Positions 1 to 64,000 of a stretch of 64,000 nt of DNA are shown here, one piece after another. The notes under the pieces were generated by a model that saw nothing but the letters and a program-made list of their open reading frames with translations, was not told where the DNA came from and made no database searches. The DNA lies in assembly GCF_032854445.1 (NCBI RefSeq), contig NC_088299.1, positions 7,108,324 to 7,172,323 on the forward strand. The letters are read 5' to 3'. This DNA comes from Liolophura sinensis (taxonomy: Eukaryota; Mollusca; Polyplacophora; Chitonida; Chitonidae). Every line of letters begins with the position of its first letter. The first letter of the stretch is position 1. Made by a program: the position numbers and the translations under genes.

Positions 1-569
1 ATTTGTATTTGAAAAATTTATTGAAGTCTTTAGTATCTTACTTTGATCGTTTGCAGTGAGCGATTTGTGAAAGAATCCCTACAAAACCTTTTTCACTGCT
101 CAGTTTTGACTGGAGAAAGAATAAAAAAAATTATACAAAACGTATACATGGTAGTAAAGACCTCAAAATAGTGGGTCATGAATAAACACAGCAAAATAAC
201 CCGTCACAAATTAAAACAGCAGAATAATGCTTAACTAATAAACAAAGCAAAATGATGCATCACAAATAAACACCGCAAGATAACGCGTCAGAAACGTCGC
301 GTAAAGTGAATCTTCTGGACCCCTGTAAATATAAAGATAGCTGTCGGCCTAGTGGTTTCAAAAACCACTTGATTGTAGTCAAGTCTGTTGGTGAGTATTA
401 AAAGATGAGTCTATTTTCGATGAGAAATAAAGATCTATTTGCTCTTTGTTGCATTGCGTTTGAGTTTGAAGTTCATGTACCAGCCTTTAGTTTGATAACT
501 TGGGATCTATACCAAAGGTCCTATACTTCTGATAAACACATCCTATGACACCGTTTGTATTTTCATGTG

Positions 570-965
570 CTAAGCACAGGCTCTACATTCATGACAACAG
601 ATCCTATATTCGTGATAACATGGATCCTATATTTATGATAACATGAATCCTATATTCGTGATAACATGGATCCAATATTCATAATAACATGAATCCTATA
701 TTCGTGATAACATGGATCCTATATTCGTGATAGCATGGACCCTTATATTCATGATAACATGGATCCTATATTCGTAACATGGATCCTATATTCATGATAA
801 CATATATCCTATATTCGTGATAACATATATCCTATATTCATGATAACATGGATCCTATATTCTTGATAACATGGATCCTATATTCATGGTACACCTGGGT
901 CCTATATTCATGGTAACCTGGGTCCTATTTTCATGGTAACCTGGGTCCTATTTTCTAAATCATGA
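570..965. repeat. 23-bp minisatellite array
   Basis: About 15 imperfect head-to-tail copies of a ~23-bp unit of the type ATATTCATGATAACATGGAT with CCT in front. Copies at the right end drift to GGTAACCTGGGTCC. The array lies upstream of the NCOA5-like exons, probably in an intron. No coding potential. Confidence 0.85.
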
Positions 966-1632
966 ATATCCTATATTAACATAAGATGGATATACTGCAT
1001 TCACAACAACATAGGTTTTATATTCCTGTACAATCAAAATTGCTGTTTTGTGATTACCTGTCGAGTAAACGTGGTGCAGTTCTGGGGTGAATCACTGAGA
1101 CATCTTCGAACAACAGTCCGTGCCAATCTACAGATGTTTGCCTTTTTTCAGATGAATAATGCACCAAAATGTTCGGAGTTGTATGAATCCAGTTGAAAGT
1201 AACTCAAGAAAGATGATGAAATGACTTTCAGGATGTTGTAGAAAACCTCACTATTTAGATTTTTACGAAAACTAATGAGATTTGAATCACAGCAATGTGA
1301 AAGCCAGTTTTGCAGAAGTTTGTTACCTTTCAAACTGTACAACTTTCTTCTGTTAAAATGTTCACAAAACTGTAATATTTTGGTGATAAACCATTTGCAT
1401 TTTCCATTTTTCAGAACTGGACCATGAAGATTAAACATGTTGAATAAAGAGCCATGCTTATATTCCAGTGGTTGAATGCTTTTCTTAATTTTTTTTACAT
1501 ACAAAAGACAAAATGCATATCTACTTCATAATGTTGTTTGTTGTGTGTGTTTTTTACACTTCGTATATTTCCAAATGGTGCAATATGACTTATTTTGAGT
1601 AATCCTATATTGATCTTCTTCATTTTTGACAG

Positions 1633-1959
1633 AGCACAGAAACATGCCTCTGGATGACGCCATGTCTTTTAGTAGCGCGAAGTTTTGATCGTTACGTGCA
1701 ATCAGTACGTGAAAAGGCTGCCCCACCGCCCAGGCCAGCCCCAGGCCCAGCCCCTTTTATAACGCCTGAACCTGGAATCTCTTACTTGTTAAATCTGCTG
1801 GCAGATAATCGTCAGCTGACCGTGGTAGAGCTAGATAAAGTCATCAGTTTACCTCACCGAGAGACGCAATAAGCTGAGAGGTGACCCACCAGTAGCAGAG
1901 AGTCCTGCAGTCACAGTTGCCCCCCAGGGCAGCCATTTTGTCCCCAGAAGAGAAAGAGG
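1633..1959 (+). pseudogene. NCOA5: NCOA5-like penultimate exon
   Basis: The acceptor TTTTTGACAG precedes 1633 and the donor GTAGGT starts at 1960. The reading begins EHRNMPLDDAM. It moves one base at 1665 to LLVARSFDRYVQSVREK and a proline-rich linker, then to the NLLADNRQLTVVELDKVIS helix. It moves one base again near 1849 to YLTERRNKL. Each junction is exact against the family if one base is treated as extra. Confidence 0.8.
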
Positions 1960-2693
1960 GTAGGTTCTTTGAGACATCGTGAATTTGCAGCGTACTTGTT
2001 TTTTCAGTGGTTGATAGTATGAAGGAAACAGCGTGCTGATTTCAAGATTCAAATGCTACCAACATCTTGACCCGTTATTTTTTTTTTTAAAAAAGGGCAT
2101 CCTAATTTGTATCGCTACAGCTGGTCTTAATTCTCTGCAAATGCAAAATTTCCTCGCAGATTGTTGTGGACATATCCACGTGTTGGTACAGCTTGAAAAA
2201 ATGAGTATTGACTGAGCCCAGGTGCTCCACCACCATTTTGCTGCCGACTTCCAAATGCATTTGTGAACTTCCCTGCGTATAGCTGAGATAATTCATTACC
2301 AACATTGGTGTCAACCCCCAAGGTCTTGGGTTACTATACTCCCCTCAGGATAATGTCTGCCAGTAGGAAAGGGCACTCTAAAAGTTGTTTTTTTTTTTCT
2401 TTCTTTAAATTTTCCTTATAAATTTTAGTGCTCTGGCTGGTTGTGTACAAATGGTTAAATATCAACGTTGAAACGGTGAAACCTTGTATGATGTAAAATA
2501 AATATAAATTGTTGGGTGTTGGTGTTATCTTCATTATGTATTTCCATTTGTACTGATATTATATGTGCAGGCCTGTAGCCATGGAGGGGAGGGAAGGTAT
2601 GACTGGGAGGGTGGGTTGACTGCGGCTTGAAGTGTATAGTTTATTTTGTATCCGTGTGCTACCATAACATTTGTTTATTCTCCATCTCACAAG

Positions 2694-3278
2694 CAGCCAC
2701 CAGCAAGGCAAAGCAGCAAAGAGGCCGCGGCCATGCAACAACGACAAGACCTTCAAGCAAAAATCCTGAGCCTCTTCAATGGAGACAGTACTAAAGCGGG
2801 TCCCACAATGGCAAATGCCTCTTCTCTCTGTGCAAGGACAAGCAATGCCCAGCACAGGCATCACCGGACAGCCAGCTCAGGCTCCCTCGGCATCCCCAGT
2901 AGGGACTGGCAGCTCAGCGCTGATCAACTTTGACCAATCCCAGCGTGCAGAAAGCCCTGGACAGCTTGATTCAAAACCCACAAGTATTACAGAACATTGC
3001 CAGTGTGTCTGGCCCGCAGGTGGCTTGAACACGCCCAGTATGATGGGTATGGGTAGTCAGCATGCTGGGCAGCCCGGAATTGCTCACACCTCCCTCGCTA
3101 CGGGGTCACGCCAGATGCCTGGCTACCGAGGAGATGGAAACCCCGTGCATGGGGGAAATCTCATGCATGGCGGAAATCCCATGCATGGTGGGAACCTCAT
3201 TCATGGAGGGAATTCCATGCACGAACAATATGGAACTGGACACATGGAAATCAGCCCCGTTATCAGCAGCCGTATTAG
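2694..3278 (+). pseudogene. NCOA5: NCOA5-like terminal exon
   Basis: The exon follows the acceptor TCTCACAAG. Blocks in order are: LQAKILSLFNG (frame of 2694); a Gln/Ser/Pro-rich stretch ending in INFD (frame +1, to about 2932); NPSVQKALDSLIQ and VLQNIASV (frame +2, about 2936-3025); and a Gly/Met/His-rich tail with four HGGN repeats (about 3030-3235). The probable natural end is QPRYQQPY with TAG at 3276. If read without the last shift, a frame stays open to TAG at 3304-3306 but ends in sequence unlike the family. Confidence 0.78.
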
Positions 3279-3860
3279 TGATTCAGTTGTGCTCACAGTG
3301 AACTAGGTGCAAATCTGATTCGGTGCCGGAATTGAGTGCAGGGCATTCGCAGTATGGTACATCTGAAAATACACGTAGCTTTCACCCTTTTTAAGTCATA
3401 CTTCATCATCATCGTCACACTTGTCTCATGTTTTTTTCCTGTCATCAATTGAAACAATTGTACAGATGTTGTTTGTTGAGCCATCTTATCTTCAGCAAAG
3501 CCTCTTCGTAGATTCGTTTCATGAAAAACTGGGATTACTGTAATCCTTCAGCCTTTTCACATGTTTGAAAGTGGTTCATTTAAACGTATTCTGAGGGCAT
3601 TAGTCTGTGTAGACTGATAATATTATAATATCCATGATATTGACCAACCTATTGATTGTAGTTTTGTCTCTTGTTTTTCAAACGCTAAAGGTGTGTAAAT
3701 TGCACTGAAAGTATCCCTCTCATGTGTGAAAAGGTTGAGGAAATTAGAGTACTTTATTTGTGCCATTGTGCTGCGTAGGTGAAAAGTTGATGATGTTAGT
3801 GCAGGCCTCCCCTTTGTTTTTTATAGCACATGGCATTTTAATAAAATACATTTTGGCTTT
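3279..3860 (+). other. NCOA5: 3' UTR-like flank with poly(A) signal
   Basis: AT-rich non-coding sequence follows the NCOA5-like stop. A canonical AATAAA lies at 3840-3845, about 560 bases downstream, which fits a normal 3' end for this gene. Confidence 0.55.
3840..3845 (+). terminator. poly(A) signal AATAAA
   Basis: First canonical hexamer after the NCOA5-like reading frame; followed by T/G-rich sequence (TTTTGGCTTTGC, then TTGTTTCTCAGTG), as expected for a downstream element. Confidence 0.5.
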
Positions 3861-4144
3861 GCATTGATCCTTGTTTCTCAGTGATTTTTTTCATTGTGAA
3901 TGACAACTGCATTCAAGTATAATTCCATATTTTAAGACATTCATATTTAAAAACAAAATGCATCAGGAGCAGAGTAAAACCAGGTGAAATTTATACCTGG
4001 TTTCAATGAAATTGGTTTTGTGTTCAGCATGTATGACCATAACAAGCATACAACATTATAGCATTGACTGTAGATGAGCCATTTTCTCAAGTTTCGCATA
4101 TCTGTACAGACTGTTTGTCATAATCTGGAAAGTCTCTTGGTACC

Positions 4145-4328
4145 CTAGGACTTTTAGAATATGAATTGAGAATGTGAATTCAGAATATGAATTGAGAATG
4201 TGAATTCAGAATATGAATTGACATGAATTGAGAATATGAATTGACATGAATTGAGAATATGAATTGACATGAATTCAGAATATGAATTAACATGAATTCA
4301 GAATATGAATTAACATAATTCAGAATGA
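4145..4328. repeat. Short tandem array of GAATTGA/GAATTCA units
   Basis: About ten copies of variants of GAATATGAATTGACAT and GAATGTGAATTCA in direct orientation. Simple-sequence expansion, non-coding. Confidence 0.8.
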
Positions 4329-4329
4329 C

Positions 4330-5012
4330 GTATAAAAACTGAAAATTTTACCCCCTGTATGGTGCTGTATGTCCTGTTTGAATTATATTTGAATGCAAGT
4401 TTGTTGTTCACTGCAAGGAAATGTTGGATCCACTACCAATGGCGATAATTCCGGCTAATAAGAGTATCTATATAAATAGGCAGCTAGACAAATGCCTTTT
4501 TGACGTTTGAAACATTCAATTTAAATAGTGTGACATTGGAAACGTGCCTCAAACTTTTTCTCTTCAGAATATATATTGTCCGTGGACGGCTGTTCAAATC
4601 TAGCTCGCGTCGGAACTCTAGGAGGGAATGTTGCCCGGTGCATATTTCGAGTTGTTGAGGTTTCCATCTGAATATGTGGACTAAACGTTGTCGTATTGAA
4701 TTTGGACAGACGGTCGCTGTCACGGGAGAACAATATCGCGTGGCTGTTTTCTGGATGGCTTAACTGGTTTGGTCTGTGGTTGTAGGCCTACGCAAGTCCT
4801 GCTCAAAATTTGACGGATTCCTGCGAGAAATGTTTACATTACAATCTAACGCAGGTTAAACCTTGATCTAAGGGCGTACAAATCTCGTATTGTCTTATAA
4901 TGTGATATTATGGCAACCATCCATTAAATAGGCCTTTTATTTTACCCTTTTTCATTTCTACATGTTGCCTGGTGTAACGTAATCTGATTTTACTGAATTG
5001 ACAAAGTCAGCT
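4330..5012. other. No gene recognised
   Basis: I see no splice-supported coding sequence here. Short open frames on the minus strand near 4484-4733 have no recognisable family. Confidence 0.5.
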
Positions 5013-5142
5013 GGGGCTAGTTTCATGAAGCTCACTTAGCTAAGCAAGCCACTAACTACCATAGCAACGTATGTCGTACACATATGAAGTGCACTTAGCT
5101 ACGGGTAACTTAACATTAAGTAAGTCTCATGAAACCGGCCCC
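5013..5142. mobile_element. Foldback MITE-like element, 130 bp
   Basis: The ends are inverted repeats. The left end reads GGGGCTAGTTTCATGA and the right end, on the other strand, reads GGGGCCGGTTTCATGA. The match continues inward as CTCACTTAG against CTTACTTAA. There is no internal coding sequence. It looks like a short non-autonomous DNA element. Confidence 0.7.
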
Positions 5143-5372
5143 TGACGTTTTGGCATTAAGTATAAACCGGTTTTTCGTTAAGTAAACCGGCGTGATTTCT
5201 CCACAAGCGATGAGAACAGGTGTGGTGATTGTCATGTCGTAACATAATGACCTAGCGTGTTTGTCTTCGGGTTAAGTAAACCGGCTTCATTGTCCACGAG
5301 TCCTGTAAACCATTCGCAGTATCATCTCGTAAACTGGCTTTCTTGGTAAAATGGCCTGTCCGTGGCCTAAAG

Positions 5373-5535
5373 TGGTTTGCGATCGTACGTGGGAAGGTCT
5401 ACCATCAACCTGCGGCACGTTCGTGCTCTCCCAAGGGCTTTACCAGTTTTTTTCCTACCATAATGCTGGCCGCCGTCGCATAAGAGAAATTTACGTGAAT
5501 ACGGCGCAAATATACTTTAAAATAAATACATAAAT
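5373..5535 (+). mobile_element. Degenerate tRNA-SINE, 3' part
   Basis: Matches the SINE consensus seen intact at 8875 and 19554: CGTACGTGGGAAGGTCT, CAACCTGCGG, CCATAATGCTGGCCGCCGTCG, then a GAATACGGCG tail and AAATAAATA. The tRNA-like head is missing. Confidence 0.75.
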
Positions 5536-5639
5536 CTTCGTTATCACATTTAAGCAAACCAGCTTCATCGTCCACGTGTTGCGGTTTCTTGGTCATCTCG
5601 TGAATTAAACCGGTCTCGTCGTTTTCAGGAAGCACCCTC

Positions 5640-5745
5640 CCCTAAATAAGACCTTAACTACCAGGACAACGCTTGTGGTAGATATGAAACGCACTTAACT
5701 AGGGCTACTTAACACTGACTACGCTTCATGAAGGTGACACCAGGT
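5640..5745. mobile_element. Partial relative of the 5013 foldback element
   Basis: Shares internal wording with the 5013-5142 element: CTTAACTACCAGGACAACG, TATGAAACGCACTTAACTA, and TTCATGAAGG at the end. The terminal inverted repeat is eroded. Confidence 0.45.
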
Positions 5746-6208
5746 GTTAGGTACACCAGCTCTATATTCTTCACGTTAGACATTCTTATCTGCATAAATA
5801 TAACGGCCTCATTGTGCACACGGAAAGTAACCCGGTTTTTTCATCCTGGTCTAAAATAAACCGGCTTCATCGGTCTGACTTGATCGGACTCGGGTAAAGT
5901 AAACCGGCTTCTCCGGCCTGGCGTAATATAAACCGGTAACGTGAGCGGCCTCGTGTAAAATAAACCGGCTTTATCGGCGCCATCGCGTCGCGTAAGGTAA
6001 ACCGGCTTTATTAGTCCAGCGTGAAGTAAACCGACTTCATTTGCGTCACCAAATGTAAACCGGTTCCATCAGCTTAAGGTGAAGTAAACTGGCTGTCTAG
6101 GCCGGGGTTTAATCGATTCATCGGAATGACGTATATAGAGTAAACCGGCACCAAACTTGAATTTTCCAAATATCGACCGTGCTTCGCTGTACCGAGTCAG
6201 TCCCCCGC

Positions 6209-6215
6209 TATAAAA
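6209..6215 (+). promoter_or_regulatory. TATA-like box downstream of AAACCGG cluster
   Basis: TATAAAA inside GCTATAAAACAGC, about 65 bases after the last AAACCGG motif. I see no gene directly downstream on the + strand, so promoter function is only a possibility. Confidence 0.2.
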
Positions 6216-7313
6216 CAGCTCTGCCTTTGGTCTGACCTAGTTACAACCTGATCCAACCTGATCTCACGTGCCAAAGACGAGCAGGGACGGGTAGTGGTTG
6301 CACTATAAATCGCGTGTTATTTAAGCGCTTGGTCACATAACGTGTTGGTTTTATTTGTACATGGAACTGCGGCAGCTTCAGATTGCACCGCATGTTCATG
6401 GGAATGGTGATAATCCGTGGACAAAACTACTCGTATTTGGCCGTCTAGGGAGACTTGTATCATATGGAGTTGGTTGGGATCCTGCCTTTCACAAATATTA
6501 GCATACATATACACGTATGTCAAAGCTTGATCTATATGGCATTATTAATGTCATAGCTATTAATAATATTGAGCATTTCCAGGCTGTGTCAGTATGTCAA
6601 GGACACCTAACTGATCTTTAACGAATCAGAGGAGTTCTTTGAAAAACCAGAAGACCAAAATTTTGTATGAATTCAAAGTAATTATTGAAAAAAAAAATTA
6701 TAAAGGCAGCAAATGTCACCATATTAGGAATAAATTTTGATATATGGAAAGTAAACAATGTGATTTGAAAGATGCATCTCTGAGGAAAGATACTAGTAAG
6801 TCATTAAATCTCTTGCATTATTAAAATTGATCCATTATATCTTTACCGCCTTCCCTAATTTCTCAGATGCATTTTTTAAGGAAAATAATAACTGGCTGTA
6901 TAAGTTTGAGTATGGAATGGAGGAACTGGCCAAATACAAAGGTTGAATGAGAAAAATGCTTGTCAAAACGTTAAAGTATAGCAAAATGATGGTAATAACC
7001 ATTTGTTTATAGTTGGAATTAAGTATTAAACGTCGACTTTCTGGGGAAATTCATTTTGGGTGGGTAAGTTATATATGCATGCATGGGTATATTTCCGTCC
7101 CAAAATTCTGTGGTATATTGGATGTCCACGTATTCCAGCAGAATATTTTCTAAATTTTGTAACTTTCAACAAGAAGTACAGCGTAAAGGATACCATTTAA
7201 AGTAAAGTAAACTATTAGCAAGCATAAAATCAAATATAGACATGTGCAAAGATGATCATTTGAGATCAAGCCTTATTCAAAGAAGTAAATGAAATTTGCA
7301 TTTGTGTTATATT
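6216..7313. other. No feature recognised
   Basis: AT-rich DNA with short open frames only and no family resemblance or convincing splice signals. Confidence 0.5.
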
Positions 7314-7420
7314 TATTTATTTATTTGATTTTTGTTTGACGCCGTACTGCAGAGTGTTGCACTTACACGATGAAGGCTAGCATTAAAATGGGAGGAAACA
7401 GTAATTCGAGGGAAACCCAT
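7314..7420 (-). mobile_element. SINE 3' fragment
   Basis: Reverse-strand SINE tail: TTTATTTATTTGA, then GACGCCGTACT, CACTTACACGAT and GGGAGGAAAC. Diverged and 5'-truncated. Confidence 0.7.
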
Positions 7421-8865
7421 TGTTATATGATACACTATAAAAATCACAGAACAGAAATTTTAAAAATGTGAAAGTAGACTTAATGTAAGAAATGTGGATG
7501 GCATAATGTATTTAGTGACGCCTTTCAACGTTGTTCATGTATATGTATATGAAACTGAAAGAATTTCAGTGCATCTTATGCACAGGACAATCCCAATTAA
7601 TATATATTCTCATAAAATAGGACAAAGCCAAACAATACCTGATGTGACTCTTACAAGTAAAACAAACAACAAACCACTTACTTTTATTGTGCCCAATATG
7701 CCCAACTTGAATGACAGAAACGGTGTGATGGATTTCCTCATAGACCGAAAGGTCTGATGGATTTCCTCATCTTATATACAGGCTTTAGGCCCCCCCCCCC
7801 CCCGCCCTTACACCCCCCAACCTACCCCCACCCCCACCCCACCCCCGCCTACCCCCCACAAAAGTGCAAAAGGCCAAGAAACAATCTGGATCTGGCTTGA
7901 TGCCGACTGGTAGATGTCAATATGATACCGCCTGTATATCCAAATATTCATTCAGTTATTTGTTGGGCATTATGTATGACAAATTTTATTAACACTTCGG
8001 TCTGAAGTTTTGGAGATGCATACGAAATGAAGAAGCTAACTCAGACTACATACTCGGGCAAGTATGCATTTTTGAAGTTGACTTACGAATCAACTTCCAT
8101 GGATTAACCTTTCATGCCCAAAGGAAATAATGGTGCCAGTCCCGTTGAGTAATGTTTTCGTTGTTTGGCGTGTTTATGCGTGTTGACATGCAGACAAAAT
8201 GTCCTAACTCAAGTTGTTTTGTAGGTTGAGCGTGGAATTTCAAGAGCTGCAGGTATGGAAGTGAGATTTCAAATTAATAGTTGGTTCTCAGCAAGGCGTA
8301 CTTTTATGGGTATCGGTACCTATGCGTGCCATATGGAAATGTCTGAAGAAATTCCTACGTGCAATCAAGGCATTTTATCATCATGGTCGGATATCGCCCA
8401 AACAAGGTATACATTGAACACGATAGTCGAATCGAGTTTCCGACTGCTTTGATATTCAGTGGCTTTACTTCAAGACGTTTTTCCTTTTCCTCATGGTGTC
8501 ATGTGATTGCTTTCTCTGAGCTCAAGACGGTCATCTGCTCTTAATTACCATTACCATTATCATCAATAAATAAATAATAAACTCTTTAAACCGGCACCAC
8601 GATATTTCGTAAAACTTAATGTTTACCCGCGACATTTTATATCCGAGTTGAAAGCCATCAGCTATCTCATCGCCAGCAAGCGTGACTCGTTATGTACGGA
8701 TCTTTTGACCCAATGCTCGGATTTTTTATCTACCAACCACCAAACTTCCCAGCCAAGTATTTATAAAACGACCTTAAGCGAAGCAGGCGTAAATAAACAT
8801 GCGTATATAAACGGACATTTCCAATCGAATATTTGAATACGCCAACCTACAAACACGGTTCTAAT
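7421..8865. other. No gene recognised; C-rich tract at 7787-7858
   Basis: Contains a poly(C)/CCCACCC tract at 7787-7858. The open frame at 7494-7757 (87 codons) and others near 8255-8544 and 8648-8836 resemble no family I know and lack clear splice context, so they are not called as genes. Confidence 0.5.
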
Positions 8866-8874
8866 AGTAAGCGC

Positions 8875-9141
8875 GGGGCCTCCGTGGCTCAGTTGGTTAG
8901 TGCGCTAGCGCAGCGTAATGACCCAGGAGTCTCTCACCAATGCGGTCGCTGTGAGTTCAAGTCCAGCTCATGCTGGCTTCCTCTCCGGCCGTAAGTGGGA
9001 AGGTCTCCCAGCAACCTGCGGGTGGTCGTGGGTTTCCCCCGGGCTCTGCCCGGTTTCCACCCACCATAATGCTGACCGCCGTCGTATAAGTGAAATATTC
9101 TTGAGTACGGCGTAAAACACCAATCAAATAAATAAATAAAT
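8875..9141 (+). mobile_element. tRNA-derived SINE, full length, with target duplication
   Basis: The tRNA-like head has an A-box-like TGGCTCAGTTGG and a B-box-like GAGTTCAAGTCC, as used by RNA polymerase III. A conserved body with CCCCCGGGCTCTGCCCGG follows, then a LINE-type tail TTGAGTACGGCG and an (AAAT)n end. A 10-bp duplication AGTAAGCGCG flanks it at 8866-8875 and 9142-9151. The overlap of one G at the left edge makes the start uncertain by a base. A clean duplication implies a fairly recent insertion. Confidence 0.92.
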
Positions 9142-9224
9142 AGTAAGCGCGAAGATTTTTCAACCGATCATGCAACTTTATATGCAAATGTTAATTAGCA
9201 CATCATCCAATCATTTTGAACGTT

Positions 9225-9300
9225 TTAACTATATATAAACAGCCATCCTCTCTCCACCCCCATCCACCCCCCTCCTTCCCACACACACACACACACATAC
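9225..9300. repeat. C-rich tract and (CA)n microsatellite
   Basis: CCACCCCCATCC-type tract followed by nine CA dinucleotides. Confidence 0.8.
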
Positions 9301-9447
9301 CCAAACTTGAATGGTATAAATGGTAATAAACAAACCTTCCGGTCAGCAAAGCATGAGTAGGCCTATATATAAAGCGAATTCCAAGGACGCGAATATTTTT
9401 CGACCGATTCACCAGTCATGCATATACGCGCGAATATTGATGAACCT

Positions 9448-9556
9448 CACCGTCCACTGGGGGGTTAGCACGCCTGCGCTGCGCAATGACCCAGGTCGCT
9501 GTGAGTTCAAGTCCGGCCGTACGTGGAAAGTTCTGCGGCAACCTGCGGTTCGTGAA
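9448..9556 (+). mobile_element. Internally deleted SINE fragment
   Basis: Pieces of the SINE in order with deletions: GGTTAGCACGCCTGCGCTGC, AATGACCCAGG, GTCGCTGTGAGTTCAAGTCC, GGCCGTACGTGGAAAG, CAACCTGCGG. The tail is missing. Confidence 0.75.
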
Positions 9557-9696
9557 AATCCGATACACGCATTATCGCGAGATGTGCATGTGCCACTATC
9601 TAACTTTTCTTTATACATTAGATAAACGTTCTCATAATTAATCAATAATCACAGGGGCATGAGTGCAGTCTAAACTGTCAGCTAACACTGAAATAA

Positions 9697-10462
9697 TGTC
9701 GTACTCAGTACGAGCAAATTGAACAAAATCATCAGAAATAATGTCACACTCAGTACGAGCAAACTGGACAAAATCATCAGAAATAATGTCACACTCAGTA
9801 CGAGCAAACTGGACAAAATAATCAGAAATAATGTCACACTCAGTACGAGCAAACTGGACAAAATCATCAGAAATAATGTCATACTCAGTACGAGCAAACT
9901 GGACAAAATCATCAGAAATAATGTCACACTCAGTACGAGCAAACTGGACAAAATCATCAGAAATAATGTCACACTCAGTACGAGCAAACTGGACAAAAAC
10001 ATCAGAAATAATGTCACACTCAGTACGAGCAAACTGGACAAAATCATCAGAAATAATGTCATACTCAGTACGAACAAACTGGACAAAATCATCAGAAATA
10101 ATGTCACACTCAGTACGAGCAAACTGGACAAAATCATCAGAAATAATGTCATTCAGTACGAGCAAAGTGGACAAAATCATGAGAAATAGTGTCATTCAGT
10201 TCGAGCAAACTAGACAAAATCAGAAATAATGTCATACTCAGTACGAGCAAACTGGACAAAATCATCAGAAATAATGTCACATTCACTACGAGCAAACTGG
10301 TCAAAATCATCAGAAATAATGTCGCACTCAGTACCAGAAATAATGTCACACTCAGTACAAGCTAACTGGACAAAAATCATCAGAAATAAGGTCACACTCA
10401 GTACGAGCAAACTGAACAATATCAAAATGTTATATTCAGTACGAGCAAACGGGACAAAATCA
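9697..10462. repeat. 45-bp minisatellite, about 17 copies
   Basis: The unit is 45 bp (an exact multiple of three) and carries TCAGAAATAATGTCACACTC and AGTACGAGCAAACTGGAC. The central copies are nearly identical; the right end has deletions. Because the period is divisible by three, several frames stay open on both strands (for example 9719-10189 + and 9638-10195 -). No splice signals or codon bias point to a protein. Confidence 0.92.
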
Positions 10463-10988
10463 TCACAGACCGATATGGCGTATTATAGATACAATGACTT
10501 CAATGTAAATCAATGTCAGCTTATACAAAACGTGCACGTGTATTTGGATCATTCACTGGGATAGTTTTAAATATATGAAATGCAACAGCAAAGAGAGTAA
10601 AACCAGAGCAGTGACGACTGTGCGATAGTATGACATACGTAGTCATACGTATTACGGCTTAAATATTGCGGACATGACTAATGCTGAGCGTTTCTCATTC
10701 AGGGTTTTATTTTAACCGTGCATGTAAATGCTTAAATGGTAGTAAATTACACGCTCCCCCAGCACCATGGCTTAAGCGTACTTAGGTGGAAAAGAAAATG
10801 CAGTCACTGTGATGCTACTTGCAATACATTAGACGTCACTGATCTGGAATAAGTCCACGGAGGAACTTGTATATGTGGATCTACAAAACAGTGCGATTTG
10901 GATGGTTCAGTAAGATTCTGTATAACAACCCAAGTGCCATTATGTATTCTGTAAAAATGAGCCACAGCTATAAATGTTCAAATGTCCT
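10463..10988. other. No feature recognised
   Basis: Unique sequence between the 45-bp array and an (AT)n microsatellite; only short open frames. Confidence 0.5.
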
Positions 10989-10990
10989 TG

Positions 10991-10991
<1 letters not shown>

Positions 10992-11044
<53 letters not shown>
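10992..11044. repeat. (AT)n microsatellite
   Basis: About 26 AT dinucleotides in an uninterrupted run. Confidence 0.97.
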
Positions 11045-11046
<2 letters not shown>

Positions 11047-11084
11047 CCACTTTATCAATAACATTGGGACATCCGATGACAGAA

Positions 11085-11235
11085 TACAGTGTTCAGTGAA
11101 GAGTGCGGCGTAAAACGCCAATCAATCAGTGTTCCATGAAGAGTGCGGTGTAAAACGCCAGTCAATCAGTGTTCGATGAAGAGTGCGGCGTAAAACGTTA
11201 ATCAATCAATCAGTGTTCGATGAACGCCAGTCGAC
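11085..11235 (+). repeat. Tandemly repeated SINE tail
   Basis: Three copies of a ~55-bp unit, GAAGAGTGCGGCGTAAAACG, followed by CCAATCAATCAGTGTTC. This is the 3' end of the SINE family duplicated head to tail. Confidence 0.8.
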
Positions 11236-11251
11236 CATAGATTTGATTTGA

Positions 11252-11330
11252 TTAGCGCCAGCAGGACATTTATTGTGATTAGTGCCAGCAGGACATTTTA
11301 TGTGGTTAGTGCTATCAGGACATTTAATAA
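11252..11330. repeat. 29-bp repeat, three copies
   Basis: Three copies of GTGCCAGCAGGACATTTA with a TGTGATTA linker. Confidence 0.75.
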
Positions 11331-11382
11331 CCATGAAGAGTACAGTCGTCAATATTTTGATAATTCTTCTATATTCGCAAGA

Positions 11383-11500
11383 CTGCAGCAACCTGTGGAT
11401 GGTCGTGTATTTTCCCTGGCTCTATCCGGTTTCCTCCCACCTTAGCGTATAAGTCGTATACGTGAAATAATCTTGAGTGTGGCGTAAAACTCAAATAGAA
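11383..11500 (+). mobile_element. SINE 3' fragment
   Basis: GCAGCAACCTGTGGATGGTC, then GGCTCTATCCGGTTTCCTCC and a TTGAGTGTGGCGTAAAAC tail; matches the second half of the SINE. Confidence 0.8.
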
Positions 11501-12367
11501 AAAAGTAAAAAAAAAAATGTTCGCAAGACATCCACAGATTCAAGGAGGCATTCACATACAAGCAAACGTCCAATGTTAGCCTGGGTCAGTCCATTCCTCA
11601 TCCCTTTCATCGTAGCGCTAAGTTCCTGAAGAGTGCTTGGTGCCTTTCGGCGTTGACGCACGCGCCCAATGAGCAGAACCCAGGCAAGTTCGATGTTAAA
11701 ATCGCATTATTGTTTGTTGCAGGAGGTAGACAGTAAAAGATCGCCCATGCATGCACATGGCGCTATGTGTGTTTTGAGAATACAGTCTTTTACCAACATT
11801 AAACTCCTGTGGGCAACAGAAAGATGTTCTGTAGCCAGCATTGATCAGTGCGTTCCCGCAACATCACATACACACCCCAAAACGACCTTGCTGGCGAACT
11901 GACGTCATGACAATGGTCAGTGCGTCGTCGTGCAATTGTGTCTCGAGCAATTTCGTGTCCAAGAGAATGATACTTGACATCTATATATTCAGAGGTAAAC
12001 TGGATAGCTCAAATGCTGTTACGCCCAGTATCGGTATGAGGAGAGACGTGTCGTGCCTGACGACATGAATGGTACCCAAACGGATCGATCTACACAATGT
12101 AAATTAGACGACTGATTGGCTATATTGATTTTACTTTCAACCAATCGCAGGCTTTAATTCCATTGTACTGATTCTAGAAAAAAAGACATGGAGCGGAGCT
12201 ATTGAAGCCATCCGCTTTATGTGACATACATCGATTGATACATTGACAACTCTATGACCAATCAGGAGGCATGGGGGGTGTCTGCTTAATAAACCCTGTC
12301 AGTCGTTTAGAGCTTTCCCTATGTCCAGTTGAAATGGTGGTTAATTTTCGTAGTCCTACATTAGATT
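11501..12367. other. No gene recognised
   Basis: Open frames at 11669-11902 and 11841-12068 have no recognisable domain. I see no splice-supported exon. Confidence 0.5.
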
Positions 12368-12486
12368 GATCAGGTCCAAACGTAAAGGCAGCTCATCCAA
12401 TAAAATTAACACCCTGCTTGAAATTCTTATATGACTGATCAGGTCCAGACGTAAAGGTAGCTCATCCAATAAAGTTAACACCCTGT
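12368..12486. repeat. Direct duplication, ~61 bp x2
   Basis: Two near-identical copies of TGATCAGGTCCAAACGTAAA followed by GCAGCTCATCCAATAAAATT and ACACCCTG. Confidence 0.9.
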
Positions 12487-13489
12487 TTTTTTTTCTGTGT
12501 TTTTTTCATGTGTTTCTCTCTTTATGTGTTATGCTAAAACAAAGATTTGTATGAATGTGTGGAGTTTCAAAAGGATAGCCTGAAACCTAGATTCTTCCCA
12601 TATAGTGCGAAAGCAATATTTCCAGAATGCATATGCTTGTTAGTTTTAACACGTTAACCATTCTTACAGTCCGTGTCTCAAACTACACCTACATATGTGC
12701 ATTAGTATAACACAAGTCTTTTCGAACGAAGAACAACTAAAACAACTTGACGCTGTTGAATATGTATGAACCACTGTTGAATATGTGTGAACATCTCTTG
12801 AATACAGAATGCTAACGACGATATTCTGGGCCTGAAAGGATGTCTTCAGCATTTCTGTCTCGAAAGGGTTTTTTTTTTTTTTTTTTTTTAATTCTAAAAA
12901 CGTCCCCAAATATGAAGTCTAGTGCATGCCCTTTCCATGCACTTGACAGTTTAAAATTGATTTAGTAAAGGGTTTCTCAGCTGATGCTGAAGTACCCGGA
13001 ATGTTTGAAGGCAAATAGTCACATATACAGTGCATGGTAAAGGTATATCCTGGTATAAAATATATGAAAGACCCACTGGATGAATCCTGCAGCTGTATAA
13101 CTTAAGTCGTAAAGAGAAATAAATAATATAGTAATAAAATATAAGTAGATGCCATTTTTAGAGCTAAATTCCTGACCTGTCCATCACTAAATACACTTCC
13201 ACTTACAGGGTCACAGAATAAGTCCGTGGGTTTACAAGATGAAAATATTTATAAAAGTGAAAAAAAAACGTCTTTGCTATCACCATTCTTATCTTCCTGC
13301 GTTTAACGGAAAACCGACATTTCTAAAGACATACATTGAGTATTTGCCCTCCATTGCTGATCGCGCGCATGGAAAAAGTACTCCATCCGGTTTCAAACCA
13401 TCAATATAGTGTCCCAACTATGTGTGCGAGCGTTGTATGTAAACTGGTTTAGATCGGGTAACTTGTCCAACCCGGGTCGGGTCATACCA
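12487..13489. other. No gene recognised
   Basis: AT-rich with a poly(T) run near 12868-12889. Nothing coding is supported. Confidence 0.5.
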
Positions 13490-13757
13490 AAGATAATGAA
13501 AATGGTGTTTGTTGCTGCCTCGATTGGCTCCCAGCTCTGACATTAGAGCAAGGAAATCGGACTAGTTGGCCCGATGTAAGTATGATGTGACTGGATGAGG
13601 TGTCGTCTCTGGTGTCATCGGCATGATACTTCAGTGGTGGCAGCACTTTGGCGGCAAAGACTCTCAGTAATACAGTATATATACAAACCTAATGACTCCT
13701 CGCGGTTTTATAACTGAAAAATTGTTGAGTACGACGTTAAACCCCAAACAATCGTTT
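13490..13757 (+). mobile_element. Second SINE-like family, copy 1
   Basis: Shares a body with the copies at 17219 and 21630: TTTGTTGCTGCCTCGATTGG, then GTCATCGGCATGATACTTCA and GTGGCAGCACTTTGG. It ends in AAAAATTGTTGAGTACGACG and TTAAACCCC. Both families share a GAGTACG(A/G)CGT tail, as expected if the same partner LINE mobilises them. Confidence 0.75.
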
Positions 13758-13804
13758 AGTCGAGGTAGGAGACGTGTAAAGGAAATCGGAAGCAACTGTG
13801 AGCT

Positions 13805-14012
13805 AATCCAAAAGCATTCTGACCAAGGAGCCTCTCACCAACGCGGACCCTTGTGAGTTCAAGTCCAGCTCATGCCGGCTTCCTCAGCTTTTGTTTTCGT
13901 GGGAAGATCGGTGGATGGCCGTGTGTTCTGCCCGGTTTCCTCCACAACATTCTGGCTGCCGTCGTAAACCCTATATATTCTTGAGAACGACGTAAAACAC
14001 CAATTTAATAAG
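13805..14012 (+). mobile_element. tRNA-SINE copy, diverged
   Basis: Lacks the first ~40 bases of the head. From AGGAGCCTCTCACCAACGCG through TTCAAGTCCAGCTCATGCCG and TGCCCGGTTTCCTCC to TTGAGAACGACGTAAAACAC it follows the family consensus. Confidence 0.85.
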
Positions 14013-14530
14013 TAAGGCATTCTTAGAGCACAAACCGTAGCCACTTGGCACAAAGGGACATAACTCTGTAGTTGTGTCGTAGGCCCTAAATCGCAATGGT
14101 AAGAAATCACTATGAAAATTCCTGGAATCGAGTGCGGAACATCCGCGAACTATAACCGATCACCAGTTTGTACTTCTGCCAAGGCCGCCTTAATTGTGAA
14201 CAGAGTTTCATCAAAGTGATTTGCGCAACTCATTCTGTAATTTTGTCGTCCGAGAGGCACCTGGCAGTGGTGAAGAATTCTTCGCTAATTCCTGGATCCG
14301 GATCAGCGCGAAAATGTAATTGACTGCTGTATGTGTCAGTGTCTAGCGGAATGATTTAATTTGCATATAATGAATTTATTAAATTGATATGTATACAGGT
14401 CTTAGTTTGGGAAATTCTTTCAGCTGACCCTGCACTATGATTCGCTGCAACTAGGCGCTATAGCCGTTCAAGTATAAGCTGGCATAAATGATACAGTTGT
14501 CCTGTTTGTTTCCACTCTGAAAAAATATGT
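14013..14530. other. No feature recognised
   Basis: Unique AT-rich sequence without a supported gene. Confidence 0.5.
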
Positions 14531-14742
14531 TAAATTTAATGAAAAGTTTGTTGTCTGAGTGATGGTAGAACGTATTCTCTTATTGCAGCGGATTATTCAG
14601 TTAATTATAGCGCGGAAAATGTATGAAATGAACATAAAGACAGTATTACAGACTTACAAGATATTGTTTTAAATAAAGTATTATGCCGTAATAACAATAT
14701 ACCTTCTAGCGTCACTCAGACAACAGAGGCTCTGTTAAATGT
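14531..14742. mobile_element. MITE-like element, family A copy 1
   Basis: Inverted ends: TTGTTGTCTGAGTGATGGTA at the left and, on the opposite strand at the right, CTGTTGTCTGAGTGACGCTA. The same termini flank the element at 21075-21273. Non-coding interior rich in A/T. Confidence 0.75.
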
Positions 14743-15331
14743 AATAGATCTTATTAAGAGTGGACACAAACCGAAAAAGTTTTTTGAGATGTTCGGTTTG
14801 TAATTGCATGGTGTGTTCAACTTTACAGGGGGTCGAGGATTGGCGTGAACGATGTACATGCGCAACCTTGGACAAACGTTTACACAGGTATAGGCCTTCA
14901 CTCGTTTCTTGAAAATATCAGCACACTGTGGAAGCGCAAAACACAGAAGAATTTCTGTATATAATCCAGACAATAAAAATATTGAGATCAACATAACATT
15001 TGTTGGTGGGTGGGGTCAGCATGGCTGAGGAACATGATATATTCGTCATCATGTCGCATGTTGAAGACTGACCAGCCAGAATCTTAAATGTAGGCCTATT
15101 AGATTAGTCTAAGATAAGAGGCTTACTACACCCCGAGGTGCTAGAACTGCGCTAATGTTTGTACGGTGAAGCCTAGTGATTGGTGATTGTTTTAACCGTG
15201 TGATTTACTGCGATAACTTGTCTAATACTTTGAACAGTTCTGTATATATATATTCCTCATTTAGGTAAATAAAAAAATTGTCGTGGGATTATGCTCTTAT
15301 ACTCGGAATTTATTTATTTATCCATATTCAG

Positions 15332-15558
15332 GTATAATCGTGGAAAAGGTCAGGAAAGTAATAGACGTCTGTTTTGAGAAGATGGTTACAATGACTCGGG
15401 GAGAACCAGAGACAGCCCCTGAGAATGCTGGAACAATTCCGGGTTCTGTAGACGGAGGAACTGAAGCAGGAGCCATCTATTGAACAAGAGGATTAAATCT
15501 CGACTTAGTGCCGTCTGTGATCAATGATTTTCAAGAATTGAACAGCGTCTCTGTATAG
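15332..15558 (+). pseudogene. Coding-like segment, unknown family, in-frame stop
   Basis: Follows an acceptor-like CCATATTCAG. The open frame runs IIVEKVRKVIDVCFEKM and an acidic Gly/Glu/Pro-rich stretch to TGA at 15481-15483, then continues in the same frame through LDLVPSVINDFQELN to TAG at 15556. The post-stop piece resembles the segment at 15918-16133 (pattern L-D-x(3)-V-x-S-V-I-x-D-x-Q-x(2)-N). I do not recognise the family. Possibly decayed paired exons; function unknown. Confidence 0.35.
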
Positions 15559-15589
15559 CCACACGTTTTAAACCCATTGGTCTTGCAGC

Positions 15590-15853
15590 TCAGTGAGAGA
15601 AAAGTTTGAGTCAACTGACTCAAAAATCTGAGTAATTCAGTGGAGCTAATTCGACTCATATCGAGCCATATCACCTGATCAATTGAGTCGAGAGACTCAT
15701 CTGTTTATATTTTGACTCATTTGGCTAGTCGGAAAACTCACAGGAGTCGTCCTGACTAAGCTAACATGGTTATATGACTCAGTCTTAGTCGAATTAGCTC
15801 CATTGAATTATCCAGATTTTTGAGTCAATTGACCCAAACTTTTCTCTCAGGGC
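15590..15853. mobile_element. Foldback element with ~80-bp inverted termini
   Basis: The left end TGAGAGAAAAGTTTGAGTCA and the reverse-complemented right end TGAGAGAAAAGTTTGGGTCA match. The match continues with ACTGACTCAAAAATCTG and GAGCTAATTCGACT. The inside is packed with GAGTC/GACTC motifs. It is a non-coding MITE-like element lying between the two coding-like segments. Confidence 0.85.
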
Positions 15854-15917
15854 TGATTGACTGATAAATCTGGTGCGTTGAGCACAGCGTAGCCTGTAGA
15901 CATGGATTTGAACCCAG

Positions 15918-16133
15918 CTGGAGGTTAAAGTCCATCACCGTGCAACAGATTGTTTAGACCCGCGCTTTGTACAATCGGTGATTAGGGATTTGCAAGACAT
16001 GAATGATACCGGCGCAATGAAGAATTTTTGCGAACCCGATGATGAGGCTGCGTGCGATAATTCCAAATTATCACATCCACCTTTTCTAAACGCTATACGG
16101 ATACGGAAGAAACTTGATGGAAACGACTGTTAA
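15918..16133 (+). CDS. Possible terminal exon, unknown family
   Basis: After an acceptor-like TTGAACCCAG there is a 71-codon open frame ending in TAA at 16131-16133. It contains LDPRFVQSVIRDLQDMN, an acidic stretch with CEPDDEAACDN, and a basic end IRIRKKLDGNDC. The first motif resembles the segment ending at 15558. No domain recognised; no start codon, so it could only be a 3' exon or a remnant. Confidence 0.3.
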   Translation: MEVKVHHRATDCLDPRFVQSVIRDLQDMNDTGAMKNFCEPDDEAACDNSKLSHPPFLNAIRIRKKLDGNDC

Positions 16134-16194
16134 CTGGACAACCTCTTTGACGACGTGGTCGCTTTGTGGTACGTGCTCTTAATTATAATATCGC

Positions 16195-16256
16195 GACGAT
16201 ATGCATGGCTGAAATATTGCCAATGTGTCGTGAAGGCATAATCATTCATTCATTTT
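16195..16256 (+). mobile_element. SINE-like tail fragment, third type
   Basis: ATGGCTGAAATATTGCCAAT, then GTGTCGTGAAGGC and (ATTC)n. It has the same design as the other tails (GCTGAAATATT-GC-ATGTGGCGT type). Confidence 0.5.
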
Positions 16257-17123
16257 TAATTAATAAATTAGATGCCCTGTCTGTAATGTGACTCGGTACT
16301 ACTTCGTACATCTATGCGTGGTTAGATCAGTTGACCCCCATTCGTGTGGATAATAGCTTAGTTATAATCCTGCAATTGGGCTGCACAATAACTAGACCGC
16401 TTTTAAGCCCATGGGCTCTAGTTTCTATTATTATTTTACATAAACGACATACCGCTACTCGTTCTGAGTTATTCATTATGTAACGAACACTACTGATTGA
16501 ATAACAACAAGTTGAGAGGTAAACCATAGGTAGATATAAAATATCGTAATGTCTCGCGAGAAGAAAGCATATACCAATACATCCTTGTCAGGTGAAGGTG
16601 GTAGACATCAGCACATTTCTAAATCTGTGTAACAAAGGAACAGGCAATATTTGCCGCACACGCTGAAAAAGGTCCCTGGATCCACGTGTATTGTATCGGT
16701 TCCTGTTGTTCCCAGTTCTGCTTTCACATTAAATGTTCTTAGTGCATGTAGTTACATTTACTCCCAGACATGTTACATCTATATCGCCCATTTAATGCCA
16801 TCCCAGGCAGCTGTCAGCCGCTTGGTGGTGCTAGCAGTTACATTGAACTCAAGGGAGGTAATTCGTGGTACTTGTGGCAGTTGCTGCCATGCAGCCTTCA
16901 TCTCCGTGGAAATAATACAATATGTGTGTTATATTTAGCAGAACAATCTGATGATGTTATCGGAGCAGAACCCGATTCCACAAAGCCGTTTCTGACTTAA
17001 GTCAAAATTTCCAAACTCGTTACGACGCTTAGTGTTTGGTACTAACACTTTTGTCCTAAGATAACATTGATTGTTTGATTGTAATTTCTAAAGACCAAAA
17101 CAAAGTTTAAAATCGTATTTCCG
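16257..17123. other. No gene recognised
   Basis: Open frames at 16651-16938 and 16770-17000 overlap in different frames and match no family I know. Confidence 0.45.
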
Positions 17124-18461
17124 TCAGCACATATCCAGGAAACATTCAACACATAGAATCAGAACCGGAATAGTCAGTCGTTGATCCGGATTATCAAGCA
17201 TCAGCTGGGATCCTAAAAACTCTTGATCGAGTCACACCTAAGGTTTTAAAAGAGGAAGTTGTAACTTCCTCGCTTGACGTTCAGCATGAAGGGGATAGTG
17301 CAACTACAGGTTGACCCATATCAGTATAATGGCTCGGGCGGGGCGGCTTACTTGCCTTCGGTAAGTCGTCTCAGTGAAGCAGCACTAAATAAAAGAGCGG
17401 TGGAAATCCGTCCTGCAACAAGGAGGCACATTACATGTACATGCACCCTAAGAATTCCTTCGTCGTCATATGACTGAAAAATTGTTGAGTACGACGTTAA
17501 ACCCCAAGCACTCACTCACTCCTAAAATCTCCAGTTTAAGCGGATCGGCATTCTCCGCAACTGTTCGTAAGACGTACTCGAAGCTGTACAGGTCTGACTT
17601 GACACTAGGTGGCGCTTGATAAACAACTTCCTGGGCAATGTGATGACGGTCCGCCATGTCGGCCGGATCCACGGTGCCGGTGTAGCTAGAGTTATACGTC
17701 GCCATACCCATGTCCACGAATTTCACCTTGAGGCGGTCGTTGCTCTCATCCAGAAGGATGTTGTCAAACTCTTTGTCGTTCAGAAGGACACCTTTCTTGT
17801 GAATTTTCTGAAGGCCCTTTGCCCCTTGTATGGCAAACTGCAGCCATGTCTTTTTCTCTCCGCCTCTAAGCATCAGGCCCTCCACGGTTGTTCCCTGACC
17901 AACATATTCCTTGACCAGAATAGGATCGCTGCTCCTCCTTGCCATGTTGATTAGCCCGTGGACCTTGGGTACCGCACCTGTGACCTGCAGGTACCGTTGT
18001 GTCTTAACCTCTCTCTCAATTTCTTCCACGGACGCACGGTTAGGTTTGAAAAACTCAGCAGCGATGTCTGTCGTCTGCTCTTCTTGCACAAGTTTCCCGC
18101 GTTGGAAGTATCCATACCCGCCCTCGCCCAGGATGCCACAAGCTCCATCGTCTCGGTACTCCAAGTCCAGGTCGGTGCGGGAAATATTGGGGATGATCAC
18201 ACCACTTACAGATGAGGGCTGTGTCTGCGTGGTGCTGGACTCCGAATGGACTATCTGCTCTGGACGCTTGGGGTTCGTTTGCGTGTGGCCATGGGCGTTT
18301 TTGCTTTTGACTTCCTTTTCCGTAGAGAGATCGAAGGGCAACAACTGTGGTTTCCTCTCAGGCACAGGTGAAGTTACTGGTTGTTGACTTGAACCCTCGT
18401 CCCCATTGTATGGCGAGGCGTTGTCTCTGTCAGTTTGGTGTACAAACAATTGCCGAATCAC
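17124..18461 (-). pseudogene. Kinase-like ORF split by a SINE
   Basis: An open frame runs on the minus strand from a stop near 18506 down to 17466. The first ~100 residues are low-complexity (Ser/Thr/Pro/Gln). A protein-kinase fold follows: a glycine loop LGEGGYG (residues 111-117 counted from 18461), IAAEFFKP where VAVK is expected (Lys replaced by Glu), LNDKEFDNILL in place of HRDLKxxN (catalytic Asp and Asn kept, Lys lost), DMG for DFG, and SDLYSFEYVL. There is no in-frame ATG before the kinase domain; 18461 is only a GTG codon. The frame enters a SINE at 17519. Beyond the SINE the kinase C-lobe resumes in frame (GSQLMLDNPDQRLTIP) to a stop at 17124-17126. It is a pseudokinase-type remnant or a broken gene copy; partners unknown. 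Confidence 0.75.
17219..17519 (+). mobile_element. Second SINE-like family, copy 2, inside kinase ORF
   Basis: The body includes TTGTAACTTCCTCGCTTGAC, the 3' part TCGTCGTCATATGACTG, and a tail AAATTGTTGAGTACGACGTT ending in (CACT)n. An 8-bp direct repeat, TCCTAAAA, flanks it at 17211-17218 and 17520-17527, as expected of a target-site duplication. Removing one duplicate and the element rejoins the kinase frame, which dates the insertion after the coding sequence arose. Confidence 0.8.
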
Positions 18462-18504
18462 AAGTCTTTTGGGCTCCGCCGGGCGATACGTCGAATCATT
18501 TATT

Positions 18505-18650
18505 TATTAGATGTACAATATTTATTACATGTGTAACGTGTAATACATGTGCAATATTTATTACATGTGTAATGTTTAATACATGTACGATATTTATTAC
18601 ACGTGTAATGTTTAATACATGTACAATATTTATTACATGTACTTTGTTCA
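18505..18650. repeat. ~34-bp array rich in ACATGT
   Basis: Four to five copies of ATTTATTACATGTGTAATGT with TTAATACATGTAC, directly upstream of the kinase-like frame. Confidence 0.8.
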
Positions 18651-18695
18651 TTACATTCTTGAGTACGGCAGAAAACACCAATCAAACAAACAATG
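18651..18695 (+). mobile_element. SINE tail fragment
   Basis: TTCTTGAGTACGGCAGAAAA, then CACCAATCAAACAAACAA: only the 3' end of the family. Confidence 0.75.
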
Positions 18696-19424
18696 AATTA
18701 TTTATTAAATGTACAGTATGACATGTTACATAACTATAAGAAGCACTTGCGTTGAATGTTTTCTTCATTTCGGCAAACCCTTTTGGCCTGAGAGATACAT
18801 GGTTTACTTGGCAGAATCATTTGTGGTTTTTTTGAAGTCGGGGAAAGTTTCTGTCTATCATTTAAGAGTCAAGTGAAGTATATGTCTCTTTTTGTTGAGA
18901 AGGCACCTTAAGATCGATCAGTTCACGCAGTACCCGCGTATTTTGTCTGACTTTTTTGTGCGTATTTATGCCTCAGAGGAAATGACTGTTGTGGGCAGAC
19001 GGATGTACACGTTGATTATCTCACCGCAAACACCGCAAACTTACGGCGAGGCGTAAAACATCAAGAGGTTTTATACATAACTGGTTTACGAGTTGATGTA
19101 TTTTTTAAAATCCTGGAGAAAAAAAGAACACACCAGATTTGCTGTTTTAGGATTAATATGCTGTGTAATATTTAAGTTGCAATTGGAGACACACAACATT
19201 TGTATTTTTGGTAAAATCTTAGAATTTTGTTAGTTTTGTGGGTCAAATTTTGCGCGCTTTAACATTAACAAAATATATTTTATTTTATTAACTATATTTA
19301 TTACTATTAGGTTTTATTAAAACTTGATATTAAATGGTGGCATAACCTGATTGTGTGAGACATTAAAATCTCGAAAGTTTTTTTTTTGTTTGAAAGAATT
19401 GTTTGAGTGCATGTATGTGTCGTT
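18696..19424. other. No feature recognised
   Basis: AT-rich sequence with no supported gene. Confidence 0.5.
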
Positions 19425-19495
19425 TTATGATTGAACGATTATGATATAGCGCCACATCGACAGTATTTCAGCCATAGAGCGTCGATACTGTATTT
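19425..19495 (-). mobile_element. SINE-like tail fragment, third type, reversed
   Basis: Reading the minus strand gives GGCTGAAATACTGTCGATGT, then GGCGCTAT; same design as 16195-16256. Confidence 0.45.
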
Positions 19496-19553
19496 TTAAG
19501 GCCCATGCAATTTGATCCCAATAATGGTTATATACTATATAAAAACGCCTTTG

Positions 19554-19803
19554 GGGGCCTCCGTGGCTCAGTCGGTTAAAGCGCTAGCGCAGCGTAATGA
19601 CCCAGGAGTCTCTCACCAATGCGGTCGCTGTGAGTTCAAGTCCAGCTCATGCTGGCTTCCTCTCCGGCCGTACGTGAGAAGGTCTGCCAGCAACCTGCGG
19701 ATGGTCGTGGGTTTCCCCCGGGCTCTGCCCGGTTTCCACCCACCATAATGCTGGCCGCCGTCGTATAAGTGAAATATTCTTGAGTACGGCGTAAAACACC
19801 AAT

Positions 19804-19833
<30 letters not shown>
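19554..19833 (+). mobile_element. tRNA-derived SINE, full length, 13-bp target duplication
   Basis: Complete copy: head GGCCTCCGTGGCTCAGTCGG, B-box region GAGTTCAAGTCC, body with CCCCCGGGCTCTGCCCGG, and a TTGAGTACGGCGTAAAACAC tail ending in a long poly(A). The 13-bp duplication AAAAACGCCTTTG lies at 19541-19553 and 19834-19846. The exact duplication and pure poly(A) mark it as one of the youngest insertions here. Confidence 0.95.
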
Positions 19834-19839
<6 letters not shown>

Positions 19840-19851
19840 GCCTTTGTAAAA

Positions 19852-20268
19852 TCCATGCTTGCTTGACACTTAACACGATGTAAATGTATGCATGCTTGAC
19901 ACTAAGCACGATGTAAATGTATGCATGCTTGGCATTTAGCACGATGTAAATGTATGCATGCTTGACACTAAGCACGATGTAAATGTATGCATGCTTGGCA
20001 CTTAGCACGATGTAAATGTATGCATGCTTGACACTAAGCACGATGTAAATGTATGCATGCTTGGCATTTAGCACGATGTAAATGTATGCATGCTTGACAC
20101 TAAGCACGATGTAAATGTATGCATGCTTGGCACTTAGCACGATGTAAATGTATGCATGCTTGACACTAAGCACGATGTAAATGTATGCATGCTTGACACT
20201 AAGCACAATGTAAATGTATGCATGCTTGACTCTTAGCATGATGTAAATGTATGCATGCTTCGCATTTT
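19852..20268. repeat. 33-bp minisatellite, about 12 copies
   Basis: The unit is TGCATGCTTGACACTAAGCA followed by CGATGTAAATGTA. Copies alternate between TGACACTAAG and TGGCATTTAG or TGGCACTTAG forms, suggesting a higher-order 66-bp unit. It starts within ten bases of the SINE duplication. The minus strand stays open because the period is a multiple of three. Confidence 0.95.
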
Positions 20269-20590
20269 TCATTTATGGGATTGTTTTTTCGGATAACATT
20301 ACTCCTCAAACAGTCTCAGGGAGAAGTTTGGCGGCGTTCTATATTATTCCTGTGATATTATTTATTAAAATGCACACATTACAGAATGTTATAATTCCGT
20401 GTGCTTTGCTATATAACTACTTTATGTAATAAAAATATAGAACCGCCGACCAAATATATTATTTGGTTTTTGCTGAAAAGTCAGCGCGAGTTAACATTTT
20501 TTGAGGCTTGGAGCCTGTCGTTTGCTATTAATGACCTTAGATGAGGCTAGAATTTTTTTCATCCTGTCACTGTTGTTTAGAATTGGTAAA

Positions 20591-20947
20591 TCAGAAAAAT
20601 CCGTGACTTTAAAGGTTTCTAAATGCAGTAAACATAGATGTGGAACATGCATACACATATTAGAAGGATCAGGCTTTCAATTTGAGGGAGAAGATTCTTT
20701 GTTTAATGTAAAATTTGACGTGCTGCACTGTAAAAAATGTTGTGTTTGCATGGGGTGTGGCAAACAATACATTGACCAGACCTCAGATCTCCGCTCCAGA
20801 TTGACGCTGCATCGACGGCGGCCAGCATTAAAGTGCGCGGTAACCGGGCAGATCCTGGAGGAAACCCACGACCATTCGCAGTTGCTGGAAGACCCACTGT
20901 ATATAGCAAATAAGAATATATTAATTGAATTTGATAAATTTGTGTAA
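20591..20947 (+). pseudogene. Penelope-like element fragment with GIY-YIG-type domain
   Basis: The open frame 20501-20947 carries, from about 20610, CSKHRCGTCIHILEG, a spacer, and CMGCGKQYIDQTSDLRSRLT followed by LHRRRP. This Cys-knuckle plus (Y)IGQT-x-L-R-x-R-x-x-H layout is the GIY-YIG endonuclease module at the C-terminus of Penelope-like retroelements. The usual VIY strand is damaged and Gly of YIG is Asp here. No reverse transcriptase was found nearby, so it is a truncated relic. Confidence 0.6.
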
Positions 20948-21074
20948 ATTAGTAAGCGTTTGCCAGTATTACAATCAAATTGTCTTCGCTTTTGGCTTTT
21001 GGGAAGTGAGTCGTGGCAGAACGGTTAAGCAGATGCCGAAGCAAGCTCAATACAGTAAAAAAAATAATCTTAAT

Positions 21075-21273
21075 TTTAACAGAAAGTTTGTTGTCTGAGT
21101 GATGCTTGAATGTATTCTGCTATTTCAACACGTTCTGTTAAATATAACACATTCTATAAATTCAACACAACAATTCTGTTAGACTAACAGGATATTATGT
21201 TGAATATGACATCATACTATATTATAATAACAGAATATATTCTAGCATCACTCAGACAACAGACTTTCTGTTG
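21075..21273. mobile_element. MITE-like element, family A copy 2
   Basis: Terminal inverted repeats of ~45 bp: TTAACAGAAAGTTTGTTGTC and TGAGTGATGCT at the left; the right end reads the same on the other strand (CCAACAGAAAGTCTGTTGTC, TGAGTGATGCT). The interior is AT-rich. Shared ends with 14531-14742 define a family. Confidence 0.85.
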
Positions 21274-21275
21274 GA

Positions 21276-21524
21276 ATGAAGAGATTTTTTTGTGTATGTT
21301 CCCGCGATTCATTTGTTCTAGTGGCATTAGTGGCGACAAGCCAACTTCACATACTGGTCCTCTGTGGCTCAGACGATTTGACTGAGGGAACATTTTGGGT
21401 CAGCCGATTTTTCGAACTCAGAAAACCGAGTCATTATGAACAGACAGGCAAAGAAATTGAAGAGTCGTGGTATTTTTTTGACGACTCACAAGTGCAATCC
21501 GGACGCTTTACTCGTGACCTATAA
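21276..21524 (+). other. Unassigned 82-codon open frame
   Basis: Starts with ATG, a basic pair and a hydrophobic stretch (FVLVALVATSQLHILVL) and runs to TAA. No family recognised, no splice context, and it abuts a mobile element. Recorded as an open frame, not as a gene. Confidence 0.15.
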
Positions 21525-21629
21525 TGTACAGTTAAAACGTCCTCTTTAAGTCGTCAGTATGCAACATCACGGTGATTAAGCTCACGTAACGTGACTGCCC
21601 CTTTGAGAAACGGCCCCAAGAGATCAAAT

Positions 21630-21860
21630 TCGGGTTGGTACTTGTTGCTGCCTCGCTTGGCGCTCAGCCTTGAGAGGATAGAACAAGGAAACAGGACTGG
21701 TTCGCCCGGTGTCAGTGAAATGTGACTGGGTGGAGTGTCATGTCTGGTGTCTTCGGCATGATACTTCAGTGGCGGCAGCACTTGGGCAGCATGGACTCAC
21801 CCTGCCACAGTTAAGAAGACACAGCGTATGTGCACCCCTAATGAATCCAATTCATCAGAT
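21630..21860 (+). mobile_element. Second SINE-like family, copy 3
   Basis: TTGTTGCTGCCTCGCTTGGC, GTGAAATGTGACTGGGTGG, TCTTCGGCATGATACTTCAG and GGCGGCAGCACTTGGGCAGC align with the copy at 13490. The GAGTACGACGT tail is absent, so it is 3'-truncated. Confidence 0.75.
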
Positions 21861-22401
21861 GACTGGAATATTGAATAAGACATCCGTAAAGCCCCATACA
21901 AAAATACACACACACAGGTATACTCAGAATTCATCAAGCTTTTTTCTTATGAAGACGAGGTGTCACATACTGTGCCTTCTTGTGGCAGGATCCTCCAAAC
22001 GCAATGCCAGAAAGACAAAACTACAAATCCCAGTGTGTCAGATGGACTCTGAGTTATGGTGAACTTACCAGTTAGCTATAAATGCACACCTTCCTTTCAT
22101 ATAACAACAAAAATGATAAGGAAACATCAACATATAATTAGGTTCGGTTTATTTGAAATCAACACCATATTCACAGACTGATGTTGAGGAAAGCAACATT
22201 ACACTGACACGTGTGCATACAGGAATATTTTACACCACGATAACCTTGTTGGATTACCTTATATCATGATTTAAAACGCTAATACCAGAATCGCTTGTAG
22301 GCCAAATAACAGCCTAACGGGTGAACACCTGTTCATGTATACCAAACACGTGCGCATCACTGAATCCAGAATGTCGCATTGGAAATTGTTATTACATAGA
22401 T

Positions 22402-22462
22402 TTACAGTGTGAATTTTCATTTCCATTAATCAGATTACAGTGTGAATTTTCATTTCCACTAG
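22402..22462. repeat. 33-bp VNTR, two copies
   Basis: Unit TTACAGTGTGAATTTTCATT followed by TCCATTAATCAGA. The matching place in the other copy (29176-29302) has four units. Confidence 0.9.
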
Positions 22463-25400
22463 ATTTCCAATCAGAGATAAAATATATGTACACAGTAAAT
22501 GTTACAAATAACTTATGATGTTACATTAAAAGTAAGCCATATCACGAAATCAGGCTCCGATTTGTAGAAACGAACTCAAATCTGAGCACGTAGTTTCTCA
22601 AGTTTCTTCCGAATATGATCAACTCAGTTTTGACGTTTCATTTTGACCATGCATATGTAGAAGAAACTAACTTTTTAAACTCTTTCTCAAACTTTAGTTT
22701 GTTTCGTGAAATCAGGTCCTGGGAAGATAGAGAGATGAGAATACAAAATGCATTAGGAGTAAAATTACAGATAACACACAAAAAAATGGATTACAGCAAA
22801 ACAGGTACATGCATGTCTAGCTAGAAATAAGTGTAATTATGACAGTTTTATACCAAGAGTCAGAAGATACCTGCCAAAAGATTCAACCGCAGATTCTTGG
22901 TCTTTAAAATTACATGTATTGGCAAAAAATTAGTTGATTTTCTTGGATATCGGTTAACATTTTTAGGATATTTTCTCGAAACTGGTCAACTCTATGCATA
23001 ATTAGTTCATAGCACATAATAACTCATGATTGTGGTCAACAAGGAAAAAATATCTGCTTAATGACAAATTAGTTTCTATGAATGTTTCATACGAATCGGC
23101 CCTACAGACTTTTTTAAAAACCGAACGAAGCATTAGAATCCGCGATATGAAGACTGTGAATACCATAGTATATACAACCAATTCAAACCTAAAAGTAAAC
23201 ACTACAGAAAAATGAATACGGTTAATAATTCAAATCGTGGTTCTCAAAAAGTAGATAATACTCTATACGAACTGTACGCTTTAACAAGCTGCACGAGTAT
23301 CCTTACTTAAGGTTTTATGTGTAAAATATCTGAACAAGTTTGATGAGTATAATACATGTTTTTCCATTCACTGGTGAATGGATTCAATGAGAATATCCAC
23401 AACAGATTCAATGGGAATATCCACAACCAACTCATCGGTTTCGGACTTGAAAGAGAAAACAGATTTCAAGCTTTGTTCGCAAATGCCCGAGGATGTCCTA
23501 AGATTTGCATGGATCCATAGTAATATATACCTACACAGTGCACATATTTACACGAAGAACCATTCGATATGGATTTAAGCAGATTTTTTTTAGAAATACA
23601 CGCGTATTAAGTCTGTACATGCAGTGTTTGTGAGTAATAGTACATATCTGACTGTACAAAAACCGCTTCAGCCCCATATAGGTCTCGACTCTTTGACTGG
23701 TGTTAGAAAACACTGTGCTAATACTAGCGCTCAGGCCGTGAAAAAAAAACCCCACTTTGTTAATGTATTAAACTTGCGCTTACATTTCTAACAGAAGATT
23801 CTGTTTGTCATATGGGTTTGGGTGTTAAAATCACGACATTTGCTTCCAGTATAACGCACTGTAGTGCAATTAACGGAATTTTTGAAGGAAAATTCCCTGA
23901 ACCTTCTACGAGAATTAAATATACTGTAATCGTTTCATAAATATCTTGTTAACGTGACCAAAAGCGTCACAGTCAACCAACATTTCAATTGTGCAACTCT
24001 GCACACTGAAGAAAGTTTGTCAAGACGGACAATGGCACGTAGCGAACAGGACCTACACCTGTGCGTGTGAACAGTGGTGTACATAGTTTTGGAAGCGGAA
24101 CTTCGCTGTCAATTCTCAAGATTGTGTAGACAAGTAAATACTTTGGATACTATGCACTGCTTTCACACGGTGCAATTTATCGTGAAAATATGACGAATGA
24201 TTTGCAGTATTCGACAAATGTAGCTCGTTCTGTTTAATTAGACCACTCGAATTCGACGAGAGGATATGATAAATTGCACAATGTGAACGCCATTTACCAT
24301 ATACGACGTGTACTCTGGCCACAACATAAAACTTTACACCATTTTTATAGGAATTAAAAAATTAATTAACTGCAGGTATTTCGGCCTCTTGGAGAACTTC
24401 ACCGTACCTTGAAAAATGGTCGAACAGGACGAGAGAAGCTAGTTCTCTAACATGCAGACTTCTTTTTTCTGTTTTGTTTTTTCTTTAAAGGCAAAATTGT
24501 TATCCAAATACTTTTGTAATAACCTCTTAAAGGAGATCCCGAATGATCCCCTATGATTACAGGTAATACAGGTGCATGTGTGATGTTTTGACAAGCATAC
24601 CACATCAAAGAAGGGCAAGCCAAAATTAAGACAATTTTTTCATGACATAACATGAAGTATTATGTCATGCACCTAAGACTGTAAGTGGAAATACAGAGCA
24701 AACTATCCTTCACACTAAGATATCACATATGATCACTGTCCCACAAATTGTTTTGATTTTATTTGTAAAATGTCCAAGCTTATTAAAATGGGATTTAAAA
24801 ATATCTAACAAACCTTTACTACTAATGAGAATATACACAGACAGTGGACCAAAAATCTGTCACACTTCTGACTGATCACGTAAGTCAGTGATTTTATTTC
24901 TTTTGCTTTTATCAACTTATATGTACGCCTAAAAACAGTTACATCTATTTACTCCACAATACAGATCAGTTTTTATTATACAAACATGCGCACAGCAAAC
25001 TTTGATGCTATCCACTTGATGGAAGTTTTAACGTATTTTCTGGATGAGTAATAAAATAGCTGCATCACATATTCACATACATCGTCATTTGATCCTTCAG
25101 ACAAAAAAGGGAATCATTTTAAGAAATACGTTCAATACAAGCAGAGGCTCCTGAATTGACCTTGGAAGTTCACTTCAAACTCTCTTAAATTTACACAGTA
25201 AGCAAAAGCTATCTTTCCTCAATTTACCACTTCTCATTTCGTCTACACACAAGAAAAGAAGACTAACTGAAAACTGGCTCAAAAATGTTTCCAGCCATGC
25301 AAGTAAAAGCCAAAGATATACATGTGCACATACATAATTAATAGCGAAGTGTTATGCACACATGGGCGTCGGAGAAAACTGATTAGTATTGATCACTCAA

Positions 25401-26515
25401 ATGTCATAGTATAATTGGCTTTTTCTTCAAAATTACACCAAGAGAGATCAAATGAATCCTGCTTCAAACTTTGTTTTATAAGTCACTGTCTGAGTCATTA
25501 ATTAGTCACTTTGTTATCAATACGGCAAGGTATATTCGCCTGAATTAAAAAACAAATAAATACAATTTGCCTCAGCGGATTGAAAACCAGAGGGTTTACT
25601 TTGGTGTTTGGATAGATTTAACTACTTCTAGTTTTTACAGTGGAGCAGTCGGTGGCATCTCGATGGAAGATTGAAACATTCAGCATAAAGAAATATTCTG
25701 TACAGCAGTCAGGAAAACCCTGGCACAAGACGAGAGAACATTAATTCATCTACTTGTATAATAAGAAAATATGCATGACAAACACTTAATGAATCTGTAC
25801 AAAATATGAAGACTACCCCCTTCAAAAATACCTCATTACAAATAAAGCAACGATTACGCATTTATACGATCGTAACCCACTTAATTTTATTTATTTATTT
25901 TTTTGATGATCCTGGAGTGTTACACATACACACCTAATGAGGAAATCTTTGGAACAATGTTCAAATATTTATCATTCCATTTCCTTCTGTCTGTAACAGG
26001 CTCCACTACTGCCATGTGAAATCACTCTTTCAACACATATCCCTCCCAACAGCTTAGTCTTGAATACACTCACTCCCCTCCCCCTCCCCCTAAAAAAAAC
26101 AACACAAAGCTCTAAATGAGCAAACCCTTACTAACTTCACATATCACCATCTTATAGAATTTCATTTTACATTATTCATAACTTACCTAGAGGAAGATTC
26201 TCACAGATTTGGGAATGTAACGCACAGATGCTTAGCAAATAGTGCCAAAAAAAGCAGTTCTAAAACCATTTCATCCACATTTTGAGAAAATGGGATTGGC
26301 TTAATAATCACCAAAGAAAACAAGGACTACTCATAAACTACAAATTTTTATCTCCTTCATTTTACTATTTTGATATCTATCTACCAACATTCATAACATT
26401 AAAAAGAAATAAATATGTCAACCATGTCAATGTATGCAGGCAATCAGTCGAACCTTCAAATGCACAATCAAACGGTTTCCTGAGGTCTCCAGCCACAGTT
26501 GTTACACAATATCCC

Positions 26516-26998
26516 GACTCTGACAGACCTGTATTTAGCCAAGCTCTCTCAAAACTAAAACATGACAATTCTTTATTTCGCACAGGTCTCTCTGCACCAA
26601 AACATGGTAGTTCTATATGTGACCAAGGACTCTCAGCACTAAAACATGATAGTTCCTTATATGGCACAGGTCTCTATGCACCAGAACGTGATAGTTCCTT
26701 ATCTGGCATAGGTCTCTCTGCACCAAAACATGACAGTACTGTAAGTGGTCAACTAAAACATGACAGTTCCTTATCTGACCATGTCACTCAGCTCCAAAAC
26801 ATGATAGTTCCTTATCTGGCAAAGGTCACTCATCACTAGAGGATGACAGTTCCTCACCTGGCCAAGGTCACTCAGCGCTAAAACATGATAGTTCCTTATC
26901 TGGCAAAGGTCACTCAGCACTAGAGGATGCCAGTTCCTCACCTGGCCAAGGTCACTCAGGGTTAAAACATGACATTTCCTTATCTGGCCAAAGTCATA
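26516..26998. repeat. Degenerate ~40-bp array (left copy)
   Basis: About a dozen diverged units of CTAAAACATGATAGTTCCTT with ATCTGGCAAAGGTCACTCAG. Part lies in an open frame (26282-26839) with repeats of the type GLSAPKHDSSLSG. That frame stops inside the array and has no other gene-like property. Confidence 0.85.
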
Positions 26999-27175
26999 CT
27001 TATTACATCTATGCCTTTATCTAAAATTTGTTTCAGAAGTATTTGGTGTTACTACAGTAAGAACATGCTCATGAGTGTGAACAAAGTTGACTGACAATGA
27101 CTCTTGACTAGTGTGAGATTTGCGGATCAAGCACATACATTTACACTACTATATAGATGGACTTTAGGGACTCGG

Positions 27176-28030
27176 GTTAACAAACTGTGTACATGTATAA
27201 AAGCCCTTCAGTGCTGTCTCTGGCTCCAGATTCAGCATTGTAGGACCATGTTAACAAACTGTGTACATGTGTAAAAGCCCTTCAGTGCTGTCTCTGGCTC
27301 CAGATTCAGCATTGTAGGACCATGTTAACAAACTGTGTACATGTGTAAAAACCCTTCAGTGCTGTCTCTGGATCCAGATTCAGCATTGTAGGACCATGTT
27401 AACAAACTGTGTACATGTATAAAAGCCCTTCAGTGCTGTCTCTGGCTCCAGATTCAGCATTGTAGGACCATGTTAACAAACTGTGTACATGTGTAAAAGC
27501 CCTTCAGTGCTGTCTCTGGCTCCAGATTCAGTTTTGTGGAACCATGTTAACAAACTGTGTACATGTATAAAAGCCCTTCAGTGCTGTCTCTGGCTCCAGA
27601 TTCAGCATTGTAGGACCATGTTAACAAACTGTGTACATGTATAAAAGCCCTTCAGTGCTGTCTCTGGCTCCAGATTCAGCATTGTAGGACCATGTTAACA
27701 AACTGTGTACATGTATAAAAGCCCTTCAGTGCTGTCTCTGGCTCCAGATTCAGTTTTGTGGAACCATGTTAACAAACTGTGTACATGTATAAAAGCCCTT
27801 CAGTGCTGTCTCTGGCTCCAGATTCAGTTTTGTGGAACCATGTTAACAAACTGTGTACATGTATAAAAGCCCTTCAGTGCTGTCTCTGGCTCCAGATTCA
27901 GCATTGCAGGACCATGTTAACAAACTGTGTACATGTATAAAAGCCCTTCAGTGCTGTCTCTGGCTCCAGATTCAGTTTTGTGGAACCATGTTAACAAACT
28001 GTGTACATGTGTAAAAACCCTTCAGTGCAG
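27176..28030. repeat. 74-bp minisatellite (left copy)
   Basis: About 11.5 copies of a 74-bp unit beginning GTTAACAAACTGTGTACATG, then TATAAAAGCCCTTCAGTGCT, and a choice of GCATTGTAGGACC or TTTTGTGGAACC near the end. The order of variant units is the same in the right copy. Confidence 0.95.
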
Positions 28031-28503
28031 TGTGACCGTCACCCCCATCCCATATCATCCCCTCCCCTCCCTTGCTTTCCAACACCCCAAGTCTTGTGTA
28101 GTTTTCTTTCTATCACAAGAAAATACCATTAGCTAACGAGCAAAGGAAAACTGAAGTCAAATAAAATATACAATATACATATTTTGTCACCATTTGTCAC
28201 GTCTGTGTGTTTGAGCTTGTCAGTGAAACTGCGTAGATAACATAGTTTTTAGGTGCACTTTTACTACAACAATTACTAAAAGCAAACTTGCTTTAAGTGT
28301 AAAAATTTACGTCTCCCAAGGTCGAATTGATGAACAGATCATTGTGATAACTTGTACTCTCAGACTTAAAATCTCTTGCATTAACACTTCCAATCACAGA
28401 CTAAAAAATGGACATTCATGTACATGTGAAACGTTTGAACCCCTCACTTTAAATTTAAATTCAATTTAAAGCAACATTATTCACAGCATCAGCAACCTAT
28501 GAA

Positions 28504-28703
28504 NNNNNNNNNNNNNNNNNNNNNNNNNNNNNNNNNNNNNNNNNNNNNNNNNNNNNNNNNNNNNNNNNNNNNNNNNNNNNNNNNNNNNNNNNNNNNNNNN
28601 NNNNNNNNNNNNNNNNNNNNNNNNNNNNNNNNNNNNNNNNNNNNNNNNNNNNNNNNNNNNNNNNNNNNNNNNNNNNNNNNNNNNNNNNNNNNNNNNNNNN
28701 NNN
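28504..28703. other. Assembly gap, exactly 200 N
   Basis: A placeholder of unknown true length. The left contig ends at an A run and the right contig begins in a T run, both homopolymer positions in the paired copy. Confidence 0.99.
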
Positions 28704-29175
28704 TTTTTCTTATGAAGACGAGGTGTCACATACTGTGTCTTCTTGTGGCAGGATCCTCCAAACGTAATGCCAGAAAGACAAAACTACAAATCCCAGTGTG
28801 TCAGATGGACTCGCATGCACCTTTAAGTTATGGTGAACTTACCAGTTAGCTATAAATGCACACTTTCCTTCCATATAACAACAAAAATAATAAGGAAACA
28901 TTAACATATAATTTGGTTCGGTTTATTTGAAATCAACACCATATTCACAGACTGATGTTAAGGAAAGCAACATTACACTGACACGTGTGCATACAGGAAT
29001 ATTTTACACCAAGATAACCTTGTTGGATTACCTTATATCATGATTTAAAACGCTCATACCAGAAACACTTGTAGGCCAAATAACAGCCTAACGGGTGAAC
29101 ACCTGTTCATGTATACCAAACACGTGCGCATCACTGAATCCAGAATGCCGCATTGGAAATTGTTATTACATAGAT

Positions 29176-29302
29176 TTACAGTGTGAATTTTCATTTCCAT
29201 CAATCAGATTACAGTGTGAATTTTCATTTCCATCAATCAGATTACAGTGTGAATTTTCATTTCCATCAATCAGATTACAGTGTGAATTTTCATTTCCACT
29301 AG
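29176..29302. repeat. 33-bp VNTR, four copies
   Basis: Same unit as 22402-22462 but four repeats, a length polymorphism between the two copies. Confidence 0.9.
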
Positions 29303-32300
29303 ATTTCCAATCAGAGATAAAATATATGTACACAGTAAATGTTACAAATAACTTATGATGTTACATTAAAAGTAAGCCATATCACGAAATCAGGCTCCGA
29401 TTTGTAGAAACGAACTCAAATTTGAGCTCGTAGTTTCTCAAGTTTCTTCCGAATATGATCAACTCAGTTTTGACGTTTCATTTTGACCATGCATATGTAG
29501 AAGAAACTAACTTTTTAAACTCTTTCTCAAACTTTAGTTTGTTTCGTGAAATCAGGTCCTGGGAAGATAGAGATGAGAATACAAAATGCATTAGGAGTAA
29601 AAATAAAGATAACACACAAAAAAATGGATTACAGCAAAACAGGTACATGCATGTCTAGCTAGAAATAAGTGTAATTATGACAGTTTTATACCAAGAGTCA
29701 GAAGATACCTGCCAAAAGATTCAACCGCAGATTCTTGGTCTTTAAAATTACATGTATTGGCAAAAAAATTAGTTGATTTTCTTGGATATCGATTAACATT
29801 TTTAGGATATTTTCTCCAAACTGGTCAACTCTATGCATAATTAGTTCATAGCACATATTAACTCATGATTGTGGTCAACAAGGAAAAAATATCTGCTTAA
29901 TGACAAATTAGTTTCTATGAATGTTTCATACGAATCGGCCCTACAGGCTTTTTTAAAAACCGAACGAAGCATTAGAATCCGCGATATGAAGATTGTGAAT
30001 ACCATAGTATATACAACCAATTCAAACCTAAAAGTAAACACTACAGAAAAATGAATACGGTTAATAATTCAAATCGTGGTTCTCAAAAAGTAGATAATAC
30101 TCTATACGAACTGTACGCTTTAACAAGCTGCACGAGTATCATTACTTAAGGTTTTATATGTAAAATATCTGAACAAGTTTGATGAGTATAATACATGTTT
30201 TCCCATTCACTGGTGAATGGATTCAATGGGAATATCCACAACAGATTCAATGGGAATATCCACAACCAACTCATCGGTTTCGGACTTGAAAGAGAAAACA
30301 GATTTCAAGCTTTGTTCGCAAATGCCCGAGGATGTCCTAAGACTTGCATGGATCCATAGTAATATATACCTACACAGAGCACATATTTACACGAAGAACC
30401 ATTCGATATGGATTTAAGCAGATTTTTTAGAAATATACGCGTATTAAGTCTGTACATGCAGTGTTTGTGAGTAATAGTACATATCCGACTGTACAAAAAC
30501 CGCTTCAGCCCCATATAGGTCTCGACTCTTTGACTGGTGTTAGAAAACACTGTGCTAATACTAGCGCTCAGGCTGTGAAAAAAAAAAAACCCACTTTGTT
30601 AATGTATTAAACTTGTGCTTACATTTCTAACAGAAGATTCTGTTTGTCATATGGGTTTGGGTGTTAAAATCACGACATTTGCTTCCAGTATAACGCACTG
30701 TAGTGCAATTAACGGAATTTTTGAAGGAAAATTCCCTGAACCCTCTACGAGAATTAAATATACTGTAATCGTTTCATAAATATCTTGTTAACGTGACCAA
30801 AAGCGTCACAGTCAACCAACATTTCAATTGTGCAACTCTGCACACTGAAGAAAGTTTGTCAAGACGGACAATGGCACGTAGCGAACAGGACCTACACCTG
30901 TGCGTTTGAACAGTGGTGTACATAGTTTTGGAAGCGGAACTTCGCTGTCAATTCTCAAGATTGTGTAGACAAGTAAATACTTTGGATACTATGCACTGCT
31001 TTCACACGCTGCAATTTATCGTGAAAATATGACGAATGATTTGTTTCTGTTTAATTAGACCACTCGAATTCGACGAGAGGATATGATAAATTGCACAATG
31101 TGAACGCCATTTACCATATACGACGTGTACTCTGGCCACAACATAAAACTTTACACCATTTTTATAGGAATTAAAAAATTAATTAACTGCAGGTATTTCG
31201 GCCTCTTGGAGCACTTCACCGTACCTTGAAAAATGGTCGAACAGGACGAGAGAAGCTAGTTCTCTAACATGCAGACTTCTTTTTTCTGTTTTGTTTTTTC
31301 TTTAAAGGCAAAATTGTTATCCAAATACTTTTGTAATAACCTCTTAAAGGAGATCCCGAATGATCCCCTATGATTACAGGTAATACAGGTGCATGTGTGA
31401 TGTTTTGACAAGCATACCACATCAAAGAAGGGCAAGCCAAAATTAAGACAATTTTTCATGACATAACATGAAGTATTATGTCATGCACCTAAGACTGTAA
31501 GTGGAAATACAGAGCAAACTATCCTTCACACTAAGATATCACATATGATCACTGTCCCACAAATTGTTTTGATTTTATTTGTAAAATGTCCAAGCTTATT
31601 AAAATGGGATTTAAAAATATCTAACAAACCTTTACTACTAATGAGAATATACACAGACAGTGGACCAAAAATCTGTCACACTTCTGACTGATCACGTAAG
31701 TCAGTGATTTTATTTCTTTTGCTTTTATCAACTTATATGTACGCCTAAAAACAGTTACATCTATTTACTCCACAATACAGATCAGTTTTTATTATACAAA
31801 CATGCGCACAGCAAACTTTGATGCTATCCACTTGATGGAAGTTTTAACGTATTTTCTGGATGAGTAATAAAATAGCTGCATCACATATTCACATACATCG
31901 TCATTTGATCCTTCAGACAAAAAAGGGAATCATTTTAAGAAATACGTTCAATACAAGCAGAGGCTCCTGAATTGACCTTGGAAGTTCACTTCAAACTCTC
32001 TTAAATTTACACAGTAAGCAAAAGCTATCTTTCCTCAATTTACCACTTCTCATTTCGTCTACACACAAGAAAAGAAGACTAACTGAAAACTGGCTCAAAA
32101 ATGTTTCCAGCCATGCAAGTAAAAGCCAAAGATATACATGTGCACATACATAATTAATAGCGAAGTGTTATGCACACATGGGCGTCGGAGAAAACTGATT
32201 AGTATTGATCACTCAAATGTCATAGTATAATTGGCTTTTTCTTCAAAATTACACCAAGAGAGATCAAATGAATCCTGCTTCAAACTTTGTTTTATAAGTC

Positions 32301-33330
32301 ACTGTCTGAGTCATTAATTAGTCACTTTGTTATCAATACGGCAAGGTATATTCGCCTGAATTAAAAAACAAATAAATACAATTTGCCTCAGCGGATTGAA
32401 AACCAGAGGGTTTACTTTGGTGTTTGGATAGATTTAACTATTTCTAGTTTTTACAGTGGAGCAGTCGGTGGCATCTCGATGGAAGATTGAAACATTCAGC
32501 ATAAAGAAATATTCTGTACAGCAGTCAGGAAAACCCTGGCACAAGACGAGAGAACATTAATTCATCTACTTGTATAATAAGAAAATATGCATGACAAACA
32601 CTTAATGAATCTGTACAAAATATGAAGACTACCCCCTTCAAAAATACCTCATTACAAATAAAGCAACGATTACGCATTTATACGATCGTAACCCACTTAA
32701 TTTTATTTATTTATTTTTTTGATGATCCTGGAGTGTTACACATACACACCTAATGAGGAAATCTTTGGAACAATGTTCAAATATTTATCATTCCATTTCC
32801 TTCTGTCTGTAACAGGCTCCACTACTGCCATGTGAAATCACTCTTTCAACACATATCCCTCCCAACAGCTTAGTCTTGAATACACTCACTCCCCTCCCCC
32901 TCCCCCTAAAAAAACAACACAAAGCTCTAAATGAGCAAACCCTTACTAACTTCACATATCACCATCTTATAGAATTTCATTTTACATTATTCATAACTTA
33001 CCTAGAGGAAGATTCTCACAGATTTGGGAATGTAACGCACAGATGCTTAGCAAATAGTGCCAAAAAAAGCAGTTCTAAAACCATTTCATCCACATTTTGA
33101 GAAAATGGGATTGGCTTAATAATCACCAAAGAAAACAAGGACTACTCATAAACTACAAATTTTTATCTCCTTCATTTTACTATTTTGATATCTATCTACC
33201 AACATTCATAACATTAAAAAGAAATAAATATGTCAACCATGTCAATGTATGCAGGCAATCAGTCGAACCTTCAAATGCACAATCAAACGGTTTCCTGAGG
33301 TCTCCAGCCACAGTTGTTACACAATATCCC

Positions 33331-33813
33331 GACTCTGACAGACCTGTATTTAGCCAAGCTCTCTCAAAACTAAAACATGACAATTCTTTATTTCGAACAG
33401 GTCTCTCTGCACCAAAACATGGTAGTTCTATATGTGACCAAGGACTCTCAGCACTAAAACATGATAGTTCCTTATATGGCACAGGTCTCTATGCACCAGA
33501 ACGTGATAGTTCCTTATCTGGCATAGGTCTCTCTGCACCAAAACATGACAGTACTGTAAGTGGTCAACTAAAACATGACAGTTCCTTATCTGACCATGTC
33601 ACTCAGCTCCAAAACATGATAGTTCCTTATCTGGCAAAGGTCACTCATCACTAGAGGATGACAGTTCCTCACCTGGCCAAGGTCACTCAGCGCTAAAACA
33701 TGATAGTTCCTTATCTGGCAAAGGTCACTCAGCACTAGAGGATGCCAGTTCCTCACCTGGCCAAGGTCACTCAGGGTTAAAACATGACATTTCCTTATCT
33801 GGCCAAAGTCATA
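33331..33813. repeat. Degenerate ~40-bp array (right copy)
   Basis: Counterpart of 26516-26998, nearly base-identical, including the open frame 33097-33654. Confidence 0.85.
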
Positions 33814-33990
33814 CTTATTACATCTATGCCTTTATCTAAAATTTGTTTCAGAAGTATTTGGTGTTACTACAGTAAGAACATGCTCATGAGTGTGAACAAA
33901 GTTGACTGACAATGACTCTTGACTAGTGTGAGATTTGCGGATCAAGCACATACATTTACACTACTATATAGATGGACTTTAGGGACTCGG

Positions 33991-34845
33991 GTTAACAAAC
34001 TGTGTACATGTATAAAAGCCCTTCAGTGCTGTCTCTGGCTCCAGATTCAGCATTGTAGGACCATGTTAACAAACTGTGTACATGTGTAAAAGCCCTTCAG
34101 TGCTGTCTCTGGCTCCAGATTCAGCATTGTAGGACCATGTTAACAAACTGTGTACATGTGTAAAAACCCTTCAGTGCTGTCTCTGGATCCAGATTCAGCA
34201 TTGTAGGACCATGTTAACAAACTGTGTACATGTATAAAAGCCCTTCAGTGCTGTCTCTGGCTCCAGATTCAGCATTGTAGGACCATGTTAACAAACTGTG
34301 TACATGTGTAAAAGCCCTTCAGTGCTGTCTCTGGCTCCAGATTCAGTTTTGTGGAACCATGTTAACAAACTGTGTACATGTATAAAAGCCCTTCAGTGCT
34401 GTCTCTGGCTCCAGATTCAGCATTGTAGGACCATGTTAACAAACTGTGTACATGTATAAAAGCCCTTCAGTGCTGTCTCTGGCTCCAGATTCAGCATTGT
34501 AGGACCATGTTAACAAACTGTGTACATGTATAAAAGCCCTTCAGTGCTGTCTCTGGCTCCAGATTCAGTTTTGTGGAACCATGTTAACAAACTGTGTACA
34601 TGTATAAAAGCCCTTCAGTGCTGTCTCTGGCTCCAGATTCAGTTTTGTGGAACCATGTTAACAAACTGTGTACATGTATAAAAGCCCTTCAGTGCTGTCT
34701 CTGGCTCCAGATTCAGCATTGCAGGACCATGTTAACAAACTGTGTACATGTATAAAAGCCCTTCAGTGCTGTCTCTGGCTCCAGATTCAGTTTTGTGGAA
34801 CCATGTTAACAAACTGTGTACATGTGTAAAAACCCTTCAGTGCAG
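33991..34845. repeat. 74-bp minisatellite (right copy)
   Basis: Counterpart of 27176-28030 with the same number and order of variant units. Confidence 0.95.
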
Positions 34846-35577
34846 TGTGACCGTCACCCCCATCCCATATCATCCCCTCCCCTCCCTTGCTTTCCAACAC
34901 CCCAAGTCTTGTGTAGTTTTCTTTCTATCACAAGAAAATACCATTAGCTAACGAGCAAAGGAAAACTGAAGTCAAATAAAATATACAATATACATATTTT
35001 GTCACCATTTGTCACGTCTGTGTGTTTGAGCTTGTCAGTGAAACTGCGTAGATAACATAGTTTTTAGGTGCACTTTTACTACAACAATTACTAAAAGCAA
35101 ACTTGCTTTAAGTGTAAAAATTTACGTCTCCCAAGGTCGAATTGATGAACAGATCATTGTGATAACTTGTACTCTCAGACTTAAAATCTCTTGCATTAAC
35201 ACTTCCAATCACAGACTAAAAAATGGACATTCATGTACATGTGAAACGTTTGAACCCCTCACTTTAAATTTAAATTCAATTTAAAGCAACATTATTCACA
35301 GCATCAGCAACCTATGAAAAAAAAATCCCATTTTAGTTAAGTGAATAGGCTGTCAAAATTTACCAATTTTCTCACTAAGCAAGATGTGTTGTTGTTGTTG
35401 TATCATGGGTACCAAATTTTGCTGAAGCTACTGTTGTTGTTGTTGCTGTCCCAAGGTGACGCATCATCTTCTCAGAAAGACTTCTTTTCGTTTCTTTTTT
35501 GTTTTTTTTTTGTTTTTTTACAGAAAGCTTGTCAACATCTCAACAAAATTCACATTTTCACAAATGCAGTAAATGCA

Positions 35578-35742
35578 CTACTTATTTTTGTCCAATCGTA
35601 CTCTCTTTGTTACACGGCCACATGAAAGGCCCATAATAAAAATAACCCCAATTATGGTCACCAAAACACCAAGGAAATAATTTCTGGATGGCGAAGTGGA
35701 CATTCCTTCCATGACTTCCTTCAAACTCTCTGGTGGAGCAAC
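35578..35742 (-). CDS. GLG1: GLG1 terminal exon: membrane helix and tail
   Basis: 54 codons plus TAG at 35578-35580. A juxtamembrane stem (VAPPESLKEVMEGM) leads into a hydrophobic helix (LGVLVTIIGVIFIMGLSCG) and the cytosolic tail RVTKRVRLDKNK, which parallels the CGRITKR motif of vertebrate GLG1. The tail is short and basic, as expected for Golgi-retained type I proteins. Confidence 0.95.
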   Translation of the reverse strand, partial: VAPPESLKEVMEGMSTSPSRNYFLGVLVTIIGVIFIMGLSCGRVTKRVRLDKNK

Positions 35743-38700
35743 CTGGGGACAAAAAAGACAACAAAAAGATAAAATAACAAATCAATTAATCAATTTGAAT
35801 CATTTTTTATGTATTCCTGTTATTATCACAGAACATCTACAATAAAAAAAGTTACATTGTGTTGTCCAATTATTTTACTACCCTAATTCCTCAACCTTCT
35901 TTGCACACAAAAGGGCATTTCAGTTCAACTTATGCATATTTTTAACCTGAATTTCAAGGCAAAACCACTCTTTAGTTTGGCCAATTTCATGGCTTCACGG
36001 AATGTATCATTTTACAAATGAGTATACTCAGTATAATGCCTTCAGAATATTCTTGAAAAAACACCTTACAAATATGCAAAATGGCTGAAGAATTACAGTA
36101 AATCCAACATTTTTTTCTTCTTCATAAACTTTTTTTTTGTCTCCCACGTCATAAAATTATAGACAACACACCAAGTCAAAAAAAACATCCTCACAAGGTA
36201 AGTTGTTTTTTTTCCCTTCGGTGTAGGTGTTTCCTCGACTGTTTTCGATAAGGTAACTAGTTACGCCAAGTTTTGGGTTAGTCTTGTTTCCAAGTACCCT
36301 AATCCTACCAATTTTTGGGACAGATATCAGTGGTTCTAAAAGCAGAATATTATACATAAAGATATGAGTATGTTGTTCATTAGATGAACAAACCATGCGA
36401 GAAAACAGTAACTAAATATTCCTGCTACAATTAGATGTATAACGGCTAAAAAGAGCAGACCACGTGTCCCAAAAATTAGAAGAAATAGGGTAGGTCATCC
36501 TGTGAAATCTCTCAGCATTACGTTTAGTCACGTGATCATATAGACCACATTTCTAAATCAATGTTGTACGACGAAACCTAGCTCGAGTCTCCCTTGCACA
36601 CCTAAGACAAACAATCTGATTGGTCACAACAGCCCCTCCTTACCTTTGCGGCTAATTCCCACATTTCTTTCCTCTGTTGTAATTTTTCTTTACAGGCTGG
36701 TGTTATTCTGACATTGTCCTCCAACAACGACAACAGACACGACATAACTGTAAAAATGTAAGGTAAACCCGGAGGTTGATTGTGAGAATACAGTAAGGCT
36801 TGCTGAAATTAACACTTTTATATCACCTGTACAAGAAATATTCATTTATTTCACAGTTGTTCAGCACCACACTCATGACACTGTTCTGGAAACTGTTCTG
36901 CCTGTAGCAGTAAATCACCAACCTTTGGTAAACGAGCTTCATGCAAGACCAGACAAGTGAGCACCTTCACCTGCTTATTGCCAATGAGCTCATGGAAACA
37001 AAGAAAGCAGAAGAATATCGAAAATGGCCCAGAATGAGACACTTTTAATAAATGTATGAAATATATGTGTAAAACAAGAAAAGTAATATAGGCAATCAAA
37101 CTTTCTGACTATAAAGTCCATGACTTTTTTCACAAGTTTTAGTCAAAAATTCCAAAGCAAATTCTACCTTGAGTACCACAACATTGTTGGGTAATCTTCA
37201 GTGTGATTAGAGATAACACCACTGAAAATATATCTGGGCTTTACTAATACGAAAAGCATGAAATGCTTAGATGATATTTGTTCTTGATGGAGGTCAAAAT
37301 TTCAGAGCTGGATATCTAGCTATATAAGACTTTTTCAGACTTGGAAAATCGGGAATCAAATTCCAGAGCTTTGCTGGACTTCACTACTCACCTTGCCCCT
37401 GTCCTGGTTTGACGTCAGAACAATGGTGTCGGATATCGCTGACGCAAGCCGAGTGTAACAGTGGATCTATGTGTACATCTATTTGTCCCTCTGCGATTAT
37501 TCGGGACACCTCCTACAAAAGAAAAACGGTTTGTTTCTTGTTTAGGAATAACCCCATTCACCACAACAATTCAGTCAAACCAAATATTTAAGTTAGTTCT
37601 AATAAAAGTAACTCTCTATTTAGGATAAAAGGTAAATGCAGTTCTCAATCCTTTAAAGAAAATGTTTTTCAAGGATATTAAAGGACCAAACATCCTATGT
37701 TTTTTCAGCATTTACCATGCAGTTAAAGTATAAATAATCTTGTACATATTTATTAATCGTGGATACTATTTTAGTAGGTTATTTATATGACTTTTCAGGC
37801 TTAGGGCAATACGATATTTAATGTTAAACAATCATATACTTGCAACATGCTCAAACTTATCCCAAAATCAACTCTTTTTCAAGAACTTTTTCAAACAAAT
37901 TTAAAGACTTTCATGGATTTCATGGACCAGTGGAAACATTATAATATCCCCAGATCCCTCATATTGAACTTGATGTTACAAAATATCATTAATCCTGTAT
38001 TATAGGCCAAGAAAACTTGGTGTTTATGACAAGTATTACAAAAATAGGCTTATCTGTGTATAGGTCAAGAAGACTAGGGCCCAGTTGTTTGACAGTGTAT
38101 TAGCTAATACTGGTATTAGGTCGCATTTTACATTTAATATTGTAGCCTAACTCAGCATCCAATCCAGTTCTCCAAAATTCAAGTATAACAGCAGCAGTTT
38201 TACTGAATATTTAATGCAATGGTACACGATTTGTTTAAGACTAAGTACAAAATTGAAGACTTGACAAAGTCAAATCTGGTACTGAGTTTAAAACCAGTTT
38301 TGAACAACCGGACCTTCGTGTTCATGACAAATTTTACAAAAATAGTCTTATTTGTGTATAGGCCAAGAAAACTTGGTTTTCATGACAGCCATTACAAAAA
38401 TAGGCTTATCTGTGGCAAAGACAACTTTGTGTTCATGACAAGTATTACACAGGGGAGATGTGTCCTCACCATAGCACAGGTGTCCTCCTTAATCTTCTTC
38501 TGTTTGAGAAGTTTCTTCAGGCACTCCTCCACAGCACCTTTCTCATCAGGAACAGCTTCGTTTACCTTGTTATCAGGTTGCTGTACCAAGGCGTCAGCAC
38601 ACTGCTCCTTTATCTGAGGTAACATGTAGTCAACCACATATCTTGAGTATTGATAAAACAGACACATATATGTACATCTCTCTCAACTCTTGTGTTGTGA

Positions 38701-41700
38701 AAATGTACACAAGACAAGAGCTATCTTTCACTGTGAAAGTTTTCAAAATATTTTATGATCAATTCTAGTTACAAGCCATTCTGAGTTTGAACGTGATCTC
38801 CAACGAATTTTGTGTCAGGCCATCGGAAGAGACTTGTGAAAGCTGGCAACAACTTTTATGTTGCCACCAAGGCCAACACACAGTAAACGTTGGGGAATAT
38901 ACACTCGTGTTACTGCCGGTTGTGAAGAATATGTGTACTATTTTGAATGCTTTATAGAGTTATACTCATAGAAAAATAGAATGTACATACAAAATTTTAA
39001 CTTTATATGTGTCATAGTCGTAAGGAAGGTGTGTACAAAATTTAAATTATGCTTACTTGACTGAATTAGTCATAGCAGTAGATGTGTTCACGGTTGTATT
39101 TTATCTATTTATCTGATTCATGTTTTATGCTGTAGTGAAGAATATTTCACTCATACGACACCAGCAATCATTATGGTGGGAGGAAACCGGGCAGAGCTTT
39201 GTAAATGTACTGAACTACCTTGGTTAAATAAAGATATTATTATTTTTACATGTTCAGCTTAAAACATTTGGAAACATTCAGTTAAATTAAATTTACCGTA
39301 TCTTTACAGGCGTTAGCCAGCACAGGATCTTGCCTATAGTCCAGAGCTGCATCATGGATTACCTCCCTTATGTACATCTCACACTTTTGCGATAATCTCT
39401 GCAATGTAATAAAGTTACAGGTTTTAAACTGAGTAAGTGTTAATGAACGCGCAGCTCATCCAACTTTACAACCATTTGTGTGACTAATCATGCCAGAATT
39501 TATTTATTCATAGGACTGGTGTTTCACACCGCACTCAAGAATATTTGGCTTATAAGACAGTGGCCAGCATTATGGTGGGAAGAAACCCGCCACTACCCAC
39601 AGGTTACTGCCAGACCTTCCCAGGCAAGAGATAGAACTATATTACCTCCATTGCCAAATTACACAGACATGTACATGTACTCATTTGGCCTGATTCTGAG
39701 GGTCTACTGATCTTGGAAGAATGTTTTGAGCTTCATTTGAAAGGTTACAAGAGGATACTCTCCTGGAAAAATTTAAGTTCCAGCATCAAAGGTAATATTT
39801 TGTTTAAAATACTTGTTAATAAAAGCACTTTTCTGGGGAAATTTTTAGCGTAACAGCAGTAGGGTGGAAGTGTTTGCTCAAGTCTTGATTCAATGACATT
39901 TCTTGGCTAAATGATTTTGTCATTTTCTAACAGCAAAATGCTTGCTTCCTGTTTAGGCATAAACAGGGGAACTATTCCGCCTGACTTACATTAATCTTAA
40001 ACTGTTTTTTAAGACAGGCTATGACTTTGCCTTCCATCAAATCACTTGGTGTTTTGGCCAGAGCACTTCGACAAAACTTTGGTACATCTTGAGTGCAGGC
40101 TTCCTGAAGTTGTGGGTTGAGTCGATAATCTGCAAAACAAAATAGAAATCAAATGAGTAACATGTATACTATTTTGATTTAAAATTGTTATTAAACACCA
40201 CAGTCAAGAATTTTTCATTTATACTACGGCTATCAATTTTATGGGTAAAGGAAACTGAAGCGAATGGGGTAAACCACCGACTGTTCATAATTTAGTGAAT
40301 GTGATGTACAGATATGTACACCGCAATGGTGGAAGACAAGTGATCCTTAACGTACCTTAGACGGCGCAAATGACCTCACAAGTGATGTGGAGCGCTTATT
40401 ATAATTAAGGTCCAACCAAATTCAGGTTTGAACTTGCACTTCATGCATCATACAGACTGTGAAGCAAGCCCCACTAGATCACAGCCCATCCCCATCTTTA
40501 TCTTTGTCCTCTAATCTACTGACCTTTGTTTTGCATGATTTGTCGCTCTATGACAGTTCGATGACATCTCTGGTCAAAGTCGTCTTCTGTCTGATGTTGC
40601 TTCAGACAGTCCAGAATCTGATGAGGCTCCGAATGGGGGCAGTAAACCTGAGGGAAGAACACCACCAAACAACAGATGAGAACAGTAACCCTATGATAAT
40701 AACATGAAACAATTGATGAAAACAGTAAACCTATGATAACAACATGAAACAACTGATGAGAACAGAAAAACTACGATAACAAGATGAAACAACTGCTGAG
40801 AACAGAAAACCTATGATAGCAACATGAAACAACTGATGAGAACAGACAATCTATGACAACAACAGCACCAAACCCTTTGATGAGAACTGTAACCCTATTA
40901 ACACAGTACTACCAAACCTTTGATGAGAACAGAAAACCTATGAAACCAACAGCATCAAACAACAGATGAGAACAGTAAACCTATAAATACAGCAACATCA
41001 AACAACAGATAAGAATAGTAACTCTATGAACACAGCAACACCAAACATGAGATGAGAACAGCAAACTTATGAACACAGCAACACCAAATGTCAGATGAGA
41101 GCAGTAAACCTATGAACACAGCAACAGCAAACATCAGATGAGAACAGCAAACTTATGAACACAGCTACACCAAACATCAGATGAGAACAGTAAACCTATG
41201 ACAATAACAACATCAACCATCAGATGTGAACAGTAAACCTATAAACACAGCACCACCAAACATAAAATGAGAACAGTAAACCTATGACAACAACAAAGAT
41301 CAGATGAGAACAGTAAACCTATGACAACATCAAAGATCAGATGAGAACAGTAAACCTATGACAACATCAAAGATCAGATGAGAACAGTAAACCTATGACA
41401 ACAACAAGTACACAAAACATCGAACAAGAGCAATAAACCAATAACACCATCAACATCAAACAGATGAGAACAGTAAACCTATGACAGCAACAATATGAAA
41501 CAGATGAAAACAATAACCCTATAAATACAGTAACATCCAACAACAGTGATCAATCATTCACCATAGGCCAAACACAATAACCACGAATAAAAACAAAATT
41601 GCAACATGATTTTACAACTATGGAGAATTGATGCACAGTCTGAAATTTGTGTGAATTTACAGAACAGAATATATCAGAAAAATGTGCATATATTTAACCT

Positions 41701-44700
41701 AAAGCTAGCTTATTGAGTTACTGGGAATACTAGTGCTACAGAATAGTGAGAAGACCATAAATTTCGTCCATAGACTAACATGACCATTTTCCTGATTCTG
41801 AGAGTTCTAATGATATAGCAAGGTGTATTGAGGTTTGTTTGGAACATGGGATGATATTCTACTGGAAAATTGTAAGTTTCAGCACCAAAAATAATATTTT
41901 GTGACATTCACTTGCCACTAAAAATGCACTTTTGCGGGCGTAGTTTTATGTCATTTAGGGTACCTTAAGATTTCAGACTTTTTGCCTTTTTCCACATATA
42001 TAGTTGTAATCTATTGTTCCTTAAGACACAAGCCGCCAAATTACAATTTAAGTTAATTATAAGGACATTCATTCTTTCAAACACATTCTGTATCAAAAAA
42101 TACAATGAGCTTTGTTACCTTTATCATTTTTTTGCAGTTATTCATCAGAGCATAATCTGCTCCTTCTTTTACCTCCACCTCCTGTAAATACAACAACAGA
42201 CGAGGATTGCTCACTGATCAAGTAATCGTTTGATCTCTGTGACTGATGACTTCGATTCACCACTTACAGATAAAACATGACAGCAACAATAATATACATT
42301 TATTTTGTTATTTGATTTATAGTAATGGAAGCATGGGAGGTAACTCAGCACAGTTTGGTGGGGATAACGGAAGTATGGGAGGTAACTCAGCACAGTTTAT
42401 ATAGGAAACTTGGAACCACATATCAGTCAGTCGGGCAGGTTTATGGGTGAGGACAACGCAAGTATGGGAGGGAGCCCTCCACAGACCAAAGGAAACTAGG
42501 AAGAAACCTTTTACCACATATCAGCCAGTAGGGCAGGTTTATGGTTGGTGATAATGGAAGTTTCGGAGGTAGCCCTGCACAGACCAAAGGAAACTAGGAA
42601 GAAACCTTTCACCCCATATCAGCCAGTCAGGTCGGTTTATGGTTGGTGATAATGGAAGTTTGGGAGGTAGCCCTGCACAGACCAAAGGAAACTAGGAAGA
42701 AACCTTTCACCATATATCAGCCAGTCAGGTCGGTTTATGGTTGGTGATAATGGAAGTTTGGGAGGTAGCCCTGCACAGACCAAAGGAAACTGGGAAGAAA
42801 CCTTTCACCACACATCAGCCAGTTCGGTAGGTTTATGGGTGGGGATAACGGAAGTATTGGAGGTAGCCCTGCACACACCATAGGAAACTGGGAAGAAACC
42901 TTTCACCACATATCAGCCAGTCGGGCAGGTTTATGGGTGGGGATAACGGAAGTATGGGAGGTTGCCCTGCACACACCAAAGGAAACTAGGAAGAAACCTT
43001 TCACCACATATCAGCCAGTCGGGCAGGTTTATGGGTGGGGATAACGGAAGTATGGGAGGTTGCCCTGCACAGACCAAAGGAAACTAGGAAGAAACCTTTC
43101 ACCACATATCAGCCAGTCGGGCAGGTTTATGGGTGGGGATAACGGAAGTATGGGAGGTTGCCCTGCACAGACCAAAGGAAACTAGGAAGAAACCTTTCAC
43201 CACATATCAGCCAGTCGGGCAGGTTTATGGGTGGGGATAACGGAAGTATGGGAGGTTGCCCTGCACAGACCAAAGGAAACTAGGAAGAAACCTTTCACCA
43301 CATATCAGCCAGTCGGGCAGGTTTATGGGTGGGGATAACGGAAGTATGGGAGGTTGCCCTGCACAGACCAAAGGAAACTGGGAAGAAACCTTTCACCACA
43401 TATCAGCCAGTCGGGCAGGTTTATGGGTGGGGATAACGGAAGTATGGGAGGTTGCCCTGCACAGACCAAAGGAAACTAGGAAGAAACCTTTCACCACATA
43501 TCAGCCAGTCGGGCAGGTTTATGGGTGGGGATAATGGAAGTATGGGAGGTTGCCCTGCACAGACCAATGGAAACTAGGAAGAAACCTTTCACCCCATATC
43601 AGCCAGTCAGGTCGGTTTATGGGTGGTGATAATGGAAGTTTGGGAGGTAGCCCTGCACAGACCAAAGGAAACTAGGAAGAAACCTTTCACCAGATATCAG
43701 CCAGTCGGGTAGGTTTATGGGTGGGGATAACAGAAGTATGGGAGGTAGCCCTGCACAGACCAAAGGAAACTAGGAAGAAACCTTTCACCACATATCAGCC
43801 AGTCGGGCAGGTTTATGGGTGGTGATAATGGAAGAATGGGAGGTAGCCCTGCACAGACCAAAGGAAACTAGGAAGAAACCTTTCACCACATATCAGCCAG
43901 TCGGGTAGGTTTATGGGTGGGGATAACGGAAGTATGGGAGGTAACCTTGCAGAGAAGGAAGGAAACTAGGAAGAAACTTTTCACCACATACCAGTCAGCT
44001 GGTCAGGCTTAAGGCAGGACGAAACAAAAGATATAAAAGGTATGTGTACCTTCTGAGGGAAACTAGGAAACCTTTCATCATATATCAGCACCAGCTGGTC
44101 AGATGTATGGGACGTACATGTAACAAAGTATTTCTTGTGGAAATATAGGATCAACCTTTTAATAGATAGACAGCACTAGCTGATACGACAATTAAAACGT
44201 TTTTATCATCAAATAAAAATAATGTATAAACTGAAAAGGCCACTGCACAAAATAAATGTACACAAAAAGGATGTCTTTGTGTCTGTGACACAACAAACAG
44301 GGATATATCAAAGGAGAAACTAAAATCTTTGATATGCACATGAATTTCACAGAACTCAAATTTTTGTATGCACATCAGCTTACCTCTCTCACAAACAACA
44401 ATTTTTTGCAGGGTTTTGTTAATTTCTTCTGGTGCTTCTTTAGACACTCAATCACCTAAGAAAGAAAATCAACACCTGAACAATTAAGGTAAGTTTTTGG
44501 TGCATAAATTTCTACTACACATGTACACGCAGATGTATAACTAACTCTAACAGACTGTATTATATTCAACAAAGTTTTGTGACCATTAGCAGTATTTTTT
44601 CTCTTTGCTCTGGCAAAATTCTGCGAACACCTAATTCAAAATGTATGTTTCATATGTCTTAGTCCATGCTGAACATTGTTCACCACCACAAAACACTGCC

Positions 44701-47700
44701 TTCAAAATAGCTAGAGGCTACATTTTTAACAGTACAAGATTTAGATCAAGTTTGAAACCTGGCCAAGCTCTGTCAGAATATCTGATGGTTCACCCAATGG
44801 CAACTGGACATCTGAAAGTGTCCACCTAACATCAGAATATCTGACAGTGTCCACCTAGCATCAGAATATCTGACAGTGTCTACCTAACATCAGAATATCT
44901 GACAGTGTCTACCTAACATCAGAATATCTGACAGTGTCCAGATGACATCAGAATATCTGACAGTGTCCACATGACATCAGAATATCTGATAGTGTCTAGA
45001 TGACATCAGAATATCTGATAGTGTCCAGATGATATCAATATATCTAACAGTGTCCACCTAACATCAGAATATCTGATAGTGTCCAGATGACATCAGCATA
45101 TCTGACAGAGTCCACCTAAAATCAGAATATCTGATAGTGTCCAGATGACATCAGAATATCTGACAGTGTCCACATGACATCAGCATATCTGATAGTCTCT
45201 AGATGACATCAAAATATCTGACAGTGTCAAACCTAACATCAGAATATCTGACAGCGTCCGGATGACATTAGCATATCTGACAGTGTCCACCTAACATCAG
45301 AATATCTGATTGTGTCTAGATGACATCAGAATATCTGACAGTGTCCACCTAACATCAAAATATCTGACATTTTCCACCTAACATCAGAATATCTGATTGT
45401 GTCTAGATGACATCAGAATATCTGACAGTGTCTACCTAACATCAGAATATCTGAAAGCGTCCAGATGACATCTGCATATCTGACAGTGTCCACCTAACAT
45501 CAAAATATCTGACAGTGTCTAGATGACATCAGAATATCTGACAGTGTTTACCTAACATCAGAATATCTGACAGCGTCCAGATGACATCTGCATATCTGAT
45601 AGTGTCCACCTAACATCAGAATATCTGATAGTGTCTAGATGACATCAGAATATCTGACAGTGTCCACCTAACATCAGAATATCTGACAGTTTCCACCTAA
45701 TATCAGAATATCTGAAAGTGTCCACCTAACATAAGAATATCTGACAGTGTCCACCTAACATCAGAATATGACAGTGTTTAGCTGGCATCAGAATGTCCAG
45801 CAGTGTCCAAAAAAGAGGCTTAATTTCACTTTTGACAAATGCATTGACCTCATTTAGGGTGCTTAAAGATGGACACATCTAAAAACATTTACATGTAGTG
45901 TGCATCCTTGAAAATGTAGCTTTTCTAACATCCCCCTCAATAAGATTTACATACATTATTTGGGACAACAAAGTAGCCTTGTAAGACCTTAGGGTTGCCC
46001 TCTGCCCTCAGATAGCTCAACACTTTTTCTATGATTTTATACATAACAACCTAGGGTCATGTTTGAAGTTTGGAGACAACTATATCCTTCATGTAAGACT
46101 AACCTTGGCTCTACCAGGCTCAATATGGTCACAGAATTCTTCCTTATCTCTCTGACAAGCCTTCTTCAGGTCAGGATCAAGTTCAATATTTTCAGACTGC
46201 AAAGACAAACACAGTTAATTAATACACCTGCATCCATAAAAAATCTTGTTTGTTATACAAACAAAGTGAGGCAGTTCAAAATGATGCACTTCCTGCAACT
46301 TTTTACACGATCTGAGCAAGAATATGGACAACAAACTTTGCTATAAACATAAAAATTAAATTTTTATTGTTTAACTCATTACATCTATGGCTATTATCAA
46401 TCTGCAAACTTTTTGTCCAATGAAGAACTTAAAAACATCCCTAGTGAGTACAAAAAATAGACCTGTCAGATAAACTAGGGTTACTATCACTTCTCTCGCC
46501 CTCCCTTTATCACTTCCCCCTCTCTCCCTCCCTCTATAACTTCCCCCTCTCTCCCTCCCTCATTCTATCACTTCTCTCTCCTCCCCCCTCACCCCCACTC
46601 TATCACTTTCCCTTCCCCTCCCTCCCTCCCTCACTCTTGCGCACACACTAAATCCACCATGACCACACTGCCCACTGCTGTTTGGTACTAGATACACTGT
46701 CTACTATGTCACCATACACATAATTAACCCAACATGGAAACACAAAACAAAGTTCTCACCCTCTGCAGAAGTTCAAACCTCAGCTGTCTGCGACATGGTT
46801 TTGTTATCCGATGCTTTTCCTCAAACAATGTATCATTTCGCACGATTTCGCTCAGGCAAGACACAACATTATATCTTTGGACAGAGGAATTGAAAGTCAT
46901 ATAACATACATGTATCTGATGACATATGCTAAATGATTCAGTGAATTAAGAGTCACACAGAGCCACTTCATTTTGCAGAGAAATACAACAAATCACATAC
47001 AAATACCTACTTATAAAATGTTCTATAATATCTTCTACATCCTGCCCCCCTCCCTCCCACCATGATGTACAAGTTTTCAAATATTATAGATGGAAATATA
47101 TTATATCTGATGGCAATCATAAGCAAAAAATTATGTCTTATTTCAAGTGCTTGGGGGAAAATAACCATATTAAGGTCAAATGCAGTGAACTGATCCGGCA
47201 CTACACATACAAGTGATGAGTAGGAAATTTTGCTCCACTGTTTTATCACTGATCTATATGAGAGGACTTACTTGGTCTTTTTATCTTTACAGTAAGTCAG
47301 CACTGACGTTTTACAGTTCTCCTTGAACTTGTGGTTGAATCGAAAATCTTTCAATGATGTCTGAAAAAAAAAAAAAGATGAAACTTTTTTTCAGTTAGTT
47401 AAATTGAAAACCTTTCCATGAAATATGACAAAAGAATAGACAGCTTGCAGAGTGTATAGCCCTATCATACTTATGTAAGGTTTCAAATACCCTACATCCT
47501 CACCAAAAATGCATGAAGCACATGTTTTGCTATATAAGAGAAATATTATCTGACCTAGACAGGTTATTTTACAGTTCATATGTGCCCATACCTGTACAAT
47601 ACATTTGAGTCTTGCAAATCACATGAATTATCTTTACAAACTGTGTCTAAAGTTCTACTTTACGCGCTAAATTTATTGAGGATTTAGAGCATCTCCTGTA

Positions 47701-50700
47701 CAGATTAACAGGAAAGTGCCATGATGTATTGGCCTTCTTTATTTTGGGAATAAGTTGAGGCAGCAGATACAATTGCTATTAAACATCGCTGATAGATTTC
47801 CTTATGTATTTATTTATTCAATAATTTATTTATTTATTTGATTGGAGTTCTATGGCCTACTGAAAAACATTTCAATTTGTGATATGCGACAGCGGCCAGC
47901 ATTGTGGTGGGAGGCCTAGCATTGCATGGGGAAAACCTATGACCATCTGCAAGTTGCTGGCAGACCTTCCCACTTAAATGTATGACCAGAGATGAAGTCA
48001 GCATGAGGATTTCTACATAGCCAGAGTGTAAAAAAACTAACCGGAGGGAGGGAGGAGGGGAGGGGGGGGTCGGTCGGACGGATTGTGGCCCAGTGGTTAG
48101 CGTGCTAGAGCTGCAGAATGACCCTGGAGGAGTCTCTAACCACTGCAACTCGTGAGTTCAAGTCCAGCTCATGTTGCCTTTCTCCCCAGCTTAATTCGAG
48201 GCACAGTCTCATAAGTTAAATATTCCTGAATACAGCATAATCATATAAGTGCTTAAATAATTTAATCTGCCAGCAACTTGGGGATGGCCGTGAGTTCCTC
48301 CTGTGCTCTGAAAGGTTTCCTCCCACCATAATGTTGGTCGCTGTCGTATGCGTGAAATATTCTACAGTGTGGCATAAAGCACCAATCAAATAAATAAATA
48401 AAAATACTCTTATCTCAAGTATCCAAAGAATTATGTCAACGGACACCTGAAACAAGTCTATTTACATGAGAACATTAGTGATGAGGCCAAGCCAAAACAA
48501 ACCCAGGTGTGTTGCATGGTTTCAAAAGGTCAAACTTGTCTAGTGGTGGCAGTGATGTGAGTGAGTGTAGGGAGCGGAACTTCACTATGTTGTGAAGAGT
48601 ATACTTATTGTTATTATTATACTAATACACAGCCCTGAGAGCTCTCCCTTGCTCTTGGACATTCTCAACATCTACAGCAACCAACATCAAGGAAGAAGGA
48701 ACTATTAATGTAACACAAAAGTTCCCATTGACGCTTTCTCAGTCGATACTTATTTATTTATTTGATTGGTGTTTAACGCCGTACTCAAGAATATTTCACT
48801 TATTTGACGGTGTCCAGCATTATGGTGGTCTTAAATAATACAATATTTAATTCTATTCTCAAGCCATGCTTTTAGTATCTGTTCTACGTTTCTCACAAAG
48901 ATGTTGCATAGGGAGAGGTTTCAAGTAAATATGAACTCACAAGTTGATGGTGTTCTATCCCAGCAGCACATTTGCCATTCATTTCAGCATGGTTTTTGTT
49001 CTCAATAAGACACTCCATGATGTCCTCCTCATCTTCCTCATCCAACATATCCTGTGAATGTAATCAGAACATCAAAGTAACATATCTGGTGAATGTAATC
49101 AAAACATCAAAGTAACATATCCTGTGAATGTAATCAGGACATCAAAGTAACATATCCTGTGAATGTAATCAAAACATCAAAGTAACATAACCCGTGAATG
49201 TAATCAAACATCAAAGTAACATATCCTGTGAAAGTAACCAGAACATCAAAGTAACATATCCTGTGAATGTAATCAAAACATCAAAGTAACATATCCTGTG
49301 AAAGTAATCAGAACATCAAAGTAACATATCCTGTGAATGTAATCAGAACATCAAAGTAACATATCTGGTAAATGTAATCATTTCTGTGAAAGAAATCATT
49401 AAATCAATTCTACATATCCTGTCAATGAAACCTATAAAATCAATCCAACATATTCTCTGAATGTAATCAAAACATCAAACTAAAACACTTTGTTAATGAA
49501 TCAAAAAATCAATTAGCAGACACAACAATTCCTCAGTGATTACGTAACAAATCTGGAGGACTTCATCTGGGTCGGTATTTTTTTTACCCAGACACTTTAG
49601 CCACTCATCAAATTTTGAAGCCAATACTATTTTTCTCAGCCATACTTTATCAGCAGCCATGACTTAATCTTTCTGACCAACTGATTGAATGGGAGCAGAA
49701 TCCATATGACTCTTGTAGGCCTTCATCCGTAATTCGTCTCATATGTCTTGGTGTACCGCAGACTTGGTTTCTACTAGCTATATCTGGAGTTTATTCCATG
49801 CTACATTTAGAACAATTGCCCTCAAAATAATGGGCCAATGTTTGGGAGCGTGTTTTTTTTTTTTTTCGTTTTTTTTTTTCAACAATCAACCAATCTGTGT
49901 AGGGTCCTACTAAAATGTAATTTCCTCCATCAGTTTGAATTTGTTAGAAAATAAATTCGTAAAATTAGTTCATTTAAATGGAGAAATATGATCAATACAT
50001 TGAAGTAACACAGTGTGACAGGAGAAAACCAGACTACGTACACATTTATGTGACTGAAAACATTTTGAAACATTTAATTTTATTTGTAGATTTCTGTCAA
50101 GTAAAATCGCCGTGTGACTGTGTTGTTGTTGTTTCGCCGAGACAAGGACGTTTGAAATAAGAGTAAATGAACGTTTTCACGAGAAAAAAAATTCACTAAC
50201 AAACCCAGAAAACTCTCATGCCTGAAAAGCACTAGGAGAACTTCGCCAGGTAGTTTTTGTTTAGCACTAGTACATTTCTTAAAGTAACTTTTTCTTTTCG
50301 CCAAAAACGTTCACACTTTTTCAAAGTTCATCGACGTTTCAAAAAACTGTTCTAAATTTGCGACAAAGGAGAGCACCAACAGAAGCCCTGAGAATGTGCA
50401 TCAATTTGGAATGAAAATGGTTCTGGACAACACCAGGTTCTGTTCCAAATTTGATTTGATGCTCACTGATTTCAATCCCTATTAAATTTATTCTGCTACC
50501 CTCACACCAGTGTAAATGGAAGAGTGAAACAGATAATTATTGTTTTGATCACTCACTGTTTTAGCACTTCAAACAGGGAAGAGATTGGAAAAAAAATAAA
50601 ATAGCCTCTCAAAGGGCTGTTTGGACACTCTCCGCTCCCAGCTTACACTGGTCTAAGTGGAAGAGTGAAATTATTGCTTCCATCGCTCACTGTTTTAGCA

Positions 50701-53700
50701 CGTACTTCAAACTAGAAGAGATGGAAAGAAATAAAATCTGGGCATACAGCTCAAATAAAATAGCCTCCCAAAGGGTGGTTTGGACACTCTCTTTCACATT
50801 TCTGGCTAACCACCTGGTGTAATTGAGAGAGATATTTTCCCACCTGACAGAAGATTTTAATCATGGGCATACATGCCCTCATCAGGATAACGTCCAGGTT
50901 AATGTCAGCGTCTTCTGCCTCTGTGAAGTTACTGACGGCCTCCTGACAGTCCCCGGTCAATTCATCATACCTGTCCTGTAGACAGCGCAGCTCCTGAAAA
51001 CACAGCAGTTAATAATATGTATCTTTTTTCATTTAAATGTTCAGATTTCATTTAAATCATTAGTGTTTTATACTTGAACTATATGAATTCTATTTCACTG
51101 TTTAAATAAAAAAATAAAACAGATGTAATGCATATTATTTATTTATTTTTTTTTAATAATTTATGTTATGCTCTGACAACATGAAAGCCTTTTTATCTTT
51201 TGTGGTTCAAAAGAAGCCACTGGCATAGCTGTCAATCACTGTAGAGCACACAAATCAAGATTTACCTCTCCCTGGCCAGTTCCCTCAGAACAGAATTGAC
51301 CTAGATCCTGTATACACTGTTCTTCTATCTCTGGCATCAAGTTGATGCTCATGGCTCTCGTCCTCATCACACGTTTCACCTCGTTACGACAGCTGCGCTC
51401 CACCTGGTGCAACAACAACAACATTGGCAACGTGCAATCAGAGATACATTAGACTGATTGAATAATTGGTATTTAATGCCGGGTTCAAGAATTTTGCACT
51501 TAAGAGCAGTGAGAGGTGAACACAAAAATGCAGCATCCTTCTTCAAGGACAACACAGTCTCAGTGATTCAGTGCATCCAACATCTGGGCCAGCAAAGGCC
51601 AGGAATATATCAGGCAGTAGGTACATGTAACTGACACAGACAGTCTCAGTGATCCAGTGCATCCACCATATGGGCCAGCAAAGGCCACAAATACATCAGG
51701 CAGTAGGTACATGTAACTCACCCAGACAGTCTCAGTGATTCAGTGCATCCACCATCTGGGCCAGCAAAGGCCAGAAATACATCAGGCAGTAGGTACATGT
51801 AACTGACATAGCCAGTCTCAGTGATCCAATGCATCCACCATCTGGGCCAGCAAAGGCCACAAATACATCAGGCAGTGGGTACATGTAACTCACCCAGACA
51901 GTCTCAATGATCCAGTGCATCCACCATCTGGGCCAGCAAAGGCCACAAATACATCAGGCAGTGGGTACATGTAACTCACCCAGACAGTCTCAGTGATCCA
52001 GTGCATCCACCATCTGGGCCAGCAAAGGCCAGAAATACCTCAGGCAGTGGGTACATGTAACTCACCCAGACAGTCTCAGTGATCCAGTGCATCCACCATC
52101 TGGGCCAGCAAAGGCCACAAATACATCAGGCAGTGGGTACATGTAACTGACACAGACAGTCTCAGTGATCCAGTGCATCCACCATCTGAGCCAGCAAAGG
52201 CCACAAATACATCAGGCAGTAGGTACATGTAACTCACCCAGACAGTCTCAGTGATTCAGTGCATCCACCATCTGGGCCAGCAAAGGCCAGAAATACATCA
52301 GGCAGTGGGTACATGTAACTGACACAGACAGTCTCAGTGATTCAGTGCATCCACCATCTGGGCCAGCAAAGGCCACGAATACATCAGGCAGTGGGTATAT
52401 GTAACTCACCCAGACAGTCTCAGTAATCCAGTGCTTCCACCATCTGGGCCAGCAAAGGCCACAAATACATCAGGCAGTGGGCACATGTAACTGACACAGA
52501 CAGTCTCAGTGATCCAGTGCATACACCATCTGGGTCAGCAAAGGCCACAAATACATCAGGCAGTAGGTACATGTAACTCACCCAGACAGTCTCAGTGATC
52601 CAGTGCATCCACCATCTGGGCCAGCAAAGGCCAGAAATACATCAGGCAGTGGGTACATGTAACTGACACAGACAGTCTCAGTGATTCAGTGCATCCACCA
52701 TCTGGGCCAGCAAAGGCCAGAAATACATCAGGCAGTAGGTACATGTAACTCACCCAGACAGTCTCAGTGATCCAGTGCATCCACCATCTGGGCCAGCAAA
52801 GGCAACAAATACATCAGGCAGTGGGTACATGTAACTGACCCAGACAGTCTCAGTGATCTAGTGCATCCACCATATGGGCCAGCAAAGGCCACAAATACAT
52901 CAGGCAGTGAGTACATGTAACTCACCCAAACAGTCTCAGTGATCCAGTGCATCCACCATATGGGCCAGCAAAGGCCACAAATACATCAGGCAGTGGGTAC
53001 ATGTAACTGACAGACAGCCTCAGTGATCCAGTGCATCCACCATCTGGGCCAGCAAAGGCCACAAATACATCAGGCAGTGGGTACATGTAACTCACCCAGA
53101 CAGTCTCAGTGATCCAGTGCATCCACCATCTGGGTCAGCAAAGGCCAGAAATACATCAGGCAGTGGGTACATGTAACTCACTCAGCTAATGACATCTGAG
53201 CTTGTGGTAGTCTGTGCTCAAACCAGCATATACCATAATGGTATGTTTCTTACTTTACTCATTATAGTTTTTTTAACCGGTATTTCAAGAATGTTTCAAG
53301 AAAGCAGATTTTATGACATTTTCTTGTCTCTAATTTACAAGTTTTTGTTACAATATTTTGCTCAACTGATCTTTCATCTGACCTTATCGTGGTGTACGAT
53401 ATGTCTGTACAGACAAGGTAGGACAAGAGGGCCCGGGTCCAAATCCGTAGATCCCTGAACAACCCATTTGTCTTGTGCTCCACACAGTCGTGCAGCATCT
53501 TTGTGACAGTGCTTGTACACACGGTGATCCAGTCTGTAACAACAAACACAAAACAATGATGGATTGACAGACTGGCTGAAGTAATGTCCCCTAGGACTTC
53601 CTGAGAATTAATGGAGAGTAGAGAAAATCGTGTAGAGAAAATATTTCAGCACTTTCATGGATTCTACAGAGATCTTACCAATCCAGAATGTTCATTCTCT

Positions 53701-56700
53701 GTTAGTTTTAGTCTCAGTGTCTTACGTACATGCAAACAGCCCTGTCCTGTAGCCTAGGTCATGTCTAGTCACAAAGCACTGTACACACAAACACAAAATA
53801 GTCCTGCCTTAAAGTCTCTGGTCACAAAAGTACTGTATTTACACACACAATATTGTCTTTTCAGCTGCTTAAAGTCTCTGGCCACAAAGTAGCGTATTTC
53901 CACACAAACAACAATACAGTTATGTCACCTATTTGAAGTCTCTGGCCATAAAAGTACTGTATTTATGCACACAACACTAATGTCTTATCACCTACTTGAA
54001 GTCTTTGGCTACGAAGGACTGTATTTTTTACACATATAGAAAAATTCTGTTTTTCCACCTACTTGAAGTCTCTGGCCACAAAATACTGTATTTCCAGCAA
54101 ATGTTCAGCACACTCATCATCATTGTCCAGAATGTCTTTCTCCAGTTTCTCCATCAAACAACCCATTACTCTGAAATAAAAATTACATCCATTTAACAAG
54201 GCATTCAGACAACACTGGTAGCTCACCTGATTGAGTACTGCAAAATGTTCAAGTCAGGTGATCTGTTCCAATACTGACCTTTAAACCAAAATGCGGTAGA
54301 ATTATACTGTCATACACAGATATTATTCTCTAATAAGATCTTGTCATAAAATCAACAAGAAAGGCTGTTTACTGTATGCAAAAAGATTGTACAGCAGTGT
54401 CTTTGTATGTTATAGAATTCTGTATCGTTGCTATGGCAAAAAACGTCATTGTGGGCAGCGGTCTTTGATGTGCAATTTGCAAACTGCATTTGGCAATCCG
54501 TGTACTATGGGGGAGCAATCGCAACCCTGTGAATAGCTGAGCAAATGTTGAGCTATGATAGTAAAAAAAACTTCCTTATGGGAAGATCAAGCACCAACTC
54601 GCTAGAGTGACCCTTCATATACAAATCACTATCCACAACTGGCTATGATTGGCTTAGCAAATACTGACAACAGTCACTGCCACAAATATCAGTTAAATTT
54701 GGCAAAGTACATGAACATAAACCTTGTACAAAATAGTTTCCTGAAAACGTAGCTATAGAGACACTGTGCCAGAAACTGTAGCCCTGCATAGAGGGTTTCT
54801 AGAGAAGATTCTACTGAACATCAAACACAATCAAGTTTATATAACAGGTAAATGTTTACATTAAAAGTCTATCAATCGAAATGGACTACAAAACATTCAG
54901 AAAGCCACTAAAAGTTCAACCCTTCATCAGTAGGTCCTTAACCCTTCATTTAAGTACATGTATGTACATTACACACCACACTATACCTGAGACTAGAGAG
55001 CTAAAAAAACAAAAAAAAAAGTTAAACCGTGAATCCATGTATGAGAGCTCATTATACAGGAGCTGAAATAAAACAGGTTAACCGAACACCAACACAATTC
55101 CCCCTCTCACGCTACTTCGTACCGGCGAGGTAAAATTGTCAATAAAGCCTGCTTTTCTTTGTAGTGAGCATCTTTTTGACCCAATGGAAGTCCATACAAT
55201 GAGTAATTGATCACTTCACTTGTTTGAAAAGCGTTAGAAGTTAGTGTTTGTTAATGAATTTATAACTGTAACGCATGCTACATTAATAAATTACTTACAT
55301 GGGTTTTATATTCGATGGCACTTATTTTTGCGGAAATGTGTTTGCCTCCAAATCCGCGAATGTTAGTACCACGCGAATAAAAAGGCATTTACAGTATTTG
55401 CTTTCAGCACTACTAATTTCCGTCCTAAAAATGAGAAGAATTAGGGTATACATATTTGGTTGTGCTGTCTTTTCTATAAAATGAGTACCACTGACCTAGC
55501 ATCCCCTGCTGGTATGTCCCCACAGTATTTGATCACAGAATCACTACAAGCCTCTACCAGGGATTGGTCGATGCGAAAATCCTCTCCAACGTCAGCCTCC
55601 TTTAACAAATCCTCGATCTAGGAACACATAAGAAAAAAAACATGTTCTTCATCTAAGACCACATACAAAACACAAATCTCAATCTGACAACAGATACAAA
55701 GCACGCGTCCTAAACCTTCTTACAAATACAAAATGCAAATCCTCAACCTGATAACACAAAAAAATACATTTCCTAAATCTGCAAACAATCTGCAAACAAA
55801 TAATGTACAAAACACTTGTCCCAAATCTCCTTACACATACAAAACACAAGTCCTCAATCTGATGACAGAGACAAAAAATACATTTCCTAAATCTGCAAAC
55901 ACATACCAAACAAGTGTGCTCAAACAAAGAACATGAAAAATCTCTTCTTATAACATACACACCAAACAAGTCATCAACTAGCAAACAAAAACTAGGTCTC
56001 AATCAGACAAAAGCTCATTCCCTTCTGAAAGAAAGACAGAAAAAACATAGCTGAAAAAAAAACAAGGAAAGAACCACAGCTGTTTAACACAAATGATTAA
56101 ATGACTGAAAAAATCACACATGTTTAACGTTTCCATATTTGAATGTATGTATATAGGCTTGGGTTTAACATTGTACTTAACAATTTTTCAGTCATATGAC
56201 GATGAGGAGGCGGACCCTCTAACCATTAGGCCACAGAAGGGGTTGATTCAGTATTTAACACACTCACTGCTCTCATACAAATCTCTCCGAGTACATGGTC
56301 ATGTCTCTCGCCTGGTTTTCGCCGTGCCTTGCTCATCAGGCAGTGAAGAGTTTTACCTCCCGCCCCTAGGCCATCACAGAGGGTTCCGATCTCGTTTTGA
56401 CAATCCACAACAATTTCTGGGCTGATCTGGTAATCAGACATCAAACTTTTTCGCCACTCGGTCATCTCTGCTACACACTTACCAGCGACATGTCCACCTG
56501 AAAAGTATGACAGTAATGAGTGTTGACATATCATGCAGGCTTCATACAAGTATGCCCGGTAGATGTACTTAAATAAGTCAAAACTTAAAAGCAAAAACAA
56601 CAAACAATGTAATCTGACATATTCATGAATAGGGGAGAAAACACACCTAAACAACCACAGCCATTTCTTTCTGATGTGCTTGGTAATTCAACAAATCAAT

Positions 56701-59700
56701 TTTTGCTAAATGTTAGAATAACTGGAAACACAATGTAGGGAATTCACACCCCAAGCACTTAAGACAAGACAGTGTTTGGGTGACACTGCAAGTACACACA
56801 GCTACGTTCTCGGGTTATAGAGATACCTCGCACCCAACTGATCTAAATTGATAGCATGGTAGCAATTTCGATTTTCTCACCCTCTGAGATGTCTCAATTA
56901 TGCCATATAACAAAGACAAAAAGTTCTGTTGGTATGTGGGATACCTTATCAATGCATATATACATTTAGTCCAGTGTTGCTTTCTTTTTAGTTCCATTTG
57001 TTTACTTACCTATTTCCCTGGTACTTAACTTCATACTCAATAATTTTCAGTTTATTAAACAACAGTGGTCAACAGAGACTCCTGATTTAAAGTCTAATTG
57101 GGCAGGAAATGATCTGCCGTAAAGAGATCAAAATTAGTGCTGAATTTGCGCATTTTTCAAGTTCCACTTTCAATGTATTATGATGAAACTGATATCAGAG
57201 TTTAATGTGAAGTTACTTTTTTCACACTTAAGGTCCGGTTGGCCTCCGTGATCTGTTGGTTCCTGTTTTCTTAAGGCCTATTGGACGAAGCTTCAGGACA
57301 AATTTGTATGAAGATACTGAGCCATTAGTTTCGAAGATCCTGTGGACAAAGTTATATTACATCTATATGATGGCTGATGGATAACAGACAACAAACAGGA
57401 CACACTAGCATAATACATCTGCCCTATTTCATTGTTTGGTGGGGGTGGAGCAGAAGACACAATGAACTGATCAGCCCGGCTAACCTGTTTTCTGGACTCC
57501 TTCCAGACACAATAAAATGGCAGCACGCTTGGCAAACATCAGGTTAGGACCTCCTCCTAAACACTTGTACTGCTTGATATCCTCGTCACAGGCATCAGAT
57601 AACGTCTTGTCTGCTTTGTAGTTTTCGCCAATCAGTCTCTGTCGTATGATTAATCGCTGCCGACACTGAAAGCATAAAATCCACAGGTTACTTTATTTAT
57701 ATGATTATTTACTCAGTACATTACCTGGCAAAGTCCATGTGCCTCGTGTATAATTGTTCATTGCTGTATGTATATAGGGTCCCGCCGAATTACCTCCCCT
57801 GTGGTCACTCTTACGTTTGCAAGGTGCATATTCAAGAGTAAACCTCAGAAAATGGCTAAGGGCTGGTTTCAGAGTTAAAGATAACATAAGCATAAGCTAG
57901 CTGAAGACTCTGATTAGTTTGGGACAGATTTTAATTTTGTAAACTTATTCGGAAAGTCCAGGATAAACTGTACAATATTTCAAAAATAGTTTCGCCTAAT
58001 ATTCTGTGATTCCTTGTGTCTGGCTGTGATTCTTGGTAACTTGGCGCAGCTGGGGGGCAGTGAGAGGGGGTGTGTGTTCTCGTGATAGTGCACACGTGAC
58101 AAAACAAATAAATACACTCACGCTTCAATGAGGAACAAGTACCATATCTACATGTCTACTACCAGAATGCACGTTTGACATAAGGTCCCCATAACCAAGT
58201 CGTACCAAAACACACGGAGGGAGGTTAGACGATGGGTCGGTAAACAATAGGCCTGCACTGACAAGTGAACAAGTCTTTCACAGCATTACCACAAAATGTG
58301 TTTAGTCTAAAGTAAATGCGTGTTTGAAGATAATTCACGAAGATAAATACAACACTTAACTGCTTCAACTTACTAGGATTAGGTTCAGCTCTTCAGGTTT
58401 GTTGTATTAAGAAAATCCTTTTTCTCGCAATTTGTTCTAATCAAAAATCGTGATTATCAGAAGCCCTGACGATCTAACAACTGTGTTCATTATACTGAAA
58501 CTTGGGAGGGGGAGATGTCAAATTATAATCAACTGAGTACCGGTATTCAGATATAAATGACTGAGTTGCACTAATATCAGGGTTAATCCCACCTTTCACA
58601 CAGCTCTGGCTGTACTCTTTGAAGTATTTAGACCCGTCAATAACAGTAGAGGTCCGACCCGATCACCTGGTGTTTTATGCAATTATTTTAATTTCTTTTC
58701 ATTGTGAATGAATTACGTGGGTTGTATAAATGACTAAAATACGTCACTATATGACTTTACTGAAATGGTTTAGTAGAAATAAAATCAGTCAAAATAAATC
58801 TCAAGAAAATGTATATGTTTTTCACTGGGCACATGGCTGTAAGCAAATTTATAGACCTCGGTCTGCTAGTCTAGATTTGGTGGGAGATTTGATAGGCCAC
58901 TATTTCAAGGGGGCGGGTTCATGAAAATAAATTCATCTGATTCATCAGCATTGAAATCGGTAAACTGTCAGTTATGTCTAGGCATCATCTGATTCATCAG
59001 CGTTGAAATCTGTAAACTGTCAGTTACGTCTAGGCATTTACGTGCATGTGACTGAGTTCTCGGTCAAGTGCATCGCAATCGGTTGCCACAAAAATGCGAA
59101 AAACAAAGCTTGAACACATGGTACATGTAGTTTCGGAAACATTGTCAAAGTGTGTTTTCTGTGTTTTGCTGAAGGTACCTGATTTGGTAAGGTGATAAAA
59201 TAGAATTCATCTGAAATGGGAGGAGACTTCGATTGTAACTAAATAACCTGTGTGTGAGCCGTGGTAAACTTCGCTGCCATTTTACAGAAAAATCAACGAC
59301 TGATACTTACCACTCAGACCTATATACCGCTGAAATACATTTGTATGCCGATTTGTTAAATCTATTTAAGGGGGGGAACACAATTCCCAGGATAACTCTA
59401 TTGCTGGGCTACCTCAACGAAATCTGAACAACTAAGCATTCATCCATTTAACTGAGGCATGCAAGTGTTTTTAATTATTTATTTGATTGGTGTTTTATGC
59501 TGTACTCAAGAATATTTCACTTATACGATGGCGGTCAGCATTATGGTGGGTGGAAACCAGGCAGAGCCCTGGGGAAACCCACGACCATCCGCAGGAATCC
59601 TGCAAGTGTAGCCTGGCAAATTTAGCCTGTCAGCCAAGAGGTAATACGTCTGTTTGCTGACAAGCGTGGACATGCTTTAACAAATTTTCGGAATTTACAG

Positions 59701-62700
59701 GTTTATTGCAATTTTCGCTTGATACTGTCTTCATCATAATTCAGGAGTAAAAAATAAAAGTGTGAGTGATCGGCAAATCTTCAAGCCTCTCTGTCAAGTA
59801 GTTGACCCCATGCGATGCGGATTATCAATACCTAAGCCTTGATGAAATTTAAATGAGGGATGTCAGGGGATGTTGAGTAGTTATCCTCATATGCCATGCT
59901 GCCTCAACTCAGCCGGTGTGACAGTAGATAATGGGAAAGATTTCATTTACTGCAAATTATTTCACGGGCCCAAAAAAAAAAAAACAAAAAAAAGTCAACG
60001 ACCAACTGATCCAACCTTGAGAACAATGGCTTGTTACACACAAAAAACACTGTTTTAATGACGGTATACGTGGACTAGTGAAAGTGTAAACACCCTTATC
60101 TCAGTCCCTGCCTAGGGAGTTCACCGCATGTGACGAGGGGCAACAGCTATACCATCACTGGGGATTACTGCACAGCTGGGGGTTTATCACTTTCCCTTTT
60201 CATCTCCACCAGCAACTCAAATCGAATGAATTTTACGGCTAACTCTATGTGAAAGACGGTATGTGTTTTATTACATCCATTTTGAGGTAATTTAAAAATG
60301 CTGGAGCTAATTAAAAAGACAGCTAAAAGACAGCTTCGGTGAACTCCGTCAAATAAATTTATTCTACCTAAGCTGAAAAATATCAATTTCATTTTACATC
60401 CCTCAAACACTGATATGTTCTTTTTATAACAATCCTTTGCCTAGAAAAATATTTTTTACAGTCATGATATAACCTCCATAATACATGCTTTAATAGGCCA
60501 GGTTCAAACTAATCTCGCATTACGTCATGGTCGCTGTCCTCTAACAAGGAAGGTAATTCAGAGCCGGCCTAATAAAGTGTTTAACACAAACCTTTAAACC
60601 TTAGAAGCATTCCTCACAATGCCTCACAATACACTATATACAACAGCAGTCCGTTCCATCAATGAGCCACAAAGATAATTGAATTGCTGTTTTACCACAT
60701 AATACTGAATCAAGGAATTGTGTAACGAAAAGTCTGCAGAATTTGATGTTTTAACACGTAATACTGAATCAAGGAATTGTGTAACGAAAAGTCTGCAGAA
60801 TTTTATCTACACCATGGTGAAAAGTTGCCAATATTATGAAACAGAGACCATCACATGAAATAAGGTCAGGTTAACAACCAAAGAAACAAAATGTGATCTG
60901 AAACATGATTTCAGTCACACACGTCAATCCATTGATTCAGGAAATTTATTTTTTTTAACTCTGGTTTCATAGGACAATCTGACAAATATATCTGAGGTGA
61001 TTTTCAAGCTTTACATGGTTAGCTTTCATTACATGTACATACACAGAAATTTGCTTGTTAACAGCTAGAAACTAAAACTGGTGTATAATATTTATGATTA
61101 CTGTACCTCCTCAGACATGTCTCGCTCAAACTTGTGTCTGAACAGACACTGGTAGATTCGTCCCCCACCACTAGGTGTCTCTGGACACAATCGCTCTCTA
61201 TCATCACGACACGCATAAAATAGCGGCCGGTCAAGATGATAATCGTCTGCCTGAAGCTCTGCGATTCGCATCATCTGGAAGCGACAGCTGCCATTCAGTT
61301 TCTTGATGTTGTCTTCCAAACAGCCTATCACAGCCCCATGCGAGTGTAATTGCTGGAACAACAACAATAACAGCATGTTATAGAAGTACGTATGACGATG
61401 GGCTTTAGGAACCACATTCTTATTGTTAAGGAACTAGAACATCACCAAAAATTCTTGCATGACCTCATGCTAATTAAAAGTGGAAACAATAGAAAACAAA
61501 ATTGTTTTGACAATTAAGGAAAGCAATTTGACTATCTTGATCGCGGTCATGTAACCCTGCTTTCTTGACACTGGGCCAGCTCTTTGAGGCTAGGATTTGG
61601 GGGTTTTCTCCAATTTTCAAGAATTCAGATAATCCGTGAATTGGATAATTTGGGGCAAATACTATCCAAATGAACCACAGAGTCACCCAATATAGGGCAT
61701 CAAACTGTCCTGCATGTCAGGTGACACGAATTCCCTCATCCAACAGAGAACTTACAGCTTCCTGCTCAGCTTGCAAGGAAGATCCAAACCGGCCACATTT
61801 TGTAGCAACAATATCAGTGTGACAGCTGTCCAGCAATGGTTTCAACAAGCGATAATCACTGAACACGATACTCTCCATCTTCACTAAAAACTGTCTGCAA
61901 TGTTGCCCAGAAATATTGTGCTGATTTTCCATTAAGCACGGAATTATCTGCCCTTCTCCAGCTTTCAGTTTGCGGCATTCTTCAAGCTGAAACAAAAGAC
62001 ATATACTGTATGAATTCAAACAAGGCACTTTTAAGGTGAAAATATCCCAGTATTCATAATTAAATGCTATGTACAAAAACTCTGACTTTATAAACCAGTC
62101 CTTCACACATGTATCTACATGTATGTGATGCATTTAGCTTTATGTGTTATTGTTTGGCTGCCACTGGTTTAACGTCGCTTTCAACATTATTACAATCATA
62201 TCACGACAGTGTGTCCTTGTAGCAGGTCGAACTCAATACCAACATGATCTAGTGCTGGGTCACTGGAACACCATGCCAAGGACATCAGCTAAGAAGCCCC
62301 AACAAGTCACTCTATGACGATAGCGAGTTGACCAGGTACTTCATCCATTTCTATAAGATGAGTGCCAAGCAAGGTGGTACTAAAATTACGAAAGTTACAA
62401 AAGTTCTAGGTATGACTTGATTCAGAATTAAACCCCAGATTCACTGTTTGTCAGGCACATGTTCCATCCACTACGTTAAAGCAGCCAGAGTGTTTTGTGA
62501 AATATTGCCAACAAAACAGTATTTCAGATTCAAAAAAGACAGTTTGCATTAAGGAAATACATTTTAAAAAGAAATGTACAGGAAGAGAAAAAATTCTGTT
62601 TCCAATCATGAGAATCCTTGCATCGTCTTGACTTCCATGCATCAAGTTCCACGAGATCCATGCATCAAGCCAACACACTTGTCAAACCATATAATGGTGC

Positions 62701-63695
62701 TTAATGATGTTGTTGTTATGACGTTTAAGTCATGCAGCAATAGTAACCATTTTAAGAGTTCATAACTCAGGGTGAAAAAAACCGGTGAAGTGTCGTGTCT
62801 GATGTCGTTATCATTAGGTGTTAGTAAAACAGCAATAGTAATCATAACTAAGAGTTCATAACTCAGACTGAAGTGTCATGTCTGGTGTCTATCCTGATGT
62901 TCTAGTTACGCAGCAATAGTAACCATATCTAACGGGCCCTATAAGGACAAACGCCATTTGACCCTTATGGCCCAGTATTACAAAGATGTTGCAGTGCTTT
63001 ACCAAGAGCATTTACATCTACCATTGTGATGTATTTCTTCACTCTATTTAGTCATGGGAGTTAATAATGCCAGGTGCATGTTGCAACTGCTTAATGAGTC
63101 AGGGACCTGGCAACCAAACAGACAAACAGCAACAAAAACAGCAGCTTTCAGTGACTGGAATTTTTGGAGACACCTTCATACCCCTAACAGTGCATGAGCT
63201 TCTCTCAACATTTGTGTAGAAAAACACAACTTTTCAAAACAAAAGCAACTTTCACCCAACAACTTTCACTTTCACTTCAATAAAACTAGCTCATGCTGGC
63301 TTCCTCTTTGGTTGGAAATGGGAAGGTCTGCAACCTGCTGATGGTCATGGGTTTCCCCCGGGCTCTGCCCGGTTTCACCATAATGCTGGCCACCATCGTG
63401 AAATATTCTCGAGCAGAGCATAAAACATCAATCAAATAAATAAATAAATCAATACACCTAGATACATGAACATGTGTTGTAGCCGACTGCAATTGCAAAT
63501 TTTGAACAAATTTCAGCATGTTTCAATAGTAAAACCTCTGAGTAGAAGGTGCTATCCAATTAATAAGTGAATACCATGAATTTACCTGTCCTCATTAAAG
63601 CCACTCACCATTTCAAGGTCATGTTTACACACTTCCCAGGAGGCCGACTCAAACCTGATGTCTGTGGTCAAGTTCTTTTTGTACTGCCACAGAAA
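35578..63695 (-). CDS. GLG1: GLG1, Golgi apparatus protein 1, 3' 23 exons
   Basis: GLG1 (ESL-1, CFR-1, MG-160) is a type I membrane glycoprotein of the Golgi. Its lumenal part is a chain of cysteine-rich repeats that bind FGFs, E-selectin and TGF-beta precursors. Twenty-three exons on the minus strand read without a break. Their lengths sum to 3087 nt (1028 codons plus TAG), all phases agree, and every intron is GT-AG. Blocks match vertebrate GLG1 closely: DDYHLDRPLFYACRDDRERL, KTLHCLM, HCHKDAARLC, CLYRH, SCLSEIVRNDTL and DYRLNPQL. The last exon encodes a stem, one membrane helix (about FLGVLVTIIGVIFIMGLSCG) and a short basic cytosolic tail, as in the family. Vertebrate GLG1 is about 1180 residues, so roughly the first 130-150 residues and the signal peptide are missing beyond the window. 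Introns carry many minisatellites and SINEs. No 3' UTR end was identified. Confidence 0.96.
35743..36643 (-). other. GLG1 intron, nothing recognised
   Basis: AT-rich intron without arrays or clear mobile elements. Confidence 0.5.
36644..36747 (-). CDS. GLG1: GLG1 window exon 22
   Basis: 2 nt plus 34 codons; MSCLLSLLEDNVRITPACKE, RKEMWELAAK. Donor GTAAGG. Confidence 0.94.
37392..37512 (-). CDS. GLG1: GLG1 window exon 21
   Basis: 40 codons plus 1 nt; EVSRIIAEGQIDVHIDPLLH, SACVSDIRHHC. Donor GTGAGT. Confidence 0.94.
37990..38455. repeat. ~60-bp repeat in GLG1 intron, about four copies
   Basis: Copies of CTTGGTGTTCATGACAAGTA, then TTACAAAAATAGGCTTATCT and GTGTATAGGCCAAGAA, interrupted by unique sequence. 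The last copy ends ~15 bases from the donor of the exon at 38470. Confidence 0.8.
38470..38613 (-). CDS. GLG1: GLG1 window exon 20
   Basis: 48 codons, phase 0; IKEQCADALVQQPDNK and GAVEECLKKLLKQKKIKEDT. The acceptor TTACCTCAG was chosen over an AG 28 bases upstream because only it keeps the family's Cys-x(7)-Cys spacing and phase. Confidence 0.92.
39097..39205 (-). mobile_element. SINE 3' fragment in GLG1 intron
   Basis: Reverse-strand tail: TTTATCTGATTCATGTTTTA, GAAGAATATTTCACTCATAC, then TTATGGTGGGAGGAAACCGG. Confidence 0.8.
39297..39398 (-). CDS. GLG1: GLG1 window exon 19
   Basis: 34 codons, phase 0; RLSQKCEMYIREVIHDAALD, YRQDPVLANACKDT. Donor GTAAAT. Confidence 0.93.
39495..39645 (-). 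mobile_element. SINE fragment in GLG1 intron
   Basis: Reverse-strand SINE: ATTTATTTATTCATAGGACT, CGCACTCAAGAATATTTGGC, CAGCATTATGGTGGGAAGAA, CTGCCAGACCTTCCCA. Confidence 0.85.
39990..40129 (-). CDS. GLG1: GLG1 window exon 18
   Basis: 2 nt plus 46 codons; YRLNPQLQEACTQDVPKFCR, MEGKVIACLKKQFKIN. Donor GTAAGT. Confidence 0.94.
40182..40285 (-). mobile_element. Diverged SINE fragment
   Basis: Reverse-strand tail and body: TTAAACACCACAGTCAAGAA, CATTTATACTACGGCTATCA, ATGGGTAAAGGAAAC. Strongly diverged. Confidence 0.6.
40524..40647 (-). CDS. GLG1: GLG1 window exon 17
   Basis: 41 codons plus 1 nt; VYCPHSEPHQILDCLKQHQT, DQRCHRTVIERQIMQNK. The acceptor side (AG|GTTTACTG) resembles the repeat unit upstream. 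Confidence 0.93.
40655..41560. repeat. Variable minisatellite in GLG1 intron
   Basis: About 20 units of 30-48 bp with the core GATGAGAACAGTAAACCTAT and an ACAACA-rich linker. Begins at the acceptor of the exon ending at 40647 and contains CAGTAAACCT, the sequence spanning that acceptor. Confidence 0.9.
42119..42181 (-). CDS. GLG1: GLG1 window exon 16
   Basis: Smallest exon, 21 codons, phase 0; EVEVKEGADYALMNNCKKMI, K. Donor GTAACA. Confidence 0.9.
42318..43990. repeat. 98-bp minisatellite in GLG1 intron, about 16 copies
   Basis: The unit contains GGGGATAACGGAAGTATGGG, CTGCACAGACCAAAGGAAAC and TTTCACCACATATCAGCCAG. Central copies are nearly identical at a 98-bp period; both edges are diverged. 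Confidence 0.96.
44384..44455 (-). CDS. GLG1: GLG1 window exon 15
   Basis: 24 codons, phase 0; VIECLKKHQKKLTKPCKKLL, FVRE. Donor GTAAGC. Confidence 0.92.
44790..45800. repeat. 28-bp minisatellite in GLG1 intron, about 34 copies
   Basis: Unit CATCAGAATATCTGACAGTG with TCCACCTA or TCTAGATGA. Two unit types alternate, giving a partly dimeric order. Confidence 0.95.
46104..46196 (-). CDS. GLG1: GLG1 window exon 14
   Basis: 31 codons, phase 0; SENIELDPDLKKACQRDKEE, FCDHIEPGRAK. Donor GTTAGT. Confidence 0.94.
46487..46648. repeat. Pyrimidine-rich tract
   Basis: CCCTCTCTCCCTCCCTC-type tract with imperfect ~35-bp periodicity; inside a GLG1 intron. Confidence 0.8.
46760..46874 (-). CDS. GLG1: GLG1 window exon 13
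   Basis: 1 nt plus 38 codons; YNVVSCLSEIVRNDTLFEEK, KPCRRQLRFELLQR. Donor GTGAGA. Confidence 0.94.
47272..47360 (-). CDS. GLG1: GLG1 window exon 12
   Basis: 29 codons plus 2 nt; TSLKDFRFNHKFKENCKTSV, LTYCKDKKT. Acceptor TTTTTTTTCAG, donor GTAAGT. Confidence 0.94.
47803..48010 (-). mobile_element. SINE copy in GLG1 intron
   Basis: Reverse-strand SINE from TTTATTTATTTGATTGGAGT through GCGACAGCGGCCAGCATTGT and TTGCTGGCAGACCTTCCCAC. The head is lost. Confidence 0.8.
48073..48403 (+). mobile_element. tRNA-SINE copy with internal insertion
   Basis: Head TGTGGCCCAGTGGTTAGCGT, then GTGAGTTCAAGTCCAGCTCA. An extra tail-like piece interrupts at 48190-48265, before the body resumes with CTGCCAGCAACTTGGGGATG and ends CACCAATCAAATAAATAAAT. 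It looks like one SINE recombined with another copy's tail. Confidence 0.8.
48748..48833 (-). mobile_element. SINE tail fragment
   Basis: Reverse-strand TTATTTATTTGATTGGTGTT, AACGCCGTACTCAAGAATAT, CAGCATTATGGTGG. Confidence 0.85.
48941..49051 (-). CDS. GLG1: GLG1 window exon 11
   Basis: 37 codons, phase 0; an acidic start DMLDEEDEEDIMECLIENKN, then GKCAAGIEHHQL. Its acceptor TTACATTCACAG|GATATG is copied several times upstream (49052-49385). Confidence 0.94.
49049..49385. repeat. 35-bp array built on a GLG1 splice acceptor
   Basis: About nine copies of a 35-bp unit that on the minus strand reads TGATTACATTCACAG|GATATG plus TTACTTTGATG. The copy nearest the exon is the real acceptor and first six exon bases (exon ends at 49051). 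Six further copies keep the same AG|GAT junction exactly. Confidence 0.93.
50502..50805. repeat. ~145-bp direct duplication in GLG1 intron
   Basis: Two diverged copies sharing TGGAAGAGTGAAA, ATCACTCACTGTTTTAGCAC and AATAAAATAGCCTC, each ending in TTTGGACACTCTC. Confidence 0.8.
50844..50993 (-). CDS. GLG1: GLG1 window exon 10
   Basis: 50 codons, phase 0; ELRCLQDRYDELTGDCQEAV, VILMRACMPMIKIFCQ. Donor GTGGGA. Confidence 0.94.
51266..51403 (-). CDS. GLG1: GLG1 window exon 9
   Basis: 46 codons, phase 0; VERSCRNEVKRVMRTRAMSI, EEQCIQDLGQFCSEG. Acceptor GTTGCACCAG. Confidence 0.94.
51455..51512 (-). mobile_element. SINE tail remnant
   Basis: Reverse-strand TTGGTATTTAATGCCGGGTT, then CAAGAATTTTGCACTTAAG. 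Confidence 0.5.
51549..53186. repeat. 86-bp minisatellite in GLG1 intron, about 19 copies
   Basis: Unit: CAGTCTCAGTGATCCAGTGC, ATCCACCATCTGGGCCAGCA, AAGGCCACAAATACATCAGG, CAGTGGGTACATGTAACT. Most units carry, on the minus strand, a strong donor-like CTGG|GTGAGT. The period is not divisible by three, so open frames are limited to two units. Confidence 0.96.
53383..53533 (-). CDS. GLG1: GLG1 window exon 8
   Basis: 1 nt plus 50 codons; LDHRVYKHCHKDAARLCGAQ and PLVLPCLYRHIVHHDK. Donor GTCAGA is weaker than consensus. Confidence 0.94.
53740..54062. repeat. Array of GLG1 exon-end plus donor copies
   Basis: Five decreasingly similar copies, spaced 55-70 bp, of the last ~30 bases and donor of the exon at 54063-54170 (plus strand CACCTACTTGAAGTCTCTGG, then CCACAAAATACTGTATTT). 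The copy at about 53986-54030 keeps an intact GTAGGT donor. The copy near 53925 has AT for GT, and the one near 53864 has GC. Confidence 0.88.
54063..54170 (-). CDS. GLG1: GLG1 window exon 7
   Basis: 1 nt, 35 codons, 2 nt; VMGCLMEKLEKDILDNDDEC, then EIQYFVARDF. Its last ~30 bases and donor GTAGGT recur downstream at 53740-54062. Confidence 0.93.
55496..55617 (-). CDS. GLG1: GLG1 window exon 6
   Basis: 40 codons plus 2 nt; IEDLLKEADVGEDFRIDQSL, VEACSDSVIKYC. The acceptor TTCCTAG and the exon start are imitated in the repeats at 55640-55995. Confidence 0.93.
55640..55995. repeat. Repeat echoing a GLG1 splice acceptor
   Basis: Degenerate units of AAATCCTCAACCTGATAACA, CATTTCCTAAATCTGC and ACAAACACA. 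Several copies read, on the minus strand, CAG|ATTGAGGA(C/T)TTG. The real junction at 55617 is TAG|ATCGAGGATTTG. Confidence 0.8.
56150..56245 (-). mobile_element. Second SINE-like family, tail
   Basis: Plus strand GGGTTTAACATTGTACTTAA, then CAATTTTTCAGTCATATGAC and GATGAGGAGG: the reverse of the tail seen at 17455-17505. It ends ~20 bases from the donor of the exon at 56268. Confidence 0.75.
56268..56497 (-). CDS. GLG1: GLG1 window exon 5
   Basis: 2 nt plus 76 codons; MSDYQISPEIVVDCQNEIG, KTLHCLMSKARR, ending ICMRA. Acceptor CTTTTCAG, donor GTGAGT. Confidence 0.94.
57485..57665 (-). CDS. GLG1: GLG1 window exon 4
   Basis: 60 codons plus 1 nt; CRQRLIIRQRLIGENYKAD, LSDACDEDIKQYKCLGGG. The intron before it is ~3.4 kb. 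Confidence 0.93.
57666..58925 (-). other. GLG1 intron, no feature recognised
   Basis: First part of the large intron upstream of exon 4; unique AT-rich sequence. Confidence 0.5.
58931..59038. repeat. ~56-bp direct duplication
   Basis: Two copies of CATCTGATTCATCAGCATTG followed by AAATCGGTAAACTGTCAGTT and TGTCTAGGCAT. Confidence 0.9.
59470..59605 (-). mobile_element. SINE fragment in GLG1 intron
   Basis: Reverse-strand ATTATTTATTTGATTGGTGT, CTGTACTCAAGAATATTTCA, CAGCATTATGGTGGGTGGAA, then CCCACGACCATCCGCAGG. The head is missing. Confidence 0.9.
59606..60690 (-). other. GLG1 intron, no feature recognised
   Basis: Unique sequence; short open frames only. Confidence 0.5.
60692..60803. repeat. 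56-bp tandem duplication
   Basis: Two adjacent copies of TAATACTGAATCAAGGAATT, GTGTAACGAAAAGTCTGCAG, AATTT, nearly identical. Confidence 0.93.
61107..61352 (-). CDS. GLG1: GLG1 window exon 3
   Basis: 82 codons, phase 0; contains GAVIGCLEDNI and the best-conserved block of the protein, DDYHLDRPLFYACRDDRERL. Donor GTACAG. Confidence 0.95.
61756..61986 (-). CDS. GLG1: GLG1 window exon 2
   Basis: 77 codons, phase 0; LEECRKLKAGEGQIIPCLME and FSDYRLLKPLLDSCHTDI. Donor GTAAGT at 61755 (reverse strand). Confidence 0.94.
62155..62310 (-). mobile_element. Second-family SINE-like remnant
   Basis: Plus strand CACTGGTTTAACGTCGCTTT, then CAACATTATTACAATCATAT, and GCCAAGGACATCAGC. Similar in layout to the reversed GACGTTAAACC tails, but diverged. 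Confidence 0.45.
62690..62925. repeat. Duplicated ~100-bp segment
   Basis: Two to three diverged copies sharing CAGCAATAGTAACCAT, AAGAGTTCATAACTCAG and GAAGTGTCATGTCTGGTGTC. The last piece resembles the second SINE body. Confidence 0.7.
63283..63450 (+). mobile_element. SINE copy, 5'-truncated
   Basis: Starts at AGCTCATGCTGGCTTCCTCT and runs through CCCCCGGGCTCTGCCCGG to CATCAATCAAATAAATAAAT. Sits ~160 bases from a GLG1 exon. Confidence 0.9.
63609..63695 (-). CDS. GLG1: GLG1 window exon 1
   Basis: 29 codons, phase 0 both ends; reads FLWQYKKNLTTDIRFESA, then WEVCKHDLEM. Acceptor TGGACAG, donor GTGAGT. Confidence 0.92.
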
Positions 63696-64000
63696 CTGTC
63701 CACAAGAGAGAGAAAATGGATATGATGCACAATTACACAAAAAAATTCGGCCACAAATACGCTTTTACTTCGTTATATTACCTTTTTATTACAGCAAACC
63801 ATTCAATGTACTATTCTGCACTTAAAATCTTTCAAACATTTCAGCTCTCATAGCCCTCTGATTTGATAATGGTATCTTCTCTGCACTCTGACTAAGAGCT
63901 TTGTCTATCTATATGATTTTATTGAGATTTATAGTTTTATAGTGATTTGGATTATAAAATTACATCCAATATCCAACATCGAATGATGTTTATTTCATTG
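63696..64000 (-). other. GLG1 intron continuing past window end
   Basis: No further exon is visible; the next upstream GLG1 exons must lie beyond 64 kb. Confidence 0.6.

Follow-up and report, generated by a model that had tools for sequence, protein, structure and literature searches.

Tandem repeats resembling minisatellites and lying across an exon-intron boundary, at one end of the exon or the other, have been described in amphioxus as mirages, in Adh3, the globins BflGb6 and BflGb9, PGBD5 and troponin C (PMC3087553, PMC3902484; Canestro 2002 cited therein). In the portions of these reports drawn on here, the units measure 10-72 or 150-160 bp and splicing was reported by RT-PCR to be regular (PMC3087553, PMC3902484). 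Human paralogues have been reported to carry variable internal tandem repeats, with units of ~30 bp, at exon-intron boundaries, and some Drosophila introns have been ascribed to tandem duplication (PMC2812944 and PMC2891723, respectively, each as far as the portion drawn on goes).

The window analysed here, a stretch of 64,000 nucleotides of the chiton Liolophura sinensis (C5:7108324-7172323), contains an array of this kind at the acceptor of exon E10 of a GLG1-type gene. The unit of the E10 array spans the boundary and copies exon bases, the chiton genome has ladders at 3' as well as 5' splice sites, and the splice dinucleotide is present in many, not all, units, as is the AG or GT of the amphioxus mirages in the accounts cited above. 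Those accounts also describe end units that escape homogenisation, and at E10, the ladder for which this was looked at, the outermost copies have diverged while the inner units are near-identical. The chiton case, with unit lengths of 35 to 109 bp, differs from amphioxus, so far as the latter is described there, in that the organism is a mollusc, several ladders lie in one gene, the frequency is that of a sample of junctions (8 of 228), and the ladders are known from DNA alone. The human repeats are, as in the chiton, minisatellites at exon-intron boundaries, but they reportedly give rise to new introns and to alternative splicing in recent duplicates, whereas the chiton ladders lie inside existing introns (PMC2812944, in part). 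Intron gain from AG/GT proto-splice sites, as outlined in the sections drawn on, shares with our locus the copying of splice-site sequence by tandem duplication (PMC2891723; also PMC3087553), but the chiton ladders have formed no new intron and are long arrays within an existing one. NAGNAG tandem acceptors also place several possible acceptors in series; the E10 copies differ from that description in being ~35 nt apart, in carrying exon sequence and in producing stops rather than one-codon changes (PMC3250501, in part). No such ladder in a mollusc was found in the literature titles and abstract openings searched, among which few subscription papers were covered, and boundary ladders are apparently new for molluscs.

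The GLG1-type gene lies on the minus strand of the window and was recognised by profile matches to Cys_rich_FGFR repeats; the family has 12 matches in the genome searched (609,464,459 bases in 632 contigs), all of them within this gene and an inverted paralogue. These repeats bear out the gene assignment made in the initial annotation, and beyond the level of the Pfam family the name GLG1 is one that we presume. Our model comprises 22 exons (E1-E23 without E21) from 61986 to 35578 on the minus strand, joined in phase and open through the last codon (1000 positions including the stop), and it ends in a C-terminal membrane segment and a short tail; the first exon of the gene lies outside the window. 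The exon that adjoins the ladder has the acceptor ...ttcacag/GATATG and the donor ACTT/gtgagt, the slash marking the boundary, and is placed as follows.

48941..49051, minus strand: GLG1 exon E10, 111 nt, phase 0, adjoining the ladder, from the in-phase gene model

Other parts of the window and of the genome yielded observations in their own right. On the minus strand of the window, positions 17469-18503 hold an open frame of 345 codons with, on visual inspection, a putative resemblance to kinases. Two arrays, one with 42/84-bp and one with 74-bp units (11.5 copies), occur as a pair twice, at 26532-28028 and 33347-34843, 6,815 bases apart and with equal copy numbers, and probably reflect a recent tandem duplication. 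Contig C99 carries seven COX1 matches ~15.5 kb apart and probably represents several head-to-tail copies of the mitochondrial genome joined in the assembly, and C8:37880506-37891931 is a haemocyanin cluster with eight matches to PF14830 (mollusc-type), the only ones among the matches listed.

The E10 ladder consists of the following elements.

49044..49380, minus strand: 35-bp x 9.7 array, TRF score 569, reaching 8 nt inside E10
49052..49058, minus strand: real E10 acceptor TTCACAG, weight-matrix score 8.75
49116..49128, minus strand: exact copy TTCACAG/GATATG, 70 nt upstream
49151..49163, minus strand: exact copy TTCACAG/GATATG, 105 nt upstream
49220..49232, minus strand: exact copy TTCACAG/GATATG, 174 nt upstream, score 12.44, above the real site
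49255..49267, minus strand: exact copy TTCACAG/GATATG, 209 nt upstream
49290..49302, minus strand: exact copy TTCACAG/GATATG, 244 nt upstream
49325..49337, minus strand: exact copy TTCACAG/GATATG, 279 nt upstream, the last 20 intron-side bases equal to those of the real site
49366..49530, minus strand: older diverged copies, with an 83% match at 49443-49512; the outermost retains more exon sequence (ATATGTTGGAT)

The array copies the acceptor together with exon bases, in register, as the initial annotation had it, and the real acceptor is its end unit, the last on the minus strand and called the first in that annotation. Its count of six further exact junctions upstream is also right: TTCACAG/GATATG occurs seven times in the window without mismatch, as the real site and six upstream copies, and eight times with at most one mismatch, where 0.16 were expected and none of 100 shuffles reached eight. 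The 35-bp period holds, while the extent of 49049-49385 given earlier is replaced by the TRF boundaries, and the ladder is less uniform than had been described, since one unit has 34 nt, one lacks the AG (CACGG) and two read CACCAG, with the AG moved by one base. On the minus strand the inner units are near GATATGTTACTTTGATGTTYTGATTACATTCACAG, and the last one enters E10 as GATATGTTGGATGAGG.

The outermost copy, TTCAGAG/AATATGTTGGATTG, matches the first exon bases at 11 of 14 positions and reads GGAT, as the exon does, at a place where ACTT stands in the inner units. With the intron side included it matches at 20/24 and 22/24 positions in two layouts, where the best of 200 shuffles reached 19 and 18, respectively, and in a layout with 18 exon bases at only 16/24, which 5 of 100 shuffles reached. 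We read these matches as pointing to an array that was seeded with exon sequence and whose ends would have escaped homogenisation. Searched with up to three mismatches, the unit has 16 matches in the genome, eight here and eight in the paralogous intron, and the whole array as a query, in a DNA search that skips very common words, returned the same two introns only. An ordinary dispersed satellite is therefore rejected, as all 16 unit matches lie inside two GLG1 introns; the initial annotation had named the unit's occurrence elsewhere as an ordinary satellite as the finding that would speak against it, and no such occurrence was found outside the paralogous introns.

Splice-site strength was scored with an acceptor weight matrix built from 50 other acceptors, whose leave-one-out median is 10.16. 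The six exact copies score from 8.42 to 12.44, and two of them, at 10.8 and 12.44, lie clearly above the real E10 site. Copies that score like the real site or better are thus not told apart from it by local sequence, and the earlier description of several equivalent acceptors in series stands in this sense, that local strength does not separate them. The same annotation held that use of an upstream copy would shift the frame unless three units were skipped; this is not supported, as all 13 upstream sites tested, in frame or not, lead to a premature stop. These 13 come from 17 upstream AGs listed, the other four scoring no higher than -3.3. Behind each of the six exact copies the fifth codon is TGA (DMLL*), also at the offsets of 105, 174 and 279 nt, which are multiples of three, so that the frame is of no consequence here.

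Three further ladders were recognised in the same gene, one of them probable only; the approximate counts given for them were read by eye.

40663..41524, minus strand: E16 acceptor ladder, units of 37-43 bp, ~20 units, many with CATAG/GTTTACTG; exon 40524-40647
53808..54093, minus strand: E6 donor ladder, 63 bp x 4.5, ~30 exon nt copied; exon 54063-54170
55640..55913, minus strand: E5 degenerate acceptor ladder, probable only, ~five copies of CAG/ATTGAGGATTTG; exon 55496-55617

At E16, 17 of the 18 upstream sites tested (of 30 listed) lead to a stop, and the remaining one, at 40770, keeps the frame open across its 123 extra nt and adds 41 residues. All six upstream sites tested at E5 (of 23 listed) stop, as do at once the four further copies of the E6 donor, only one of which keeps the GT. 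The E5 case is borderline and the ladder there probable: its junction copies were reached in 1 of 200 shuffles in one layout and in 49 of 100 in another, with P 0.055 in a separate test. Tandem arrays make up 27% of the GLG1 intron sequence, and an origin of the other arrays from exons found no support; ACTGGATCAC occurs in both the 86-bp array and E7 (P 0.03), and CAGATGATGC in both a two-copy array and E2 (P 0.005), and neither array is claimed as exon-derived.

The sequence just inside the exon does set the real E10 site apart from its exact copies. From 8 to 48 nt downstream of the real site, purines make up 68% and there are five GAR words, against 38-40% and none behind the six exact copies, while an older copy has 48% and two GAR words. 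The contrast is weaker at E16 (42% versus 30-42%) and at E5 (55% versus 35-52%).

Junctions were surveyed by comparing the 24 nt across each with its own intron, with dinucleotide shuffles as the null. Ladders were found at 8 of 228 junctions tested, seven clear and one, E5, probable, and they comprise three acceptors (that of E5 among them) and five donors. Among 42 GLG1 junctions the test picked out the E6 donor (22/24) and the E10 and E16 acceptors, and weakly the E5 acceptor. There were no ladders at 12 further GLG1 junctions outside the homogenised part or at the 60 junctions of a clathrin heavy chain gene; chaperonin (PF00118) exons had donor ladders at 3 of 72 junctions and proteasome (PF00227) exons a ladder at 1 of 42.

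C1:72038329: chaperonin-type donor ladder, 109-bp unit
C8:53405971: chaperonin-type donor ladder, 66/88-bp unit
C8:53407400: chaperonin-type donor ladder, ~60-bp unit, in a match with stops inside
C13:7541783: proteasome-type donor ladder, 80-bp unit

At C1:72038329 a ~90-nt exon end with its donor is repeated six more times, three of the repeats having an equal donor score. The ladder at C8:53405971 has 10 further donor copies, equal in score to the real one, over 748 nt, and its first six 66-nt units read open as in-frame inserts of 22 residues. The real donor at C13:7541783 scores 7.13 and is weaker than two of its copies (9.78 and 10.17). With so many sites in acceptor and donor ladders locally equal to the real one, context must decide between them.

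The chaperonin and proteasome boundaries are weight-matrix predictions. For PF00118, 36 of 50 matches were used; three long single-frame matches, two outside the examined stretches and nine with internal stops were dropped, and four with internal stops were kept, one of which is the counted ladder at C8:53407400. All 21 PF00227 matches were used, trimmed at stops. Junctions that few shuffles equalled, with no array or with a doubtful boundary, were excluded from the eight. These were the GLG1 E11 acceptor (0/200 shuffles) and E7 donor (1/200), each with no array or a doubtful boundary; the clathrin C21 donor (0/200 in one layout), where the array begins 45 bases on and the exon is not copied; the chaperonin acceptor at C1:56787651 (0/100), which has a boundary score of -5.5 and the look of a SINE tail; the chaperonin donor at C11:27803494 (0/100), with one copy; and the proteasome donor at C13:17404625 (1/100), again with no array or a doubtful boundary. 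The initial annotation had called a minisatellite on a splice site unusual, which it is not in this genome at 8 of 228 junctions, and the amphioxus mirages and human boundary repeats precede it.

The GLG1 paralogue lies on the same contig, inverted and head to head with the window gene. The pair occupies positions 38314-61990 of the window and C5:7190719-7214177, with a middle part of ~23 kb that is nearly identical, and the longest alignment of the two loci has 97.5% identity. Introns E1-E18 diverge by 0-4.6%, those after E18 by 10.9-48.5% and are hardly alignable, and the first exons are strongly different. On the simplest reading, the two are old duplicates, and gene conversion across the inverted repeat has prevented their middle parts from diverging. 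The E10 ladder of the paralogue differs from that of the window at 2 positions in 430 nt and, because gene conversion would have kept it similar, is not independent evidence. Unit numbers in the two paralogues are 9.7 / 9.7 for E10, 4.5 / 4.5 for the 63-bp array of E6 and 19.0 / 19.0 for the 86-bp array; they are 19.8 / 20.3 for the E16 array (3.8 / 2.8 in its 37-bp part), 16.2 / 14.2 for a 98-bp array and 34.5 / 35.5 for a 29-bp array. A genome search for a retrocopy joining E9 to E10, as a trace of the splice, found none.

Several explanations of the E10 ladder have to be weighed against each other. That it is an assembly artefact, or the product of two joined haplotypes, could be argued from the 14x coverage and the 8.3-kb average HiFi read length of the assembly (PMC11068029, in the portion drawn on) and from the second, inverted copy of the locus at high identity. 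We regard this as very improbable, as the 337-bp array fits inside one read and is present in both paralogues with so few differences. The paralogues, whose first exons differ and whose 3' introns can hardly be aligned, are two genes, and the inverted copy was rejected as a second haplotype. An ordinary minisatellite that overlaps the exon by chance, in a genome so full of arrays that some must touch exons, is a more serious alternative, though an unlikely one. Arrays fill more than a quarter of the GLG1 introns, and occasional contact with an exon is therefore expected; with founders placed at random, 0.93 junction-straddling arrays are expected in GLG1. Against this, four were seen (P 0.009), and the E10 unit occurs only in the two GLG1 introns. 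For GLG1 and clathrin together 1.24 were expected and four seen (P 0.029), for all four samples, with arrays of at least three copies, 1.46 and eight (P 0.00014, or 0.0008 with the seven clear cases only), and without GLG1 0.84 and four (P 0.011), in a small sample whose array lists were typed and merged by hand, in which only known exons could count and E5 was entered as a 56-bp array although its TRF copy number is below three. The excess of ladders at junctions stands in this sample, and something beyond neutral chance may favour them there.

The suggestion of the initial annotation that the ladder may regulate splicing efficiency is unproven. A regulatory device, in which poison acceptors tuned by unit number or splicing factors would send part of the GLG1 mRNA to decay, would fit the premature stop at every upstream E10 site tested, the two exact copies that outscore the real site, and the equal E10 unit number in the paralogues, where the 98-bp and 29-bp arrays differ; boundary repeats in human paralogues are, moreover, reported to alter splicing (PMC2812944, in part). 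The 86-bp and 63-bp arrays are, however, equally constant, and recent gene conversion would account for the equal number. A like architecture occurs in unrelated genes, at donors too, with some frames open, and the 451-nt RNA of the E10 ladder folds no better than its shuffles (z 0.54), so that we claim no structure that would hide sites. This explanation appears to us quite improbable, less so than an artefact.

We consider it probable, rather, that the E10 ladder is a mirage, which arose as a by-product when an exon edge was duplicated in tandem and which is tolerated, with the true site chosen by exon context. A founder duplication would have included the E10 acceptor along with 8 or more exon bases, probably ~12, and slippage or unequal exchange could then have spread further copies into the intron and made the inner ones alike. 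The frame would be kept since the copy that is spliced is the one still joined to the exon; we assume that E10 is correctly spliced. The true copy is probably picked by exon definition, through the purine-rich block just inside E10, which is absent behind the exact copies, together with the downstream donor, a suggestion that we base on the purine and GAR contrast. Occasional use of an upstream copy would add a stop codon and presumably lead to loss of the mRNA by nonsense-mediated decay. Such a fail-safe rule is not general, because the units at C8:53405971 read open, and the E16 site at 40770 also leaves the frame open. Tolerance is suggested by the ladders in housekeeping-type genes (chaperonin, proteasome), and selection most likely acts on the ladder itself little or not at all, although the reported change of splicing by human boundary repeats counts against neutrality as a general rule (PMC2812944, in part).

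Choice among locally identical splice sites is usually studied with engineered duplications. Natural ladders, such as the 11 donors with one core in a chaperonin-type gene, offer a set in which RNA could separate the contributions of exon definition, proximity and decay. It is possible, and we put it forward tentatively, that chitons have evolved or kept boundary minisatellites throughout the genome, as amphioxus seems to have done, at a few per cent of junctions and in core genes too, with exon edges as preferred starting points of duplication (~5x random in this sample). If this is true, introns would have a constant means of growing, and new splice sites a constant supply. Should the rate of 8 in 228 hold genome-wide, mirages would not be peculiar to lancelets, and duplication in tandem at exon edges would have to be considered generally as a candidate source of intron growth and of intron gain.
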